Source: Trueperella pyogenes
Lineage (GTDB): Bacteria > Actinomycetota > Actinomycetes > Actinomycetales > Actinomycetaceae
NCBI RefSeq assembly: GCF_900460345.1
Contig: NZ_UHHW01000002.1
Location: forward strand, 186,001 to 250,000
Length of the DNA: 64,000 bases
Direction: 5' to 3'
Below, piece after piece: positions 1-64,000 of the stretch; within the stretch, counting starts at the first letter, position 1; each line of letters starts with the position of its first letter. Below the pieces are notes generated by a model. It saw nothing but the letters and a program-made list of their open reading frames with translations. It had not been told where the DNA came from and made no database searches. Both the position numbers and the translations under genes were made by a program.

Positions 1-573
1 GTAAACGGTGGTGACGCCGAGCGAGCGTTGTAGCGAGGCGATCTGTGTGCGGGTCTGAACGCGGAGCTTGGCGTCCAAATTCGACAGCGGCTCGTCCATG
101 AGGAAGACCTGCGGCTTACGGACGATGGCGCGACCCATGGCGACGCGCTGACGCTGGCCACCGGAGAGTGCCTTTGGCTTGCGATCGAGGTACTGGGTCA
201 AGTCGAGGATCTTGGCTGCTTCCTCGACGCGCTGACGGATAACTTCCTTCTTCTCGCCGGCGATCTTGAGGGCGAAGCCCATGTTGTCCGCAACAGTCAT
301 GTGCGGGTAGAGGGCGTAGTTCTGGAAGACCATGGCGATGTCACGGTCCTTAGGGGAGACGTCGGTGACGTCGCGATCGCCAATGTAGATGCGGCCGGAG
401 TTGACGTCCTCAAGGCCCGCGAGCATGCGTAGCGAGGTGGACTTACCGCAGCCCGAGGGGCCGACGAGCACGAGGAATTCCCCGTCCTTAATCTCGAGAT
501 TAAGTGCATCAACTGCGGGAGTGGTTGCTCCGGGGTAGACGCGAGTAGCGTTTTCAAATGTAACAGTCGCCAT
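1..573 (-). CDS. Sugar ABC transporter ATP-binding protein, UgpC/MsmK type (5' part, cut by window edge)
   Basis: This is the cytoplasmic ATPase subunit of a carbohydrate importer; in actinobacteria one such MsiK-like ATPase often energises several sugar permeases. The first 191 residues are visible. Walker A reads GPSGCGKST, followed by the Q-loop ([14 protein letters not shown]), the signature [14 protein letters not shown] and Walker B ([12 protein letters not shown]), all canonical for the MalK/UgpC group. The start is the ATG at 571-573. The regulatory C-terminal OB-type domain lies beyond the window, so substrate and regulation cannot be read. Family assignment is firm; the exact symbol is not. 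Confidence 0.95.
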
Positions 574-591
574 TATTCATGGTTCCCTTCA

Positions 592-650
592 CCGGCAGGT
601 ACGTGCCGGACGATCCGTCGTGAAAGGTGTCAGTGTGTCGCCTCTGACAC
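592..650 (-). promoter_or_regulatory. Inverted repeats in the leader of the sugar ABC ATPase gene
   Basis: Two inverted repeats lie just upstream of the start codon. One is a 6-bp stem CCGGCA/TGCCGG at 592-609. The other has 7-bp arms GTGTCAG/CTGACAC at 627-633 and 644-650 with a 10-nt spacer. The first would form a short hairpin in the 5' UTR; the second has the form of a dimeric repressor site. Function is inferred from position only. Confidence 0.35.
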
Positions 651-831
651 AATGCCGACCTCAGCGTCGACATCGCTAACATTGTTCCACATTTGGGAGC
701 CTGTAGGATGGATTTGTGAGAAATTCGTAAGACGATTTCGTCACGACGCCGCTAGCGGCATGAAACAGTGGCATGGACAAGCTGGACGCGTGTAGAACTG
801 CGCGCGTGAACTTTAGGGCAGGGAGGTGGTC

Positions 832-2370
832 ATGCGAGAGCGATCTATGATCGGCGGTTACCGGATTGTGGAGAGGATTGGATCCGGTGGCATGTCCACC
901 GTCTACCGGGCTATCGACGCCGAAGGGCGCGCCGTCGCCCTCAAACTCCTCCACCCCGAACTGGCAGCTGACCCGCTCTCGCGTGCGCGCCTGCGCCGCG
1001 AGGTGGCAATGCTGCAGCGCGTGAAAAGCCCATATGTGGCCCAGATCCTGGATGCGGAGACGGACGAGGAGGAGATTTTCGTCGTTACCGAACTGATCGA
1101 GGGCCCCACTCTTGATCGAGACGTCCGCGATTCGGGCCATTACACGGGCGGCGACCTCGTAGAGCTTGGCCAGGAGCTCGCTGCGGCGCTCAACGCCATT
1201 CACGACGCGGGTATTCTCCACCGCGACCTCAAGCCGTCTAACGTCATGATGGGCGCCGACGGCCCGATCCTCATTGACTTCGGCATCGCCCAACTCGGCG
1301 ACGACCTGCGCATGACCCAAACTGGCTCCCTCGCCCACACGCCCGGCTTCTGCGATCCGGTCGTCATCCGCGGCTCGGCACCCGATACCGACGCCGACTG
1401 GTGGGCCCTCGCCGCCGTCCTCGCCTATGCCGCGACTGGCAGGGCGCCCTTCGGCGTCGGCAACTCGCCCGCTGTCATGCATCGGGTTCTGGAGGGAGAT
1501 GCTGATCTGCCTGGTCTGACCGTTGCCGCCGCAGAAGCCTTCCGGTCTGCCCTGTCCCCGCGCCGCGCGGAACGCATCAGTTTTGCCGAGCTGCTAGCGG
1601 TCCTGGACGGTCAGGATGATGCCCAACTCGCCGAACCCACGGTCACCTATCCTCCTGCGGACGCCGAGCTCACGGTCACCTATCCTCCTGCGGACGCCGA
1701 GCCCACAAGGGTCGTTCCTGCACCACCCGTTAATGCGCCACTGACTCGCACCTCCGTCTTTGACCGTCCGGAATTCACCAACCCGCCGCCCGTTGAGCAC
1801 CCGGACATTCCCGTCGCCGAGAGCCTGCCGGAGTGGGCTATTCCCCCTCGGTACGCACGCCTGCAAGTGTTTGCTGCCTCCATAGTCGTCGCGATCTTTG
1901 CCCTGGTCCAGCCAATGGAGTCGGCGTTTGTGATGTCCGTGTCGATCGTGGCGCTGTCATGGTTGGGAGGAGCACAGCGCGACCTTAAGGACAGGCGCCT
2001 ACGCAACGGGGGCGCCTATGCGGGCGACGTCGCAGGCGCGCTGCTGCGGGCACCCTTGACGCTCTTGGGAGCGATCCTGAGAAGCGCGGTGTCGGTAGCG
2101 GTGGGCGCCGGAGTTGGCTGGACGACGGCGTCGGCGTTGGGCCTTTTCACGCATCTACAGCCCCCGGTGATCTATGCGGCGAGTGTGTACCTGGCGATGG
2201 TGGTTGCATGGTTTATGGGGACGAATTCGAATGGGCGCGAGGGCGCACGCTACCTCATGGAGGGCATTGCGCCTACGGTCGGGTATCGCCTGTTCTGGTT
2301 CGCGATTACGCTGATGGTGGGACTGGCGGCGGTTGTCGTTGTCAGTCAGGCCAATGTCGCGGTAATTTAG
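832..2370 (+). CDS. Membrane-anchored Ser/Thr protein kinase (PknB-like)
   Basis: A Hanks-type kinase with an N-terminal catalytic domain (about residues 5-260): glycine loop IGSGGMSTVYRA, catalytic loop HRDLKPSNVMM and DFG (IDFGIAQ) are all intact, so an active kinase is expected. A Pro/Thr-rich linker follows, containing a duplicated 11-residue unit (TVTYPPADAE). The C-terminal 150 residues hold several hydrophobic segments, so the protein is a multi-pass membrane kinase without the PASTA repeats typical of PknB. I chose the ATG at 832 because GGAGG at 822-826 is at good spacing; an in-frame GTG at 826 overlaps that ribosome site. It has its own promoter region and no operon partner; substrates are unknown. 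Confidence 0.9.
   Translation: MRERSMIGGYRIVERIGSGGMSTVYRAIDAEGRAVALKLLHPELAADPLSRARLRREVAMLQRVKSPYVAQILDAETDEEEIFVVTELIEGPTLDRDVRDSGHYTGGDLVELGQELAAALNAIHDAGILHRDLKPSNVMMGADGPILIDFGIAQLGDDLRMTQTGSLAHTPGFCDPVVIRGSAPDTDADWWALAAVLAYAATGRAPFGVGNSPAVMHRVLEGDADLPGLTVAAAEAFRSALSPRRAERISFAELLAVLDGQDDAQLAEPTVTYPPADAELTVTYPPADAEPTRVVPAPPVNAPLTRTSVFDRPEFTNPPPVEHPDIPVAESLPEWAIPPRYARLQVFAASIVVAIFALVQPMESAFVMSVSIVALSWLGGAQRDLKDRRLRNGGAYAGDVAGALLRAPLTLLGAILRSAVSVAVGAGVGWTTASALGLFTHLQPPVIYAASVYLAMVVAWFMGTNSNGREGARYLMEGIAPTVGYRLFWFAITLMVGLAAVVVVSQANVAVI
1638..1702 (+). repeat. 33-bp tandem duplication inside the kinase linker
   Basis: A 32-bp sequence starting CACGGTCACCTATCC is present at 1638-1669 and again at 1671-1702, identical in both copies with a period of 33 bp. 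It encodes two copies of the unit TVTYPPADAE in the Pro/Thr-rich linker between kinase and membrane domains. The in-frame period means copy number can change without disrupting the gene. Confidence 0.85.
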
Positions 2371-2442
2371 AGTTCAATAAATGGTGAATGTGTAACGTAC
2401 CTGTGGTTGAATTTCAACAGGAACCGACTCGAAAGAGGAAAC

Positions 2443-3267
2443 ATGGCAACGAAGGACAACGCCCAACCCGCCACAAAAAAGGAGCGCCGCGAAGCTGCGC
2501 GAGAGAAGGCGCGTATCCTGCGTGAGCAGGAAGCCAAACGCCGACGCCGCAACAAGGCCCTCATGATCGGCGCAGCCGTGCTCGTGCTGGCTCTCATCAT
2601 CTTTGCCATCGTGCAGATCGTCGGCAAAACGAACTCCGCAGACGACAATTACAAGGGCACCGCTCGGGCTGCGAAGCTGGCGAATGTGACTGACGACTAC
2701 GGCATCGACGTCAATGCTGAGGGTGTTGCCGGCAAAGTTGTGGACGGAGCCGGCGTGCTTTCTGTCTACTCTGACTACACCTGTGGCGGGTGCATCAACC
2801 TGGAAAACCAGTTCGCCGACACCTACCATGCGAAAGCCAAAGAGGGCAGCCTCTCCGTTCGCCTTTACCCCGTGGCCACCCTCAGTAACGCCGTCTCCGA
2901 TAATGCAACGGCAGCCATGTTCTACGTAGCCACCTACGCGCCTGAGCAGGCATGGGCCTACAACGACGCGCTCTTCAAACGGACCGCAGATGCTGTCTCG
3001 CGCCGCGGCTCGGCTCCGACTGTGGCAGACTTCGCAGACATCGCCGCGAAAGTAGGTGTGCCGACTGATGTGGTCAACGACCTCCCTGCGTCGGTATCCT
3101 CCGAAGAATGGAAAGCCGTGGCAACGGCAGCCACCGAATCCTTCCGCCAGAAGGGCTACACCGCCACCCCAACCCTCGAGGTCAATGGCAAAGTCAATGA
3201 CTCGTGGTTGAAGGGTGGAGACATCATGGCCGTCATCCAGTCCGCAATCGACGCCGGGGCGAAGTAA
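2443..3267 (+). CDS. Membrane-tethered DsbA-like thioredoxin-fold protein
   Basis: A probable extracytoplasmic thiol oxidoreductase. A strongly basic N-terminus (KKERREAAREKARILREQEAKRR region) precedes one transmembrane segment (ALMIGAAVLVLALIIFAIVQIV, about residues 43-65), leaving the rest outside the cell. The redox motif is C-G-G-C in the context YSDYTCGGC, the place where DsbA-type proteins carry CPYC/CPHC. The cis-Pro loop region is TPTLEVNGK. The start ATG at 2443 has GAAAGAGG in front; an upstream in-frame ATG at 2407 lacks a site. Length (274 residues) fits actinobacterial DsbA/MauG-associated thioredoxin_4 proteins. Partner oxidase (VKOR/DsbB) is not visible here. Confidence 0.85.
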   Translation: MATKDNAQPATKKERREAAREKARILREQEAKRRRRNKALMIGAAVLVLALIIFAIVQIVGKTNSADDNYKGTARAAKLANVTDDYGIDVNAEGVAGKVVDGAGVLSVYSDYTCGGCINLENQFADTYHAKAKEGSLSVRLYPVATLSNAVSDNATAAMFYVATYAPEQAWAYNDALFKRTADAVSRRGSAPTVADFADIAAKVGVPTDVVNDLPASVSSEEWKAVATAATESFRQKGYTATPTLEVNGKVNDSWLKGGDIMAVIQSAIDAGAK

Positions 3268-3365
3268 ACACGCACCATGTGCCTACATGCTTTGTCATTC
3301 CTGGCACTGATCTGGCACACTTAGATCGTTCGGCGTTTACTGATCGTCAAGTACGCGCCGGGCAG

Positions 3366-3441
3366 GCCTCCTTAGCTCAGTTGGTAGAGCAACGCTCTTG
3401 TAAAGCGTAGGTCGTCAGTTCGAGTCTGACAGGGGGCTCCA
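3366..3441 (+). tRNA. tRNA-Thr (anticodon TGT)
   Basis: A complete cloverleaf: acceptor GCCTCCT/AGGGGGC with one wobble pair, anticodon stem ACGCT/AGCGT, loop CTTGTAA with anticodon TGT reading ACA, T-arm GTCAG/CTGAC around TTCGAGT, and an encoded CCA at 3439-3441. Lower-GC accessory genes begin immediately 3' of it, and the XRE gene on the other strand ends inside it. Confidence 0.95.
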
Positions 3442-3739
3442 CTTGTGGCTTCGACCCGGTGAGGGTTGAAGCCATTTTCTTTTGCTCGTTTGCGATGACT
3501 TCTGGTCTAAATAAGTCAGTGATGTCGACGTTCAAGATGGCGGCTGCACGCGCTAGGTCGGTTACGCTCCAGGCGGTCTTGCCAGCCAGCTTTCGTGATG
3601 TTGTGGGTATTGAGAGCCCAAGCCCAGCCGCGAGATCAGCTTGGTTGAGGCCACGTCGAAATAACCAAAAGCGTACTTGCTCTCCAATTAGGGTGTCGGC
3701 AGATGCCGATTCTGTAAAAACCTCATTTGCAACGCTCAT
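3377..3739 (-). CDS. XRE-family helix-turn-helix regulator ending inside the tRNA-Thr gene
   Basis: A 120-residue protein whose residues about 18-70 form a Cro/C1-type HTH (GLNQADLAAGLGLSIPTTSRK). The last 25 residues, from PPVRLELTTYALQ onward, are translated from the antisense strand of the tRNA-Thr gene and have no independent meaning as protein sequence. The usual explanation is that a mobile element inserted at the tRNA 3' end left its regulator running into the tRNA. The start ATG at 3737-3739 faces an AT-rich upstream region. Base composition is lower in GC than in core genes. Target unknown; likely a remnant of an integrated element. Confidence 0.65.
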   Translation of the reverse strand: MSVANEVFTESASADTLIGEQVRFWLFRRGLNQADLAAGLGLSIPTTSRKLAGKTAWSVTDLARAAAILNVDITDLFRPEVIANEQKKMASTLTGSKPQVEPPVRLELTTYALQERCSTN

Positions 3740-3858
3740 GAACTAATTGTCGCACATTGTTGCATTTAAAGCAATAAAAGCATGCTTGACTTTAAATAAT
3801 CTCACGACTACAGTTCGTTGCAGATCAAGTTGCATGAAATGCAAAATATTAGGGTGAG

Positions 3859-4035
3859 ATGATGAGGCTGTTGAGTACTGGTAAGGCGGCGGAGGCGTTC
3901 GATGTTACGTCGCAGACTGTTCCTCGTTGGATCGAAGGCGCCCATGACCGCAAAGACGGCCAGCGCATACTCGGGAAATTGACACCTATCGAATACGAAG
4001 CCATCATGAAACAAACCGCACCAATCGCAGCCTAA
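3859..4035 (+). CDS. Small excisionase-like HTH ORF with a transposase-like tail
   Basis: A 58-residue ORF. Its first half (LLSTGKAAEAFDVTSQTVPRWIE) resembles the winged-HTH of excisionase/MerR-type small proteins, with the typical pattern of a helix, then S-x-T-V-x-R-W. The second half (LTPIEYEAI followed by a short Ala-rich end) resembles the C-terminus of IS3-type transposases. It may be a chimera created by a deletion inside an insertion sequence, or a small DNA-binding protein. AGGGTGAG at 3851-3858 serves as the ribosome site. It lies 58 bp upstream of the ABC pair. Function is not established. Confidence 0.45.
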   Translation: MMRLLSTGKAAEAFDVTSQTVPRWIEGAHDRKDGQRILGKLTPIEYEAIMKQTAPIAA

Positions 4036-4093
4036 AATTGGCAGGAAAACTGTCAGCCATACCCACAGCAGATCCAAAGCAATAGGAGGGGCA

Positions 4094-4990
4094 ATGGAAA
4101 AGGTCGTTGATTGTCATGGCTTGAGTAAGACCTACCGGACAGGAACGGTGGCGCTCGATGGCCTTGAATTCTCCGTAGAAAAGGGTGCCATCCATGGGCT
4201 CGTGGGTAGAAATGGTGCCGGTAAGACTACGTTGATGAAGTGCCTATTCAATCTGATTCGACCCACATCCGGCACCATTAATGTATTCGGCCAACCTGCC
4301 GGGCTTATGGCCCATAATGTGGGTGGGTTGATTGAGATGCCTGCTTTCTACAATCACCTTAATGGAAGGCAAAATTTGGCCCTATTTGCTGGCTATTTTG
4401 GTGTGGACGGTGCTGAATGTGGGCGCATCCTCGAACTTGTTGGATTGGCTAATCGAGCTGGAGAAAAGGCCTCGCGATACTCTCTCGGTATGAAGCAGCG
4501 GCTCGGAATAGCCATTGCTCTCTTGGGTAAGCCCGAGTTGCTGATTCTTGATGAACCAGTTAATGGTCTGGATCCGCAGGCGATTGCGGAAACCAGAGAT
4601 TTGATGAGAACCCTTCGGGAGTCTGGAACCACAATCTTGCTTTCCAGCCATCTGCTAGGTGAGATTGAGCAAGTTTGCGATACCGTCACCGTCCTGGAGG
4701 CCGGCAAACTTGTGGCTACTGGCACACCAGGGCAGCTTCGTCAACAGTTCAACGGTCAGGCTCCATTCGAGTTGCAGGTGGGGGATCTGGCTAAGGCTTC
4801 GCAGCTATTGGGTGGCATGGGCGTCAAGGTTGAGGTCGAAGGATCAAGTCTTCTGGCCTATCTGCCGGAGGATATGGCTGCATCGGATCTGGTTAGGGCT
4901 CTAGTTAATGGGAATATCGAGGTCGGGTCCGTTAAACGACGGGACTCCCTAGAGGCCGCCTATCTGTCGATGACTCGGAAGGAGCAGTGA
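4094..4990 (+). CDS. ABC transporter ATP-binding protein (BcrA / lantibiotic-immunity type)
   Basis: The ATPase of a two-gene exporter. It has Walker A GRNGAGKTT, signature YSLGMKQRLGIA and Walker B LLILDEPVNGLD, then a 90-residue C-terminal extension typical of the BcrA/LanF group that removes peptide antibiotics or moves lipids at the membrane. The ribosome site AGGAGGGGC directly precedes ATG 4094. The permease gene begins one base after this gene's stop region, so the two are co-translated. Base composition is clearly lower in GC than in flanking core genes, consistent with transfer at the tRNA-Thr site. The substrate cannot be read from the sequence. Confidence 0.9.
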   Translation: MEKVVDCHGLSKTYRTGTVALDGLEFSVEKGAIHGLVGRNGAGKTTLMKCLFNLIRPTSGTINVFGQPAGLMAHNVGGLIEMPAFYNHLNGRQNLALFAGYFGVDGAECGRILELVGLANRAGEKASRYSLGMKQRLGIAIALLGKPELLILDEPVNGLDPQAIAETRDLMRTLRESGTTILLSSHLLGEIEQVCDTVTVLEAGKLVATGTPGQLRQQFNGQAPFELQVGDLAKASQLLGGMGVKVEVEGSSLLAYLPEDMAASDLVRALVNGNIEVGSVKRRDSLEAAYLSMTRKEQ

Positions 4991-4991
4991 G

Positions 4992-5873
4992 GTGAGTACT
5001 GTTAGCGTTCAGAAAAGCTCGTCAACAGATTTGTGGCAGATCGTTCGCACAGATGTGAAAGCGGCAAGCCTCAAGCCGGCAATTCGGATAACCGTGCTCA
5101 TCTGGGTTTTGCAGATCGTGATTTTTGCTTATGTAATTCCATACATCCTCTACCACACTGCGACCGATGCAATCGGGCTTGAAGCTGCTGAAGCTCTACG
5201 GGCAGGCCTCGACTTGTCGGTGTTGGGTGAATACGTGACTGCTTCTGTACCTCTATATGGCATTCCCGTTGGCGTGGTCGTGGGGGCCATCCTGGTCTGC
5301 AGCGACTACGAGTTAAAGACTTTGGGTGTGCTTTTGGCGAGAATCCCCAAGCGCTGGTGGCTTGGAGTTAGCCGATTAGTTACCATGGCGGTCGTCTCCT
5401 TGATTATGGCTTTGTGTTCTTTTATTGCAGCAGCTACTTGCTCCACTATTTTCACTGCTATTCAAGGCACGGAGTTCGGCTTTGATTTCGGCGGGACGAT
5501 GTTGGGTCTTGGTGCCACAACTCTCGGGCTCTTCTCATATGCAGTCTTGGGGTCTCTGTTCGGGTATCTGACCAGGTCGATCCTAGGTGCTGTGATGCTT
5601 GGTCTTGGTTGGACCTTCGGTATTGAAACGCTTGGTATTGGAATGTTGTCCGGATCTTCTGACTTCTTCAAATTCCTGCACGGGGTTACCTTGACTGGGA
5701 ATATTGGTTCACTTCCGACCGCGTTGGATAGAACTGCAGTGCTTAGTATCCAGCCTCAGCTCGGGGTTAACACGCTGCATTCAGGCTCAGTAGCATTGCT
5801 TTTCATAATTTGCTGGCTGGTAGTTTGCGCATCTGTGGGCATCTTTCTGCTGTGCAGAAGAGATGTATCCTAG
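4992..5873 (+). CDS. ABC transporter permease, partner of the preceding ATPase
   Basis: A 293-residue membrane protein with about six hydrophobic segments (for instance ITVLIWVLQIVIFAYVIPYIL near residue 33 and the last one LLFIICWLVVCASVGIFLLC). It matches the ABC-2 / LanEG-type permeases encoded directly behind BcrA-like ATPases. The start is a GTG at 4992, right behind the ATPase stop codon (4988-4990). No peptide precursor or sensor kinase lies next to it, so this is most likely a stand-alone immunity or lipid exporter. Its AT-richer composition matches the ATPase gene. Confidence 0.85.
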   Translation: MSTVSVQKSSSTDLWQIVRTDVKAASLKPAIRITVLIWVLQIVIFAYVIPYILYHTATDAIGLEAAEALRAGLDLSVLGEYVTASVPLYGIPVGVVVGAILVCSDYELKTLGVLLARIPKRWWLGVSRLVTMAVVSLIMALCSFIAAATCSTIFTAIQGTEFGFDFGGTMLGLGATTLGLFSYAVLGSLFGYLTRSILGAVMLGLGWTFGIETLGIGMLSGSSDFFKFLHGVTLTGNIGSLPTALDRTAVLSIQPQLGVNTLHSGSVALLFIICWLVVCASVGIFLLCRRDVS

Positions 5874-6213
5874 TAAATAACTCCCACTTCTGAGTCTGCC
5901 CCTGCCACGTGTCAGGGTCAGTATCATCGTCCTCCACGTGCTCATTGCGGTTGTCTCAATTGGGGCGGAAGAGTCGCAGCAGACCTTCCTTTGATGCGTC
6001 GACGGACGGGTTGGAGGGCAGCTCAGCCGAGTTAGTCTGAACTGTCTTAGGAACAAAACCTAGGACCAGCCACCACAAGACTTACAGACAGTTCACAGTC
6101 ACACAGTTAAATCCACAGCCCCACTAGCAGATACTGGGGGCAGGTCTTGGAAAACCAAGACCTGCCCCCAGTTATTCAGCTTTCGTGTCAGCGCTACTGC
6201 TTAATCACAGCCT
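5874..6213. other. 340-bp intergenic region
   Basis: No gene is recognisable here. The only strong structure is the long hairpin at 6133-6172, listed separately; the sequence before it does not code for anything I recognise. Confidence 0.6.
6133..6172. terminator. Bidirectional hairpin terminator between convergent genes
   Basis: A perfect 18-bp inverted repeat (arms beginning ACTGGGGGCAGG) with an AAAA loop. It lies between the ABC permease gene (+) and the surface-protein gene (-), which converge. It has no U-tract on either side, so it may terminate by structure alone, as is common in actinobacteria. Confidence 0.75.
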
Positions 6214-8244
6214 TTAGGCGTCGCGGCGGTGGCGTGCGGTGTAGCGTGAGGCGCCGAATAGGCCAGCGCCTCCGAGCAGGGCAAGGATGGAAGCTGTCAT
6301 CATGCCGTCAGTAGAGGCACCCGTGTGGGCAAGTGCGGCCTTCTTGGATGCATCAGCCTGTGCAACGACCGGAGCCTTGTCTGGAGCAGGCTTGACCACC
6401 TCAGGCTTGACCACTTCAGGTGCAGGATTTGGAGCTTCTGGCTGTGGCATCGGCGGCACGATGGGGGCGCATTCTGGCAGCCCGGAGGCCACCTCGTAAG
6501 CAACGCGCTTGGCATCGAGATCTTTTCGAGCCGCACCAACAGCCTTGTCCAAATCGGCAAGCTCACGCCCAGCATCATCGGCAGCATGACGAGCAGCATC
6601 AAGCTTAAGCGCGGCCTCAGCGCTCCCGGCCTTGGCCTTTTCGACAGCTTTTTCTGCCTCAGCGAGGGCCTTTTCCGCAAGCCCAACTTTGTTACCGAGT
6701 GCATCGGCGTCGCCTGCCTCAGCAGCAGCCTTATCTGCAGCTTTACTTGCCTTTTCAGCCTCGGCTGCGGTTTTTTCGGCTGTCTCGAAATCGGTTTGAG
6801 CTTTGGTTAGTGCGGTGTCTTTTTCGGCTGCGTCTTTTTCGGCAGTCTGAACTCTAGCGAATGCTGAAGCAACTTTCTTTTCGGCAGCCGGAACGTCTAG
6901 CTTGTTGAATTCTTTCAGTGCTTCTGCTTGAGCAGCTTTCGCGTTGGCGAGTTCTGTATCGGCTTTAACTGAAGCACTGTTTGCTGCATTGCGTGCTTTT
7001 TCGGCGTTGGCGAGTTCTGTATCGGCTTTAACTGAAGCACTGTTTGCTGCATTACGCGCCTTCTCGGCATCGGCTAGCTGATTTTTAGCAGCTTCAGCCT
7101 TCTGGAATGCTGAAGCAACCTTCTTCTCAGCAGCTGAAGCGTCCAGCTTATTAAATTCCTTCAGCACCTCTGCCTGCGCAGCCTTAGCAGCAGCGAGTTC
7201 TGTATCGGCTTTAACTGAGGCACTATTTGCTGCATTGCGTGCTTTTTCGGCGTTGGCGAGTTCTGTATCGGCTTTAACTGAGGCACTATTTGCTGCATTG
7301 CGTGCTTTTTCGGCGTTGGCTAGCTCTGTATCAGCCTTAACCGAGACCCTATTTGCCACATTACGCGCTTCCTCAGCAGCAATCAGCTTCTTCCTAGCGG
7401 CCTCAGCTTCCTGGAAAGCGACTCTTGCGGCCTTCTCCTTCTCATCCGAAGCATCTTGCCCATTCCCGCTATTAATGGCCTTCAGTGCTTCTGCCTTAGC
7501 AGCCTTGGCATCAGCGAATGTTTTCTCAGCTGCTTCGAAATCGGTTTGAGCTTTGGTTAGTGCGGCGTCTTTCTCGGCTGCGTCTTTTTCGGCTGTCTCG
7601 AAATCGGTTTGAGCTTTGGTTAGTGCGGTGTCTTTTTCGGCTGCGTCTTTTTCGGCAGTCTGAACTCTAGCGAATGCTGAAGCAACTTTCTTTTCGGCAG
7701 CCGGAACGTCTAGCTTGTTGAATTCTTTCAGTGCTTCTGCTTGAGCAGCTTTCGCGTTGGCGAGTTCTGTATCGGCTTTAACTGAAGCACTGTTTGCTGC
7801 ATTACGCGCCTTCTCAGTATCGGCCAACTTATTCTTGGCGGCTTCCCAAAGCTTAAGAGCCTTCTCAGCGGCTTTCTTGGCAGCAACGGCCTTTTCATAA
7901 TTATTCTTTGCCTGTTCGAGGGCTGCCTTCGAGTCAGCAACGGCCTTTTCGGCGGCAACAACTTTGTTACCGGCACCTAGGTCGGCCTTGACGGCATCGG
8001 CCAGCTTGGCCTGTGCATCGGCCAGGGCTTTTTGCAGTTCAGGAAGCTTTGCCTCAGTTGCGGCCAGACGATCCTTGGCCGCCTCGAGTGCAGCTTTTGC
8101 GGCTGCAACCTGGGTTTCTTTATCCTTTATCGAAATACACTTGGGCTGCTCCCCCCCGCGGGGCGCGGCGTTGGCAACAGCTGTACCGCTAGCAGAAACG
8201 ACGAGTGCGGCCGCCGCTATGCCTGCGAATGTGCGTGTGGACAT
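6214..8244 (-). CDS. Sortase-anchored Ala-rich coiled-coil surface protein (LAHTG sorting signal)
   Basis: A 676-residue cell-wall protein. A signal peptide (residues 1-26, ending ANAAP) is followed by about 530 residues of almost pure Ala/Lys/Glu/Asp heptad sequence, predicted to be a long coiled coil like streptococcal M proteins. A Pro-rich wall-spanning segment (PMPQPEAPNPAPEVVKPEVV) comes next, then LAHTG at 638-642, a hydrophobic stretch and the basic tail RHRRDA. LAxTG is the class E sortase motif of actinobacteria. The coil contains six copies of the unit SVKADTELA in 21-residue (three-heptad) modules. Its ligand is unknown; host or cell adhesion is an inference. Lower GC than neighbours. 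Confidence 0.9.
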   Translation of the reverse strand: MSTRTFAGIAAAALVVSASGTAVANAAPRGGEQPKCISIKDKETQVAAAKAALEAAKDRLAATEAKLPELQKALADAQAKLADAVKADLGAGNKVVAAEKAVADSKAALEQAKNNYEKAVAAKKAAEKALKLWEAAKNKLADTEKARNAANSASVKADTELANAKAAQAEALKEFNKLDVPAAEKKVASAFARVQTAEKDAAEKDTALTKAQTDFETAEKDAAEKDAALTKAQTDFEAAEKTFADAKAAKAEALKAINSGNGQDASDEKEKAARVAFQEAEAARKKLIAAEEARNVANRVSVKADTELANAEKARNAANSASVKADTELANAEKARNAANSASVKADTELAAAKAAQAEVLKEFNKLDASAAEKKVASAFQKAEAAKNQLADAEKARNAANSASVKADTELANAEKARNAANSASVKADTELANAKAAQAEALKEFNKLDVPAAEKKVASAFARVQTAEKDAAEKDTALTKAQTDFETAEKTAAEAEKASKAADKAAAEAGDADALGNKVGLAEKALAEAEKAVEKAKAGSAEAALKLDAARHAADDAGRELADLDKAVGAARKDLDAKRVAYEVASGLPECAPIVPPMPQPEAPNPAPEVVKPEVVKPAPDKAPVVAQADASKKAALAHTGASTDGMMTASILALLGGAGLFGASRYTARHRRDA
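6772..6990. repeat. 219-bp direct repeat, copy A (inside the surface-protein gene)
   Basis: This segment is identical, base for base, to 7585-7803. The offset is 813 bp, exactly 271 codons, so recombination between the copies would remove or add 271 residues in frame. It encodes the stretch running from a SVKADTELA module through the KEFNKLDVPAAEKK motif to TDFETAEK. Confidence 0.95.
7585..7803. repeat. 219-bp direct repeat, copy B (inside the surface-protein gene)
   Basis: The second copy of the 219-bp repeat, identical to 6772-6990. Between the copies lie further 63-bp modules (around 7010-7080 and 7200-7330), so the gene contains repeats at two scales. Confidence 0.95.
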
Positions 8245-8525
8245 ATTCTCCTCCAGAAATAGATACTAAATATCAGTCTCATGAAAGAAATGCGGCGTAA
8301 TTGGCGCACTCCTCCCACCCTCAACTGAACATAGCACTACTACCTACCAAAATCCACATACCTCATAATATTCACATAATTACTAACATCCCGCTTCGGC
8401 GTGTCGCGCGAATGCTTGGCTGTGAAAAGTCACCATGGGCTCGAATAGTCTCTTTTTGGCTAGTCATTCTGAACCGGTCGGCCGCACATGAATGAACGCT
8501 GCCAGCTTAAATTCGACGGGCGTGT

Positions 8526-9752
8526 TCACGGGAGTCGGCTGCGGACAAAAACGGCAGCAAGCCCTATTGCAAGGCCAAACGCGACACAGAGCAGCGCTGC
8601 TAACAACAGGTAGGCCCGCGAGAACCCCAATGCGTCCAAGGCAGCGCCTATCACGGGGTCGATTGCGATCGTCGAGAACTCTTCGAACATGGCGACAACG
8701 GACAGCATCGTGGATCTGTACTTGTCGGATATCACCAGATTCACCTGCTCGTCGATCAGAATAAAGAAAGTTGAAGACAACCCCGCCATGAGCACAAATG
8801 CGCCGCCGCCCACCCACGCAGAAGACGACGCCGAGCTCAAGGCGAGCAGCAATAGAATCGCGAAACCGATAACGGCGATGACGCGTAACTGCGCCTCGTC
8901 TGTGGACTTCTTAAGGCGATAGGTGTTGCGAATGGCCAGCCATTGGACGATCTTGCCAACCACCAGGACGAACCCCAAGTAGCGGACAGGAAGGCCTTGG
9001 GATTGCAAAAATGGTCCAATGTACGTCGAGTAGTTCGACACCGCAGTCATAACTATGGTCGTAGCAAAGGCAAGTGAGATAAAGAGGCTATTGTTGCTGA
9101 AAACGCGGGCAAGCCGATGAAAAACTGTGTGACGTTCGTTTGCTCTCTTAGCGTCTTGCTGATCTAAAACATCGGATGCTGAGGGGGCATGAACTGCAAG
9201 TCCTGCCCATGTGCCCGCCGCCGCGAGATAGCACACCACACTTGTCCACAATGGGATGCCAGCGCCCCAAGAGAACAATAGTGGGCCAATCACGCTTGAA
9301 CTCGCGGAAAACAGCATGGTGACCGAGCCGATGGTGGATCGACTCTTTAAGTAGTCCCTTTCTCTGCTCAGGCGTTTGTGCTCTGCAAAGAGCCAGGCGG
9401 TGTCGGCTCCAGAGGAGAGCGCGAGGCCAATCCCCATGATGAGTTCCGAAAGGTAAATGGCTAGGGTTGTACTAGAAAGAGCGAGGATGCCCAAGCCGAG
9501 TGCAACAAACGCGGCGCCGAAGGCCAGCGCATGTTTCTGACCGAATTTATCGGCCAGCCGCCCCATGGGCACCTCGAGAATCAGAGAGACTGCAGCCCCA
9601 AAGGAATTAAGCAGGCCGATCTGTAGATATGACAGCCCTTTTGACTGCAGCACTAAAGTCATCACCGGCCAGGCCACAACTGCTGCAATCAGGCATTTGG
9701 CTATTAAATAGCGCCGGAAAGGATGGGCGTCAGTGCCCTGCTTCGATCTCAA
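8526..9752 (-). CDS. MFS transporter, efflux type
   Basis: A 408-residue, 12-segment major facilitator protein. The loop between segments 2 and 3 reads MGRLADKFGQKHAL, matching the MFS motif GxLaDrxGrkxxl, and segment pairs continue to the C-terminal VFVRSRLP. It resembles the poorly characterised drug/metabolite exporters of Gram-positive bacteria. Translation appears to start at a TTG (9750-9752), because AAGGAGGT lies a few bases upstream on the minus strand and no ATG or GTG is placed as well. The gene diverges from the AGE isomerase gene. No adjacent regulator is seen; substrate unknown. Confidence 0.85.
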   Translation of the reverse strand: MRSKQGTDAHPFRRYLIAKCLIAAVVAWPVMTLVLQSKGLSYLQIGLLNSFGAAVSLILEVPMGRLADKFGQKHALAFGAAFVALGLGILALSSTTLAIYLSELIMGIGLALSSGADTAWLFAEHKRLSRERDYLKSRSTIGSVTMLFSASSSVIGPLLFSWGAGIPLWTSVVCYLAAAGTWAGLAVHAPSASDVLDQQDAKRANERHTVFHRLARVFSNNSLFISLAFATTIVMTAVSNYSTYIGPFLQSQGLPVRYLGFVLVVGKIVQWLAIRNTYRLKKSTDEAQLRVIAVIGFAILLLLALSSASSSAWVGGGAFVLMAGLSSTFFILIDEQVNLVISDKYRSTMLSVVAMFEEFSTIAIDPVIGAALDALGFSRAYLLLAALLCVAFGLAIGLAAVFVRSRLP

Positions 9753-9868
9753 AAGACCTCCTTGTGCCCGACGGCGTCGTCAAAAGCGCAGCATGTGCGG
9801 CTGGCCAGGCCCATGCGTGAATCGACAGGCAGAATTCTCAAGACGAGTGTCGGGATGCCTGGGCGCGT

Positions 9869-9957
9869 TAGAATTTTACCAGAGCCCTTCGGGCCGCCAG
9901 CCTTACGGGGCTGAAAATGTGCGAGCGTCAGGCTCGCACCCGATGTAAGGATGCATC
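9869..9957 (+). promoter_or_regulatory. Structured leader of the AGE isomerase gene
   Basis: A -10-like TAGAAT at 9869-9874 would start a leader near 9881. Three consecutive hairpins follow: GCCC/GGGC (9884-9894), CAGCC/GGCTG (9898-9913) and GTGCGAGC/GCTCGCAC (9919-9939). The loop side of the second, CCTTAC at 9901-9906, is the exact complement of GTAAGG at 9945-9950, which contains the ribosome binding site. Two exclusive folds are therefore possible, one exposing and one hiding the site. It matches no riboswitch class I know. Confidence 0.45.
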
Positions 9958-11289
9958 ATGATCGTCAACGACCAGCTTCACGCGTGGCTCGATTCCGAGT
10001 TCTCGGCTCTCGTCGATTTCGCGCGGCGCTCGCGTTCGCGGTACGGCTTTTCCACGTTGGATGCGCGTGGAGAGGCGGACGAGGCCGCCGGCCTCCAGCT
10101 CTGGATCAACTGCCGTATGACGCACGTCTTCTGCCTTGCTACCCTACGCGGCGACGAGTCTGCCCGAGAGTTCGCCGCGCACGGCGTGACAAGTCTGCGG
10201 GAGAATTTTTACGACGCCGCCCACGGCGGTTTCTTCACTAACCTCGCCTATGCGACGGGCAAGCCGGCGACTGACGGCGACGTGCGCAAGGCAGCTTACG
10301 CGCACGCGTTTGTACTCCTTGCCGCTTGTTCAGCTATGCAGGCGGATGTTGCGGGCGCTCGCGAGCTCTATGAGCTGGCAGTCGACGCGCATGCGCATTT
10401 TTGGGAGGCGGAGTTTGGCCTGGTCTGCGAGTCCTTTGACCGGGGCTTCACGCTAAGCGAGGCGTATCGCGGGGCGAACGCGAATATGCACACGCTGGAG
10501 GCCATGCTCGCCGCGTGGGATGCCACCGCCGATCCGCGCTGGCTAGATAAGGCGGGCTCGATTCTCACTTTTATTCTCGGTGAGGCCGAGCGCATTGGGT
10601 GGCGGATTCCGGAACATTTCGATGCCACCTGGACTCAGTTGCCGGGCTTTAACAAGGACCGCCCTGCGGACCCCTTCCGACCCTTTGGCCTGACTCCCGG
10701 CCACGGTATTGAGTGGGCGCGCCTCGCGTTACAGTATTGGGCGGCGCGAACAGCCTACGACGCCGCGCAGGGCCCATCCGCGTATGAAAAAACCGATGCG
10801 TCGCCATCTGCCTCCACAGGAGCCATTGATCTGCTGCCTGGCCAAGCCCGTGCCCTTTTCGGGCAGGCCATCCGTGATGGGTGGTGTGCTGACGGCGAGC
10901 CGGGGTTGGTCTACACCACCGATTTCGCGGGCAGCCCGGTTGTGCATGAACGGATGCATTGGACGATCTGCGAGGCCATGAGCGCGGCGGCGGCGCTCGC
11001 GACGCACGCGCAGCGCACGGGCGAGGCCGACGTCGTTGCGGAGATGACGGCCTGGTTTGACACCTTCCTCGATTTTGCCAAGAGGCATCTCATCGAGGCG
11101 CCCGGTCGGTGGGTCCACGAGCTCGACCGCACGAATGCGCCAGCGGGCGTGACCTGGCCGGGGAAACCGGACGTCTATCACGCGGCGCAGTGCGTGCTCA
11201 TGCCCAATCTGCCCTTGACGCCCACGTTCGCAGGGGCGTTCAAGGAAAAGTCCCCTGCGGCTAGGCCCTATCGTTCCCGATCGATATAG
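9958..11289 (+). CDS. AGE-family sugar epimerase/isomerase
   Basis: A 443-residue member of the N-acylglucosamine 2-epimerase family, an (alpha/alpha)6 barrel that interconverts aldoses and ketoses or epimers (mannose, sulfoquinovose or GlcNAc types). Diagnostic blocks are NANMHTLEAMLAAWDATADPRWL, the active-site loop PGHGIEWARLAL and RMHWTICEAMSAAAALA, which supply the conserved His and Glu residues. Length is normal. The sequence is closer to bacterial mannose/sulfoquinovose isomerases than to GlcNAc epimerases, but I cannot choose between them. TAAGG before ATG 9958 is the ribosome site and may be masked by the leader structure. No sugar transporter adjoins it. Confidence 0.85.
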   Translation: MIVNDQLHAWLDSEFSALVDFARRSRSRYGFSTLDARGEADEAAGLQLWINCRMTHVFCLATLRGDESAREFAAHGVTSLRENFYDAAHGGFFTNLAYATGKPATDGDVRKAAYAHAFVLLAACSAMQADVAGARELYELAVDAHAHFWEAEFGLVCESFDRGFTLSEAYRGANANMHTLEAMLAAWDATADPRWLDKAGSILTFILGEAERIGWRIPEHFDATWTQLPGFNKDRPADPFRPFGLTPGHGIEWARLALQYWAARTAYDAAQGPSAYEKTDASPSASTGAIDLLPGQARALFGQAIRDGWCADGEPGLVYTTDFAGSPVVHERMHWTICEAMSAAAALATHAQRTGEADVVAEMTAWFDTFLDFAKRHLIEAPGRWVHELDRTNAPAGVTWPGKPDVYHAAQCVLMPNLPLTPTFAGAFKEKSPAARPYRSRSI

Positions 11290-11311
11290 ATTGCCCGGTC
11301 GTCGCTGGGGG

Positions 11312-11980
11312 TCACTCGAGTCGCCAGTCGATGGGCTGCGCGCCCTGTTCGATCAGCAAGGCGTTCACCCGCGAGAAGGGCTTGGATCCGAAGAAGCCCC
11401 TGGTGGCAGACAGTGGCGAGGGGTGGGCGGAGGTGATCGTCGGCGTCGTGCGAAGAAGGGGAGCGAGCTCCTGGGCCTGGCGTCCCCACAGAATCGCGAC
11501 GAGCGGCTGGTTGCGCTGGGCGAGCGTGCGGATGGCGTGGTCGGTGATCTTTTCCCATCCCTTGCCGCGATGGGAGGCGGGCGCGCCGGAGCGGACGGTC
11601 AGCACCCGGTTCAAAAGCATGACCCCGTTTTCGCACCACGGCGTCAGGTCGCCGTGGGAGGCGGGCGGTATGCCGAGGTCGTCGTAGAGCTCTCGATAGA
11701 TGTTGCTCAAGGATCGCGGGATCGGGCAGACGTTGCGTTCGACGGCGAAGCTCAGCCCGATGGGGTGCCCCGGCGTGGGGTAGGGGTCTTGCCCGACGAT
11801 GAGCACGCGAACTTTGCTCAGCGGATAGGAAAATGTTCGCAGTACGTTCTTGCCGGCGGGGAGGTAGCCGTGTCCGGCGGCGTTCTCGGCGCGCAGGAAG
11901 TCTCCCATTGAGTGAATGTCGGCCTCCATGGGCGCCATCGCCTGCGCCCATTCTGGATCCATGATCGTGCTCAGTGACAT
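11312..11980 (-). CDS. ung: Uracil-DNA glycosylase
   Basis: A family 1 UDG (222 residues) that removes uracil from DNA. The water-activating loop [18 protein letters not shown] and the DNA-inserting loop [12 protein letters not shown] are both intact. The reading frame stays open far upstream, but homology begins at [11 protein letters not shown], so I place the start at the ATG 11978-11980, with AAGGAAC ahead of it. It is convergent with the AGE isomerase gene (stop codons 20 bp apart). Confidence 0.97.
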
Positions 11981-12040
11981 GTTCCTTACGGTATCGCACA
12001 TTGCGGCGGGAATGTAGGAGCGGGGTCGTAGAATAGAGCC

Positions 12041-12367
12041 ATGGACGAAGAGAAGGCCATGGGGGAGCTGACCGAACTTGAGCGCGCCGTTTTGCGAATC
12101 GAACGCGAGTGGTGGCGTATCGCGGCAACGCGCGAACAGGCCATTCGGAGCGAACTGGGCATGAGCCCGTCGAAGTATTACATCCAGTTGTCGCGCATGC
12201 TTGACTGCGAGCGCGTCTGGAAGGCTGATCCGGTTCTTGTGGACCGGCTGCGTCGGCTGCGTGATGGGCGCCTCGCTGAGCGCGGGATGCTGCACGACGC
12301 CGAGCCCGGCACCTCGAGCGGGTTTTCTTCCGGGATGGAATCTCGATTTGGCGCAGATTCCCTGTAG
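12041..12367 (+). CDS. DUF3263 domain protein
   Basis: A 108-residue actinobacterial protein. Residues 8-70 ([26 protein letters not shown] through LDRERV-type helices) match DUF3263, a small helical domain that resembles a helix-turn-helix: [13 protein letters not shown] is the presumed recognition helix. It is commonly found next to LytR-C-terminal-domain genes, as here, where the next gene starts ten bases after this stop. DNA binding is inferred, not shown. Confidence 0.85.
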
Positions 12368-12376
12368 TATGGGGGC

Positions 12377-12988
12377 GTGGCAACTAGATATCCTGAAGAC
12401 GAATTCGACCGCATGGCTGCGGAGCGAAACACTGTCGGTGCTCATCGTCAGCCTCCCAACGCGCGCCCATGGATCATCGGCGTGATCGCGGTTCTTGTGT
12501 TGGCGCCGTTGCTCGGTATTGGACTTGGCAAGTGGTTGGCTGGTTCTGATGAGCCGACGGCGCAGCCCTCCACGTCCGCTTCGGCACCTGCGGAGCAGAC
12601 GACGCCGCCCACCCCGTCTCCCGCTGAAGAGACATCCCCGGCGCCTGCCACCCAAGAGGCTCCGAAGAATGAGCCGACGCCGTCGGCGCAACCGCCCGTC
12701 GTCGCTGAACCGAATCTTGGCCAGCGGATTCTGGTGCTCAACGGGCGCGGCACGAACGGCTTGGCGGGGCAGAAAGCCGCGGTTCTCAAGCGTGCCGGGT
12801 TCGGTAATCTCAACGTCGCCGATTATAAGGGTGGGGCCGATCCTGCTGAGACGACCGTGTTCTATGCGTCCCCGGAGTTTGCAGGTACTGCGCGCCTGGC
12901 GGCGGAGAAGCTCGGTATCGCTAGGGTCGTGGAAAGTGCCGAGGTGGCGAGCAAGCATCGCACCCAGGTTGTCATCGTGTTGAGGTAA
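12377..12988 (+). CDS. LytR C-terminal domain protein, membrane anchored
   Basis: A 203-residue protein with a short cytoplasmic N-terminus, one transmembrane segment ([22 protein letters not shown], about residues 34-55), a Pro/Thr/Ala-rich linker and a C-terminal LytR_C domain (about 115-203, [28 protein letters not shown]). This domain occurs at the end of LytR-CpsA-Psr enzymes and alone in actinobacteria, where it probably helps organise wall polymers outside the membrane. The start is a GTG at 12377. It is likely co-transcribed with the DUF3263 gene; a terminator follows at 13015. Confidence 0.85.
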
Positions 12989-13014
12989 ATGCGCTCAATA
13001 GAATGAGAGCTGTC

Positions 13015-13051
13015 AGTGACCCCGTTGTTGATACGGGGTCACTCAACTTTT
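13015..13051 (+). terminator. Rho-independent terminator after the LytR_C gene
   Basis: An 11-bp stem (AGTGACCCCGT pairing with 13033-13043) with a 7-nt loop is followed by CAAC and TTTT. It separates the LytR_C unit from the groEL promoter. Confidence 0.85.
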
Positions 13052-13089
13052 AGCCGGGCGTGAAACTGTGGCGCTGCCGCGGCACAAGA

Positions 13090-13116
13090 TTTGCACTCTC
13101 GGGCTTCGAGTGCCAA
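13090..13116 (+). promoter_or_regulatory. CIRCE element 1 (HrcA operator)
   Basis: TTTGCACTC, nine bases, then GAGTGCCAA: the standard 9-9-9 CIRCE architecture, differing from the consensus at single arm positions. HrcA binds such sites to repress chaperone genes until heat stress. hrcA itself is not in this window. Confidence 0.9.
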
Positions 13117-13124
13117 AATTTCTC

Positions 13125-13151
13125 TTGGCACTCTTGAAGTGAGAGTGATAA
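13125..13151 (+). promoter_or_regulatory. CIRCE element 2 (HrcA operator)
   Basis: TTGGCACTC, nine bases, then GAGTGATAA. It starts 35 bp after the first CIRCE, so two HrcA dimers can load side by side upstream of groEL. Confidence 0.9.
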
Positions 13152-13166
13152 TTCTGCAGCCGGTGA

Positions 13167-14882
<1,716 letters not shown>

Positions 14883-14937
14883 ACCGCGAAGTCTGGGGCT
14901 GTAAGGTTCTAGACAAGGGACTACATCGATAGCCCTT

Positions 14938-14980
14938 AGGCGGCCGAGAGTGTTGTGGCACTGTCGGCCGCCTTTGTTTG
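14938..14980 (+). terminator. Rho-independent terminator after groEL
   Basis: A 10-bp stem (AGGCGGCCGA pairing with 14964-14973) followed by TTTGTTTG, located 56 bp behind the groEL stop codon. Confidence 0.85.
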
Positions 14981-15092
14981 TAGCAGATATGGTTGGGCAT
15001 TGTTGGGACCCGGATCTAGGCGGTAGCGCGGCAGCCACGCAACTAAGCAGCTATGAAGTCACCGTCAAGCTGGTTGGTTCGTGGTGCCCCAT

Positions 15093-15263
15093 TTAGTTTG
15101 AGCGCGAGCGTGGGTAAGGAATTTTCTCGACCACTGTCTTTAATGCCGCCAAGATATGCCGGTGAGCGTTATTACGAGTAGCTTCAAGATGTATTCGACC
15201 AGTATGAACATCGGTTAAAGACAGTGTGCTAGTAAACTCGCCTTTCATACACGGCCTGCAATG
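15093..15263 (-). pseudogene. Fossil fragment of a DDE (integrase-core) transposase
   Basis: Read on the minus strand, 15263 to 15093 gives a 56-residue open stretch containing MKGEFTSTLSLTDVHTGR and, further on, NNAHRHILAALKTVVEKIPYP, ending in TAA. This matches the block of integrase-core transposases that reads roughly KGEF-x-TLTLTD-x-x-TGW, then a helix with NKA and a conserved FPFP-like end. The catalytic D (in LTD) survives but the rest of the gene and its ends are gone. It shows this AT-rich patch has received mobile DNA. Confidence 0.55.
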
Positions 15264-15519
15264 GATGACCGGGGGCTGCTCCGGTGTTTGTCATGAACAT
15301 ATTTTCGCGTTCAAAGAGTATGAGGCACCGTAAAAGCTCACGCGCTTATTATGTTTGAGGTACTACCGACCCTTCGCGCCCATAAATCAGTAAGATACGT
15401 CGAACCATAGACAGTCAGGTTCTTCTTACATAGGATTTGACTGAGGGTATCGTGCGAACGCCTAATACACAACGGTCAATGTCGACGGTGAAGGAAATAA
15501 GAAGACGAGGATTTTCAAA
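15264..15519. other. AT-rich intergenic stretch without a recognisable gene
   Basis: Lower in GC than the core genome. TTGACT at 15437 and TAATAC at 15463 form a loose promoter (20-bp spacing) for the secreted-protein gene. Nothing else is recognised. Confidence 0.4.
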
Positions 15520-16080
15520 TTGTTTCAGGTTACCGCCATTGGAATAGCTTTGATGTTGCCAACTTCAACTATGGCTTCCGCCTCTGAGCTAACTCCCCAA
15601 AGTGAACAATCGGTAGCCTATTTAGGTTTAAGTGACAGCTACGAGTTTCCATCCCAGACTGAGGGTTCTTATCGCTACGTTGGCGGCAATGATGCTGCAG
15701 ACAACACAATCCGGACTATGACTGCAACACGCGCTGCAAGGTTCATTGGGCGTATTGATGCACATAACGCTCACATATCCGGGTCAGAGGTCTCTGGACA
15801 TGTGTCGTGGACTCTTATTAGTGGCGCGAGTCGTAAGATGGAGATGAAGTCAACGCTAAAAGCGAAAACAGGGTGGTTTGGATATTCCACCAAGGCTTCG
15901 TCCGGCAGGGTATTGGTGTGGCCGGGCGGCGGTAGGGGAAAGGCTGCGGTTGCTCGGTATAGATGCAATGGAGCCAAAAGCACAAAGTGGTATACCTACT
16001 GGGAAGGGTTTGCGCCTGGAACTCAAAAACCGTGGGGGTATCACAACGGTAGTGTAGTTCCCCTTTCTTGTGGAGCTTAA
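15520..16080 (+). CDS. Putative secreted protein of unknown function
   Basis: I do not recognise the family. The 186-residue product begins with a hydrophobic segment (VTAIGIALMLPTSTMASA) that looks like a signal peptide cut after ASA, but from the TTG at 15520 it lacks the usual basic N-terminus. In another frame an ATG at 15479 encodes MSTVKEIRRRGF, exactly such a basic start, and stops at 15547; a one-base frame change near TTTTCAAATTG would join the two. The mature part has two late cysteines (YRCNGAKS and PLSCGA), possibly a disulfide, and many Gly/Ser/Trp residues. Low GC and no homologous context suggest transfer. Confidence 0.55.
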   Translation: MFQVTAIGIALMLPTSTMASASELTPQSEQSVAYLGLSDSYEFPSQTEGSYRYVGGNDAADNTIRTMTATRAARFIGRIDAHNAHISGSEVSGHVSWTLISGASRKMEMKSTLKAKTGWFGYSTKASSGRVLVWPGGGRGKAAVARYRCNGAKSTKWYTYWEGFAPGTQKPWGYHNGSVVPLSCGA

Positions 16081-16726
16081 AGTGATTCGGTGCGGGCAGG
16101 CCATGCGCTTTCACTCAATACAAGTGCAAATCAAAGGCAATGTAATAAGTCCACATGAGGACTGCGATTTATCGCTCGACATTGCTGATGAATTCCATCT
16201 GTTGTCTCGTTCCTTAGGGTTTGAAGGTGAGCGGGATACCTATGCGGGTCTATGGAGTACCGGGTTCGTGTATGACGACCACTCGCTTCTTACAGGAGAT
16301 TTTCTAGCTAGGGGTTTGCATTTAGATCTTTTGTGTAACAGTGAATACCCAGTTCCATTCGGCTCAATTTTCTTGTGCTTAGGGGAAACGCTTAGGCGAA
16401 TTGCCCAATGTGAAGTGACAGAACTAGCTGTGGTTTGTAAACCCTATTCAGTTGGCATGCCGGGTAAAGGGCGAAAGAGCGGGGCACGTCTTCAGAATTC
16501 CTTTAGTTTCAAGACCACTGAGAATTCTCTCCCCAAGGTTCAATGTTCAAGGATTGATTTTGCGTGCTATGGCCAGCAGGATTTGGTCGGGCGATCTGGG
16601 TCTGTAGCTTTTCCGAGGTCGCGATGCTACTTACCTGAGTTGGCGCTGCCATTTTCTGGGATCTGGTCACAGTGGGAAGATGGTTGTTTGCGTCATGCGC
16701 AAACGATTCAAATTGTCGCTAGTTAG
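16070..16726 (+). CDS. Hypothetical protein, AT-rich island
   Basis: A 218-residue ORF starting at a GTG that overlaps the end of the preceding gene by 11 bases, suggesting translational coupling with the putative secreted protein. No motif, signal peptide or membrane segment is recognisable; it contains eight cysteines and is probably a soluble alpha/beta protein. Base composition is well below the genome average. The pair could be a two-gene cargo module, but nothing in the sequence shows its role. Confidence 0.5.
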   Translation: MELKVIRCGQAMRFHSIQVQIKGNVISPHEDCDLSLDIADEFHLLSRSLGFEGERDTYAGLWSTGFVYDDHSLLTGDFLARGLHLDLLCNSEYPVPFGSIFLCLGETLRRIAQCEVTELAVVCKPYSVGMPGKGRKSGARLQNSFSFKTTENSLPKVQCSRIDFACYGQQDLVGRSGSVAFPRSRCYLPELALPFSGIWSQWEDGCLRHAQTIQIVAS

Positions 16727-16955
16727 CCAGTCAACCATCCTGCTACGCCTTTCTCAAGGAACGCGTGAGGTGAACGTGTTCGAGGTCCAACCTTTAGCGT
16801 GCTTCTGGAAACACAACGTCTTATAGACTCCCCTGTATTAAACCATTTCGCCTTTTCTGGGATATGCATCAGTGATGACAGACTGGATGGCGCAAGTCCG
16901 TATGACCCGAACCCAGTGAGACTGTAGTACGGGCGGAAGATTTTACTCTGCAGCC

Positions 16956-17969
16956 TTACTCGACAAGGCCACTAGGGAACGCGTCAAGGCGAGCCCGCTC
17001 GCGGTCCTTGGCTTCTTTGGCCCGTTCAATCTTCTCGAGTGTTGCGCGCGCGATGTTGTCGCGCCGCGCCTGCTTGGCCTCTTCAGGGGTGAGCGGGCGG
17101 CTAGGCGAACCGGGTTCGAAATCGTCGGATGCGGTTTCCAGAGACGAGCCAAGGTGTACTGTCTGCGAAGGGGCTGCGGCCTCGGCGTCACTCACGGTAC
17201 TTTCGGGCGCGGCGGCCAGATCGCCGGTGTTTTCCTCAACAACTGCGCTGGCAGGGGCGTCCTTCTCCAGCTCGGCGAGCAGTCTTTGCTGCTCAAGCTG
17301 CAGATTTTGACGTGCCGCTTCTTCCCACTGCGCGGCAAGCGGCGTGGTGTAGATTCGCCGGCGGCCGAGCAGACGCGTGACGACCTCCAGCCGAGCTTGC
17401 AGGTATTGCGTGTGGGGTACGTGCGCATACTCCTCACGCACCTTCTCCATGTAAGTCTTATATTTTTGCGGCTGGTTGGCCAGAGCTCCAAGGTGGGCGT
17501 CGGTCAGGACGAGCAGGTTCATGTCTGCCGGCTCGTATATGCCGGATTCAGGTGTGGGCAGCGGGTGCTTACGCATGTGCACAATGAGCTGACGAATCTC
17601 CTCGACAGTATCTTCGGGTACTCCGAGCTCGAGCAGGTACTTCCGTATGAGGGCGGCGGAAGCGCCGCGATCCTCCCCGCCGTTGCGCGTGTAGATGGCC
17701 TGGCCGTCCGTGGAGAAAACGAGCCCGTGCCCCCAGGCGGCCAGCCGGACGACGTCGACGTTGTGTGCCTCGGCCGCCAGTGTGTCGATGTGCCCAAGGA
17801 GATCGAAAAGGTGGGTGGTATTGTGAAAAGAGCGGCCTGGACTCGACCACAGCTCGATCAGGTGGCAACAAATGCGTTCAATTTCCTCGCGTGACGCCGT
17901 CGCACCTACCGCGCTGACGGAACGCACAAAGGACTGCGTGACCCACTGGGGTACGTCGGTTCGGGACAT
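16956..17969 (-). CDS. HD-superfamily-like protein with an altered HD motif
   Basis: A 337-residue protein related to the predicted metal-dependent HD phosphohydrolases that share the blocks RxYHNxxH, AxWFHD and EYAHVP. Here the blocks read RSFHNTTH (46-53), AAWGHG (78-82) and REEYAHVPHTQYLQAR. The defining His-Asp pair is His81-Gly82, so the metal-binding Asp is missing. The C-terminal 120 residues are a low-complexity Glu/Ala/Ser region ending in a basic helix. Residual catalysis is doubtful; a nucleotide-binding or scaffolding role is possible. It diverges from the SDR gene, 102 bp away. Confidence 0.7.
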   Translation of the reverse strand: MSRTDVPQWVTQSFVRSVSAVGATASREEIERICCHLIELWSSPGRSFHNTTHLFDLLGHIDTLAAEAHNVDVVRLAAWGHGLVFSTDGQAIYTRNGGEDRGASAALIRKYLLELGVPEDTVEEIRQLIVHMRKHPLPTPESGIYEPADMNLLVLTDAHLGALANQPQKYKTYMEKVREEYAHVPHTQYLQARLEVVTRLLGRRRIYTTPLAAQWEEAARQNLQLEQQRLLAELEKDAPASAVVEENTGDLAAAPESTVSDAEAAAPSQTVHLGSSLETASDDFEPGSPSRPLTPEEAKQARRDNIARATLEKIERAKEAKDRERARLDAFPSGLVE

Positions 17970-18071
17970 CTCACTCCAAAATTTAGATGACGTCGGAGAT
18001 TCTACCTACAATGGCTGTTGTAACTGAATTGCAATCCACGAGGCCTGCATGGCCACAGAACGGCGGGTAGT

Positions 18072-18860
18072 ATGACTCCAGCAACCTCTCCCTTGCGAGG
18101 GCGTGCGCTGATTACCGGCGGATCGTCAGGTTTGGGCATGACATTTGCCCGTCAGCTCGCCGATCGTGGCATGGATCTCGTCCTTGTGGCGCGCGATCGC
18201 GGGCGGCTCGATAAGGCCGCTGCGGAGCTGCGCGACAGGGGAGCGTTGGTGGAGGTCATATCTGCTGACCTGGGCGACGACGCCGATGTGCAGGCCATAT
18301 CCGAACGCCTCGGTTCAGCTGAGTCGCCTGTAGACGTGTTCGTCAACAACGCCGGCTCTGGGCTCTACGCCAAGATGGCAACCTCCGACGCCAGCGAGCT
18401 GCTGGCTGGCACCCAGCTCATGGGGATAGCACCGATGGTTCTGGGCGGCGCGGCGGCAGCGGCTATGAAAGAGCGCGGGGCGGGGGTCATCATCAATACC
18501 TCGTCGATGTCGGGTGCGGTGCCGATGGGCGCGTACTCTGCGATTAAGGCCTTCGTTCGCGTCTGGTCGGATTCGTTGGCGATCGAGGTGGCGCCCTTCG
18601 GCGTGCAGGTGGTCACCTTCATCCCAGGGTGGGTGCGTACCGAATTTCATGCGCGTACGGGCGTGTCTACCTCCTCGATTCCTAACTTCCTGTGGCTCGA
18701 CGCCGATCGTGTGGTCGCCGAGTGCCTTGCCGACGTCGACAAGGGCAAGACCTCGTCCACCCCCTCCAAGCGATTCAAACTGATCGGATTCTTGGCTAAA
18801 CATGCCCCCGCTGCCGGTGTGAAGGCAGCAGTGAAGAAGTTGAATAAGGGCCGCAGATGA
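18072..18860 (+). CDS. Short-chain dehydrogenase/reductase
   Basis: A 262-residue classical SDR. The NAD(P)-binding motif TGGSSGLG (15-22), the NNAGSG motif and the catalytic Ser-Tyr-Lys set (S in NTSSMSGAVPMG, YSAIK) are present. The C-terminus is basic and hydrophobic (IGFLAKHAPAAGVKAAVKK), as in SDRs that act on lipid substrates at the membrane. The following acyltransferase gene overlaps it by four bases (ATGA), so the two probably work on the same lipid pathway, for example reduction of a fatty or phosphatidyl intermediate. Exact substrate unknown. Confidence 0.9.
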   Translation: MTPATSPLRGRALITGGSSGLGMTFARQLADRGMDLVLVARDRGRLDKAAAELRDRGALVEVISADLGDDADVQAISERLGSAESPVDVFVNNAGSGLYAKMATSDASELLAGTQLMGIAPMVLGGAAAAAMKERGAGVIINTSSMSGAVPMGAYSAIKAFVRVWSDSLAIEVAPFGVQVVTFIPGWVRTEFHARTGVSTSSIPNFLWLDADRVVAECLADVDKGKTSSTPSKRFKLIGFLAKHAPAAGVKAAVKKLNKGRR

Positions 18861-19579
18861 GCGAACTTCAGCCGCTAGACGACTACCATTCGGAGTCGAA
18901 AAAGAAAGCGCGCAAAAACGTGCGCAAATTTATTACACGGCCTGCGCTGAAGACTCTCCTGTCGACGAGGGTCGAGGGGCAAGACAACGTCGCAGGCCTC
19001 GAGGGTGCGTATATCGTGGTCGGCAACCACACCTCTCACCTCGACGCGCCGATGGTCTTTACCCTGCTGCCCGAGCACATGACAGAGAAGCTGGCCACGG
19101 GTGCGGCTGCTGACTATTGGTACAGGCGCCCAGCCATCTCGAAAGTCACCTCCCTCTTTTTCAACACCTACCCGATCGAACGCAAGCGTTCGAGTGGGCC
19201 AGGGGCGGGCAAAGCGAAGGGGATGACTTCGCGGCTGCTTCGGGAGGGCATCCCGATCCTCATTTTCCCGGAGGGAACACGCTCGCGCACAGGCGAGCCG
19301 GGCGAGTTCAAGGTGGGTGCGGCGGCGCTCGCGATCAAGTTTGCCATCCCCATCGTCCCCCTCGCTCTGCGCGGCGGGCACGAGGCGATGCCGGTGGGTG
19401 CCGTGTTCCCGACGCCGAACCGCCCACCTGTGGACATGTTCATCGGCAAGCCCATGTACGCCGAGGAAGGCGACGACGCCGAAGCCTTCATGGCTCGCGT
19501 CCGCGCCCACATCATGGCGATGCTGGAGGAGGGGAGCGCCAACCCGGCAGGTGAAGTCGGCACGGCGGAGGAAGAATAG
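18857..19579 (+). CDS. 1-acyl-glycerol-3-phosphate acyltransferase (PlsC-like)
   Basis: A 240-residue glycerolipid acyltransferase of the PlsC family. The catalytic NHTSHLD (Hx4D) and the phosphate-binding FPEGTRSRTGE motifs are intact, followed by the conserved VPLALRG. It lacks a clear transmembrane helix and has a basic N-terminus, so it probably sits on the inner membrane face. It is translationally coupled to the preceding SDR gene. Its 3' end converges with the sensor kinase gene. Confidence 0.9.
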   Translation: MSELQPLDDYHSESKKKARKNVRKFITRPALKTLLSTRVEGQDNVAGLEGAYIVVGNHTSHLDAPMVFTLLPEHMTEKLATGAAADYWYRRPAISKVTSLFFNTYPIERKRSSGPGAGKAKGMTSRLLREGIPILIFPEGTRSRTGEPGEFKVGAAALAIKFAIPIVPLALRGGHEAMPVGAVFPTPNRPPVDMFIGKPMYAEEGDDAEAFMARVRAHIMAMLEEGSANPAGEVGTAEEE

Positions 19580-19607
19580 CCCCGCCGCCGGATAGCCGCG
19601 CGTGAGG

Positions 19608-21185
19608 TTACGCTTGGTCGGGAGGATTGCCTGCGCGCTGGGAGCGCTTGTGCGGGAGCCATTCGCGCTTTTTGGACGTGTTCTCGTGAACCTCGTGGAT
19701 GACGCCGGGGAAGATGAGCCGGATGGTGAGGCCACCACCGGGGGTCTCGGCGACCTGCGCTTCGCCGTCGTGAACCTGCATGATCGCCGCGACGATCGCC
19801 AGCCCGAGCCCGGACCCGCCCGACTCGCGCGAACGCGACGTGTCGGTGCGGTAGAAACGCTCGAAGATGCGTTTTGCGTCGCCGGGCTTGATGCCTGGTC
19901 CGTGGTCGCGCACCTCGACGACGCCGAGGTGGGGCTGGCTGCTATCCACCCCGACGGCGACCTCAACGGGAGTGCCCTCGGGTGTGTGGGTGATGACGTT
20001 AGAGAGCAGGTTGGTGATGACTTGCATGACCTTTTCGGCGTCTGCCCGCACGACGACGGAGCGCGGCTCTTCTTCGGTCAGTCCCACGACTCTGGCGGGC
20101 CACTGCGGGGCGCGCACGTGGAAGTCGGTGACGGTATTGAGGGCGGTGGTGGCGAGGTCTACCGACTGCATGTTGATCTTGCGGCGTTCGTCCAGGCGGG
20201 CAAGCTGGAGGAGGTCATCGACGAGGTGAGCCATGCGTTCGGATTCCGATTCGACGCGCGACATGGCGAGCGGCACGCTGTCGTCGGGAACTCCGCCCAG
20301 GCGATACAGTTCGGCGTAGCCGCGGATGGTGGCGAGGGGAGTGCGCAGCTCGTGGGAGGCGTCGGAAACGAATTGCCGCATCCGTTTCTCGGAGGCCACC
20401 TGAACCTCGAAGGATTCCTCCACCCGCTCAAGCATCCTGTTAATTGATTCGCCGAGCAGAGCCACCTCTGAGCCGTCAGTCCCGGTGGGCACCCGCACAG
20501 ACAGGTTGCGGGCGGCCACCTCGTGCGTGGCGCGTTCGATGTCGCGCAGGCCAGTGAGGGATTGATCGACAAGCAGGTACGCGGCCAGGCCGCCGAGGAC
20601 GAGGGTGATGAGGACGAGCGTGGCGAGCGCGCCGGCGAGGTTACGAACCGTGTCATTGATCGGTTCGAGCGGCAGGCCGATGACGACCGAGCCGACCGAC
20701 GTCAAGTTGGTGGGAGAATAATTCAGATCGGTGGTGATGATGCGCCACTCCTGACCCTCCAGCGTGGACGGGACGGTGAAGGGTGCCGAGCTCCGGCGTG
20801 CGGCCAACAGCTCCGGGTTGAGCGGTGTGCCGTTCTCCTCCGTGATCCGCGAATTAACCACAGTGAGGTGTCCGTAGGGCGTGGTGGTGGTTGGAGTGGT
20901 GTAGGTGATGTAGAGGTAAAACTCGCTTGGCAGCAGCTGCTCTGGAGTGTTGTTGATGAGCTGATCCACCGTGACCGTGGCCATCGTCCGCCCAGAGGAG
21001 CGCAAGTTACGATCCGTCTCATCGATGAGCGATCCGCGCACCGTGACCGTGGCCAACCAGGATATCGCGATGAGTACGAAGACCATGAGAACCATGAACG
21101 CGAAGACGATACGCGCCGATAGGCTTCGCCGGATCTTCGGCGCCGGGCGTCCACCCTCAAAAGGCGTGCTCATTCTTCTAGGCAT
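19608..21185 (-). CDS. Two-component sensor histidine kinase
   Basis: A 525-residue membrane sensor: TM1 near residues 27-50, an extracytoplasmic sensing domain of about 130 residues, TM2 near 185-210, a HAMP linker, then the H-box SDASHELRTPLATIRGYAELYRLGG, the N-box ITNLLSNVITHTPEG and the G-boxes DHGPGIKP and GSGLGLAIVAAI. All catalytic residues are in place. ATG 21185 directly abuts the response-regulator stop codon, so the genes form one operon; a second ATG at 21173 is possible. The extracytoplasmic domain gives no clue to the signal. It resembles the TcrY/PrrB type of actinobacterial kinases. Confidence 0.95.
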   Translation of the reverse strand: MPRRMSTPFEGGRPAPKIRRSLSARIVFAFMVLMVFVLIAISWLATVTVRGSLIDETDRNLRSSGRTMATVTVDQLINNTPEQLLPSEFYLYITYTTPTTTTPYGHLTVVNSRITEENGTPLNPELLAARRSSAPFTVPSTLEGQEWRIITTDLNYSPTNLTSVGSVVIGLPLEPINDTVRNLAGALATLVLITLVLGGLAAYLLVDQSLTGLRDIERATHEVAARNLSVRVPTGTDGSEVALLGESINRMLERVEESFEVQVASEKRMRQFVSDASHELRTPLATIRGYAELYRLGGVPDDSVPLAMSRVESESERMAHLVDDLLQLARLDERRKINMQSVDLATTALNTVTDFHVRAPQWPARVVGLTEEEPRSVVVRADAEKVMQVITNLLSNVITHTPEGTPVEVAVGVDSSQPHLGVVEVRDHGPGIKPGDAKRIFERFYRTDTSRSRESGGSGLGLAIVAAIMQVHDGEAQVAETPGGGLTIRLIFPGVIHEVHENTSKKREWLPHKRSQRAGNPPDQA

Positions 21186-21923
21186 TTACTTGGCTCGGCG
21201 AAGCACATAGCCGATGCCGCGTTTGGTGTGAATGAGGGGCTCCAGGGTGGCGGCCGCAGCGGCGTCGTCGATGCCGAGCGCCTCCGGCGAGTCAATCTTG
21301 CGGCGCAGGTAGGAGATGTAGGATTCGACGATTGACGCCTCGCCTTCCCAGTTGTAATCCCACACATGGTCGAGGATCTGGACTTTGGAAACCACGCGTT
21401 CGGCGTTAATGAGCAGGTATCGAAGCAACTTGTACTCGGTGGGGGAGAGCTCAACCTCGTGGCCGGCGCGGCGCACCTCGTAACTGGACTCGTCCATCTC
21501 GAGGTCGTGATAGCGCAGGATCTCCGAGCTGGCGGCTTCCGGACTCGTCCGGCGCAAGATGGCATGAATACGAGCCACGACTTCCTCCAGGGAGAAAGGC
21601 TTAGTCACGTAATCGTCCGCACCTACCTCGAGGCCGTGGACGCGATCTTGGACGTCGTCCTTAGCGGTGAGGAAGAGCACCGGCAGCTCCGGCTCGCGCT
21701 CGCGCAGCTTGCTTAGCACCTCAAAACCGTCCATGTCTGGAAGCATGATGTCGAGCACGACAATGTCTGCGAGGAATTTGCGCTCGACCGTGAGGGCCTG
21801 AGTGCCGTTTTCGGCAGTGGCCACTTCAAAGCCCGCGAAGCGTAGCGAGGCGGAGAGCAATTCGCGGATCGTCGGCTCGTCGTCAACAACGAGGATCTTC
21901 ACCTCGGGCTTAAGTGATGTCAT
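21186..21923 (-). CDS. OmpR-family response regulator
   Basis: A 245-residue regulator: receiver domain (about 8-122) with phosphoacceptor Asp in VVLDIMLPDMDG and conserved LTAKD and KPF blocks, then a winged-helix DNA-binding domain (SPTEYKLLRYLLINAERVVSK, VESYISYLRRKID). An insertion rich in Asp/Ala (GIDDAAAAATLE) lies just before the final wing. It precedes and is coupled to the sensor kinase gene. Its regulon cannot be read here. Confidence 0.95.
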   Translation of the reverse strand: MTSLKPEVKILVVDDEPTIRELLSASLRFAGFEVATAENGTQALTVERKFLADIVVLDIMLPDMDGFEVLSKLREREPELPVLFLTAKDDVQDRVHGLEVGADDYVTKPFSLEEVVARIHAILRRTSPEAASSEILRYHDLEMDESSYEVRRAGHEVELSPTEYKLLRYLLINAERVVSKVQILDHVWDYNWEGEASIVESYISYLRRKIDSPEALGIDDAAAAATLEPLIHTKRGIGYVLRRAK

Positions 21924-21982
21924 ATCCCTCTTCCTGTCTCAAAGCGCTTATCTGGCTAGTCTATCTGGCACAAGTGATGCGA

Positions 21983-22540
21983 CTAGATAAAATCTAACGG
22001 ATCGAAATCGTCGATATCGATGGGGTAAATGCGGTTGAGGGTCTGATTGAACGCGGCGACGTCGTACTCGAGATCCACGATCTTCAATCCCCGATCCTCG
22101 AGCTCGGCTAATTGAGCCGACAGGTACTCGCGGAAACAAATGATTGCCACCCGATGCCCGGCGTCCAACAGATCCGAGACTTGCGGGAGGTAATCGACGT
22201 CGTGAGAGGCGATCACGATGTCGGCACCTGGGCGGTGGACCGCGATGGCGTCGAGCGTGCGCTGAATACCGACGTCGACGATTTTGATGTGCGGATCCTC
22301 GCTGGTGAGCAGCACGGGCTTCCAGCCGATCGCCAACAGGGCCTGAACGAAAGTCATAGCAGTGCGTTGGCTGGCGTTCATGTAGAACAGGCCATCGCCT
22401 TCTTCTTCGGTGTCCGGATCCCAGGGGTTGTACTTAAGGACACGATCCCAGCGGGGGCGCTCCTCGGGGTGCGGGGCACGCTTGAGGATGTTGACGCCGA
22501 GCGTCGCGTCGATGTTTTCACCGTCGATCAAGATATACAT
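21983..22540 (-). CDS. NYN-domain protein (putative PIN-like ribonuclease)
   Basis: A 185-residue protein of the NYN (LabA/DUF88-like) fold. The N-terminal LIDGENI carries the first acidic residue, and ADIVIASHDVDYLPQVSDLLDAGHRVAIICF carries the DxD metal site and following strand. These residues form the Mg-dependent nuclease centre in the family, so RNA cleavage is the expected activity. A 25-residue insertion (PRWDRVLKYNPWDPDTEEEG) lies after the first strand. It is transcribed on its own, upstream of the response-regulator gene. The RNA target is unknown. Confidence 0.8.
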   Translation of the reverse strand: MYILIDGENIDATLGVNILKRAPHPEERPRWDRVLKYNPWDPDTEEEGDGLFYMNASQRTAMTFVQALLAIGWKPVLLTSEDPHIKIVDVGIQRTLDAIAVHRPGADIVIASHDVDYLPQVSDLLDAGHRVAIICFREYLSAQLAELEDRGLKIVDLEYDVAAFNQTLNRIYPIDIDDFDPLDFI

Positions 22541-22573
22541 GTTCTCATGCTATCGCGGAACGCCGACAAAAAC

Positions 22574-22601
22574 GGGGGCTCCGAAATGCTGCGGAGCCCC
22601 C
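22574..22601 (-). terminator. Rho-independent terminator of the pspA unit
   Basis: A 10-bp perfect stem (GGGGGCTCCG pairing with 22592-22601) followed on the minus strand by a run of T residues. It lies 19 bp beyond the PspA-like gene's stop codon. Confidence 0.85.
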
Positions 22602-22619
22602 GGCGTCATAAATGCAGGT

Positions 22620-23375
22620 TTAGTAGTCCGTGAACTCCTTACCCGCGATCTCCTTCGGCGCCTCGCCGGCCTGCAAGGCGGCCAAGCGGGCCTCGACTTC
22701 GCTCATCGTGCCCGAGTCTTCGAGCTCGGCGAACTGGGCATCGAGCGACGACGCCGCCACCTCGGCTCGACCTGCGGCGATGGCCTCCTCGCGGCGGACC
22801 TTGTCCTCGAAACGGGACAGGTCCGAGGTGGGGTCGAGGACGTTGATCGAGGCGATCGCGTCTTGGACCTTGTTTTGCGCCGCAGCCGACTTCTGGCGCG
22901 CCACGAGCTCGTCGCGCTTGGATTTGAGCGTCTCGAGCTTGCCTCGCATGACGTTGAGGCCGTTCTTGAGCTTGGTCACCACCTCTTCTTGAGAGCGGAT
23001 CATCGGTTCGGCCTCGCGAGCCTCAGACTCGTGGCGAATCTGGCGCTCGAGAGCCACCTTTGCGAGGTTGTCAAACTTCGCGGCGCCGGCCTCGTTGCCG
23101 GCGGTGCGCATCTCGTTGGCCTTGGCCACCGCAGCCTGCGCCTTCTGCCCCCACTCGCGGGCGGAGGCGATGTCCTCACGGTAGTCCGCCTCGGCCAGGC
23201 GGAGGTTGCCGACCGTCACGGCCACGGCGTCCTCGGCCTCCGCGATCGAATTGGTGTAATCGCGGACCATCTGGTCGAGCATCTTTTGCGGATCCTCGGC
23301 GCGATCGAGGAGTGCGTTGATGTTGGCTTTGGCCAACTGGGCCATACGTCCAAGGATGGACTGTTTTTCTGCCAT
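22620..23375 (-). CDS. pspA: PspA/IM30-family membrane-stress protein
   Basis: A 251-residue, nearly all-helical member of the PspA/Vipp1 (ESCRT-III-like) family. These proteins polymerise on stressed membranes. The conserved start is ILGRMAQLAKANINALLDRAEDPQKMLDQMVRDY and a long coiled coil follows to about residue 200. Start ATG at 23373-23375. The TPM-domain gene lies directly upstream on the same strand (37 bp), a pairing found in many actinobacteria, so both proteins probably serve envelope maintenance. Confidence 0.93.
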   Translation of the reverse strand: MAEKQSILGRMAQLAKANINALLDRAEDPQKMLDQMVRDYTNSIAEAEDAVAVTVGNLRLAEADYREDIASAREWGQKAQAAVAKANEMRTAGNEAGAAKFDNLAKVALERQIRHESEAREAEPMIRSQEEVVTKLKNGLNVMRGKLETLKSKRDELVARQKSAAAQNKVQDAIASINVLDPTSDLSRFEDKVRREEAIAAGRAEVAASSLDAQFAELEDSGTMSEVEARLAALQAGEAPKEIAGKEFTDY

Positions 23376-23411
23376 GGTGATTACCTTTCTTTTACCTGGT
23401 CGAGAACACTT

Positions 23412-25334
23412 TTAAAAACCGCGTCGGCCGCCGGTCGGGCCATCTGAACCGGATGGACCGGAACCGCCACCGCGGCCAGAGCCGGAGAACCCGCCCGAAC
23501 CGCCGAATCCGTCAGAAATAATTCCGCGAGCAATGCCGCCGAGGATGGAACCGACTAACGCGCCCGCGAAGGAGTCATCGTATGAGGAGTTCCCGAAGCT
23601 GTATCCGCCAGAACCGTAGGCGCCGCCGCGGTTGGCCAGTTCCGCGTCCTGATAAGCGGCTTGCTTTGCGCGCATCGCCGATTGGCGCGCAGACTCTGCC
23701 AGCGCAAGGGCGTTGCCAGTATCCGACTGCGTGGCCCGCAGATAATACTCCTGGGCGAGAGCCAGTTGCTCGCGTGCGCCGCTGCGCGTGGAGGAGCGGT
23801 AGCGGGTGATGGTCGCGTCGGCGTCGTGGATCGCACGCTGGGCGAGGGCGAGCGTATGTCGCAGGTTGGCCTCCATCTTCTTGCGCGTCTGCTCAGCCTC
23901 ACGGAAAGGCGCAAGGGCGAGATCAATCTGTGTTTCGGTCTCGTGCAGTTCCTCGCTCATCCGGAACGGATCGGCGTTGCCGCTGGAAGCGCGCTCAACA
24001 GCCTCCACGGCTGCGGAGAGGAGTGGGGCAAGACCGGGGTCGTTTGGCGCCAGCCTGCGGGCGTCGGCGATGTCGGAGGACAGCGACTCCACGCCCAAAC
24101 GCACCTGTTCGGTTTCCTTAGCCAGCTCGGCGGGGGCATTGAGCAGCAGCTCGGTCAGCTGGGAGGCCTGGTCGAGCGTACCCGCAGCCAGCCGGACGTA
24201 GGGCACCGCACCGTTGCGATCGCCGGCCGTGAGCGCGGCGTCGGCAGACTGGAGAGAGTCCACGGTGGCATCCAGCAGCTGAGAAATCTGGGCGGGGTAG
24301 GTGTGCAGCGTCTCCAAAGTGGAGGCGGGGTAGCTGGCGTGGAGGTTGTCCACAGTTTTCTTGCCAAGCTCGAGGCGGTGGGCGAGCTCACCCACGCGCG
24401 TCTTCATGTCCGCGACGGCGGTATCCGCGCTCGCGGCCAGGTTGCGCAACTCGGAGAATTGCTTGGTGTGGTGTGCGAGCGCCTCGCGGGCCGAGCTGAC
24501 CAACTCGCTGATCTGGGCACTCATATCCAGTTTCTGCGTAGGTGTTTCAGGATCGGCATCCTGTAGCCTGGCGTGAATCTGGAAAGCAGACTGTACGGCG
24601 GTGCGCGCGGTTTCAAGGGTCTGTTGGAAACTCTGGGTGGCTTCGAGTCCGAACTCGGCGCGGGCGAACTCGAGCTCGGCGGCTGCGGTGCGGACGTCGT
24701 CGTCGGTGGCGAGCAGCGCCGCGGAGGCTTCCTGAACCTGCCTGTCTGCGCTGGCGATCTCCGCCTTTTTCTTGCGTCGCTTGCTCACGTAGATAGCCAC
24801 CGCGCCGCCCGCCGCAGCCACGCCCACGCCAATCAGTACCCACGGGGCGCGCGCCGGTTCGCCGACGACGGCGTCCCCGCCGCGCGCGATCGCATTGACA
24901 TTGCGCGCGAGGGCGATCACGGCCTCGTCCCACTTGTGTTCGCCAAAGAGGGCTATTACCTGTGGGTTGAGTGCCTTGTTGAGAGTAGCTTCGGAGACGC
25001 CCGGATCCTTGGCCGTCGAATGCCAACCGATCTCGGAGGTGCCCACGGAGATAACGACGAGGCCGTCATGGCGATCCATACCCGAGCGCTTGTGCGTCTG
25101 CTCAGCCCACGCCTGGGCTTCCTTCCCATCCAGATCATTGACTGTGACGATCCAGAAATCATCGCCGGGGATCTTGTCTAGCTCGGCGGCGACGGCGCCG
25201 TCGTCAGCGACGACGTTGGCAAGGTCGGTGAAGCGTGACGTGAGGTTTTGCGGCGGCTCAGCGAACGCCGTGGAGGGCAACATGGCGGCGCCCAGAGTGA
25301 GCACAGCCGTAGCAATAATGTGCGATTTTCTCAC
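23412..25334 (-). CDS. TPM-domain membrane protein with long coiled coil
   Basis: A 640-residue envelope protein. A signal peptide (RKSHIIATAVLTLGAAMLPSTAFAEP) precedes a TPM domain (about residues 20-165), then one transmembrane helix (WVLIGVGVAAAGGAVAIYV) and a cytoplasmic coiled coil of about 380 residues. The last 70 residues are Gly/Ser-rich (GGSGGFSGSGRGGGSG). TPM domains in plants act in photosystem II repair and some have phosphatase activity; the bacterial role is unsettled. I start at the GTG 25334, because GAGGAGG lies six bases upstream; an in-frame ATG at 25352 would absorb that site. It sits upstream of pspA. Confidence 0.85.
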   Translation of the reverse strand: MRKSHIIATAVLTLGAAMLPSTAFAEPPQNLTSRFTDLANVVADDGAVAAELDKIPGDDFWIVTVNDLDGKEAQAWAEQTHKRSGMDRHDGLVVISVGTSEIGWHSTAKDPGVSEATLNKALNPQVIALFGEHKWDEAVIALARNVNAIARGGDAVVGEPARAPWVLIGVGVAAAGGAVAIYVSKRRKKKAEIASADRQVQEASAALLATDDDVRTAAAELEFARAEFGLEATQSFQQTLETARTAVQSAFQIHARLQDADPETPTQKLDMSAQISELVSSAREALAHHTKQFSELRNLAASADTAVADMKTRVGELAHRLELGKKTVDNLHASYPASTLETLHTYPAQISQLLDATVDSLQSADAALTAGDRNGAVPYVRLAAGTLDQASQLTELLLNAPAELAKETEQVRLGVESLSSDIADARRLAPNDPGLAPLLSAAVEAVERASSGNADPFRMSEELHETETQIDLALAPFREAEQTRKKMEANLRHTLALAQRAIHDADATITRYRSSTRSGAREQLALAQEYYLRATQSDTGNALALAESARQSAMRAKQAAYQDAELANRGGAYGSGGYSFGNSSYDDSFAGALVGSILGGIARGIISDGFGGSGGFSGSGRGGGSGPSGSDGPTGGRRGF

Positions 25335-25532
25335 GGAGACCTCCTCGGACATGTGTCGCGCACCACCAAGGTATCAATTTCGGGCAAGGCGCGCGACCTC
25401 GATGGATGTCGGTGGCGGTGGAGATATACCCACGTGTCGCAGGCGCATGCGAGAATGAGGGAAAGCGAAAAGTCCGGGAAAAGTGCCATAATATATGGAC
25501 GGTCATTTCCCAAGCATGAAAGAGAGCGTCAG

Positions 25533-25907
25533 GTGCCTACAGGAAAGGTGAAGTTCTTCGACGAGAAGAAGGGCTTTGGTTTTATCGCCGGCGACGACGG
25601 CCAGGAAGTCTACCTGCCTGAAGCGTCGGTGCCGCTCGGCATACGCCTGCGTCCAGGAACGCGCGTGGAATACGGCGTCGGCGAAACGCGCCGTGGTCCG
25701 GCGGCACTGCAGGTGTCGGTCATAGAGAAGCAAAAGTCGCTGGCGGCGGCGAACCGGCGCCCTGCCGAAGATATGGTGTTGATCGTGGAGGATCTCATTA
25801 AGATCCTGGATCACGCCTCCACTACGCTTCGCCGTGGGCGCTACCCGGAGGGTGGCCAACGCATTGCCCAGGCGCTGCGTGCACTTGCTGAGGATTTTGA
25901 TGTCTAA
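25533..25907 (+). CDS. CspB-like cold-shock-domain protein
   Basis: A 124-residue protein. The first 65 residues are a cold-shock domain (TGKVKFFDEKKGFGFIAGDDG) with an intact RNP1 motif, KGFGFI. RNP2 is VYLPEAS instead of the usual VFVHYS, which removes a key aromatic/His contact; this divergence is shared with the longer actinobacterial CspB proteins. A helical C-terminal extension (about 60 residues) may allow dimerisation. The start is a GTG at 25533. The next gene overlaps by eight bases, forming an operon with DUF3027 and manA. Confidence 0.85.
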   Translation: MPTGKVKFFDEKKGFGFIAGDDGQEVYLPEASVPLGIRLRPGTRVEYGVGETRRGPAALQVSVIEKQKSLAAANRRPAEDMVLIVEDLIKILDHASTTLRRGRYPEGGQRIAQALRALAEDFDV

Positions 25908-26688
25908 TCGTATTAATCCGTCGCAAAACGTTACCCGTGAAAAGACGCTCGCGCTGGCCGTTGACCAGGCGCGAAGGGCGCTGTTCGACGTCACCCACCA
26001 GTCCAACATTGGTGAGCACGCCGGAGTGGTCCAAGAAGGCGAACGTGTGGTCACGCACGCGTTCGTCTGCCTGCTGCCCGGATACAGGGGGTGGTTTTGG
26101 ACTGTCACGCTTTCGCGTGTGCCGCGCGGGCGAAAGGGCACTGTGGATGAAGTTTCGCTGCGCCCAGGCCCGGACGCCTTGCTCGCCCCGGAGTGGGTGC
26201 CTTGGGCGGATCGCCTGCGCCCCGGAGACGTCTCTGGCACGGATCGCCTGCCCTACAACCCGGACGACGCAAACCTCCAGGCCAATGAGCCCTTGCTTGC
26301 CCAAGGCTTTGAGGCCACGGGTGTGGACGCGGATGAGGTGGCGCAGTTCGAGCTCGGCCTAGGGCGTGCGCGGGTGCTGTCCAATCACGGGCGGCGGGAA
26401 GCCTTCCAGCGTTGGTACCACAGCGACGCCGGCCCCGACAATCAAGCCACCCGTTCGGCTAAGGCTGCATGTGCCACGTGCGGTTACCTGCTCCACATGG
26501 GCGGTTCGGCGCGGCAACTCTTTGGGGCGTGTGCCAACGAATGGAGTGCCTTCGACGGGCGCGTAGTCTCGCTCGACCACGGCTGTGGCGCGCATTCTGA
26601 AACTGATACCCCCACCCCGGAAAAGATGTGGGACCCGTCCGATCCCGTTCTCAATGACGACGATCTGGACATCGTGCCGAACAGCTAG
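25900..26688 (+). CDS. DUF3027 protein
   Basis: A 262-residue actinobacterial protein of unknown function, regularly encoded next to CspB-like genes. The N-terminal half has the conserved block FVCLLPGYRGWFWTVTLSRVPR and PGPDALLAPEWVPWADRL. The C-terminal half has a Cys-x2-Cys (CATCGYLLH) and further Cys/His residues (FGACANE, DHGCGAHSE), suggesting a zinc site. Start ATG 25900 lies inside the end of the cold-shock gene, with GAGGAT as ribosome site. A link to RNA or translation is inferred from the neighbour only. Confidence 0.85.
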   Translation: MSNRINPSQNVTREKTLALAVDQARRALFDVTHQSNIGEHAGVVQEGERVVTHAFVCLLPGYRGWFWTVTLSRVPRGRKGTVDEVSLRPGPDALLAPEWVPWADRLRPGDVSGTDRLPYNPDDANLQANEPLLAQGFEATGVDADEVAQFELGLGRARVLSNHGRREAFQRWYHSDAGPDNQATRSAKAACATCGYLLHMGGSARQLFGACANEWSAFDGRVVSLDHGCGAHSETDTPTPEKMWDPSDPVLNDDDLDIVPNS

Positions 26689-26689
26689 C

Positions 26690-27937
26690 ATGCACGTCAT
26701 TCAGGGCCGGGTGCGCGACTACGCCTGGGGCGCACCGGATGTAATCCCACAGTTTTTCGGCCTTCCAGCGGCTTCTTTCCCCGTGGCTGAACTCTGGCTC
26801 GGTGCGCATCTTGGTGCGCCTTCCCGCTGCGACGTGGGGGCGCATGCGCTTGCGCTCTGTGCTGAGGATGTGTCCAGCGGCGTCGACGGCGGTGCGGGGC
26901 TGGATCTGCGCCAGTACGTAGCCGCGGATCCGGAGGGCGTGCTCGGCCGGGACGTCATGGTACGCCAGCGCGGTGAGCTGCCTTTCCTCGTCAAGCTCAT
27001 TGCCCCCGCGCAGCCGCTTTCACTCCAGGTGCATCCCTCCATCGAACAGGCGCGTATCGGATTCGCTCGAGAAAACGAGCAAGGCATCGCGCTAAATTCG
27101 GCGGAGCGATCCTATAAGGACGCCAATCACAAGCCCGAGCTCGTCTACGCCCTTACCCGATTTGAGGCGCTCGTTGGGTTCCGCTCTCCCCGCCGGATTA
27201 TCGGCGTGCTCGAGGGGTTGGACACGGCGCTGACCGATTCTTTAGCCGAGCAGCTCCGCCGTGAACCCAATGTGCGCGGCGTGAGAGCCGCATTTTCTAC
27301 CTTGCTCGCCAGCTCGCGCCCAGGCAAGGACGACGTGGGCGCTGTGGTCGAGGCGTGCCGGAGGCGGCCCACCGATGACTCGCCGTCGCCGCGCGCGGAT
27401 GCGATTGTGGGAATGCTGGCGAGCTATTATCCGGACGATCCTGGTGTGGTTGCCTCGCTCCTCCTCAACCCGGTGACGCTGAACCCAGGAGAGGCGATGT
27501 TCATCCCTGCCGGTACGGTTCACGCGTACCTGTCCGGTTTTGGCATGGAGATCATGGCGAACTCGGACAACGTACTCCGCGCGGGGCTGACCCGAAAGTA
27601 CGTGGATGTCCCAGAGCTTATCAACGTCATGGAGACCGTGGCTGCCCCGCCGATTCGCATCGCGCCCGAGCGGGTGTCGCCGGTGCAATCGACCTACTAC
27701 GCGCCTGTCGACGATTTTGAACTCTCCATCCTCGCCCTGCGCGATGCTTCATGTTGGGTGAAGGTGCGCGGTGGCGGGCCGCGCATCTTGTTCTGCCTCG
27801 AGGGCGCGGCGGAGATCCGCACCGATCGCGGGCAATACGCGCTGGTGAATACCGGGCAGGCGGTTTTCGTTCGTGCCGACGACGGCGTCATCCGGGCTCG
27901 CGGGGCTGGCCGCCTGGCGCAGGCGGATGTTCCGTAG
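26690..27937 (+). CDS. manA: Mannose-6-phosphate isomerase
   Basis: A type I phosphomannose isomerase (415 residues) interconverting fructose-6-P and mannose-6-P, feeding GDP-mannose and wall glycan synthesis. Zinc ligands are visible: Gln and His in SLQVHPS, Glu in NHKPELVYAL and His in GTVHAYLSG. The catalytic Arg region is AGLTRKYVDV. Start ATG 26690 follows the DUF3027 stop by one base, so it is the third gene of that operon. Confidence 0.95.
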   Translation: MHVIQGRVRDYAWGAPDVIPQFFGLPAASFPVAELWLGAHLGAPSRCDVGAHALALCAEDVSSGVDGGAGLDLRQYVAADPEGVLGRDVMVRQRGELPFLVKLIAPAQPLSLQVHPSIEQARIGFARENEQGIALNSAERSYKDANHKPELVYALTRFEALVGFRSPRRIIGVLEGLDTALTDSLAEQLRREPNVRGVRAAFSTLLASSRPGKDDVGAVVEACRRRPTDDSPSPRADAIVGMLASYYPDDPGVVASLLLNPVTLNPGEAMFIPAGTVHAYLSGFGMEIMANSDNVLRAGLTRKYVDVPELINVMETVAAPPIRIAPERVSPVQSTYYAPVDDFELSILALRDASCWVKVRGGGPRILFCLEGAAEIRTDRGQYALVNTGQAVFVRADDGVIRARGAGRLAQADVP

Positions 27938-28058
27938 GGGCGAGCAGCGCGTGTTTACCTCATCACGTATTTCGGATGCTGGTCACAATTGGCGGGCAAT
28001 TCTCCCGTATTGTGAGACTTTACTTGCCTGAGTGCGGTTGAACTGTGAAACTCAACGG

Positions 28059-29528
28059 GTGAGCACTACGAATAGCACTGCGCCTAAGCAGAATACGTCC
28101 ACGGGTTTCCTCGAATCTTACTTCCATCTGAGCGAACGCGGCACGTCCGTGCACCAGGAGCTGCGTGGCGGCCTGGTTACCTTCTTCGCGATGGCCTACA
28201 TCCTCGTCCTGAATCCGATCATCCTCTCTGGGCCGGATTCGACAGGTCAGTTCCTCGGCGGCGGTGCCGAGCCGAACCTGCCCGCGATCGCCGCAGGAAC
28301 AGCGATTGTCGCAGGCTTCCTCTCCATCCTCATGGGTGCGGCGGCGAACTTCCCGCTGGCGCTCGCGGCCGGCCTCGGCTTGAACTCGATCGTGGCTTTC
28401 ACGATCGTGAAATTGCCGGGCATGACCTGGGCTGATGGCATGGGAATCATCGTGATTGAGGGCATCGTCATTGTGCTGCTGGTGTTGACCGGTCTGCGCG
28501 AGGCGATTTTCCGTGCGGTTCCCAAAGTGCTGCGCACCGCCATCTCGGTGGGTATTGGCCTGTTCATCACCCTCATCGGCCTGATCAATTCCGGCATCGT
28601 CGGTACGGGCGCGACGCCACTGGCCTTCGGCGTCAATGGCTCGATTTCGACTTGGCCGCTCGTGATCTTCATTCTCGGCCTGTTTATCACGACGGCGTTG
28701 ATGATCCGCCGCGTCCAAGGCGCAATCCTCTGGGGTATCATCGTCAGCACGGTTCTCGCGTTCATCGTCGAAGCGTTCGGTCATCTCGGTCCAAAGGGCG
28801 CCGATAATGTTGGCGGCTGGGGACTGACGGTTCCGGCACTGAGCGGATCGCCCATCCAGGTTCCAGACTTCAGCACGCTCGGTCAATTCTCTGTGGTTGG
28901 CCCGTTCCAGAAAATCGGCATCCTCGCCGTCGTCGTCTTAGCCTTCTCCGTCATGTTGGCTGACTTCTTCGACACGATGGGGACGATGGTCGCCGTCGCC
29001 TCCGAGGGTAAGCTCCTCGACGAGGAGGGCAACCCGCCGCACACCCAGCGCATCCTTCTGGTCGACTCTATTGGCGCAATTGCCGGCGGGGTGGGCGGCG
29101 TTTCCTCGAACACGTCCTTCATTGAGTCGGCGACCGGCGTGGCCGACGGCGCCCGCACGGGCCTGGCATCGGTGTTTACCGGCGTCTTTTTCGTCTTGGC
29201 GACGTTCCTGGCGCCCTTGTTTGCGATGGTTCCCTCGGAGGCTGCGGCGCCCGCGCTCGTGGCGGTGGGTTTCCTGATGATGCAGCAGGTCACCGATATC
29301 GAGTGGACTGATTTGTCGGTGGCGATTCCGGCCTTTATGACGATCATCTTCATGCCCTTCGGTTACTCGATCACTGTTGGCATCGGCGTCGGCTTCATCA
29401 CCTTCGTCACCATGCAGGCGGTGGCGGGCAAGGCCCGCGCCGTGCATCCGCTGATGTATGCGACCGCGGCCGCGTTCGTCATTTACTTCTTGCTCGATCC
29501 GATCAATAAGGCGCTCGGGCTGGCTTAA
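28059..29528 (+). CDS. NCS2-family purine permease (AzgA/PbuG type)
   Basis: A 489-residue, 14-segment nucleobase:cation symporter of the AzgA-like branch that imports hypoxanthine, guanine or adenine. Diagnostic blocks are GLVTFFAMAYILVLNPIILS, AAGLGLNSIVAFTI and DFFDTMGTMVAVASEGKLLDEEGN, plus SSNTSFIESATGVADGARTGLASV. I use the GTG at 28059; a GTG at 28032 is also in frame but weaker. No purine riboswitch motif is visible upstream. A terminator follows. Confidence 0.93.
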   Translation: MSTTNSTAPKQNTSTGFLESYFHLSERGTSVHQELRGGLVTFFAMAYILVLNPIILSGPDSTGQFLGGGAEPNLPAIAAGTAIVAGFLSILMGAAANFPLALAAGLGLNSIVAFTIVKLPGMTWADGMGIIVIEGIVIVLLVLTGLREAIFRAVPKVLRTAISVGIGLFITLIGLINSGIVGTGATPLAFGVNGSISTWPLVIFILGLFITTALMIRRVQGAILWGIIVSTVLAFIVEAFGHLGPKGADNVGGWGLTVPALSGSPIQVPDFSTLGQFSVVGPFQKIGILAVVVLAFSVMLADFFDTMGTMVAVASEGKLLDEEGNPPHTQRILLVDSIGAIAGGVGGVSSNTSFIESATGVADGARTGLASVFTGVFFVLATFLAPLFAMVPSEAAAPALVAVGFLMMQQVTDIEWTDLSVAIPAFMTIIFMPFGYSITVGIGVGFITFVTMQAVAGKARAVHPLMYATAAAFVIYFLLDPINKALGLA

Positions 29529-29543
29529 CCGGCGTTGATACGC

Positions 29544-29576
29544 GGGCGGCTCGGGTGAACTCCGGGCCGCCCTTTT
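29544..29576 (+). terminator. Rho-independent terminator after the NCS2 permease gene
   Basis: Stem GGGCGGC pairing with 29566-29572, directly followed by TTTTA. Confidence 0.8.
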
Positions 29577-29676
29577 ATGCTCAACACCCGTCAGTACCTT
29601 ACGACGATCCTCGTCACTCAAAACGGCGTTTACAGGGACGAGAACCGGCGGAAAGTACCGAGAACGAGTGGGCGGG

Positions 29677-30759
29677 CTACATCTTCGCAATAATATCGTC
29701 GATAAGGTCGAGCAGCCGCTCGACATCCGCCGTCTCGATCGCAGGGAAAGTCGCGATGCGCAGCTGGTTTCGCCCGAGCGAGCGATATGGCTCAACGTCG
29801 ACGACGCCGACCTCCCGCAGCCGCTGAGCGATTGCCGCCGCGTCGACGTCGTGGAAATCGATCGTACATACCACCGGCGAACGGAACTGCGTGTCGATAA
29901 ATGGGTGGGTAAACGGGCGCGTCGTAGCCCAGTCGTAGACCAGGTCGGAGTTTGCGCGCGAGCGCGCCTCCATCGCGGGTAGTCCTCCCGTTTGGATCAT
30001 CCAGTCTACTTGTGCTGCGAGCATGACGAGAGTCGCTATTGCCGGGGTGTTGAGGGTCTGTGCCTTGCGCGAATTGTGGACTGCCAACTGCAGGTTGAGG
30101 AAGTCGGGCACCCAGCGGTCGCAGGTCAGGCGCTCAATCCGGTCAAGGGCGGCGGGGGAGGCGAAGGCGAGCCACAGGCCGCCGTCGGAACCAAAGCACT
30201 TCTGTGGGGAGAAATAGTAGAAATCGACGTCGGCAGGGTCGATGACCAGGCCGCCCGCGATGGAAGTTCCATCGACGATCGTGAGCGCCTTGCCGTCTCC
30301 GATTCGCCGCAATGGCGTGGTGGCGCCGGTGGAGGTCTCGTTGTGTGCGTATAGATAGGCATCCACGTCCGCCTCTTCGCATTCGACCATCCGACCAGGC
30401 GCAACGCGGCGGATATCCGGGGCGGACAGCCATGGCGCGCGCTCGACGCCGCGGGCTGCCTTGCCGGAGAACTCGCCGATGACGGCGGCCTGGGCGCGAT
30501 CTTCGACCAGACAGAAGGGGATCGCATCCCATAAGGCGCTCGCCCCGCCGTTGCCGAGGACCACTTCGTATCCTTCCGGCAAACCAAAAAGCTCGACAAG
30601 GCCCGACTGGATGGCGGCCACAACCCCGCGTACTCCTGGCTTGCGGTGGGATGTCCCCATGAGGCCAGAGGCAGCAATCTCGGCAAGCTGGGCGGGGCGG
30701 ACTTTGGACGGCCCGGAACCGAAGCGGCCGTCGTCGGGAAGAAGACAAGGAGCGTTCAT
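29677..30759 (-). CDS. serC: Phosphoserine aminotransferase
   Basis: A PLP enzyme (360 residues) converting 3-phosphohydroxypyruvate to phosphoserine in serine synthesis. It belongs to the actinobacterial SerC type: opening block DGRFGSGPSKVRP, MGTSHRKPGV, and the PLP lysine in YFSPQKCFGSDGG. Length is normal. It diverges from the dtxR gene, with 106 bp between the starts. Confidence 0.95.
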   Translation of the reverse strand: MNAPCLLPDDGRFGSGPSKVRPAQLAEIAASGLMGTSHRKPGVRGVVAAIQSGLVELFGLPEGYEVVLGNGGASALWDAIPFCLVEDRAQAAVIGEFSGKAARGVERAPWLSAPDIRRVAPGRMVECEEADVDAYLYAHNETSTGATTPLRRIGDGKALTIVDGTSIAGGLVIDPADVDFYYFSPQKCFGSDGGLWLAFASPAALDRIERLTCDRWVPDFLNLQLAVHNSRKAQTLNTPAIATLVMLAAQVDWMIQTGGLPAMEARSRANSDLVYDWATTRPFTHPFIDTQFRSPVVCTIDFHDVDAAAIAQRLREVGVVDVEPYRSLGRNQLRIATFPAIETADVERLLDLIDDIIAKM

Positions 30760-30865
30760 GGCACGATCATCTCACTTGGCGCTCAATAATGGGGCAACAT
30801 TCCGGTTGCCGGGCGCTCGTGGGCAAAATGCGGGTAAGATTGGCAGAAAGCGGAAGGGAGTCGAT

Positions 30866-31543
30866 GTGAGCCAACTGATCGATACAGCCGAGATGTACCT
30901 CAAGACTGTCTTGGAACTCAACGAAGAAGGAATTCCTGCGCTGCGTGCGCGCATCGTTGAGAGGCTGGGCCAGTCGGGTCCCACAGTCTCCGAAACTGTG
31001 AGCCGTATGGAACGCGATGGCCTGGTGAAAATGGGGCGGGGGCGCGAAATCGAATTCACCGAGGAGGGGCGCATCTACGCCATCCAGGTGATGCGCCGCC
31101 ATCGGCTCTCCGAAAGGCTTTTGTACGACGTCATCAAGGTCGATTGGACGCGTCTGCACGATGAGGCGTGCCGGTGGGAGCACGTGATCTCCGACGACGT
31201 CGCGGAGCGTATCGACGCCCTCCTCAACCATCCGTTGACCGATCCTTACGGAAACTGCATTCCGGCGGCGGATGCAACCAGCATCAGCGATGTGAGGGCT
31301 GAGGACGTCGTGTCGTTGTTGGACGCGTCCGAAGGCGAGTCTCGCGTGGTTGATCGGATAACGGAGTCGGTGCAGCTCGATCCCGATATCTTGTCCACGC
31401 TGGCCGAAGTGGGGATCGTCCCGGGGGCGAAGATAACGATCGATGTTATCGACGATGACGGCGTGAGCGTCTCGAAAAAGGCCGATTCGGTGCGACTTTC
31501 CGTTGATATTGCGCGGGGAATCTACGTTCAGCCGATAAAGTGA
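30866..31543 (+). CDS. dtxR: DtxR/IdeR-type iron-dependent repressor
   Basis: A 225-residue metal-responsive repressor: winged helix (1-75), dimerisation/metal domain with the signature HDEACRWEHVIS, and a C-terminal SH3-like domain. Cys is kept in CRWEH, which points to the iron-sensing DtxR/IdeR branch, not MntR. The open frame extends upstream, but starting at GTG 30866 puts Met at residue 10, the known DtxR metal ligand, and GGAAGGGAG lies just ahead. It probably controls the iron genes at 47-54 kb among others. Confidence 0.95.
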   Translation: MSQLIDTAEMYLKTVLELNEEGIPALRARIVERLGQSGPTVSETVSRMERDGLVKMGRGREIEFTEEGRIYAIQVMRRHRLSERLLYDVIKVDWTRLHDEACRWEHVISDDVAERIDALLNHPLTDPYGNCIPAADATSISDVRAEDVVSLLDASEGESRVVDRITESVQLDPDILSTLAEVGIVPGAKITIDVIDDDGVSVSKKADSVRLSVDIARGIYVQPIK

Positions 31544-31658
31544 TCTATCGCATTGTTATCAAATCGTGACAAAACGTTATTGGCCCGTTATGCTGTTTTC
31601 TGGAGCAATACCGATAGGTATGCGCAACGAAGTTCAGCAAGCAACACGGAGAATTTCT

Positions 31659-32375
31659 ATGGCGAGACGTCACGAGATGATCGCACCACGCGGGACTTTC
31701 TCGAAGTCGACCATGACTACAGCAGCAACCGCTTCCGCAGCAGGCGTTCTGATGGGATTCGGTGCGCCAATCGCACTGGCAGCGGGTAACGGTTCTCAAC
31801 CTCAGGCGGCTACCGCAGTCGCGCTGGCCACTCCAGCAGTAGCCACGAACAATGTGACCAGTGTGAACCTGGGTAACGTCTCGGTCGGTGAGTGGGAGAT
31901 GGAGACCGTCGTCGTCGAGGCTGAGCGCGCAGCTGCTTCGACCCGGGCCGCCGAGGCGCGCACCTCCAGGGTGCGGCAGACCGTGGCTGACACTGCCGCG
32001 GTATCCGAACCGGCACCAGTCCAGAGGGCAGCCTCAGGCGCCGGCAGCTCTGTTCTGGCGACTGCACTTTCCTACCAGGGCGCTCCGTACCGCTGGGGCG
32101 GCACCACCCCTGCGGGTTGGGACTGCATCGGCTTTGTGCGCTACGTCTACGCCCAGCACGGCGTGCGGATCGGTGGATCGACCACCTCCGTGCTCTCTGC
32201 AGGCTACAGGGTTCCCTACTCGGAAGCCCGCGCTGGCGACATCCTGTACTGGCCCGGTCACGTGGGCATCTCGCTCGGCAATGGCACCCATGTTGGAGCC
32301 TGGAATCCGCAGATGGGCACCAGGATCGGAGCGGATTCGCACATCGGAGTGCCGACCGTCATCCGAGTATTCTAA
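31659..32375 (+). CDS. Secreted NlpC/P60 peptidoglycan hydrolase
   Basis: A 238-residue exported cysteine peptidase cutting peptidoglycan stem peptides. A signal sequence (about 1-42, ending LALAAG) is followed by an Ala/Thr/Val-rich linker and the NlpC/P60 domain (about 130-238). The catalytic Cys156 lies in GWDCIGF, His201 in GHVGI, and a second His at 211. Nearly all relatives read DCSGF, so Ile after the Cys is unusual. ATG 31659 is chosen with GGAGA six bases upstream. A terminator follows. Confidence 0.9.
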   Translation: MARRHEMIAPRGTFSKSTMTTAATASAAGVLMGFGAPIALAAGNGSQPQAATAVALATPAVATNNVTSVNLGNVSVGEWEMETVVVEAERAAASTRAAEARTSRVRQTVADTAAVSEPAPVQRAASGAGSSVLATALSYQGAPYRWGGTTPAGWDCIGFVRYVYAQHGVRIGGSTTSVLSAGYRVPYSEARAGDILYWPGHVGISLGNGTHVGAWNPQMGTRIGADSHIGVPTVIRVF

Positions 32376-32403
32376 AACGTTATTTTTCCTTTCCTCCTTT
32401 GAG

Positions 32404-32431
32404 AAAAATGGGTCCGCTTGGGCCCATTTTT
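32404..32431 (+). terminator. Rho-independent terminator after the NlpC/P60 gene
   Basis: AAAAATGGG pairs with CCCATTTTT (32423-32431) around a short loop, so the stem itself ends in a T run. Confidence 0.9.
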
Positions 32432-32491
32432 CGTATGTGCTTCCGTGATGGCTCTCACTTTGAGACAATGGGAGAAACTGAGGAGGATGCA

Positions 32492-33433
32492 ATGGCGCAT
32501 GAAAACATTGTCGTAGTAGGTATTGACGGTTCCGATGCGGGCAATTCTGCCTTGGAGTGGGCGCTTGCCCAGGCCCGCGCGCGTCAGGCACGGCTGCATA
32601 TCGTGTGCGGCTATGAGCTTCCATCGCAGTACATGTCGCCCGAATTCCAGGTGAGCCAAGGAAACGTCAACCACCTGTATGATTCGGCGCGCAAAATCGT
32701 CGACGAAGCGGTGGCGAGCGTTGAAGGCCAAGGGGTGGAGGTCACGTCCGCGCTCGAGTTTGGCGATCCGACCGAAGTCTTGGTGGAGATTTCCAAGCGG
32801 GTGGCATTGGTGGTGGTGGGCGGGCGCGCCCAGCACACGAGCCGCCTTGCTGATCGCCTTTTGCGGACCGTGTCCTCGGCCGTGCCGGCGAACGCATACT
32901 GCCCCACGGTCGTCGTTCCCACGGATTCGCCCCGCTCGCACGTGCCGATCGAACGCGTGGTCTGCGGTGTGGACGGATCAGAGCACGCCAAGATGGCGCT
33001 GCAACGCGCCGTCTGGGAGGCCGATCGGTGGAACGCGAAGCTGACCGTTGTGGTCGTCGTGAATCCGACGTCGGTGGGCTGGGTTCCGGCCTACACCTTC
33101 CGTGACGAACATCTGGCCGAGATGGAAGCCGAGGTTGCTGCCCAGCTTGCGCAGGTGGACGAGGGGCGCGATATCGACGTCGAGATCCAGGCACTTGAAG
33201 GTAGCCCGGCGCATATTCTTGCGCAAATGTCCGAGGAATCCGACCTGGTTGTGCTCGGCACTCGCGGCCGCGGTGGATTCACCGGTTTGCTTCTCGGCTC
33301 GACGTCGCAGACGCTACTCGGCTACTCAGCCTGCCCGACGATGGTGGTTCCCCGCCGCGTGCGCATCGGGGATGACTGTGGGCCGGGTCCGGCACAGGTG
33401 GTCGGCGACGACGAGCCAGGCATCACGGGCTAG
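32492..33433 (+). CDS. Tandem universal stress protein
   Basis: A 313-residue cytoplasmic protein with two USP domains, about 1-150 and 155-300. The second keeps the ATP-binding signature GTRGRGGFTGLLLGSTS; the first has a degraded form (GGRAQHTSRLADRL), so only one nucleotide site is likely. Tandem USPs occur in actinobacteria as dormancy or stress proteins. ATG 32492 has GGAGG upstream. The gene is followed by tRNA-Arg. Confidence 0.93.
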   Translation: MAHENIVVVGIDGSDAGNSALEWALAQARARQARLHIVCGYELPSQYMSPEFQVSQGNVNHLYDSARKIVDEAVASVEGQGVEVTSALEFGDPTEVLVEISKRVALVVVGGRAQHTSRLADRLLRTVSSAVPANAYCPTVVVPTDSPRSHVPIERVVCGVDGSEHAKMALQRAVWEADRWNAKLTVVVVVNPTSVGWVPAYTFRDEHLAEMEAEVAAQLAQVDEGRDIDVEIQALEGSPAHILAQMSEESDLVVLGTRGRGGFTGLLLGSTSQTLLGYSACPTMVVPRRVRIGDDCGPGPAQVVGDDEPGITG

Positions 33434-33480
33434 ACTCGTTTTCACCCTGGGGGCACTTTCGGGTAGTCTTGCAGGGTCAT

Positions 33481-33553
33481 GCCCTCGTAGCTCAGTGGAT
33501 AGAGCACGGCTCTCCTAAAGCCGGTGTCGTAGGTTCGATTCCTATCGAGGGCA
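33481..33553 (+). tRNA. tRNA-Arg (anticodon CCT)
   Basis: Complete cloverleaf: acceptor GCCCTCG/CGAGGGC, anticodon stem CGGCT/AGCCG with loop CTCCTAA, anticodon CCT reading AGG, T-arm around GTTCGATTC. CCA is not encoded. Its 3' half is duplicated 1.2 kb downstream and is the apparent attachment site of the DUF3800 insert. Confidence 0.95.
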
Positions 33554-33554
33554 C
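33509..33554 (+). repeat. attL-like copy of the 46-bp tRNA-Arg repeat
   Basis: Runs from the anticodon stem to one base beyond the tRNA 3' end, identical to 34706-34751. Confidence 0.9.
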
Positions 33555-33754
33555 TTTGTCGAACTCCGCATCTAAGGTTGGGGTTGATGTGAAAGACCGT
33601 CACTCACGCCTGATTTGTCGGAGGCGACTGAACGGGGTTGACTGAAAATTGAGACTGTGTATAGAGTTGGTAATGGTAGCGGGGGTGAAATAGTCTTCAG
33701 AGCGCCAACTCGGGGGGTTCGCAGGAGCGGACCCTCGCGTATTAAACTTGTTCC

Positions 33755-34702
33755 ATGTTGGTTGCTTACCTTGACGAAATAGGTGAAACTGGAGCTTTCG
33801 TTTCGAAGTCACATAGGCGTTTCAATACGAGTCCCGCCTTTGGCTATGGAGGGTTCGTGATCAGCTCCGATCACGTCACTTCAATGAGTAAGCTCTTTTC
33901 CCACAACATGCGGACGCTATTCAAGGAAGAGTATGAGAATTCGGTAAGCTCTGGTGATGGTTTTTTCGAAATAAAAGGTGCTGCAGTATTTCATAAGGGA
34001 ACCCTAGCCAGTCCTCTCGCTCCAGCGAAGTTCCGCGTATTTGACGCGATGATAGAAAAGCTCATAAAGAATTTCGATGGAAGGCTCTTTTACTATGCGG
34101 ACGAAAAACCAATCGGAACAGATAAGCAAACCTTAAAAGAGCAGGGTGCACTCGAAAAGCGCGAGAGCGATGCGATGCGTGAGACTTTGAACCGTTTGGC
34201 GCGCTATGCGAAGACTCGCTCCGAGAACATTTTCATTATTCTCGACCAGATCAATGAAAAGCAACGGTATCTGCGTGCGCACCGCATGTATGGCCATATC
34301 TATAGCCGAATGCACGACTTTGACGAAATGGCGAGCATCCTAGAACCACCGATGCACGTGGATTCTAAGTTCTCTGCGAATATGCAATTTGCCGATTGGA
34401 TCGCAGCATTTGTGAGTCGCGCGATCGAATACCAGTTGATAAGAGATTCAGAGTACGGGTGGGTGATCGACCAGGAGCGTGTGAGATTTCCTCTCAGAGT
34501 AGAACGTCCGTTTACGTATGAATCAAAGCTCCGGCTGTGGGAAAAATCGTGTGATGATCTAAATAATATTGACGTGCTAAGACAAGAACGTCCTCTTTTT
34601 CCTCGATATTACGGTCAATATGTGGATCCTGACGTGGCACAAAAGATGTTAAGGATTGCTCGCGCTTCCCAGCGTCGACAATCCGGAGTTGAAAAGGACT
34701 AA
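33755..34702 (+). CDS. DUF3800 protein, cargo of the tRNA-Arg insert
   Basis: A 315-residue DUF3800 protein. The family opens with a strand-borne Y-x-D-E-(S/T)-G; here it is LVAYLDEIGETG. A later acidic site (FFEIKG) and a Q/F-x-A-D motif near the end (NMQFADWIAAFVSRAIEY) complete the set, a layout recalling RNase H-like nucleases. Nuclease activity is predicted, not shown. DUF3800 genes often occur on mobile elements and in defence-rich loci. Base composition is lower in GC than in flanking genes. The stop codon lies three bases before the right-hand 46-bp repeat, so the gene fills the insert to its edge. Confidence 0.8.
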   Translation: MLVAYLDEIGETGAFVSKSHRRFNTSPAFGYGGFVISSDHVTSMSKLFSHNMRTLFKEEYENSVSSGDGFFEIKGAAVFHKGTLASPLAPAKFRVFDAMIEKLIKNFDGRLFYYADEKPIGTDKQTLKEQGALEKRESDAMRETLNRLARYAKTRSENIFIILDQINEKQRYLRAHRMYGHIYSRMHDFDEMASILEPPMHVDSKFSANMQFADWIAAFVSRAIEYQLIRDSEYGWVIDQERVRFPLRVERPFTYESKLRLWEKSCDDLNNIDVLRQERPLFPRYYGQYVDPDVAQKMLRIARASQRRQSGVEKD

Positions 34703-34705
34703 GCA

Positions 34706-34751
34706 GCTCTCCTAAAGCCGGTGTCGTAGGTTCGATTCCTATCGAGGGCAC
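34706..34751 (+). repeat. attR-like copy of the 46-bp tRNA-Arg repeat
   Basis: An orphan duplicate of the tRNA-Arg 3' half: anticodon loop with CCT, variable region, T-arm and acceptor 3' strand, without a 5' half. It cannot make a tRNA. Confidence 0.9.
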
Positions 34752-34824
34752 GAAGAGTTCGTTGTTGGCGCGATTTTCGGCGCGCGTCTGTCGGATGTGT
34801 GCGCGCACTCGGTACGGTAAAGGT

Positions 34825-37800
34825 GTGAGTCCTTTCTTTAAACGCAAGAAGTCCCAGCAGTCGGCCAGCCACGTGCCGGAGCCTGAATTGGCGCGGTCGG
34901 TGCAGTCGGCTCAGTCGGCGCCGAGTCCGGACGAAGTCGCGGTCGAGTCTGCCGACGACGTCGTACAGCCTGCTCCGATTGCCGCGTCTGATCCCCAGAC
35001 TCGCGAGCAGCTCCTCGATGAGGCCTTCGCACTCTGGCATGCCGAGCTGGCCGTGCGTGCGCAAAAAGCGGACGAGACGACGTCGCAGGCAGCCAGCGGT
35101 ATCATCGACCTCACGCATCCGCACCCGACCGGGTCTGTCGCGTTCTCTGCCGGCTCACCTGTGCGTATCACGTCGCTCGTGCGCGAGCATTTTGCGCAGC
35201 AGCGTGCAGTGAATAATTTGCGTAATCTGCAGGCCACTACTCAGCGTATCGCCGAGATGTATGGCCACGCACCGGTCTCACTCGCTGTCGGAAGGCTCAC
35301 CTGGACTGAACTGCCCTCTGCCCCGGCGTCCGCGGCTCCAACGAATGTGGAGTTCGCCGAGCTGACTGGCGAATTTAGGATCGATGAGAACGGCTCACTG
35401 GTCGCAGTGGACAGCGCTACGCCGTCCGGCGAGATCCGGGAAAGCAACGCGTACGACGCCGACGAGGGCAACGCCGGTCAGGAAAAGGACGGCGCTGGCA
35501 GAGAAGGCGGCGAACTCGGAGGCGGCGAACCCGCGCCGGGCGCGAGCGAGGCCACTCCGCGCGTCGCCCAGATTGTGCGGGAGGCGGCGTTGTTCCGCAG
35601 CGTCGCGATCGAATTCGAGGAAGGTGACGCGACTGTCCAGCAGCTAGGCCACACCGATATCAACCCCGTTTTCGTGCGGGCACTGCGTGAAAACGGGGCA
35701 ACTGCCGAACATCTAGCGCAACTGAATAACGCGGTAGCGACGACGCCGGACCTGGACTACCTGCTTGAACTCGTGCGCGGATATGGCAAGAAGTTCTTGC
35801 CGGGATTTACGTTCGACAACGAGGTTCTCCTCGGCTGTTTCGCGCGCCCTGGCCGTACCATGCTGGCCGATTTGGAGGCAATGGAACCTTACATTCGCAC
35901 GTCGGGTGTGATGATGGCACTTGCCGGTGATCTGGAAACCCGGCGCCTATCTGCCAGCCCGCTACCTCCGGGCGGGGAAGAAGATCGTGCACCTGAAGTG
36001 GAGCGTGGCGCGGGAGACCTGGACGTAGCCGAGCTCAATGCGGTGGAGGCGGTGGCTTCTGGCCGCTCGATCGTCGTCGACTGCCCACCTGGTTCCCAGC
36101 GGGTTCAGACCGTGGCCTCGATATGCGCGGATGCGGCGGCGTCGAAGCGTTCTGTGGTGGTTGTCCCCGCGAGGTTGTCCTCCGGTCGCCAGCTCATTGC
36201 TGAGCTGGACAGGCTTGGCCTGGGCGACCTGATTCTCGATTTTTCGGCAGTAGAGAAAGTGCCGCAGCGTATCCGCACGGGTCTACGCCTGAAGATCCCA
36301 CAGCTGTCTACCGAGAAAACCGTGGATCTGCGCGCAGAACTCGTGGAGACGCGTCGCCAGCTAGAGACCTTCGTAGGCGACCTGCACCGCGTAGATGACG
36401 AATGGGGCACGTCAATCCACTCTCTCCTGGAAAAGCTCGCAGGTCTGATGGCGCGCCCAGACGCGCCGACGACGCGGGTGCGCCTGGGCAAAACAGCCGT
36501 GGCCGCGATGAAGAACGAGGGAGTCGAGGCGGTGATTGCCGACTTGAATCGCGCAGCCGAGCTGGGTGCTTTCGATCCGGCAATTGCGCGATCGGCGTGG
36601 GCGGCGTCGACGATTTCGAACGCTACGGACGGTCAAAATGCACTCGATCAGGTGCGCCGACTGCGCGACATTACGATTCCGGCAGCGATCAGCCAATCGT
36701 CTCGTTCCGCGGGCGAAACATCGATGAAGCAGTCTAAGACCTTGGCCGCGTGGTTCGAACAGATTGACGTGCTAGACGGCATCGCGGATTCACTCGACAC
36801 TTTCTTGCCGCGTATTTTCGAGACATCTCCGATGAATCTTGTGATCGCGACAGCTTCGAAAGAGTGGCGCGAGTCCCACGGTCACGTGATGAAGATGTCG
36901 GAGCGGCGCCGGTACAAGAAGCAGGCTCTGGACATGGTACGGCCGGGAGAGTCCACGGCCACGCTTCACGAGGATTTGCGCAGAGTTCAGCAGCGTCGTG
37001 AGATTTGGCGACGCTATTGTGCGGACGGCGGCTGGCCTACGCTGCCCGACGGTTTGGCACAGATGCGTGCCACGCGTCAAGAGGTTCAGCGCGACCTGGA
37101 GTCGCTGCAGGACTTCTTGGGTGGCGAGGCCTTCTTCGACATGGATTTCGACGAGCTCCAGGCGCGCTTGACAGAGCTGGTCAACGACGCCGACCACATG
37201 AGCACTCTGCCAGAACGCAATGCGACGCTGGCTTCGTTGCGTGAGCGCGGATTTGCTGATTTCATTGACGACATGGTCGAGCGGGGCATCGAGCCGAGCC
37301 ACATCGCGGCGGAGCTTGATCTCGCCTATACCACTGCCGTGTTTGAAGAGATTATTGCGACGACGCCGACCGTAGCCAGTCTCAGCCCGCTCGACATCAA
37401 CGCCCTGCTGGAGAAATTCCGACAGCTGGATCGTGCCCACACGCAGACCCTGTGGGGGCCGGTGTTGCGGGCGGTGGTCAATAATGCGCGCGAGACCATG
37501 CAATCTCGCCGCCAAGACACCCTCCGGCTCGACGAAACCCTGGCCGAGAATGGCGCCGGCGGGTTGCGTGACGCGATTGCAACCTACTCCCGGCTTGTGC
37601 AGAGTGCCCGCCCCGTCTGGGTAGTGCCGGCGACTGTGCTAGCGGAGTTTATCCCGCCGATGCCGTGGGCGGATCTGGTCATTGTGGAGGCAAGTGATTC
37701 AGTTGCGCCGCTTATTTCGCCGATGATGCGCGGCCGGCAAGCTGTGGTAGTGGCCGATCTGCATCGTCCAGGGGCCGAGGACGTGCGGGTCTTTGAGCAG

Positions 37801-39405
37801 GTTTTGCCGGTGGCCTGCCTGCCCACGCTCAAGGCGGAGCATGATGTCTTGTCCGCGTACGCGCTTAAGGAAATTGGCTACGACATCTCGGCCATCCCTT
37901 CTGTCCACGAGGGGCGCGAGTCTCGTCTCGTGTTCGTCGACGGCCGCGGCGTACCGAGCGCGTCAGGCGACGGAGCAGTCGAGTCGACGCAGGTTGAGCT
38001 CGATGCGGTGGTGGACGCGGTCATCGAGCATGCGATCGCCCGCCCGCAGGAGGCCCTCGCCGTTGTTGCGCTCTCGGTGGGGCACGCCAACCGCATACGT
38101 GACGCGATCGCCGCAGCTGACTCGAGCGATGTGAAGCGGCTGAAGGAGTTCGTCGTCACCGACATCACACACGCGGTAGGCCTGCGCAGCGATCACGTCA
38201 TCCTTTCAGTGGGCTATGGAAAGACTGTACACGGCCGCGTCCTGCACACTTTCGGGGCATTGGCGACGCCGGCCGGATTGGCCGGTTTGATCGACGCCAT
38301 CGCGGCTGCCAGCTCGGACTTCACCGTCATCTCGGCTCTCGGCCCGGGAGATATCGATACCCACAGGGTCTCGACTCCTGGTCCGAAACTGCTTGCTCGC
38401 CTTATTAACGAGTCGGACGGATCCGACGTCACGAAGGTGACCTATGAAAGCGCGGTGACTCCGCTTCTGGCGGATGTCGCCCATCGCCTCAATGAACGCG
38501 GTTGGCAAACACGCGCCGCCTACGGCTACGAGGATTCTCCGCGTATTCCGCTGGTGGTGGGCAAGGACGGAGAGTTCACGGTAGCTGTTGTGCTTGACGA
38601 CGAGGCCTATGTGGCCGAACGCTCTATGCGCCGTCGTGATCGCTTTTGGATCCAAGCTCTGCAAGCACGGGGCTGGTCGGTGTTCCAGACGTTCTCCAGT
38701 TCCCTTTTCATCGATCCCGCTGGGCAAGCCGATGCCATCGAGGCGCTTTTGCTGGAACGACACCAGTTGCCCGGCGAGCCGATCCAGGTTCCGATCATTG
38801 CCGACGACGTCGTGGTCAGCGGTGACGTGGAAGATGCCGCGACAGAAAGGACACATGAAGCGAAGGTCTCGGCGCGTCCACGTGGACCGCGCCCGGACGT
38901 CGTTCCTGGGCTTAGCCTTGCCGCGTACACTGACGATCAGCTAGATGACATGATCCAGTGGATCGCCACGGACGGCCAGGCGCGTAGCGAGGACGAGTTC
39001 GTGCAGGCGTTACGCTCCGAGCTTGGAATAGCGCGCAAGGGCGAGCAGGTAGACGTTATTTTGCGTAACGTCGCCCGCCGGTCGGGCCTCATCGGGGTAG
39101 CTGTTGCGGCTGCCAGCGGTGATGACGCAACAGTCACAAAGGCACCAACTGCGGAGGCGAGCGGCGGCATGGCGGCCGGCGAGCCAGCAGTTGAGAGCAC
39201 TGCGCCCGAAGACACGGAATCCGAAGACACGGCACCAGTTGCGGAGCTACCGGCCGACGCCGCCGAGGTCAGCGAAGCGGAGGCTGCCGAGCTAAAAAAG
39301 CCGAGCGATCTGTTCGCGCCGGTGGACTACGAGATCGTGGCTGAACAACTAACGGGTGAACTCGATCTTGGCGATGCTCCTTTCTTAGGTGATGAGCGTG
39401 AATAA
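34825..39405 (+). CDS. Large helicase-like protein lacking a functional Walker A
   Basis: A 1526-residue cytoplasmic protein with the outline of a superfamily 1 helicase: an N-terminal accessory region, a first RecA-like part beginning LNAVEAVASGRSIVVDCPPGSQRVQT, a long helical insertion (about 500-880), a Walker B-like WADLVIVEASDS near residue 950, a second RecA-like part (AVGLRSDHVILSVGYGKTVHGRV) and a C-terminal Vsr-like/PD-(D/E)xK-like region (RDRFWIQALQARGWSVFQTFSS). Where active relatives read GPPGTGKT, this protein has CPPGSQRVQ (420-428), without the Lys; the DEA(S/Q) box is VEAS. ATP hydrolysis by this site is unlikely. I start at GTG 34825, with AAAGG ahead. The family placement is moderately certain. 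Confidence 0.7.
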   Translation: MSPFFKRKKSQQSASHVPEPELARSVQSAQSAPSPDEVAVESADDVVQPAPIAASDPQTREQLLDEAFALWHAELAVRAQKADETTSQAASGIIDLTHPHPTGSVAFSAGSPVRITSLVREHFAQQRAVNNLRNLQATTQRIAEMYGHAPVSLAVGRLTWTELPSAPASAAPTNVEFAELTGEFRIDENGSLVAVDSATPSGEIRESNAYDADEGNAGQEKDGAGREGGELGGGEPAPGASEATPRVAQIVREAALFRSVAIEFEEGDATVQQLGHTDINPVFVRALRENGATAEHLAQLNNAVATTPDLDYLLELVRGYGKKFLPGFTFDNEVLLGCFARPGRTMLADLEAMEPYIRTSGVMMALAGDLETRRLSASPLPPGGEEDRAPEVERGAGDLDVAELNAVEAVASGRSIVVDCPPGSQRVQTVASICADAAASKRSVVVVPARLSSGRQLIAELDRLGLGDLILDFSAVEKVPQRIRTGLRLKIPQLSTEKTVDLRAELVETRRQLETFVGDLHRVDDEWGTSIHSLLEKLAGLMARPDAPTTRVRLGKTAVAAMKNEGVEAVIADLNRAAELGAFDPAIARSAWAASTISNATDGQNALDQVRRLRDITIPAAISQSSRSAGETSMKQSKTLAAWFEQIDVLDGIADSLDTFLPRIFETSPMNLVIATASKEWRESHGHVMKMSERRRYKKQALDMVRPGESTATLHEDLRRVQQRREIWRRYCADGGWPTLPDGLAQMRATRQEVQRDLESLQDFLGGEAFFDMDFDELQARLTELVNDADHMSTLPERNATLASLRERGFADFIDDMVERGIEPSHIAAELDLAYTTAVFEEIIATTPTVASLSPLDINALLEKFRQLDRAHTQTLWGPVLRAVVNNARETMQSRRQDTLRLDETLAENGAGGLRDAIATYSRLVQSARPVWVVPATVLAEFIPPMPWADLVIVEASDSVAPLISPMMRGRQAVVVADLHRPGAEDVRVFEQVLPVACLPTLKAEHDVLSAYALKEIGYDISAIPSVHEGRESRLVFVDGRGVPSASGDGAVESTQVELDAVVDAVIEHAIARPQEALAVVALSVGHANRIRDAIAAADSSDVKRLKEFVVTDITHAVGLRSDHVILSVGYGKTVHGRVLHTFGALATPAGLAGLIDAIAAASSDFTVISALGPGDIDTHRVSTPGPKLLARLINESDGSDVTKVTYESAVTPLLADVAHRLNERGWQTRAAYGYEDSPRIPLVVGKDGEFTVAVVLDDEAYVAERSMRRRDRFWIQALQARGWSVFQTFSSSLFIDPAGQADAIEALLLERHQLPGEPIQVPIIADDVVVSGDVEDAATERTHEAKVSARPRGPRPDVVPGLSLAAYTDDQLDDMIQWIATDGQARSEDEFVQALRSELGIARKGEQVDVILRNVARRSGLIGVAVAAASGDDATVTKAPTAEASGGMAAGEPAVESTAPEDTESEDTAPVAELPADAAEVSEAEAAELKKPSDLFAPVDYEIVAEQLTGELDLGDAPFLGDERE

Positions 39406-39679
39406 AGAGGTCGATGGCGCTGCGCACGTGGCTGGCAAGCCGGTCAAACGCCGAGGCACGCGCCGCGTCGTCATGGTTTCGGAAGTCGACGCACGACGTA
39501 TCCGAGCCGGGGAATTCGCATCGGTGGAAGAGGTCTTGCACGCCACCGACAAGTCTGCGCGTCCACTGGCAGAGCGGCAGGCAAAGAAGCAGGCAAGGCA
39601 AAAGGGCGAAGGGCCAAAGTTTAGCCCTCACGATCAGGCGATTCTTAATGAGTTGCCACCACATTTTGGCAAACTCTAG
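39392..39679 (+). CDS. Small basic conserved hypothetical protein
   Basis: A 95-residue Lys/Arg-rich soluble protein overlapping the end of the helicase-like gene by 14 bases, so it is co-translated with it. The core reads RRVVMVSEVDARRIRAGEFASVEEVLHATDKSARP, then a basic stretch (AERQAKKQARQKGE) and a tail LNELPPHFGKL. Charge suggests nucleic-acid or protein contact with the helicase-like protein. Function unknown. Convergent with and overlapping the SAF gene by four bases. Confidence 0.7.
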   Translation: MSVNKEVDGAAHVAGKPVKRRGTRRVVMVSEVDARRIRAGEFASVEEVLHATDKSARPLAERQAKKQARQKGEGPKFSPHDQAILNELPPHFGKL

Positions 39680-40368
39680 TTGCTCGTGGTTGGGGAGCCG
39701 GGAGGACTGCTCTTCACCCCCACCGGTCCGGAGAGCACGGCTCGCAGCGGTGCTCGATTCGAGGCGCCGATGACCTTGCCGATCTCGCGCTCGGCTATGG
39801 CCAGGTAAAAGATACGTGTGTCCGCTGTGGAGCCGAGTATCGTGCTCTTTCCTTTCTCATGAGCGACCCCGGCCACGAGTACATCCTTCGCTATCATCGC
39901 GGCCTCGCCAGCGGAGGAATCGGGTGCACTGAAAAGATTGACCCGCACGCCGGGGTGGATGATCGACAAGCCACTCGCATCTGCGATTGGCACCGCCGCG
40001 ATGACGCTTCCACGCGGCGCCCTGCTCAAAAATTCCGAACTGAGCAGGTTATTCGAAAAGATAGGTGCGCCCTCATCTACGGGAGTTATGACGAATTCCC
40101 CGGCAACTGCCTTGGTATCCTGCGTAACTCCTGGTAGCTGCGCAGTGAGCATCGCCTGGCGCACGTCGTCGTCTGTGACGCGTTCGCCCCCGGCGAGAGG
40201 ACGCGTGGCGACCACCGCGGGGAAGGTGCGAACTGGCGTCGGAACGGGAGCTATGGTGTGGATTGCGAGGATGGCAAACATCGCAACCCCCACCCATCGC
40301 CAGCGCCACATCAGGGCGCGAATGGGCGAGGAGCGGGCCGACGAGGGTGCACGAGTAAAAGGCGTCAT
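39676..40368 (-). CDS. SAF-domain membrane protein (CpaB-like)
   Basis: A 230-residue protein with one N-terminal transmembrane helix (WVGVAMFAILAIHTIAPVP) followed by a SAF domain (about 50-120, VVATRPLAGGERVTDDDVRQAML) and a C-terminal RcpC/CpaB-like part. SAF domains of this kind are found in Flp pilus assembly protein CpaB and as stand-alone actinobacterial proteins. No pilus genes lie next to it, so a pilus role is not supported locally. Confidence 0.75.
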   Translation of the reverse strand: MTPFTRAPSSARSSPIRALMWRWRWVGVAMFAILAIHTIAPVPTPVRTFPAVVATRPLAGGERVTDDDVRQAMLTAQLPGVTQDTKAVAGEFVITPVDEGAPIFSNNLLSSEFLSRAPRGSVIAAVPIADASGLSIIHPGVRVNLFSAPDSSAGEAAMIAKDVLVAGVAHEKGKSTILGSTADTRIFYLAIAEREIGKVIGASNRAPLRAVLSGPVGVKSSPPGSPTTSN

Positions 40369-40436
40369 GCCCCGATTGTGCCAAGTCGCGGTGAAGCTAC
40401 CTGCGCGTTATCGGCGGAAAGTGGACAGCGGCGTCG

Positions 40437-41084
40437 TTACGAAAGCTGTGGATGACTTTTCTTGGCGATATCGGTAGGCATAATGGCCGTGGGGAGGATG
40501 GCGTAGGGGACGCTCACATCCATCTCATCTTGCGGAATACGCACCTCGAGGAATTCCTCGGGATAAATCATCGCCCCCACCGGCGCATCCGGGTTCACCT
40601 GTTTGAGCGCGCGATCGTACCAGCCGCCACCCTGCCCCAGGCGCGCGCCCTCACGCGAGATCGCCAGCGCAGGAATGATCATCGCCTCCACATCGGAAAG
40701 GATCGTGTTTTCGTAGGAATCGCCGGCAGGCTCCGGAGGGCGCCCAGGAGCCATCTCCACCAATTCTGTACCAGGCTCAAACAGCCCCCACGCGCGCGAC
40801 AACCCCGGTCCGAGCTTGGGAAGGAGAACCCGTTTTCCGGCGTCGTGAAGGGCTTGCAGGACGCCATAAGTAGGAGGCTCCAGCTTAGTCGATACATAAC
40901 ACGCCACCAGCGTGGCATCGCCCAAAAAGTCCATCACAGTGGGAACCCAGACATCGGCAAGCTCGGCGATTTTCCGCTTACTACGTTGCTTACGATGTTC
41001 GCGAACAGCGGCACGTAGGAGCTGCTTCGCTTCCTCGACCTCCGCATCGACCAAATCCGGAATGCTCAACGACGAAATCGACAT
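40437..41084 (-). CDS. 5-formyltetrahydrofolate cyclo-ligase
   Basis: A 215-residue ATP-dependent enzyme converting 5-formyl-THF to methenyl-THF. Conserved blocks are LLPKLGPG (substrate), MIIPALAISREGARLGQGGGWYDRAL (the LGxGxGYYDR motif) and VPYAILPTAIMPTD at the end. It diverges from the Glp gene by 83 bp; this neighbourhood (cyclo-ligase, Glp, GlpR) is conserved in many actinobacteria. Confidence 0.93.
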   Translation of the reverse strand: MSISSLSIPDLVDAEVEEAKQLLRAAVREHRKQRSKRKIAELADVWVPTVMDFLGDATLVACYVSTKLEPPTYGVLQALHDAGKRVLLPKLGPGLSRAWGLFEPGTELVEMAPGRPPEPAGDSYENTILSDVEAMIIPALAISREGARLGQGGGWYDRALKQVNPDAPVGAMIYPEEFLEVRIPQDEMDVSVPYAILPTAIMPTDIAKKSHPQLS

Positions 41085-41167
41085 GACTTCATTCTTTCAC
41101 GAAAGGTTCAGTGCGTCAGGGAAGGTACGCTCTCGGGTAAACTGGTGAGAAGTCTTGAGGAGGCCCA

Positions 41168-42382
41168 ATGAAGTCAGTTGCCGACCACCTTGCCGAATGC
41201 CTCTCGGTCGCCCAGCCCTTGCCGCCTTTCGCCGTCGCGCTCGGCGACGCCGTGGGGTGTGTTCTCGCCGAGGACGTGCGCTCGCTCGTAGATGTGCCGC
41301 AGGCTGATCTTGCTGCGCGTGACGGTTACGCCGTGCGGATCGCCGATGTGGCGGCGGCGAGTCGCGCCAATCCCGTATCTCTTCCCATGCTTGAGGAAGT
41401 TCGTGCTGACACGGTAGATCCCACCGCGCTCGTCGAGCATACGGCCGTGCGCATCTCCTCCGGGGCGGTGCTGCCCGCCGGCGCGGACGCCGTCATCCCC
41501 ATCGAATCCACCGATCAGGGCCGCGCCGAGGTGCGGTTTTTCGCAGCGGCACAGGCCGGAGAAAATGTACGACGCCGCTCGGAGGACTTCGCCGCAGGTG
41601 CGGTTCTGCTGCGGGCCGGTGTGCGCATTGGGTCTCGGCAAGTGGCGGTTTTGGCTTCCGCAGGCCACTCGACGGTCATGGTACATCCCTCGCCGCGCGT
41701 CGTCGTCATGGCGATCGGCGATGAGCTGCAAGAGCCGGGTATGCCAGCCATGCGGGGCAAGATTTATGACGCGAATTCCCACTTCCTGGCTACCGCCATT
41801 CGCGACGCCGGTGCCGAGGTTTTCCGGGTCGGCGCCGTCACGGATAACAAGCGTGAGCTGCGCGAACTTCTCGAGGATCAGCTCGTGCGCGCCGACATCA
41901 TCATCACCACCGGCGGGCTTTCCTACGGCGGCGGGGACACGCTCAAAGAGGTGCTCTCCCCGCTGGGGACCGTGCGTTTCGACAACGTGGCGATGGCACC
42001 AGGCCGCCAGCTCGGCGTCGGGCGGCTGGAAAACGAGACGACTGTCTTCTGCCTCCCTGGGGCGCCCGTGGCTGCCGCCACCGCTTTCGAGGTCTTCATC
42101 CGGCCCGCGTTGCGCCACATGGCCGGGTATTCTTCTGTCCACCGCCGCTCCGTCGTGGCCAGAGTAGAGACGGGCTGGGAGTCGCCGGAGAGGATGCGCG
42201 ACTTCGTGCGAGCGAAAGTCGTGGGAAATCCACACGAAGGATACCGGGTTGAGCCCGTGGGCGACCCGAATCGCCCGCTACTGACCGCGCTCGCCAAGGC
42301 GAACTGTTTAGCGATAGTGCCCGAGGAACAGCGCTTGGTGCAGGCGGGGGACTCGCTGGAGTGCCTCGTCTGGGAAAGGTAG
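41168..42382 (+). CDS. glp: MoeA-type molybdotransferase / gephyrin-like protein Glp
   Basis: A 404-residue MoeA fold: domain with LAARDGYAVRIADV, molybdopterin/Mg site DVIITTGGLSYGGGDTLKEVL-like block, FCLPGAPVAAATAFEVF and a C-terminal domain IV. By homology MoeA inserts Mo into molybdopterin. The same family was recruited in Corynebacterium as Glp, which binds FtsZ and the membrane receptor GlpR. The next gene encodes a GlpR/SepX-like membrane protein, and no molybdenum cofactor genes are nearby, so I favour the Glp role. This is inference from synteny. Confidence 0.85.
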   Translation: MKSVADHLAECLSVAQPLPPFAVALGDAVGCVLAEDVRSLVDVPQADLAARDGYAVRIADVAAASRANPVSLPMLEEVRADTVDPTALVEHTAVRISSGAVLPAGADAVIPIESTDQGRAEVRFFAAAQAGENVRRRSEDFAAGAVLLRAGVRIGSRQVAVLASAGHSTVMVHPSPRVVVMAIGDELQEPGMPAMRGKIYDANSHFLATAIRDAGAEVFRVGAVTDNKRELRELLEDQLVRADIIITTGGLSYGGGDTLKEVLSPLGTVRFDNVAMAPGRQLGVGRLENETTVFCLPGAPVAAATAFEVFIRPALRHMAGYSSVHRRSVVARVETGWESPERMRDFVRAKVVGNPHEGYRVEPVGDPNRPLLTALAKANCLAIVPEEQRLVQAGDSLECLVWER

Positions 42383-42441
42383 ACGCAACACGCCATCGGA
42401 AGATCTTTAGGCGCCTTGCTCTTTCGTTCTAGCGTGGGAAT

Positions 42442-43461
42442 ATGGGTATCGATGGGGCGGTTATCGCTGTAGGGGCATTGTTCCTCTTGGTGTACATCGT
42501 CCCGCAGATCACCCGTAGACGGGCTGTTTTCGCGGACGCACCAATCGGTGAACGTTACTCAGAGGATCTGAGGCTCATCACTGGGCGGACACTGCACGAC
42601 GAAGGCGGTGACCACGGAAAAATCTTTACGACGGAGCGAACAATGAGCATACCCACTAGGCGTAGCGCCACCCGCGGTCCTGACGCGGCCAAGATGCGCG
42701 CCATCGCCCGTGACCGTTCCCGCGCTCGAGCCCGCATCGCACGTCGGCACGCATACCAACAGCGCGTTTTCATCGGTGGTGGGGCGATCGCGTTGGTCGC
42801 CCTGGCACTGTGGGTCGCCGTTGGTGCGACGTCGTTAGCTGCTGGCTGGGCCATCGCCGCGACCGCGATGGGCGGTGTCTACCTCATCGGTGCCGGGTAC
42901 CTCGTGACGCAGTGGTCCGCGCTCAATGCAACTGACGAAGAGCGGATCGCCAAGTCCACGAAGGCTCTCGGCCGGGCAGCGACGAAGCGCGCCCACGTGG
43001 CCAAGGCAGAGCGTGCGGCGAGAGCCGAGACTAGTGTTGACCGGGCACAAGTTGAAGCGGTTGCCGCAGGCGAGGCGGTTACTGCGGATGAGGCGGTTAA
43101 ATCAATGCAGAGCGAGCCGCCGCAGACCAAGACCGTGCAGGCGGTGGACGCGGCGCCGCGCGTCGCGCATAAGCCTGTCCAGCGCAAGGCAAGTAGTGCG
43201 GGCGAGGGCGCTACGGCGTCGGCAAACGTGCCGTCCTATACGCTCAAACCGACACGCCGCAAGGTCAAGCCGTACGTCGCCCCCGAGGCGCCGACGGCCG
43301 AGGTGCCCTTCCGCCCAACCCGGCTCGGCGAGCGGCTTGGTGCAGCCGCACTGGAGAGCGCGCATCCCGCACCCGAGATGACCGGCGCCGAAGAGCTGCG
43401 CTCCGACGTACTAGGCGGCGGCTCCACCCTCGACGCGCTGTTGGATCGTCGCCGCGCGTGA
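42442..43461 (+). CDS. GlpR/SepX-like division membrane protein
   Basis: A 339-residue protein with an N-terminal transmembrane segment (AVIAVGALFLLVYIVPQITRRR), a basic cytoplasmic linker (RAIARDRSRARARIARRHAYQQR), a second membrane pair (about 110-155) and a disordered C-terminal tail rich in Ala, Pro and charge. This layout and its place directly behind glp match GlpR of Corynebacterium and SepX of Streptomyces, septum proteins that connect to FtsZ. Sequence similarity in such proteins is low outside the N-terminus, so the assignment rests on topology and synteny. Confidence 0.7.
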   Translation: MGIDGAVIAVGALFLLVYIVPQITRRRAVFADAPIGERYSEDLRLITGRTLHDEGGDHGKIFTTERTMSIPTRRSATRGPDAAKMRAIARDRSRARARIARRHAYQQRVFIGGGAIALVALALWVAVGATSLAAGWAIAATAMGGVYLIGAGYLVTQWSALNATDEERIAKSTKALGRAATKRAHVAKAERAARAETSVDRAQVEAVAAGEAVTADEAVKSMQSEPPQTKTVQAVDAAPRVAHKPVQRKASSAGEGATASANVPSYTLKPTRRKVKPYVAPEAPTAEVPFRPTRLGERLGAAALESAHPAPEMTGAEELRSDVLGGGSTLDALLDRRRA

Positions 43462-44084
43462 GCGCAATCGCCTTCATCCACGGCCACGCCCACACCCCGC
43501 AGGTGTGGCGCGCGGTCGCCGACCATTTGCCGCCCGCGTGGGCGGTTGTCGCACCGGATCTGTTCGCAGTCGCTCGCGTCGGTTCGAGCAGCGAGGCACG
43601 CCGCGAAGCCATGGTCGCCCAAATCAACCGCGACCTTGCGCTTATGGGCTTGGCAGAACCCGTGGTGGTCGTGGCAGAGGGACTCGGCGCAATTCCTGCG
43701 ATCCAGTATGCAGCCGAACACCCAGGCCGGGTGGCCGGAATCTTCCTGTCCGGTCCCAAGCTAGCGCTGTCCCGCGCAGAGGCGATGAGACTGCGGGTCG
43801 CGGAAAAGATTCGGCGCGCCGATGCGGCGTCGGCGTCCGATAAGCAGGTTGCTGCGTACCTGTCCGGGCTCGTGGGTCTCGACGAGCACGCGGTTGCCGA
43901 GCGGCTGGAGGTAGCGCGCATCGCCGTCGTTGGAGAGAAGGATCGTGGGGGAACGAAGGGTGCCACGGCGCTTAAAGCCGCAGGCTGGGAGCACGACGTC
44001 GTGCTGCAGGCGGAACCCGATTGGTACGCGTATGCACCGTCGGCGTTCGCGGCACGAGTGACTCAGTTCGCGGCACGAACGTGA
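43458..44084 (+). CDS. Alpha/beta-hydrolase-fold protein without the nucleophile serine
   Basis: A 208-residue alpha/beta fold. The opening IAFIHGHAHTPQVWRAVADHL is the usual oxyanion-hole region and PDLFAVAR follows. At the nucleophile elbow, where active enzymes read G-x-S-x-G, it reads A-E-G-L-G (73-77), so Ser is replaced by Gly. A catalytic role is unlikely; binding or scaffolding is more plausible. It starts at a GTG overlapping the stop codon of the GlpR/SepX-like gene by four bases, so it is coupled to that division-associated locus. Confidence 0.75.
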   Translation: MSAIAFIHGHAHTPQVWRAVADHLPPAWAVVAPDLFAVARVGSSSEARREAMVAQINRDLALMGLAEPVVVVAEGLGAIPAIQYAAEHPGRVAGIFLSGPKLALSRAEAMRLRVAEKIRRADAASASDKQVAAYLSGLVGLDEHAVAERLEVARIAVVGEKDRGGTKGATALKAAGWEHDVVLQAEPDWYAYAPSAFAARVTQFAART

Positions 44085-44144
44085 CCTAGTAGACGGCCAC
44101 GGGTAGGCACTCGGGCGGCGGGTGATGCTATGATCATCGGGTCA

Positions 44145-44220
44145 GGGGCTATGGCGCAGTTGGTAGCGCGTCTCGTTCGCAATGAGAAGGTCAGGGGTTC
44201 GAATCCCCTTAGCTCCACCA
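44145..44220 (+). tRNA. tRNA-Ala (anticodon CGC)
   Basis: Complete cloverleaf: acceptor GGGGCTA/TAGCTCC with one wobble pair, anticodon stem TCTCG/TGAGA, loop TTCGCAA with anticodon CGC reading GCG, T-arm AGGGG/CCCCT, CCA encoded at 44218-44220. A prophage remnant lies directly 3' of it. Confidence 0.93.
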
Positions 44221-44227
44221 ACGAGAA

Positions 44228-44263
44228 AACCCCGTCACCGCAACGAAAAACGGCGACGGGGTT
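44228..44263 (+). terminator. Terminator behind tRNA-Ala
   Basis: AACCCCGTCACCG pairs with CGGCGACGGGGTT (44251-44263) around a ten-base A-rich loop, with one unpaired base in the stem. Confidence 0.75.
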
Positions 44264-44449
44264 CTTCATATATGAGGGTCAAAAACCGGGTTTTGACAGC
44301 CATTAGGACAGCCATTCGAACAAAACGCGCACGAGATCTGCCCCGCTAGGCCACGGATTATTACGAGAAATGAAAGGCTCCGGGCGTGCGCGTGCAGTGG
44401 AGCTGATAGAGAAGATGAGCTCTTAGGCTGTGCCCTAGGGGCGGCAGGG

Positions 44450-44662
44450 CTACTTTTCTTGATGCCCGTTTTTTCGGAGTAAGCGGATCATGCCCTGGAA
44501 GAAAAATAGGGCTGTCATGAAGCCGGCAACGAGCGCGACCGCGTAGCCGATGCCCTCGACCGGGCGCGGCATGTGGGCGATTACCCATCCACAAAAAGCT
44601 ATTCCAGCAAATAATCCCATCATGATGAATGAATGCTTGGCGGTAAGGCGGGGGTTGTCCAT
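44450..44662 (-). CDS. Small two-helix membrane protein
   Basis: A 70-residue ORF with two hydrophobic helices (IMMGLFAGIAFCGWVIAHM and AVALVAGFMTALFFFQGMI) and a basic tail. No family recognised. It follows the ImmA gene by 17 bp on the same strand, so it likely belongs to the same transcript of the element. Confidence 0.6.
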   Translation of the reverse strand: MDNPRLTAKHSFIMMGLFAGIAFCGWVIAHMPRPVEGIGYAVALVAGFMTALFFFQGMIRLLRKNGHQEK

Positions 44663-44679
44663 AATCTGGTCTTCTTGAG

Positions 44680-45063
44680 CTAGTGTGCGGATACGAATTC
44701 ATCATATAGAGCTTGCCGGTAGGCTTCCACGACCCATACCGGCACCCCGAGTTCTTCCGCAATCCCCACCGTGCTGCCCTCGTGCGCGTATTCGGCTAGC
44801 GCGTATTCGGCGGGTGAGATGAGGAGGCGTGCGGCTTCACGGTCCACGTACCGCTCCATGCTGGCAGACTGCGGCCCGTCATGGCCGCGCAGGGCATGCA
44901 CGTACTCGTGGGCGAGGGTCGCCAGCTGGGAGGTCTCAGGGAGCCTGGAGTCAATGACGATTAACCCAGTGTCATGGTAGTAGGCGCCCGCTAGTGGGAA
45001 TGGCATAAACACCACATGCACACCAATACTCGTGCAGGCAGTAATGAGATCTTCTTCGGTCAC
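44680..45063 (-). CDS. ImmA/IrrE-family metallopeptidase
   Basis: A 127-residue zinc peptidase of the ImmA/IrrE family. The motif HEYVH in TLAHEYVHALRGHDG is the HExxH site and the Glu of YVDREAARLLI is the third ligand. On integrative elements these peptidases cut the partner XRE repressor to trigger excision; here the XRE gene lies 0.8 kb upstream on the same strand. The start is a GTG at 45061-45063. The usual adjacency of ImmA and repressor is interrupted by the DUF3800 gene. Confidence 0.85.
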   Translation of the reverse strand: MTEEDLITACTSIGVHVVFMPFPLAGAYYHDTGLIVIDSRLPETSQLATLAHEYVHALRGHDGPQSASMERYVDREAARLLISPAEYALAEYAHEGSTVGIAEELGVPVWVVEAYRQALYDEFVSAH

Positions 45064-45229
45064 ACCACAGAAGCATAGAAACCGGCACCGACAAAAATGG
45101 ATCGACTGCGTTTAGAAAATCTCTATTGATTTCGCCCTTTGGTCTGTGAAATACTGAGCGTGCCAGTGACAAGAGGGTCTGTATCCTCTTCCGCTTTCAA
45201 AAAGAAAGTTGCGATAGCTGGCTTTAATA

Positions 45230-45883
45230 CTATTCACCCCACGGTAGCTGTCGTGACACTGTTAATGCTTCAATATCATCCGCGTGGTTCCCTATAGAGC
45301 GCCCCATCATTTGTCTGTGTGTAGCCCAAAGAAGGTAGTCGGCCGCTTGCAACCCCCACACAGAACGCGAGTCCCAGTAGCAAGGCACCGTCACTTGGGG
45401 CATCTGATTAGCTATATCTTCAATAGCCGATCGTGCAGTTGCTCGAATCGCCTTTGTGCCGATGGTGGCGGTAATAATGTACACCTTTGCGTCTTGGGGG
45501 ATAGCCCGCGTGAGCAGGCGCTTAAGGTGAAGAAAAAAGGCGAGCTTGTAAAGCCGCATTTTCCCAGCGTTTTGCACATACCAATATGCTCTATCTTTAC
45601 GGAGAAATGTTGCATCGAATTGCGGTTTCTGCATAGAGATGAGAGAAAATACTTCATCCCTGATGGGCCACACGTCGTCTTTTGCGTGGAACTGTTTTTC
45701 AACGGAAAGGCCACGCTCTTCGAGGGAAAGTCTAAGGACTTGAGCTTCCCAGTTCTCCTGTGAGTGGTCGCCGATGTAGGTAGCTGAACCGACACCAAAA
45801 TATGGGAAGTCGGACGGTGTTTTTGGGGAGTCGAAATCTAGGGTGCCTGTTTCGTCTAAGTAGACGAAGTAATCCTGGCTCAT
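45230..45883 (-). CDS. DUF3800 protein, second copy in the window
   Basis: A 217-residue DUF3800 protein: YFVYLDETGTLDFD carries the Y-x-D-E-(S/T)-G signature, FHAKDDVW a second acidic site and GLQAADYLLWATH the terminal Q-x-A-D motif. It is shorter than, and only distantly similar to, the one at tRNA-Arg. Its ATG overlaps the stop codon of the XRE gene (ATGA), so repressor and DUF3800 protein are made together. It therefore would be expressed in the lysogenic state, as immunity or defence cargo genes are. Activity unproven. Confidence 0.8.
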   Translation of the reverse strand: MSQDYFVYLDETGTLDFDSPKTPSDFPYFGVGSATYIGDHSQENWEAQVLRLSLEERGLSVEKQFHAKDDVWPIRDEVFSLISMQKPQFDATFLRKDRAYWYVQNAGKMRLYKLAFFLHLKRLLTRAIPQDAKVYIITATIGTKAIRATARSAIEDIANQMPQVTVPCYWDSRSVWGLQAADYLLWATHRQMMGRSIGNHADDIEALTVSRQLPWGE

Positions 45884-46338
45884 TCCTTGCTCGTTTCGTC
45901 TTGGTTTTCTTCACCAACACGGTCGTATGGGTCTGGGGTGTGGTGTTTAGCGGCGGCAGTGTAGTTGCTTTGTAGGAGCCGGGCGAGTTTGGCTTCAGCT
46001 TGCTTGGCGTAGGTGGCGGGGTCAGTGGCAACCGGGGCGGGAGTCCGGATAGAATCCTCAGCCTTGAGGGTGGGTTCAAGCAAGACTCTCGCGGCTACAC
46101 GCTCCTGCGCCGTTTTGAGCACTTTCCAGGCGCGAAGGTCGAACGCTTTACACAGCTTTTCGAAGTCGCTGATCGTGGTGGCGCGCTCACCCTTGATCGA
46201 TTTGAATGCCGTGGTCTTGCCCAGACCAGACCGATCGGCTAATTCTTGTACCGTCCAGCCGGCATTGACGAACCTCGCATGAAGGATCTTCAGCGCTTCA
46301 GATTCGACGGGATTCATTGCATTTCCACGGCTACCCAT
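45880..46338 (-). CDS. XRE-family repressor of the tRNA-Ala element
   Basis: A 152-residue protein with an N-terminal HTH (about 30-75, WTVQELADRSGLGKTTAFKSIKGERATTISDFEKLCKAF) and a C-terminal helical part rich in Ala/Asp. It is the likely lysogeny repressor, because the TTCGCAA-type operators lie between it and the opposite promoter. I favour ATG 46338: the predicted -10 is about seven bases upstream, giving a leaderless message. ATG 46317 is an alternative. It is coupled to the DUF3800 gene by a four-base overlap. Confidence 0.75.
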   Translation of the reverse strand: MGSRGNAMNPVESEALKILHARFVNAGWTVQELADRSGLGKTTAFKSIKGERATTISDFEKLCKAFDLRAWKVLKTAQERVAARVLLEPTLKAEDSIRTPAPVATDPATYAKQAEAKLARLLQSNYTAAAKHHTPDPYDRVGEENQDETSKE

Positions 46339-46347
46339 GCGTCTATA

Positions 46348-46462
46348 TTCGCAAATCTGAATCAAAATCGTCAAACAGTTGACGTAATTCGCAATTGCGA
46401 ATACACTGAAGGCGTCGCCTCGAGGGCGACAAAATTACACACTTGATATTCGCAAAAGCGAA
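46348..46462. promoter_or_regulatory. Divergent promoter/operator switch of the element
   Basis: Three related operator sites: TTCGCAAATCTGAA at 46348-46361, the perfect palindrome ATTCGCAATTGCGAAT at 46387-46402, and TTCGCAAAAGCGAA at 46449-46462. The middle one fills the spacer of a plus-strand promoter (-35 TTGACG 46379-46384, 17 bp, -10 TACACT 46402-46407). The left one covers the spacer and -10 of a minus-strand promoter (-35 TTGACG, reverse of 46369-46374). The third overlaps the leader before the next ribosome site. This is a classic repressor switch layout. Confidence 0.7.
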
Positions 46463-46476
46463 CGGAAGGAGGTTTG

Positions 46477-46707
46477 ATGTGAATCGAGAACCAGATTAAG
46501 GCTGAAGCCGTCCGTGCGGGAGTCCAGATCAAAGACCTCGCCACTGCAATGGGAACTAGCCGCGAGAATCTCTCCCGATCGTTCTCAGGCCGCCGAGACA
46601 TGCGAACAAGCGAAGTCGTCGCCGCGGCAGAAGCCCTTGGGGTCGACCTCGAAATTCTTTGGGCGCGCGCGACTGAACAAAACAAAGCAAACAAGGGTGC
46701 TGTCTGA
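46477..46707 (+). pseudogene. Small HTH gene with a stop at codon 2 (Cro/antirepressor-like)
   Basis: A strong ribosome site (AAGGAGG, 46466-46472) precedes ATG 46477, but the second codon is TGA. From codon 3 on, the frame is open and encodes an HTH protein of about 75 residues (VQIKDLATAMGTSRENLSRSF, then VVAAAEALGVDLEILWAR). A single substitution would restore it. It is the first gene downstream of the lytic-side promoter, the position of Cro. Either the gene is dead or translation starts weakly at a non-standard codon (ATC 46483 or ATT). Confidence 0.65.
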
Positions 46708-46745
46708 GCCAAAACCCACTCAGACGGCAACCAGAAAGGAAACAA

Positions 46746-46949
46746 ATGAGCCAGAAACTCACACCCTTCGCCTACAACAATAGCGAAGTCCGAACCATTA
46801 CGGAAGGCGACCAAGCGTGGTTCGTCGCATCCGACATCTGTGACTTCTTCGGAGTCACCAACCGGCTTGACGTCACCCACTACTTCGCCAGCTATTTTGC
46901 AACGCTGAAGTGCAATATTGATTCGGGCCTTGTCCTAGACATCTTTTAG
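46746..46949 (+). pseudogene. Truncated BRO-N antirepressor gene
   Basis: The first 40 residues (LTPFAYNNSEVRTITEGDQ, then AWFVASDICDFFGVTNR) are the start of a BRO-N domain as found in phage antirepressors. Similarity is lost after NRLD and the frame ends at 67 residues, where full proteins have 200-280. A deletion has removed the rest. Ribosome site GAAAGGAAAC is intact. Confidence 0.75.
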
Positions 46950-47272
46950 CTCGCGAAACCAGTGAGCATACACGTCGGTTTGCCGAATCTTCACACCTCA
47001 AGTGTATCCTGACGGATACACTTGAACAATGGATTACGAATCGTAAGGAGTTGAGAGTTCTCCCGCTGAGGGAGTTGTGGAGCACTCTGCTCTAAAATCC
47101 GTGGCGTGTGCCCACAACTGCACCCCTGCACCCAAAATCTGGTGTGTATCAAAAGTGTTAGCTGAGCTTTCTTTCGGCTTTTGCCGGTTCCTCACCTCGA
47201 AACGCTATTCGACCACGAAGTAAATTCCAGCTATGGCGCACACCGATACCAGTGATATGCACTTAACAATCT
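46950..47272. other. Intergenic region between the element and the siderophore gene
   Basis: No gene recognised. It holds the 26-bp palindrome at 46999-47024 and, further on, ordinary AT-rich sequence leading to the siderophore-interacting protein gene. Confidence 0.5.
46999..47024. promoter_or_regulatory. Perfect palindrome with 11-bp arms
   Basis: Arms CAAGTGTATCC and GGATACACTTG around TGAC. There is no T run, so it is more like a dimeric repressor site or the closing hairpin of the element than a terminator. Confidence 0.5.
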
Positions 47273-48172
47273 GTGAACCATCTATCTTCTGAAGATAGAT
47301 ACGTGCAAGCTATGCTGATTGCCATGTCTAACAAACGATTCGGCCACGGCTTGCTTAAGACATACACAAAAATAGCTTCCCACGCTATGGCCCTGCCACC
47401 CCAGCGAGACGAACCCATTCAGTTTATCGCTAAAGTAATCCGTATAGAGGATGTCACCCCAAGCTTCCGGCGAATGACCTTCTTCAGTGCCGATTTCAAA
47501 GAATATGAGCTCATGGGACCCGACGAGTACTTCGGGCTCCTTATGCCGCCACCCGGCCGAGACGTTGTATTGCCCGAGTTGGCTTTGGACCCTCGCTCAA
47601 AATTGAGGGCTATCCCCGAGTCTGATCGGCCCGAGTTGCGTTGGTACACCATTCGGCAGGCTCGGCCGGGGCAGGGCGAATTCGTCGTAGACATTGTCAA
47701 TACCGGTCATGGCGGCCCCGGTTCCTCTTGGGTGAGGAGAGTGGCACTCGGCGATATGGTGGGTTTCATCTCAGGATCTGCTCTTTATGGTGCTGCACCA
47801 GACAGCGGTCACCATCTGTTGCTAGCCGACGAAACAGGCCTGCCTGGTGCGATTGCGATCGCGGAGTCGGCTCGCGTTAACCAGTTAGCTCGCGTAAAAC
47901 TCACGGTGATGGTTGAGGTGCCGTCCGAAGAGTACATTTTGCCGGATACACCGAAGGATTTCTCAGTTGTATACCGCGGTGACGCAGATCCAGGAAGTGC
48001 GCTGATTCCAGCGCTTGCAACGAGCGCCCATGACAATATCAATTTCGCGTGGATTTGTGCTGAGGGTGGCACTGTCGGTCAGGCAAAGAAGATCGTGACT
48101 AAAGAGTGGGGGCTTCCTCGTACAAGCATTGTCTCCAGCGGTTTTTGGAGAAAGGGCAGGCCGCGTCCATAA
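47273..48172 (+). CDS. Siderophore-interacting protein (FAD-dependent ferric-siderophore reductase)
   Basis: A 299-residue SIP/ViuB-family flavoprotein that reduces ferric siderophores in the cytoplasm. FAD-binding block RWYTIRQARPGQGEFVVDIVNTG-H-GPGSSWVRR, then the NAD(P)H domain (LLLADETGLPGAIAIAES) and terminal WICAEGGTVGQAKKI and SSGFWRKGR. The start is uncertain: GTG 47273 is the longest, ATGs at 47312 or 47324 are possible. It fits with the FecCD transporter 3 kb downstream and DtxR. Confidence 0.9.
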   Translation: MNHLSSEDRYVQAMLIAMSNKRFGHGLLKTYTKIASHAMALPPQRDEPIQFIAKVIRIEDVTPSFRRMTFFSADFKEYELMGPDEYFGLLMPPPGRDVVLPELALDPRSKLRAIPESDRPELRWYTIRQARPGQGEFVVDIVNTGHGGPGSSWVRRVALGDMVGFISGSALYGAAPDSGHHLLLADETGLPGAIAIAESARVNQLARVKLTVMVEVPSEEYILPDTPKDFSVVYRGDADPGSALIPALATSAHDNINFAWICAEGGTVGQAKKIVTKEWGLPRTSIVSSGFWRKGRPRP

Positions 48173-48499
48173 CACCATCTTCAGATTTTCTCGCACTCCC
48201 TTCCGAGAGACGCGGTTCTAGCGTATCGCCCGTGAAATAGTTTTGTGGCGCTGCTCATCTGGATACAACACTCTCGTCGCGGTCTCCTAAGATCCACCAA
48301 GAAACCGGCCGTAGTATCAGTGGGCGTTTCAGGACGCCGCCCTTGTGATGACTAGTAAGTGGTCATCTGCGGAACCCGCGCAATGGAGTATGGATGCTCG
48401 ATGCGGGATTCTGGCCTATTCTTTGCGTACGCCAACAGCGGTTCAAAATCCTCCATCTTCTGTCGGTTTTCTGCCTGATTCCCCACTAGAGTAGAGATC
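48173..48499. other. Intergenic region with a copy of the dispersed palindrome
   Basis: No gene recognised. Contains the degraded repeat copy at 48405-48454. Confidence 0.5.
48405..48454. repeat. Dispersed palindromic repeat, degraded copy
   Basis: The right half (GCCAACAGCGGTTCAAAATC) closely matches the same part of the copy at 59693-59754, and the left half (GATTCTGGCCTATTCTTTGC) is recognisably related. The two arms no longer pair well. Confidence 0.55.
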
Positions 48500-48544
48500 A
48501 TGAGACTCGGAACAAAGGACACATAGCTCCGCATTGCCCTGCTT

Positions 48545-48856
48545 TTGGTGTCTTATATGGTGCTGTCTGCGCTTTCCTTTGGCTTGCAGCGTGTGGCGGA
48601 CGATGGCGGCGTGGCTGCCTTGTTCGGCACCTTGCTCGCTTTGTTACCTGCAGTTACCGTCATTCTTGCGGCATGGGATGGAATCAAAGAAGGGCTGAGT
48701 ATTTTATGGGTGTTTGCCCCGATTGCATGTTTCTTATTGCCGATGTTCGTATTCTTCAATTACACCGCGCTGATTTACGGGGCAGCCTACAGCGTGCTCG
48801 CGATGGCGGCGAACGCTATTGGCGCGCTTTTCCACCGCACCAACTCTGACAGCTGA
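48545..48856 (+). CDS. Small membrane protein, possibly 5'-truncated by a stop codon
   Basis: A 103-residue hydrophobic protein with about three membrane helices (VSYMVLSALSFGLQRV, ALFGTLLALLPAVTVILAAW, ILWVFAPIACFLLPMFVFF). No family recognised. In the same frame an upstream ATG at 48500 encodes MRLGTKDT and then a TAG at 48524, after which LRIALLLVSYMV continues into this protein. The natural start may have been 48500, with TAG a recent mutation; remaining starts are TTG 48545, GTG 48548 or ATG 48557. Confidence 0.5.
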   Translation: MVSYMVLSALSFGLQRVADDGGVAALFGTLLALLPAVTVILAAWDGIKEGLSILWVFAPIACFLLPMFVFFNYTALIYGAAYSVLAMAANAIGALFHRTNSDS

Positions 48857-48986
48857 CGGCCTCGGAAACAATCAGCTCGCCTATCATGTGGTAATTTAGG
48901 GGCCACTGGGACGAGTAGTTTCATTAGCCCGATTGAAGTGCGGCCCCAGGGCACTAAACAGGGTACTTTAAAACGTTCGTGATCAA

Positions 48987-49610
48987 TTAGCTGTGGATAA
49001 GGTGGTGTGCGATCAGTTGAGCAAATCGCTGAGGCATCTGCGTATGCCATTGGTGGCTTGCGTCAGCGATAATCTCCAAGGAAGCATTGGGGATTGCCGC
49101 CGCGGTGCGCTGTGATGCACGCAGGTTGGCCTTGTCTTTCGCTCCGCATGCCACGGTGGTTGGCACGTTGATATCCGATAGTCCGGGCGTTAGGTCTAGA
49201 TTATTTAAGGAATCCAAAATGGCGATTAGCTGTCTTTTGGTGAGTTCCGGAGGGCAAATCACTCTCTGCGGCAATAGTCGCATGAGCATCTTTTGAGTTC
49301 GCATGAGGGTGGCCGGTAGTTTTGCCTGCGGAGCCGAAAGGACTAGCGAAGCCACATGTTGTGGGTAGCGGATTGCGGTATTGAGGGCGACAATCGCACC
49401 CAACGATAAGCCGACAATGTGGGCTGGCGTTCCACCCATTTTGGTGGCGAGCATATCGGTTGCTTTATCGATTGACCAGCCATCGAGGAGCTCAGGAGCG
49501 AAAAGAGGCAGTGTTAGACACCGATAATCCGCCAAAAGTGGCGACGCCACAACCTCGTCCCATGCGGTAGGGGAATCGCCGAGCCCATGGAGGAAAATGA
49601 GGGTGTGCAT
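48987..49610 (-). CDS. Alpha/beta hydrolase
   Basis: A 207-residue alpha/beta hydrolase. Oxyanion region IFLHGLGDSPTAWDEV, nucleophile elbow VGLSLGA (G-x-S-x-G), acid Asp in ACGAKDKANL and the His in ADASHQWH, so the catalytic triad is complete. I take ATG 49610; an in-frame start at 49694 would add a hydrophobic segment (SLLLGALLFALGRL), which could be a membrane anchor. Substrate unknown. Confidence 0.85.
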   Translation of the reverse strand: MHTLIFLHGLGDSPTAWDEVVASPLLADYRCLTLPLFAPELLDGWSIDKATDMLATKMGGTPAHIVGLSLGAIVALNTAIRYPQHVASLVLSAPQAKLPATLMRTQKMLMRLLPQRVICPPELTKRQLIAILDSLNNLDLTPGLSDINVPTTVACGAKDKANLRASQRTAAAIPNASLEIIADASHQWHTQMPQRFAQLIAHHLIHS

Positions 49611-49741
49611 GAGATCAGTATAGGCGACGTGTGCCGATAAAGAGGGTGGTAGCCTGCCCAAAGCGAATAAGAGCGCCCCAAGTAGAAGCGACACTGGTAG
49701 CGCGCGCCTGCGGGCGGCGTACCAACGAGGAGCACGGCGGC

Positions 49742-50695
49742 TTACGGGCGGAAAGCTCTACTGACCGCACCACTGATGCTCTCGGCGTGCATGCGTGCGA
49801 GTGGAGAACCGATTGTCTTCCGTAGCAGCCGCCGCAATACCGGTGGGCGCTCCATGGGGGTGAAGCGTAAGACGATCTGTACGGTGGTGGTCTCGCCGTC
49901 TGGGATGAGTGTGAACGTGACATGGATGATGTGTGCACGCAGAACACCTATTGGCTCGAAACGCCAGCGGATGCTCTCATCCGAGCTTGTTTCCCGGATG
50001 ACGCGGATCGCGCAGTCTCTTCGTGATTGCGTTCCCTTGCCGGACGGCGGGGCTGTCCACTGTCCAGCTCCCTCGTCGGCGGCGAGCGTGCGCCCTTGGA
50101 GGCTTGGCTCCCACATTGTGGTGTTCTTCGGATCGCTGAGATAGTCGATGACGACGGCGATAGCTGCTGGGCACGACGTCGTGGCACGTGCGGCAAGGCT
50201 AGAGTCAGCGGTGAGATCGGCGCTGCCTTCCTTGTGCTGGTACTGCGTAACATCGACGCTTGCGATCCCGGCGCGAAGTTCTTCAGCACTCGTGCCAAGA
50301 CGACTGAGAATTGTGGTAATCGTCCCGCTCGGTTCGGACAGTAGTGATTCGAGGATTGCGAGGTAATCGGGCCTAACATTCTTGGCTTTCTTAAAGACAC
50401 GGTAAGCGCGTTCCGTGAAGCCGTCGGTCGTTGTTGGGTCGGCAGGGAGAAGCTCCGCTGGCGGGGTAACTCCGATACTTTCGAGGGCTTCGCTCTCCAT
50501 GCTGCGGATAGCGGCAAGACTGGCACTATAGGTAGCGCCGCGGGTGCGAAGGAGTTGGCCCGCAGCTGTATCAGTCAATGTGAGTGCGAGGAAAAGATGT
50601 TCGATGTCGGCGGCAGGGCGCCCGAAACGGGCTGCCTCTTCGACACTCATGCGCAGGAAAGCGCTCAACGACTGAAGGTTGTTCAGGGCGGTCAT
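49742..50695 (-). CDS. Clp N-domain protein with a START/SRPBCC-like C-terminal half
   Basis: A 317-residue protein: residues 1-155 contain two Clp N-terminal repeats (SVEEAARFGRPAADIEHLFLALT, VRPDYLAILESLLSEPSGTITTIL) without any AAA or protease domain. Residues 160-317 look like an SRPBCC-type ligand-binding fold (VIDYLSDPKNTTMWEP through HVTFTLIPDGETTTVQIVLRF). ClpN repeats bind substrates or adaptors, so this may act as a regulator of the HTH partner. Its start codon overlaps the end of the HTH gene by four bases. Confidence 0.8.
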   Translation of the reverse strand: MTALNNLQSLSAFLRMSVEEAARFGRPAADIEHLFLALTLTDTAAGQLLRTRGATYSASLAAIRSMESEALESIGVTPPAELLPADPTTTDGFTERAYRVFKKAKNVRPDYLAILESLLSEPSGTITTILSRLGTSAEELRAGIASVDVTQYQHKEGSADLTADSSLAARATTSCPAAIAVVIDYLSDPKNTTMWEPSLQGRTLAADEGAGQWTAPPSGKGTQSRRDCAIRVIRETSSDESIRWRFEPIGVLRAHIIHVTFTLIPDGETTTVQIVLRFTPMERPPVLRRLLRKTIGSPLARMHAESISGAVSRAFRP

Positions 50696-50934
50696 CGTTT
50701 TCTCCTGGGGACGGGGATCGAGGGATCTATGCGTTTTGCGTATTTTTTGTGGACGGCTTGGCGACTCACGCCGAGGATGTCGGCAATCTGCTGCCAGCTG
50801 TAACCGGCGCGGAGCGCGGATTCGACGTGTTCAAACTCGAGGCGCTCGGTCAGGTGTCGAAGTGCGACCACCGCACGTAGACCCTCGTCGGGGGTGTGCG
50901 CGTTCATTGCAGTATGGGCGGGATCGGTCGGCAT
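50692..50934 (-). CDS. Small HTH regulator paired with the ClpN protein
   Basis: An 80-residue protein with a C-terminal HTH (YSWQQIADILGVSRQAVHKKYAKR) similar to the small actinobacterial regulators always found in front of a ClpN-domain gene. The ATG at 50934 coincides with the predicted transcription start, so the message is probably leaderless. Overlaps the ClpN gene by four bases. Confidence 0.8.
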   Translation of the reverse strand: MPTDPAHTAMNAHTPDEGLRAVVALRHLTERLEFEHVESALRAGYSWQQIADILGVSRQAVHKKYAKRIDPSIPVPRRKR

Positions 50935-50941
50935 GGCGTCA

Positions 50942-50983
50942 ACTTTAGTTGCTAAACGATCCTGTGTCAACCATTGTTGCTAA
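50942..50983 (-). promoter_or_regulatory. Promoter and putative operators of the HTH/ClpN pair
   Basis: On the minus strand: -35 TTGACA (50965-50970), 17-bp spacer, -10 TAAAGT (50942-50947), with the start codon about seven bases beyond. TTAGCAAC occurs twice, inside the spacer (50948-50955) and just upstream of the -35 (50976-50983), which suggests autoregulation. Confidence 0.65.
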
Positions 50984-51016
50984 CGCGTGTGAGAAATCTC
51001 CAGCCATTGCATTGAT

Positions 51017-51030
51017 TTAGGACGCCCTAA
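51017..51030 (+). promoter_or_regulatory. Possible iron-box-like palindrome upstream of the FecCD operon
   Basis: TTAGG, four bases, CCTAA. The half-sites equal the ends of the DtxR/IdeR box, but the standard spacing is nine bases, so DtxR binding is uncertain. Confidence 0.35.
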
Positions 51031-51042
51031 TAGCATTGCGGA

Positions 51043-51960
51043 ATGCTAAATGAAAAATCGCCACGTCATGACCAGGGCGTTCGCCGCCCGCGTCGTTCCG
51101 CCCTCGTTTCGATGATCCTCGCCCTCGGCATCCTCCTTACGGGCTGCGCCGGAGGCAAAGGCGCATCGGAAGTCACGACGCCGAGCGCATCTGCGCCAAC
51201 CGCCATGCGGATCGTCGCCCTCGACTGGCGCTACGAGGAAATCCTTCACGTTCTAGGTGTCAAGCCGGTGGGCATCGTAGAAATTGGCAAGTCCGCCGCC
51301 CCCGCAACCCTCAAGGGCAAACTTGACGGCATCACCTCGGTCGGTCAGGCTAAGCAACCCAACCTCGAAGTGATCCAGTCGCTCGAGCCGGATCTGATTT
51401 TGGCAAGCCCCACGCGTCAGGGAGCCATTATGGACCAGCTGAAGGAAATCGCCCCAACAGCGTCCTATTCGGACGCCACGTACACAGACGTATTGGATGC
51501 GATGGACGACGTCGCCGCCAAGGTCGGCGCACAGGACAAAGCGGCCGAAGTGCGCAAGCGTATCGAGGCGAAAATCGCCCAGGCCAAGGAGAAGGTCGCG
51601 CCGGGCACGCGCGCGGCTCTGGTCGGCTGGTCGAAGAACACTCTCTACACGTGGGTCAAGGATTCTTTCGCGGGTTCGCTGCTGACGGCTGCCGGTTATG
51701 ACTACGGCTACGACGGCGAAAAGAGCGCCATCGAGTCCAAGACCGACGTCGCGGAACTGACCGGCGACAAGCTGCCGGACATGAAGCTGGATGTCATGTA
51801 CCTGTACAACGACACGAAGGGCTTCCGCTCCAGCCCCTTCGCGAGCGTCGTGCCGACGATCATTGACGTGGAGCAGGACACCTGGTCTCGCTCGCGCGGC
51901 CCGATGGCTGCTGAAGCGATGCTCGATCAGATTATCAACTCCTCAATGCCTGCCCGTTGA
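51043..51960 (+). CDS. Iron-siderophore ABC transporter substrate-binding lipoprotein
   Basis: A 305-residue FepB/FhuD-type (class III) binding protein. A twin-Arg-like basic N-terminus and hydrophobic core lead to the lipobox LLTGC with lipid-modified Cys35. The mature part has two lobes joined by a long helix; IVALDWRYEEILHVLGVKPVGI and LEPDLILASPTRQGAIMDQL are the usual blocks. First gene of a four-gene operon with all junctions overlapping. It captures the ferric ligand outside the membrane; the ligand may be a siderophore or haem. Confidence 0.92.
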   Translation: MLNEKSPRHDQGVRRPRRSALVSMILALGILLTGCAGGKGASEVTTPSASAPTAMRIVALDWRYEEILHVLGVKPVGIVEIGKSAAPATLKGKLDGITSVGQAKQPNLEVIQSLEPDLILASPTRQGAIMDQLKEIAPTASYSDATYTDVLDAMDDVAAKVGAQDKAAEVRKRIEAKIAQAKEKVAPGTRAALVGWSKNTLYTWVKDSFAGSLLTAAGYDYGYDGEKSAIESKTDVAELTGDKLPDMKLDVMYLYNDTKGFRSSPFASVVPTIIDVEQDTWSRSRGPMAAEAMLDQIINSSMPAR

Positions 51961-52952
51961 TGGTGAAATCGGCGCGGATCTGGCTGTATGCATGCGTGTG
52001 CGTTGCGGCCAGTTTCGCTATCGTCGCCCTGCGCTTAATCGACGTGGTTCCACCCGCGGATGCCCCTTGGCTATACGAGGAAGTATGGCGCGTCGTGCGC
52101 GACCGGTTGCTTGCCGCGATCGCCGTCGGAGCGGCGTTGGGAGTTGCCGGCGTGCTGCTGCGGACGGCGACGTCGAACCCGCTTGCCGACCCGCAGATTA
52201 CGGGCGTGAACGCGGGTGCGGCCTTCGGGGCGGTGGCCACGACTTTTGCCACGGGTGCGACGCACGGCGCCTATATCCTCCCGGGAGCGCTCGCGGGAGG
52301 CGCACTGGCCGCAGGCATGACGATTTCGCTCAGCCTGCGGGGAAGCTCGCCGGACCGGAACGGAGCAAACGCGATTCAACGGATGGTGCTTCTCGGAATT
52401 GCGGTTTCGGCCGTCTTCAGTGCGCTGACCGCGATTCTCCTCGTTCTCGACGAAGCCCAACTGAGCACCGTGCTGGCGTGGCTGAATGGTCGGCTTGCCG
52501 GCGTACGGTGGCCGGACGTGGTTGCTGTTGTCGTGGCGTTGGCTGTGATTTTGCCGGTAGCCGCTTATGCCGGGCGCGCTTTCGACATCCTGGCTACGGG
52601 CGATGGCATCAGTCGGTCGGTTGGCGCCAACCCCGGTGCGATCCGCAAAAGAGCCGTGGTCATCGCCGTCGTGTTGGCTGCCACGTGCGTGGCGGCCGCC
52701 GGGCCGATCGGTTTTTTGGGTTTGCTTGCGGCTGTGGTGGCCAGCCGCGTGTGTGGGGCGCGTCATCGTATCGCATTGCCGTTTGCGGCGCTGGTCGGCG
52801 CCACGGTTTTGTTGATCGCCGATTCGGTAGGGCAGATGTTCTGGGCTCCTGCTGAGACGCCCGTCGGCATCCTCACCGGCATTGCAGGCACGCCGTTGCT
52901 GTTGTGGGGCATCCGGAGTATGGGTGCCGTGCCGAAGAAGGGTGGCGCATGA
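51960..52952 (+). CDS. FecCD-family ABC permease 1
   Basis: A 330-residue permease with about nine membrane segments of the BtuC/FecCD type. Conserved blocks: ATSNPLADPQITGVNAGAAFGAV (coupling and gate region) and AAGPIGFLGLLAAVVASRVCG. Its ATG shares one base with the stop codon of the binding-protein gene. It forms the channel with the next gene product. Confidence 0.92.
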   Translation: MVKSARIWLYACVCVAASFAIVALRLIDVVPPADAPWLYEEVWRVVRDRLLAAIAVGAALGVAGVLLRTATSNPLADPQITGVNAGAAFGAVATTFATGATHGAYILPGALAGGALAAGMTISLSLRGSSPDRNGANAIQRMVLLGIAVSAVFSALTAILLVLDEAQLSTVLAWLNGRLAGVRWPDVVAVVVALAVILPVAAYAGRAFDILATGDGISRSVGANPGAIRKRAVVIAVVLAATCVAAAGPIGFLGLLAAVVASRVCGARHRIALPFAALVGATVLLIADSVGQMFWAPAETPVGILTGIAGTPLLLWGIRSMGAVPKKGGA

Positions 52953-53929
52953 GGGCTCGATTTGGTGTGTCGCTGGTGGTCGCCGCCGTCTTGTTAGTGC
53001 TCGCGAGTCTGCTCGGTATGGCTATCGGAGCTGTGCAGTATTCGCTTTCCGACGTCGTCGCAGGGATCCTCGCCGGCGACAACCTGTATTGGCGTTACCG
53101 CATGCCGCGCATTTTAGTTGGCATGTTGGCGGGAGTGGGGATGGCTGTCTCGGGCTGCCTGCTGCAGGCGGCGCTACGCAACCCGCTTGCCGCCCCCGAC
53201 ACGCTCGGCATTACCGCAGGTGGTGGCCTATTTGCAGTGGCGGCCCTCCTCGGCTTCGGGGCGCTTCCCGCGCCAGCCCTGACCCCCATCGCCTTGGTCG
53301 GCTCGCTCATCGGTGCCGCCCTCGTTTTTCTGGCTGCCGGCCGCGCCTTCGCCGACCCCACGCGCCTCGCCCTGACCGGCGTCGCCGTTTCGGTTGGCCT
53401 GGCTGCGCTCACCCAGCTGTTGCTCGTCCGCGCGGCCCCAGAGGCGGGAGCCGCCATGACGTGGCTCAAAGGCTCCCTTTATGCCCGCACGATGAACGAC
53501 GCCGTTACAGTGGCGCCCGTCGTGGCCCTCGGTTTCGCGCTGGCCTTGTTGCTGTCGCGCCATTTTAACGCCCTCGTATTGTCGGATTCGACGATGGGGA
53601 GTATCGGTGTGCCCGCATCGCGACTGCGCGTCGGTGCCGTGGTGCTCGCCGTGTTGTGTGGCTCGGCTGCCGTTGCCGCCGCGGGTGTGCTCGGGTTTGT
53701 GGGGCTGATTATGCCCCATGCGGCGAAACTCCTCGTGGGCCACTCACTGTCGCGGCAGTTGCCCCTGGCGGCGGTGGGCAGCGCGGCCGTCGTCGTTGGC
53801 GCAGATGCCGTGGGCAGGTGGGCCTTCGCACCGACGGAAATCCCCGTCGGCGCGCTCATCGCCATCGCGGGCGCACCTTACTTCATCTACCTTGTACTCA
53901 ACGTCACGAGGGTGAGAGGAACGACATGA
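52949..53929 (+). CDS. FecCD-family ABC permease 2
   Basis: A 326-residue second permease of the heterodimeric FecCD channel: ALRNPLAAPDTLGITAGGGLFAV, then AAAGVLGFVGLIMPHAAKLLVGHSL, the ATPase-contacting loop. Starts at an ATG overlapping the previous stop by four bases. Confidence 0.92.
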   Translation: MRARFGVSLVVAAVLLVLASLLGMAIGAVQYSLSDVVAGILAGDNLYWRYRMPRILVGMLAGVGMAVSGCLLQAALRNPLAAPDTLGITAGGGLFAVAALLGFGALPAPALTPIALVGSLIGAALVFLAAGRAFADPTRLALTGVAVSVGLAALTQLLLVRAAPEAGAAMTWLKGSLYARTMNDAVTVAPVVALGFALALLLSRHFNALVLSDSTMGSIGVPASRLRVGAVVLAVLCGSAAVAAAGVLGFVGLIMPHAAKLLVGHSLSRQLPLAAVGSAAVVVGADAVGRWAFAPTEIPVGALIAIAGAPYFIYLVLNVTRVRGTT

Positions 53930-54711
53930 ACGACCAGATTACCTGCACAAATATCTCGGCTGGATATGGTGGTCCACTTGTCATTCGCGATATCAATCTG
54001 GAGATTCCTAACGGAAAAATCACCGCGCTGATCGGCCCGAATGGGTGCGGCAAGTCGACCCTGCTCAAAGTGATCGGGCGGCAGCTGGAGGCGGCGAGCG
54101 GCGTCGTCGAACTGGGCGGACGGCCAGCAGACTCCATGAAAGCGCGCGAATTTGCGCGGCGGCTGGCCTTCTTGCCACAGCAGCCCACGGTTCCCGAGGG
54201 GATGGCAGCGCGGGAACTCATCGCTTTTGGACGCTACCCCTACACGGGGGCCTTCGCGTCATTGACGGCCGACGACTACCGGGTTATCGAGGAAGCCGCC
54301 GCCGCAACCCGTGTGGGGGACTACCTAGACCGACCAGCCGCACAGCTTTCCGGTGGGCAGCGCCAGCGGATGTGGATCGCCATGACGCTCGCCCAGCAGA
54401 GCTCGATCATGCTGCTCGACGAGCCGACCACCTTCCTCGACCCCGCCCACCAACTCGCCATCCTGGACCTCCTCAAAGAGCTCAACCGGGAGGGGCGTAC
54501 CCTGGTCATGGTGGTACACGACATGGTGCATGCCGCCAAATACTCCGATCAAGTGGTCGTCATGAAGGACGGGCGCATTCTCGCCGCCGGCCCGACAGAA
54601 CAGACCCTGGACTGCGATCTGATCGCCCGCGCCTTCGGTATCTCGGCGATGATGGTTGCCGACCCGGAGACCGGTCGGAAACTGCCGATCGCGTACGGGG
54701 TGAGGCGGTAA
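53926..54711 (+). CDS. FecE-type ABC ATP-binding protein
   Basis: A 261-residue ATPase of the siderophore importer: Walker A GPNGCGKST, Q-loop LPQQPTVPEGM, signature [13 protein letters not shown], Walker B IMLLDEPTTFLD. The ATG overlaps the permease stop by four bases. Last gene of the operon; no strong terminator follows, only a dispersed palindrome. Confidence 0.95.
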   Translation: MNDQITCTNISAGYGGPLVIRDINLEIPNGKITALIGPNGCGKSTLLKVIGRQLEAASGVVELGGRPADSMKAREFARRLAFLPQQPTVPEGMAARELIAFGRYPYTGAFASLTADDYRVIEEAAAATRVGDYLDRPAAQLSGGQRQRMWIAMTLAQQSSIMLLDEPTTFLDPAHQLAILDLLKELNREGRTLVMVVHDMVHAAKYSDQVVVMKDGRILAAGPTEQTLDCDLIARAFGISAMMVADPETGRKLPIAYGVRR

Positions 54712-54730
54712 TAGCTCTACTTGGTGCATT

Positions 54731-54790
54731 TGTGGGACGATTCTGAACCGATCTTCATATATATGAAGATCGCTCCGAAATAGTCCCACA
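54731..54790. repeat. Dispersed palindromic repeat, second copy
   Basis: A 60-bp imperfect palindrome with ends TGTGGGAC/GTCCCACA and centre GATCTTCATATATATGAAG. Its left arm (TGTGGGACGATTCTGAACCG) differs by one base from the copy at 59693. Located between the FecE-type gene and the GntR gene, whose 3' ends converge. Confidence 0.8.
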
Positions 54791-54828
54791 GATGTTGCCC
54801 GTGTCTACTATTACCTGTGGGCCCTGGG

Positions 54829-55533
54829 TTACAGGGTGATTTCGATCTGATCACCGAGGTATTTACACGTGATCTCCGCAAGGGTGTGGCCGTCGGTGTC
54901 GACGAACGAGGTCTCGAGGACAAGGAGGGGAGCGGGTTCGGACAAGCGAAGCTGTTTGGCCTCGGAAGTAGTGGCCATTGTAGCGCGGATGGTTCGCGAG
55001 GTCGTGAGCGGCCCGTGTGATTGCCACTGGTCACTTTGAAGTATTTCGGCGAGATTCTGCGATAGATCGAATCCGAGAATGCCAGGAAAGTTATCGGCTC
55101 TAATGATGGCTACTTCGATACCGACGAGTTTTGTGGGGGCTTCATCCAGGTAATGAGCACGCTGAATCCGAGCGATAAAGGGTTCGTCGGTCGTGCGGAG
55201 GTGTTGTCGTTCGGCATCGTTGGCCACCTGGAGTGCAGCGGAAACAAGTCTGACGTGTGTGAGCGGATTTGCTATGCCGCTGCCCCCTCCGGTGGCGGAG
55301 GAGGCTGTTTTCTCGGGCATCGTAGCCTGGCGGTCTGCGACGAACGTGCCGCGTCCAGGGACACCAATGGTGAGACCATTTTGGCTGAGAAGCATGAGTG
55401 CACGTCGGACTGTCATGGGGGAGACATTGAATGAAGACGCGAGTTTGACTTCGCTCTCTAAACGTTCTCCAGGGCTCATGTCAGCAATGCGTTCGAGCAG
55501 AGCATCGTAGACCTTCGCGTATTTGGGTTCCAT
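54829..55533 (-). CDS. GntR-family regulator (HutC/UTRA type)
   Basis: A 234-residue repressor: N-terminal GntR winged helix (DALLERIADMSPGERLESEVKLASSFNVSPMTVRRALMLLSQNG) and C-terminal UTRA ligand domain. UTRA domains bind small sugars or metabolites. It diverges from the fused hydrolase/MFS operon, and two palindromes lie in the 110-bp gap, so it most likely represses that operon and itself until a sugar ester or sugar appears. The inducer is unknown. Confidence 0.92.
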   Translation of the reverse strand: MEPKYAKVYDALLERIADMSPGERLESEVKLASSFNVSPMTVRRALMLLSQNGLTIGVPGRGTFVADRQATMPEKTASSATGGGSGIANPLTHVRLVSAALQVANDAERQHLRTTDEPFIARIQRAHYLDEAPTKLVGIEVAIIRADNFPGILGFDLSQNLAEILQSDQWQSHGPLTTSRTIRATMATTSEAKQLRLSEPAPLLVLETSFVDTDGHTLAEITCKYLGDQIEITL

Positions 55534-55577
55534 GCACAGTCCTCCGGTAAATCGGTGCTTGACAGCCAGTATACATT

Positions 55578-55609
55578 CACCCTAGGGTGTTTAGTATCAC
55601 CCTAGGGTG
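55578..55609. promoter_or_regulatory. Twin palindromic operators in the GntR/hydrolase gap
   Basis: CACCCTAGGGTG occurs at 55578-55589 and again at 55598-55609. Both are perfect 12-bp palindromes, 20 bp centre to centre, placing two dimers on the same face of the helix. They lie between the divergent start codons; TTGACA at 55559-55564 is a possible -35 of the plus-strand promoter. Confidence 0.8.
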
Positions 55610-55643
55610 ACATTCCTCTTTATTTCTCGATGAAGGAATCTTG

Positions 55644-57392
55644 ATGGTTAATCACGGAATAGCTTATTCGGTATCCGGCCGTGAGGTTAAGGGCGTTATC
55701 GTCGCTTTGCATGGAGTAACGGATAATGCCGCATCTTTATCTGATCTTGCCCAGCAGTGGAAAAATGATTGGAAAGTCTATTTGGTCGACACCTTGGGGC
55801 ATGGCCTATCGCGGCAATTCGACGACGTTGAACTGTCTGATCCTTTCGCGGCGATCGTGGCGGAAATTCGCTCGGTTGTTATTGAGGCTGCTAGGCAGAG
55901 TGTGAGCCGCAAAGTTGTACTTATGGGGCATTCGCTTGGAGGGGCAGTTGCCTGCGTGATTGCTCGTGATGTGCCAGAAATAATCCAGGCGCTTGTGCTC
56001 GAAGATCCCGCGCTGTTGACAGACGAACAATGGGACCTCTATTGCGACTCTGCAGACGGGTTGGTTAAACGTCAGGAGTTGGTCGCCGAGCATGTCGGTG
56101 AGGCGATTACGGAACTCATGAAGGTGTATAAGAGGTGGCCTGCTTCAGAATATGGTGCGTGGGCTCAAGGGAAAACACAAGTGGATCGGCGTTTCGTGGC
56201 GACAGGGATTGTTGGAGTGCGCGGGCGGGAGGTGCTTGCAGAACTGACAGTTTCCACGTTACTTGTGACGGGTGATCAAGACGACGTGCTCTTCGGCAAA
56301 GATGGCCAATCCGAACTTGAAAAATTGGATAATTCTCTAATCAGCTCAATCCTTATCTCAGAGGCGTCCCATACTGTTCGCAGAGATCAACCCGAAGAGT
56401 TTTACCGCGTCGTGGGCGAATTCTTGAGCCGTTACGGGCAGCGCACACCATTACCGACGCCTTACATTGCTAGCGAACTCCGGCCAGTCATAGATGCCAC
56501 GCCCGAGCAGGACGCTGAGGATTACCTCGCCATGCGACGCCGCGGTGAGGAGCTGCTAGCTGGCGCCCGTCCGGCTGCAGGTGTCGATATCGAAGAGGTG
56601 GTTCTAGGTGAGGAGAGCGAGGAAGCTAACGAGACTTTTGTGCTGCGTTGTCTCAAGCGTGAGGGCGAACCCCGGAGCGTTGTCCTCTCAATTCACGGCG
56701 GTGGCTATGTTGCCGGGGCAGCGCAGTATGATGATGCCCGTAATAGTGAACTGATCGAACTTTTCGGTGGTGCAGTTGTTGCAAGCCCGGATTATCGCCT
56801 CGCCCCCGAGTGGCCGTGGCCAGCGGCCGCCACAGATTGTGTGCGGTCACTGCGTTATCTAGCGCGGGCGTATCCGGATCGGCCGCTCTATATCTACGGC
56901 GATTCAGCAGGTGCTGGGCTGGCTCAGCAGGCACTTGCATTGTTGGCGTCGAGCGGTGAGCTCATCGATGTCGATCGCGTCATTTTACTCGAGCCCTGTC
57001 TGGAACCGGGGATGGTCACGGGTTCTTTCCAGACATATCGTGACGGTCCGATTTGGACGCAAGATGCGTCTATCGCAGCCTGGCGGCATTACATGGGGAG
57101 CCCTACGGGCGTACCGCCCTACGTCCCCTCTCGTGCTGTGGCGGTGGCGATGCCACCGACGCTCGTCGTCGTCAATCCAGCGGATCCGCTGCGTGATGAG
57201 GGCATACGTTTTGCGCAAGACCTCGCTGACGCCGGCGTCGCAGTGGAAATGCACATGTTCTCCGGAACGTTCCACGGAGCGTTGGCGATTCCGGGTACTC
57301 ACACGTGGGAGCGAGTCAAAGATGACATCTGCTCCTTCCTTGCTACACCAATCACTATCTCGCGTTCAAACCTTCGGAAGGATCTCCTATGA
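55644..57392 (+). CDS. Fusion of two alpha/beta hydrolases
   Basis: A 582-residue protein with two complete hydrolase domains. The N-terminal one (about 1-265) has oxyanion region IVALHGVTDNAAS, elbow GHSLGG with Ser97 and a late His in ISEASHTVRRDQ. The C-terminal one (about 330-575) is of the hormone-sensitive-lipase type: HGGGYVAG from His351, elbow GDSAGA with Ser421, an acid in NPADPLRDEG and a late His in FSGTFHG. Both triads look intact, so it may act as a bifunctional esterase, for example removing two acyl groups from a sugar ester. ATG 55644 follows GAAGGA. The MFS gene overlaps by four bases. No signal peptide: cytoplasmic. Confidence 0.85.
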   Translation: MVNHGIAYSVSGREVKGVIVALHGVTDNAASLSDLAQQWKNDWKVYLVDTLGHGLSRQFDDVELSDPFAAIVAEIRSVVIEAARQSVSRKVVLMGHSLGGAVACVIARDVPEIIQALVLEDPALLTDEQWDLYCDSADGLVKRQELVAEHVGEAITELMKVYKRWPASEYGAWAQGKTQVDRRFVATGIVGVRGREVLAELTVSTLLVTGDQDDVLFGKDGQSELEKLDNSLISSILISEASHTVRRDQPEEFYRVVGEFLSRYGQRTPLPTPYIASELRPVIDATPEQDAEDYLAMRRRGEELLAGARPAAGVDIEEVVLGEESEEANETFVLRCLKREGEPRSVVLSIHGGGYVAGAAQYDDARNSELIELFGGAVVASPDYRLAPEWPWPAAATDCVRSLRYLARAYPDRPLYIYGDSAGAGLAQQALALLASSGELIDVDRVILLEPCLEPGMVTGSFQTYRDGPIWTQDASIAAWRHYMGSPTGVPPYVPSRAVAVAMPPTLVVVNPADPLRDEGIRFAQDLADAGVAVEMHMFSGTFHGALAIPGTHTWERVKDDICSFLATPITISRSNLRKDLL

Positions 57393-58789
57393 GTAGGAAT
57401 AATCGTTTACTGCAAATTGCCGGGGCTGCTGCCCTTGGCGGCTTTCTCTTCGGCTTTGATGTCGCCGTGATTAACGGTGCTATCGGATCGGTATCGGGAG
57501 CTAGCACCGGATTCGGACTTGTTCCGTGGGAGACAGGCATAGTTGTCTCGATTGTGAGTTTGGGGGCTGCAGCTGGCGCGGCGATTGCGGGCGGTGTTGC
57601 GAACCGAATTGGGCGAGTAAAAGTGATGGTAACGGCTGCTACGCTTTTCGCTATTTCTGCGTTAATGAGCGGATTATCCTTTAGCTTTGAAGCGTTAACG
57701 TGGTGGCGTCTCGTGGGTGGTCTCGGAGTCGGCATTTCAGCTGTTATTGCTCCGGCTTACATTGCAGAAATTGCGCCCGCAGATAAACGTGGAAGGCTTG
57801 GAACTCTGCAACAGTTGGCGATTGCGTTTGGCATTTTTGGTGCATTCATCACGAATTTCATTTTGGTTAAGCTCACGGGGTCTGCCGACGCCGACGCGTG
57901 GTTTGGTCTGCACACCTGGCGCTGGATGTTTATCAGTGAACTTTTTCCGGCTCTACTTTACGGATTTTTCGTGCTCTTCCTGCCAGAATCGCCGCGTTAT
58001 CTCGTGTCAATTGGTGCAGCAGAGCGGGCAGAAAGAATTATTGCCTCTGTCGGTTCGGATTCGGATCCGAAGGGACGCATTGCGGAGATTCGCTCTTCGC
58101 TGTCAGGACACCGTCCACGCTTTGCCGATTTGCGCGATGGCAAGTATGGACTGCGCCCGGTTGTCTGGATTGCGCTTGCTTTCGCGTTTCTCATCCAGAT
58201 GGCCGGAATTAATAATGTTCTACTTTATGCCACAGATTTATGGACGACGGTTGGTTTTACGGGCAACCTTTCCGTGTTCATCCCCGTCCTTACCTCGGTT
58301 ATTGGCATCATCATGACCCTGATTGGCATGTTGGTCATTGATAGGGTTGGGCGTCGTCCGCTCCTGCTTTGGGGTGCGGTAGGTATGTTCGTGTCCATGC
58401 TGGTGGCGGCGGTGACCTTTACGCGGGGTACTATCTCTGAAACGGGCGCGCTTAACTTAGGGGGTGCGTGGGCCTTCATTGCCCTCGTTAGCGTCCATCT
58501 TGTTTACATCATTTTTTGTGGCACATGGGGTGTCGTACTGTGGGTCTTCCTTGGAGAGATTTTCCCGAATCAAATTCGAACCGCTGGTTTGGGAGTGGCA
58601 ACTGCAGGAAATTGGATCGGTGGAACACTTATTACCTTCCTCTTCCCAGTAAGTAAGGAATATATCGGTCTTTCAGGCACTTATTTCTCTTATGCTGCCG
58701 TGGGGGCGATTCTGATCTGGCTGGTTGTTAGGCACATTCCAGAGACCAAAGGGGTTGAACTCGAGGAGATGACGTACAACTTGAAGTAG
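57389..58789 (+). CDS. MFS sugar porter (XylE/GalP type)
   Basis: A 466-residue, 12-segment sugar:proton symporter. Family signatures are present: GGVANRIGRVKVMV, ESPRYLV after segment 6, DRVGRRPLL and the terminal PETKGVELEEM. It is coupled to the fused hydrolase gene by a four-base overlap, so it probably imports the hydrolase's substrate, a sugar or an acylated sugar. Under likely control of the divergent GntR protein. Confidence 0.93.
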   Translation: MSRNNRLLQIAGAAALGGFLFGFDVAVINGAIGSVSGASTGFGLVPWETGIVVSIVSLGAAAGAAIAGGVANRIGRVKVMVTAATLFAISALMSGLSFSFEALTWWRLVGGLGVGISAVIAPAYIAEIAPADKRGRLGTLQQLAIAFGIFGAFITNFILVKLTGSADADAWFGLHTWRWMFISELFPALLYGFFVLFLPESPRYLVSIGAAERAERIIASVGSDSDPKGRIAEIRSSLSGHRPRFADLRDGKYGLRPVVWIALAFAFLIQMAGINNVLLYATDLWTTVGFTGNLSVFIPVLTSVIGIIMTLIGMLVIDRVGRRPLLLWGAVGMFVSMLVAAVTFTRGTISETGALNLGGAWAFIALVSVHLVYIIFCGTWGVVLWVFLGEIFPNQIRTAGLGVATAGNWIGGTLITFLFPVSKEYIGLSGTYFSYAAVGAILIWLVVRHIPETKGVELEEMTYNLK

Positions 58790-59022
58790 TCACTCATCGC
58801 CTGTAGATAGTTAATCTCTGCGATGCGAGATCCACATCTGCGGCACTAAGCCGATATGGGCCATACGGCCGATCTTGGAGACACTAAAGAATATCGGGTG
58901 TGAAATGTGTCCTCGAATTGTGGTATCTATTAGTGGTTTCCATGTTGAGCAGGATAGCGACTAAGGGTCGCTAAGGAATAGTCTGGTGGCCTTCCGCAGG
59001 CTGAGGCGAAGGGGTGGGGGCG

Positions 59023-59709
59023 ATGGGTGGCGCTGACTTGAGGCGAGTGGACGTAACGGCGAGCAAGCGCGGGCTCGCTGCGGTCAGTGAAGAAGAGTTC
59101 GACATCCTTTCCGTCATCGGTGGCTGGCGAGTAGTCGCTGAGGCGACGATCCCCACGGTGGTATTCCTCGTCGGCCTGCGCTTGACTGGTGATTACATGA
59201 TTCCTGCTATTGCTGCGCTGTGCGTGACCGCGATAGCGGCAATATTGCGCCTCCTGCGGCGGCTACCTGTGCGTCCGGCGCTCATCGGCGTCGTTTCAAT
59301 GAGCTTGTCGGTCTTTGTCGCGTGGAAGACGGGTCAGGCGGTCAATGTCTTTGCTCTCAGCATTCTGAAGAATATGGGCTACGGCAGCCTGGTCCTGCTC
59401 TCGATTCTTGTGCGCTGGCCGCTGCTTGGCCTCATGCTGGGGGCAATACGTGGCGAAGGGACACGGTGGCGCAAAGGTGAAGAATGGAAGCTGACGCGAG
59501 TGCGCTACTACCAGATTACGTGGCTGTGGTTCTTCGTTTTTGTGGCGCGGCTCAGCGTGCAAATCCCCTTGTATTTTGCGGGAAATGTTGAATGGTTGGC
59601 GTTGATGAAACTAGCTTTCGGGATGCCGCTCGATGCGATGGCTGCGTTCGTGACGTGGAAGCTCGTGCGCTCGACCCGGGCGCAGCGGAAATCTGTGGGA
59701 CGATTTTGA
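59023..59709 (+). CDS. DUF3159 membrane protein
   Basis: A 228-residue actinobacterial DUF3159 protein with about six membrane segments: DILSVIGGWRVVAEATIPTVVFLV opens the domain and WFFVFVARLSVQIPLYFAG and a terminal charged tail close it. Function unknown. I take ATG 59023; GTG 59014 is in frame. The stop codon (59707-59709) lies inside the left arm of the dispersed palindrome, so the repeat supplies the last residues (VGRF). Confidence 0.85.
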   Translation: MGGADLRRVDVTASKRGLAAVSEEEFDILSVIGGWRVVAEATIPTVVFLVGLRLTGDYMIPAIAALCVTAIAAILRLLRRLPVRPALIGVVSMSLSVFVAWKTGQAVNVFALSILKNMGYGSLVLLSILVRWPLLGLMLGAIRGEGTRWRKGEEWKLTRVRYYQITWLWFFVFVARLSVQIPLYFAGNVEWLALMKLAFGMPLDAMAAFVTWKLVRSTRAQRKSVGRF

Positions 59710-59754
59710 ACCGATCTTCGCATATGCCAACATCGGTTCAAAATCGTCCCACAG
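59693..59754. repeat. Dispersed palindromic repeat, best copy
   Basis: A perfect 23-bp inverted repeat (left arm begins CTGTGGGACGATTTTGAACC) around a 16-base loop. It closes the DUF3159 gene and faces the end of the MRF gene, so it may serve as a terminator for both. Related copies at 54731-54790 and 48405-48454. Confidence 0.9.
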
Positions 59755-59769
59755 AATCGCGAGTACACT

Positions 59770-60774
59770 TCAATACCGGTAGATCGCCCCAGCCAGCGCC
59801 TCGCCAAAAGCTCGATGGAGGTTGCTGGGTGGGGTGCCGGTACCGGTGATCACCAGGCGGGTCATTGGTTCTCCTTCCCAAGTCCCGGCACCGCCGACGG
59901 TCAGTGAGGTTCCCGACGAATTCCATGTGACGATCTCGTCCGGAGCGCTCGGTAGCCAGTAGCAGCCGCGGATGAGCAAGCCGTCGGTGGCAAGTGCATC
60001 GAAGGTGTCTGCAAGGCGCTCAGGGTCGAGTGGACGGGGAGATTCTAGGACTTCGGTCCACACCCCGTCTCCCATATTCTTTGCGGCTGGCACCCACACG
60101 GGGTGGACACGCATGATCGCCGCGTCGACGTCGTGCTCGCGACCGAATACCATCTCGCCCGTGAGCTGTTCGAGGCTATTTAACAGGCGGGCCTCAGGAT
60201 TTACATGCTCAATGAGCGAGCGGGTAGCTTCGGTATTGGCACTTTCGCTGGCAAATGTGCAGATCACATCTGCGTGGGCGAGGTTGGAGAAAAGCACTTC
60301 GCCGGTGTCGCGTTCGTCGTCGAGGGTGATCTCGGAGATGAGCGGGGTCGAGTGCAAGAGGCCGGGCAGGCTTGCGGCATCGAGCGCGGTGACGACCGAG
60401 GTGAGGATGAAGGGCTCGCTGAGGGCGGCGTCGGGATCTTGCTCGAGGCGAACGAATAGCTGCTCGTCGAGGTACTCGGCCAGGGCAGGGGCAACGTAAA
60501 TGCTCTCGATCGTCGGTGGCAGAGCGAGCAGGAGTTGGTCGACGTCGGCAAGCTCCTCTAGAAGCGGAATGACAGCGTGGCGGATGGAGCAGGTGACGCA
60601 CGGGTGGGATAGTTCGATGTGGCTTTCGGTGATCTCGCCCGATGGTAGCTGCAGCGCGAGGTCGGTGCCTTCGGGGGTGATGCTCACCTCGAGGATCGCG
60701 GCGCTGTCGGACAGGCTGAGGCTGACGACGTCGCGGATCAAGGGGTCGAGGGTGGTGAGAAGAGAAACTTGCAT
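59770..60774 (-). CDS. MRF-like CobW-family protein of the zinc-starvation ribosome cluster
   Basis: A 334-residue relative of the CobW/COG0523 proteins annotated as ribosome hibernation factor-recruiting GTPase MRF, which in mycobacteria brings hibernation factor MPY to zinc-free ribosomes. The metal-type motif is CVTC (Cys59, Cys62) in ELSHPCVTCSIR, and a CobW C-terminal domain ends the protein (TRLVITGTGTPP). The N-terminus (QVSLLTTLDPLIRDVVSLS) has no GxxxxGKT P-loop, so GTP hydrolysis is doubtful. ATG 60774 has AAGGAG ahead. It diverges from rpmB with a shared Zur-like site. Confidence 0.75.
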   Translation of the reverse strand: MQVSLLTTLDPLIRDVVSLSLSDSAAILEVSITPEGTDLALQLPSGEITESHIELSHPCVTCSIRHAVIPLLEELADVDQLLLALPPTIESIYVAPALAEYLDEQLFVRLEQDPDAALSEPFILTSVVTALDAASLPGLLHSTPLISEITLDDERDTGEVLFSNLAHADVICTFASESANTEATRSLIEHVNPEARLLNSLEQLTGEMVFGREHDVDAAIMRVHPVWVPAAKNMGDGVWTEVLESPRPLDPERLADTFDALATDGLLIRGCYWLPSAPDEIVTWNSSGTSLTVGGAGTWEGEPMTRLVITGTGTPPSNLHRAFGEALAGAIYRY

Positions 60775-60794
60775 CACAGCTCCTTGCATAGAAT

Positions 60795-60807
60795 GAGAAT
60801 CGTTCTC
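60795..60807. promoter_or_regulatory. Zur-box-like palindrome between MRF gene and rpmB
   Basis: GAGAATCGTTCTC, a perfect palindrome around C60801, within AT-rich flanks between the divergent genes. Zur boxes of actinobacteria are palindromes of similar build, and both flanking units are of the type repressed by Zur when zinc is plentiful. Confidence 0.6.
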
Positions 60808-60820
60808 TATTATGGGGCGC

Positions 60821-61057
60821 ATGAGTAAGAAATGCCAAGTGACGGGCGCAACGCCCGGATTCGGGAACAACGTCTCGCACTCGCATCGCAAAACGCGCCG
60901 CCGGTGGGACATCAACATTCAGAAAAAGCGTTACTGGGTCCCCTCCCTGAAAAGACACGTGACGCTAACCCTGTCCACCAAAGGGATTAAAACCATCGAT
61001 AAGCGCGGGATCGACGCCGTCGTGGCAGACATGCTCGCGAGAGGAGAAAAGCTGTAA
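60821..61057 (+). CDS. rpmB: 50S ribosomal protein L28, zinc-free form
   Basis: A 78-residue L28 ([41 protein letters not shown]). It has a single Cys and lacks the paired CxxC motifs of the zinc-binding form. First gene of a five-gene operon. ATG 60821 is chosen over 60812, which would lie too close to the regulatory palindrome. Confidence 0.95.
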
Positions 61058-61224
61058 TGGCTAAGGGGCAAGATATTCGAAAGAAAGTCATCTTGGAATC
61101 CACTGCGGGCACCCACTTCCGCTACATCACCACCAAGAATCGTCGGACCAACCCCGAACGTATGCGCATCAAAAAGTACGACCCGCTCGCCAAAGCGCAT
61201 GTGGAATTTGTAGAAAAGAATTAG
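61057..61224 (+). CDS. rpmG: 50S ribosomal protein L33, zinc-free form
   Basis: A 55-residue L33 ([42 protein letters not shown]). The four cysteines of zinc-binding L33 are all absent. Its ATG shares one base with the rpmB stop (TAATG). Confidence 0.95.
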
Positions 61225-61232
61225 GAGGAACG

Positions 61233-61538
61233 ATGGCAAAGAAGTCTAAGATTGCGCGCGACGCCCAGCGCCGCGCCGTCGTGGCCAAATACGCGGACAA
61301 GCGCGCGTGGGCCAAGAAGATGAGCGTTTCGCCGCACGCCACCGATGCTGAGCGCGACGAGGCTATGCGGGTTTTGCACTCCTTGCCGCGCAATGCCTCG
61401 CCCACCCGGCTGCGCAACCGTGACGTCACGGACGGTCGCCCGCGCGGCTACCTGCGCAAATTTGGCCTCTCGCGAGTTGAATTCCGCAAGCGTGCCCTCG
61501 AAGGCGAACTGCCGGGCGTGCATAAGGCCTCCTGGTAA
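61233..61538 (+). CDS. rpsN: 30S ribosomal protein S14, zinc-free (long) form
   Basis: A 101-residue S14 of the long type ([36 protein letters not shown]), lacking the CxxC-x12-CxxC zinc site of the short form. GGAGG at 61224-61228 serves as ribosome site. Confidence 0.96.
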
Positions 61539-61571
61539 AGACGGCTTGGCCGAAAACAGAAAGGAAGACCC

Positions 61572-61826
61572 ATGAAAAAGGGGATTCATCCCGATTATCA
61601 TCCAATCGTTTTTCGGGACAAGTCTGCGAACTTTGCGTTCCTCACTCGCTCGACCATGACGTCGACCAAGACGATCGAGTGGGAAGACGGCAACACTTAC
61701 CCGGTGGTCGACATCGAGACTTCTTCTGCCTCGCATCCGATGTGGACGGGCAAGAAGCGCATCTTGGACACCGCTGGCCAGGTGCAGAAGTTCCGCGACC
61801 GCTATGGAGATAGGAAGCGCTCATGA
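61572..61826 (+). CDS. rpmE2: 50S ribosomal protein L31 type B, zinc-free
   Basis: An 84-residue type B L31 ([43 protein letters not shown]) without the Cys residues of the type A form. In Bacillus the B form replaces the A form on the ribosome when zinc is short. Confidence 0.96.
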
Positions 61827-61945
61827 AAGTACGTGCCTCGCTGAAGTCGCTCGCCGCCCAGCCTGGGTCGAAAGTTGTTCGACGCCGCGGCCACACCTAC
61901 GTGATCAACAAGCAAAATCCTCGCTTCAAGGGCCGTCAAGGCTGA
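61823..61945 (+). CDS. rpmJ: 50S ribosomal protein L36, zinc-free form
   Basis: A 40-residue L36 ([20 protein letters not shown], then [20 protein letters not shown]). The CxxC and Cys/His ligands of the zinc form are absent. Start overlaps the rpmE2 stop by four bases. Last gene of the operon. Confidence 0.95.
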
Positions 61946-61957
61946 GTGGGATTGGTG

Positions 61958-61987
61958 AAGTGCCCCGCACGAATGTGTGGGGCACTT
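61958..61987 (+). terminator. Rho-independent terminator of the zinc-free ribosomal operon
   Basis: AAGTGCCCC...GGGGCACTT stem, extended by GCAC/GTGT near the loop, directly followed by TTTGTG. Confidence 0.88.
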
Positions 61988-61997
61988 TTGTGTGTTG

Positions 61998-62594
61998 TCA
62001 GCTAGCGAGGATGGCCCGGGTCGCCTTTGTGCACTCGGCGATGACGACGCCGTCGTCCCAGCCTGTGTCTAGCAGTGAGAATCCGGTGGCAATGATGCCG
62101 CGGATGATTGCGGATACTGCCCGGCAGCGTTCGGAGGGGGCCGACTCAAGTGCTTCGGAGACGAGCTCGGTGAGCAGATCGTCGAGGGCGGCGTGCCCGC
62201 CGCTGTGGCCTTCGAGCTGTGAGCGCTCAAGTCCGGAGGCCTGCCGTACGAGCCAGCCGTGGCTGCTGTGTGATGCTTGCCGGAGGTTGGCTTCAACGAA
62301 AGTGACGCTTGCGGCGATCCCGCGCTCTGGTCCTGGATCGCCGGTGCGCACTGTGCGCACTTCTTCCTGCACGGCCGCGATCCATGCGGGAAAACGTCGG
62401 CCGATCACGGCGGCGCGAAGACTGTCGATGGAGTCGATGTAGCGGTAAAGGGAATTGCGTTTGATGCCTACCTTGTCGGCGACTGCGCCCGCGGTGAGTT
62501 CGCAGCCGCAGACCATGATGGCTTCTGCGGCGTCGTAGATGCGGGTGAGGGTCTCGGCGCGGCGGGCGGCGGTTTGTGGGCTCATGCGTGTCAT
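61998..62594 (-). CDS. TetR-family repressor
   Basis: A 198-residue TetR protein: HTH at about 20-65 (LTRIYDAAEAIMVCGCELTAGAVADKVGIKRNSLYRYIDSID), then a ligand-binding helical domain. It diverges from the DHA2 exporter gene, and both palindromes in the gap fit TetR dimers, so it very likely represses the exporter and itself. Start 62594; ATG 62585 also possible. Confidence 0.9.
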   Translation of the reverse strand: MTRMSPQTAARRAETLTRIYDAAEAIMVCGCELTAGAVADKVGIKRNSLYRYIDSIDSLRAAVIGRRFPAWIAAVQEEVRTVRTGDPGPERGIAASVTFVEANLRQASHSSHGWLVRQASGLERSQLEGHSGGHAALDDLLTELVSEALESAPSERCRAVSAIIRGIIATGFSLLDTGWDDGVVIAECTKATRAILAS

Positions 62595-62623
62595 TGTGCC
62601 ACGTCATGGCGGTTAGATACGAG

Positions 62624-62642
62624 TTGCGACACGGTGTCGCAA
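62624..62642. promoter_or_regulatory. TetR-type operator 1
   Basis: TTGCGACACGGTGTCGCAA, a perfect 19-bp palindrome, near the start of the TetR gene. Confidence 0.85.
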
Positions 62643-62655
62643 GGTGTTTAATTGC

Positions 62656-62680
62656 GTAGTGCGACACCCTGTCGCACTAC
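62656..62680. promoter_or_regulatory. TetR-type operator 2
   Basis: Arms GTAGTGCGACA and TGTCGCACTAC around CCC, near the exporter start. It shares the core TGCGACA/TGTCGCA with operator 1, 35 bp centre to centre. Confidence 0.85.
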
Positions 62681-62696
62681 GTTTGTAAGGATTATG

Positions 62697-64000
62697 ATGG
62701 CACCTTCCCCCTCGCGCTGGCTCATCCTCGGCGTGGTCATGTTCGGCGTCTCCCTCATCGTGCTCGACTCGACAGTTGTGGCGGTCTCAATCCCCGCCAT
62801 CATCGCCGACCTCGGCCTCACCCTCACGCAGGCGCAATGGGTGACCTCCCTGTACTCGGTCGTCTTCGCCGCCCTGCTCTTGACAGCCGGGACCCTCGAC
62901 GACCGTTTCGGCACTAAACGAACCTTCCTCACCGGCCTGGGGATCTTCGCGGGAGCCTCCCTGCTGGCGGCGCTCGCGACGTCGGCCCCCACCCTCCTGC
63001 TCGCCCGCGGCTTGCAAGGACTCGGCGGAGCCCTCGTCTTGCCCGCCACGCTCTCGACGATCAACGCGACCTTCCGCGGTGCTGCGCGAGCCGCCGCCTT
63101 CGGCCTGTGGGGAGCCGTCATGGCTGCGATGGCGGCCATCGGCCCGCTCCTGGGTGGCTGGATCACACAGACTTTCTCCTGGGAGTGGATCTTCCTCATC
63201 AATCCGCCGATCGCCGCCGTGATCTTTGTGCTCGGCTGGCGGGCGCTCGCACCCGGCGAGCGTGCCCGCGTCGGCATCGACTGGCGTGGCTCAGCCGTTT
63301 CCGCTGTTGCCATGGCCATCCTCGTGTTCGGCCTCATCGAGGCCACCACGTTTGGCTGGATCTGGATGAAGGACGACGCCGCCATCGGCACCTGGCACTG
63401 GCGAGCCGGTTGGGTCTCGCCCACGCTACTCGCGATTGTTCTCGGCGTGCTCCTGCTCGCCCTCTTCGTGTGGGATCAGTACCGGCGGGGCCGGGCGGGG
63501 CAAGTTGTCCTCCTCGATGTGAAGCTCTTCGGCCTGTCCTCCTTCACGAACGGCAATATCACCGCCATGATGGTGGCCGTCGGTGAATTTGGTGCCCTCT
63601 TCGTCCTGCCGCTGTTCCTCGTCAACGTTCAAGGCCTCGGCGCAATCGAGGCCGGATGGGTGCTGGCCTCGCTCGCCATCGGTGCATTCTTTTCCGGCGC
63701 GGCTGCGCGCCACATAGCTGGCCGAATCGGGGCGGCCTGGACCGTCGTCGTTGGCCTGGTTCTTGAAGTGGTAGGCATAGTGGTGCTCGCATCGGTGCTG
63801 CACGCCGGGTTGTCTGTGTGGGTGATGACTGCGGTGCTCGTCGTTTACGGCGTAGGGATGGGGCTGGCCTCCGCGCAGGTGGCCTCGGTTGTCCTCGTGG
63901 ACGTGCCCCTCGAGCGATCCGGCATGGGATCGGCCACGCAAACCACCTTCCGCCAGCTCGGCTCTTCGCTCGGCTCGGCCGTTGCAGGCTCGACGTTGGC
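62697..64000 (+). CDS. DHA2-family (EmrB/QacA-type) drug efflux MFS transporter, 3' end outside window
   Basis: A 14-segment proton-driven exporter; 434 residues are visible. Segment 1 contains the DHA2 motif LDSTVVAVSIPAI, the loop 2-3 motif is AGTLDDRFGTKRTFL, motif C is GPLLGGWITQ. ATG 62697 has AAGG six bases upstream (ATG 62694 also in frame). Regulated by the divergent TetR protein, which suggests an inducible resistance pump. Substrate unknown. Confidence 0.92.
   Translation, partial: MAPSPSRWLILGVVMFGVSLIVLDSTVVAVSIPAIIADLGLTLTQAQWVTSLYSVVFAALLLTAGTLDDRFGTKRTFLTGLGIFAGASLLAALATSAPTLLLARGLQGLGGALVLPATLSTINATFRGAARAAAFGLWGAVMAAMAAIGPLLGGWITQTFSWEWIFLINPPIAAVIFVLGWRALAPGERARVGIDWRGSAVSAVAMAILVFGLIEATTFGWIWMKDDAAIGTWHWRAGWVSPTLLAIVLGVLLLALFVWDQYRRGRAGQVVLLDVKLFGLSSFTNGNITAMMVAVGEFGALFVLPLFLVNVQGLGAIEAGWVLASLAIGAFFSGAAARHIAGRIGAAWTVVVGLVLEVVGIVVLASVLHAGLSVWVMTAVLVVYGVGMGLASAQVASVVLVDVPLERSGMGSATQTTFRQLGSSLGSAVAGSTL

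Follow-up and report, generated by a model that had tools for sequence, protein, structure and literature searches.

The intact tRNA-Arg(CCT) gene at positions 33481..33554 (+ strand) of the window, the whole 64-kb stretch of DNA analysed here from the Trueperella genome G000, was located by ARAGORN and matched the Rfam tRNA model with an E-value of 2.5e-14. Given this placement of the gene, its 3' part at 33509..33554 (+ strand) spans the anticodon stem to the 3' end of the tRNA, and it recurs at 34706..34751 (+ strand) as a partial tRNA copy. The earlier note had reported the two 46-bp stretches as identical, and so they are, the exact match extending 0 bases beyond them on either side. In a scan of the window for exact same-strand repeats of 24 bp or more, this pair was the longest, the repetitive coding sequence at 6214-8244 excepted, and a 30-base core of the tRNA has no further occurrence in the genome when 2 mismatches are allowed. 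The 1,151-bp insert between the repeats (33555..34705, no strand assigned) has a GC content of 47.7%, compared with 61-62% in the flanks. Its left neighbour is a universal stress protein-like gene (32522..33433, + strand) that is syntenic in the congeneric genomes G191-G197, and its right neighbour encodes a 1526-aa protein (34825..39405, + strand) that directly follows the tRNA in G191 and G192. The 1526-aa protein bears an MTES_1575 domain, has a homologue near the tRNA in G191-G197 and shows partial likeness to the model of the anti-phage protein ProA (199.9 bits, far below the cut-off of 1500). The repetitive sequence at 6214-8244 encodes a highly repetitive Ala-/Lys-rich protein, of surface type as judged by eye, with exact DNA repeats of up to 219 bp.

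The insert carries a gene for a DUF3800 protein of 315 aa (33755..34702, + strand), a predicted RNase H-like nuclease, whose stop codon lies three bases from the right repeat, just as the earlier note had it. On the + strand the insert encloses a single ORF of at least 80 aa, DUF3800; a 111-aa ORF on the - strand overlaps the 3' end of DUF3800 and continues beyond the right repeat. The description of the insert as 1.2 kb with one gene thus stands as far as proteins are concerned, but the 200 bp to the left of the gene hold a conserved structured RNA (33671..33746, + strand) with three helices in the family model, recognised by covariation and by its match to our R1 model (62.1 bits, E 1.4e-12). 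Immediately 5' of the RNA, the site scan gave a sigma-70-like site, TTGACT-18-TAGAGT (33638..33667, + strand). The scanned region contains 2 such sites where 1.5 are expected by chance, so that this promoter-like site is indicated solely by its position before the RNA. Hairpin 3 of the RNA is conserved; the site scan gave no terminator-like site.

We know of no settled function for DUF3800. The window protein matches PF12686 with an E-value of 2.8e-14 (54.5 bits, curated cut-off 21), it is unmatched in PADLOC and NCBIfam, and its PHROGs match is a family of unknown function. In the AlphaFold2 model of the protein (pLDDT 86.7, pTM 0.84), the predicted order of elements is RNase H-like: beta-beta-(helical insert)-beta-alpha-beta-alpha-beta-alpha. 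A Foldseek search of the PDB with this model gave no match at E<=0.001, with RNase HI chains among the weak matches, and sequence comparison with the PDB found no relative. The assignment of an RNase H fold is therefore based on the order of strands and helices, the weak RNase HI matches and a statement to that effect in the passage on the DUF3800 domain in PMC10910872. Nuclease activity is predicted. Invariant acidic residues include E8, E72, E117, D164 and D214. Passages in published work place DUF3800 beside putative RNAs (PMC11701678) and describe it as a CRISPR accessory (PMC10910872, PMC12669027).

The RNA model was built from an alignment of 33 upstream sequences, the window being one training row, and its structure was predicted from the same alignment. 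It consists of three helices with 22 pairs; 96.5% of the cells are paired, both sides change at 15 pairs, and double changes occupy 92 cells, versus 18.9 in shuffled and 7-26 in slid versions of the alignment. On the strand of the gene, the model matched 60 of the 62 named DUF3800 loci at E<=1 and 53 at E<=0.01; 32 of the 62 are training rows, and among the other 30 loci 21 matched at E<=0.01. At two loci (L116 and L124) the match lies more than 1 kb upstream of DUF3800. Minus-strand matches (best E 0.0041), which mostly coincide with hairpin 3, a palindrome within the same RNAs, were left uncounted. In the family-wide search 28 of 213 genomes had a match at E<=0.001, a count that overlooks some genomes with DUF3800 units, such as G162 and G163. 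Searches with Rfam 15 returned no DUF3800 RNA family, whether for the window (E<=10), for 6 loci (E<=1) or for 28 loci at the gathering threshold. Folding of the window RNA as a single sequence was not significant (z -0.65), hence its structure is drawn from the alignment alone. The RNA is conserved or paired over most of its length, and no free variable guide stretch was seen in it by eye.

Integration at tRNA-Arg(CCT), which the earlier note had proposed, is borne out by empty sites in congeners and by different cargo between the same repeats. Two congeners, G191 and G192, join the tRNA directly to the sequence found to the right of the window's right repeat, with the same neighbours; the empty-site alignment scored 36.5 in both, versus 4.0 and 6.5 for the interior of the insert. 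In G193-G197, the five further congeners that show the tRNA pattern, it occurs once and the spacers are different or longer; the pattern was not matched in G198. DUF3800 is present in two of the nine Trueperella genomes, G000 and G195. Seven of the eight genomes other than G000 are without it, and in the eighth, G195, it sits behind tRNA-Met, in a cassette for which a second repeat was not found and whose right flank had no match among the congener stretches compared. The two genes are approximately 50% identical and no closer to each other than to those of other genera. Neither of the outcomes that the earlier note had regarded as contrary, the presence of DUF3800 and both repeats in all relatives or the lack of an empty site anywhere, was encountered.

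The tRNA-Arg(CCT) pattern was found in 38 of 213 family genomes, with two copies in five: the window genome, G067, G022, G023 and G042. Two other genera hold different cargo between these repeats. In G067 (L070, 313-1427) an HTH_17/excisionase-type gene and a PIN-domain gene are the sole cargo of a 1.25-kb insert; the PIN-domain match is weak, below the Pfam cut-off, and the stop codon of the PIN-like gene is supplied by the right repeat. In G023 the insert of approximately 6 kb carries integrase, FtsK-like and RepSA genes, and the copies are 6,108 bp apart, against 5,981 bp in G022 and 6,098 bp in G042, two genomes compared by spacing alone. A further genome, G194, has a single copy of the tRNA pattern, adjoined by an antitoxin-like HTH reading frame as judged by eye (L066). 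HTH-PIN pairs were considered as the same kind of element and rejected, the flanking repeats being too few and too mixed: a PIN match was found in 34 of 297 genomes, two of the 30 loci examined gave no alignment, and flanking repeats were seen at L154 (66 bp), L160 (119 bp) and possibly L142 and L153.

The window cassette belongs to a family of compact DUF3800 units, and this membership, together with the covarying RNA inside the insert, goes beyond the earlier reading of the locus. Direct repeats hugging the unit (left gap <=700 bp, right gap <=200 bp, E<=1e-3) were found at 9 of 50 DUF3800 loci and at 1 of 188 control ORFs of the same loci (Fisher p 3.6e-6; 53 named loci with a close homologue were eligible, 50 had enough flank, and related loci are not independent); no hugging repeat was found at the remaining 41. 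Two loci were left out of the 9: L119, with a 353-bp repeat of gene halves in an order wrong for simple insertion, and L116, with a different sequence between RNA and gene. Among the 22 closest family loci (L033-L054, a few being broken or incomplete, the set sharing some genomes with the named set), seven have clear repeats of 39-282 bp, that of L048 measured beyond an internal stop, and one (L039) has a weak pair; no repeats were found around DUF3800 at eight further loci (L055-L061, which are distant, and the fragment L062). The tRNA targets are tRNA-Arg(CCT), tRNA-fMet, tRNA-Leu and tRNA-Arg(ACG). Among protein genes, named from their translations, those for acetate kinase (ackA) and fumarase and genes of Rathayibacter and Curtobacterium are used at the 3' end, and a YyaL-like gene at the 5' end. 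Several units at such unrelated targets share the same minimal content, the RNA and the gene, and their right repeat lies on the stop codon or close to it.

Within 700 bp of DUF3800, a limit chosen after the distances had been seen, all 13 tRNAs point their 3' end at the unit (p 2.4e-4; 62 named loci and the window), whereas beyond 900 bp 4 of 8 do so. A convincing second tRNA copy was seen at five of these 13 loci (the window, L074, L083, the Salinibacterium unit L084 and the Kocuria unit L093) and not at the other eight. At L083 (4307-8467) exact 46-bp tRNA-Lys repeats enclose a 4-kb element with DUF3800 and small ORFs, among which an ORF of integrase length was not apparent. In one genus, 10 of 35 genomes show the ackA-tail pattern. 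The end of ackA is empty, with a SIR2-like gene directly after it, in G147, G148, G155, G160, G165, G166 and G169, of which G160 has its own DUF3800 approximately 1 kb further on. The cassette lies between ackA and the SIR2-like gene in G162 and G143, and that of G163 has a different right flank. Five genomes (L114-L117 and L050) have DUF3800 proteins of 50-89% identity at the 3' end of ackA, and no repeat was found at L114 and L117. The Rathayibacter genome G514 shows the empty state of L109.

We propose, with belief and doubt about evenly balanced, that the insert is a toxin-antitoxin- or defence-like RNA-nuclease cassette that was integrated by a recombinase acting in trans. It would be a mobile cassette in minimal form, combining two functional parts, the short structured RNA, probably transcribed from its own promoter, and directly behind it the DUF3800 protein with its predicted RNase H fold. 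RNA and protein may work as a pair that promotes its own retention, and a role in defence, already considered in the earlier note, can be envisaged for the cassette. The layout of promoter-like site, RNA, hairpin and predicted nuclease gene may be likened to that of type III toxin-antitoxin loci. Site-specific recombination at a point between the anticodon stem and the 3' end of tRNA-Arg(CCT) would join the cassette to the tRNA, leaving the intact tRNA on the left and the partial copy on the right. The recombinase, absent from the cassette, would most likely be provided in trans by an integrative element at the same tRNA, such as the 6-kb element of G023.

An integrase gene was not found within the compact units, and at four loci (L074, L079, L109 and L112) a comparison of coordinates gave no PF00589 match adjoining DUF3800. 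The earlier note had pointed to tyrosine recombinases, which are no more than a candidate agent here, since the window genome has only two PF00589 tyrosine recombinase matches, taken as Xer proteins, and no PF00239 serine recombinase match. None of 20 genomes searched has fewer than two PF00589 matches and 7 have exactly two, as do 3 of 20 in a further, partly overlapping set; such paired matches are presumably XerC and XerD. No PF00239 match was found in 4 of 10 genomes (G000, G195, G067 and G143). In the ten ackA-tail genomes DUF3800 units or empty sites were seen and an integrase element was not, which counts against action in trans. The scarcity of recombinase matches in G000, the 41 named loci without a hugging repeat and the eight tRNA-side loci without a convincing second tRNA copy also speak against the proposed reading. 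Conversely, on one viral contig (L229) DUF3800 directly precedes a phage-type tyrosine integrase, a single case that fits a role as cargo. The viral contigs held 5 DUF3800 loci, with ORFs and repeats inspected in two and tRNAs in four, and plasmids gave 19 DUF3800 records, 2 of them covering 80% or more.

The content of the repeats bears on the same point. In G162, G143 and G163 the variable spacer that follows ackA in the respective host is present in both repeat copies. The 80-bp repeat of G067 includes that genome's own terminator, unlike the terminators of six relatives, and the 28-bp duplication at L109 matches the site that is empty in G514. Repeats of 67-98 bp, and the 282-bp repeat of L043, with intergenic sequence that is host-specific where compared, would be odd for an attP brought in from elsewhere. 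These duplications, the small size of the compact units, which leaves no room for an integrase, the genomes with only two tyrosine recombinase matches and the five genomes with related proteins at the end of ackA, two of them without repeats, would fit a self-mobile pair of RNA and DUF3800, in which the RNase H-fold protein, perhaps with the RNA, makes a cut or nick at conserved gene ends, where insertion of the cassette duplicates the host target. We consider this rather unlikely. Conserved element ends and an evident free guide in the RNA were not seen by eye, the repeat boundaries of G162 and G143 agree within a base, as would be expected of a fixed att site or of one old insertion followed by gene conversion, DUF3800 also occurs beside an integrase and on plasmids, and the HTH-PIN element of G067 is built in the same way yet lacks DUF3800. 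It is doubtful that DUF3800 and its cognate RNA represent a new class of autonomous single-protein element, inserting at tRNA genes and conserved gene ends without a known recombinase or transposase. As gene conversion or movement within the species would also explain host-specific repeats, we prefer action in trans, with moderate confidence.

The earlier note had offered cargo mobilised in trans or a remnant; the former is kept as the preferred reading, while the latter is weakened, since RNA and gene are all that several DUF3800 units at unrelated targets contain. That the insert is the decayed remnant of a larger integrative element, which lost all but one gene and both ends, appears unlikely: the 6-kb integrase element at the same tRNA gene, the longer form at L083 with its further small ORFs and the absence of a second repeat at many loci speak for it, but convergence on the same minimal content at several targets is hardly expected from independent decay, and L083 is likewise without an ORF of integrase length. 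Old, vertically inherited insertions, in which gene conversion homogenises the repeats and recombination between these leads to precise loss time and again, are improbable: the ability of direct repeats of 46-98 bp to recombine and the shared boundaries of G162 and G143 speak for them, but the two Trueperella genes lie at different tRNAs and are no closer to each other than to those of other genera.

A CIME is a cis-mobilisable element between attL and attR without an integrase of its own, and the window likewise has two att-like repeats around cargo and no recombination or transfer gene; CIMEs derive from ICEs, however, and can be mobilised by a related ICE, whereas here one RNA-gene unit recurs at unrelated targets. 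The G023 element, which we take to be of the AICE class of small actinomycete elements, uses the same tRNA-Arg(CCT) with a repeat that begins in the anticodon region, but it has an integrase, an FtsK-like translocase and a replication initiator, all three of which are lacking in the window element. Casposons target tRNA genes. They share with the present units integration at gene ends with a duplicated target; Cas1 is missing here, and the duplications are longer and variable. In type III toxin-antitoxin systems an RNA of tandem repeats precedes the gene, a terminator separates the two, and the RNA neutralises the toxic protein. The order of structured RNA and nuclease gene in ToxIN is similar, while the window has one RNA unit of approximately 76 nt instead of repeats and DUF3800 instead of ToxN. 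OMEGA-like RNA-guided mobile nucleases have a variable guide that matches the target; by eye, no free variable stretch was seen in the present RNA. The Rfam motifs DUF3800-I and -IX, named in a passage of PMC11701678, are also structured RNAs adjoining a DUF3800 gene, but the window and the loci tested match no such Rfam family. Passages of PMC10910872 and PMC12669027 present DUF3800 as an accessory nuclease of CRISPR V-A2 and VI-F loci; the domain, with its stated RNase H fold, is the same, and the insert in the window has no other protein gene. Integrase-less DUF3800 cassettes are not described in the literature passages on DUF3800, and a printed account elsewhere is possible. In the present work DUF3800 emerges as the sole protein of an inserted cassette that recurs, has sharp boundaries and includes a covarying RNA; relatives of the window cassette are integrated at further gene ends in other bacteria and carry no known integration enzyme. 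Two questions thereby become testable, the role of DUF3800-linked RNAs and the way in which integrase-less cassettes enter conserved gene ends.

RNA matches without a clear DUF3800 (L217-L223) look mostly like remnants, and at L224 and L225 14 and 36 DUF3800 residues, respectively, are kept; such RNA-only remnants could result from the loss of a costly nuclease. An apparently decayed RNA motif, judged by eye, is present in G507 (L200) at the Rathayibacter gene end that the L109 and L112 cassettes occupy. The window genome has a second, weak RNA match (L216, C2:2084990-2085065, E 8e-4), whose surroundings resemble, on inspection by eye, a type I restriction locus and include a PIN-like ORF. At L217 (G194, 1415-2561) the place of DUF3800 downstream of the same RNA motif is taken by a PADLOC candidate defence protein (PDC-S14, E 3.4e-101).
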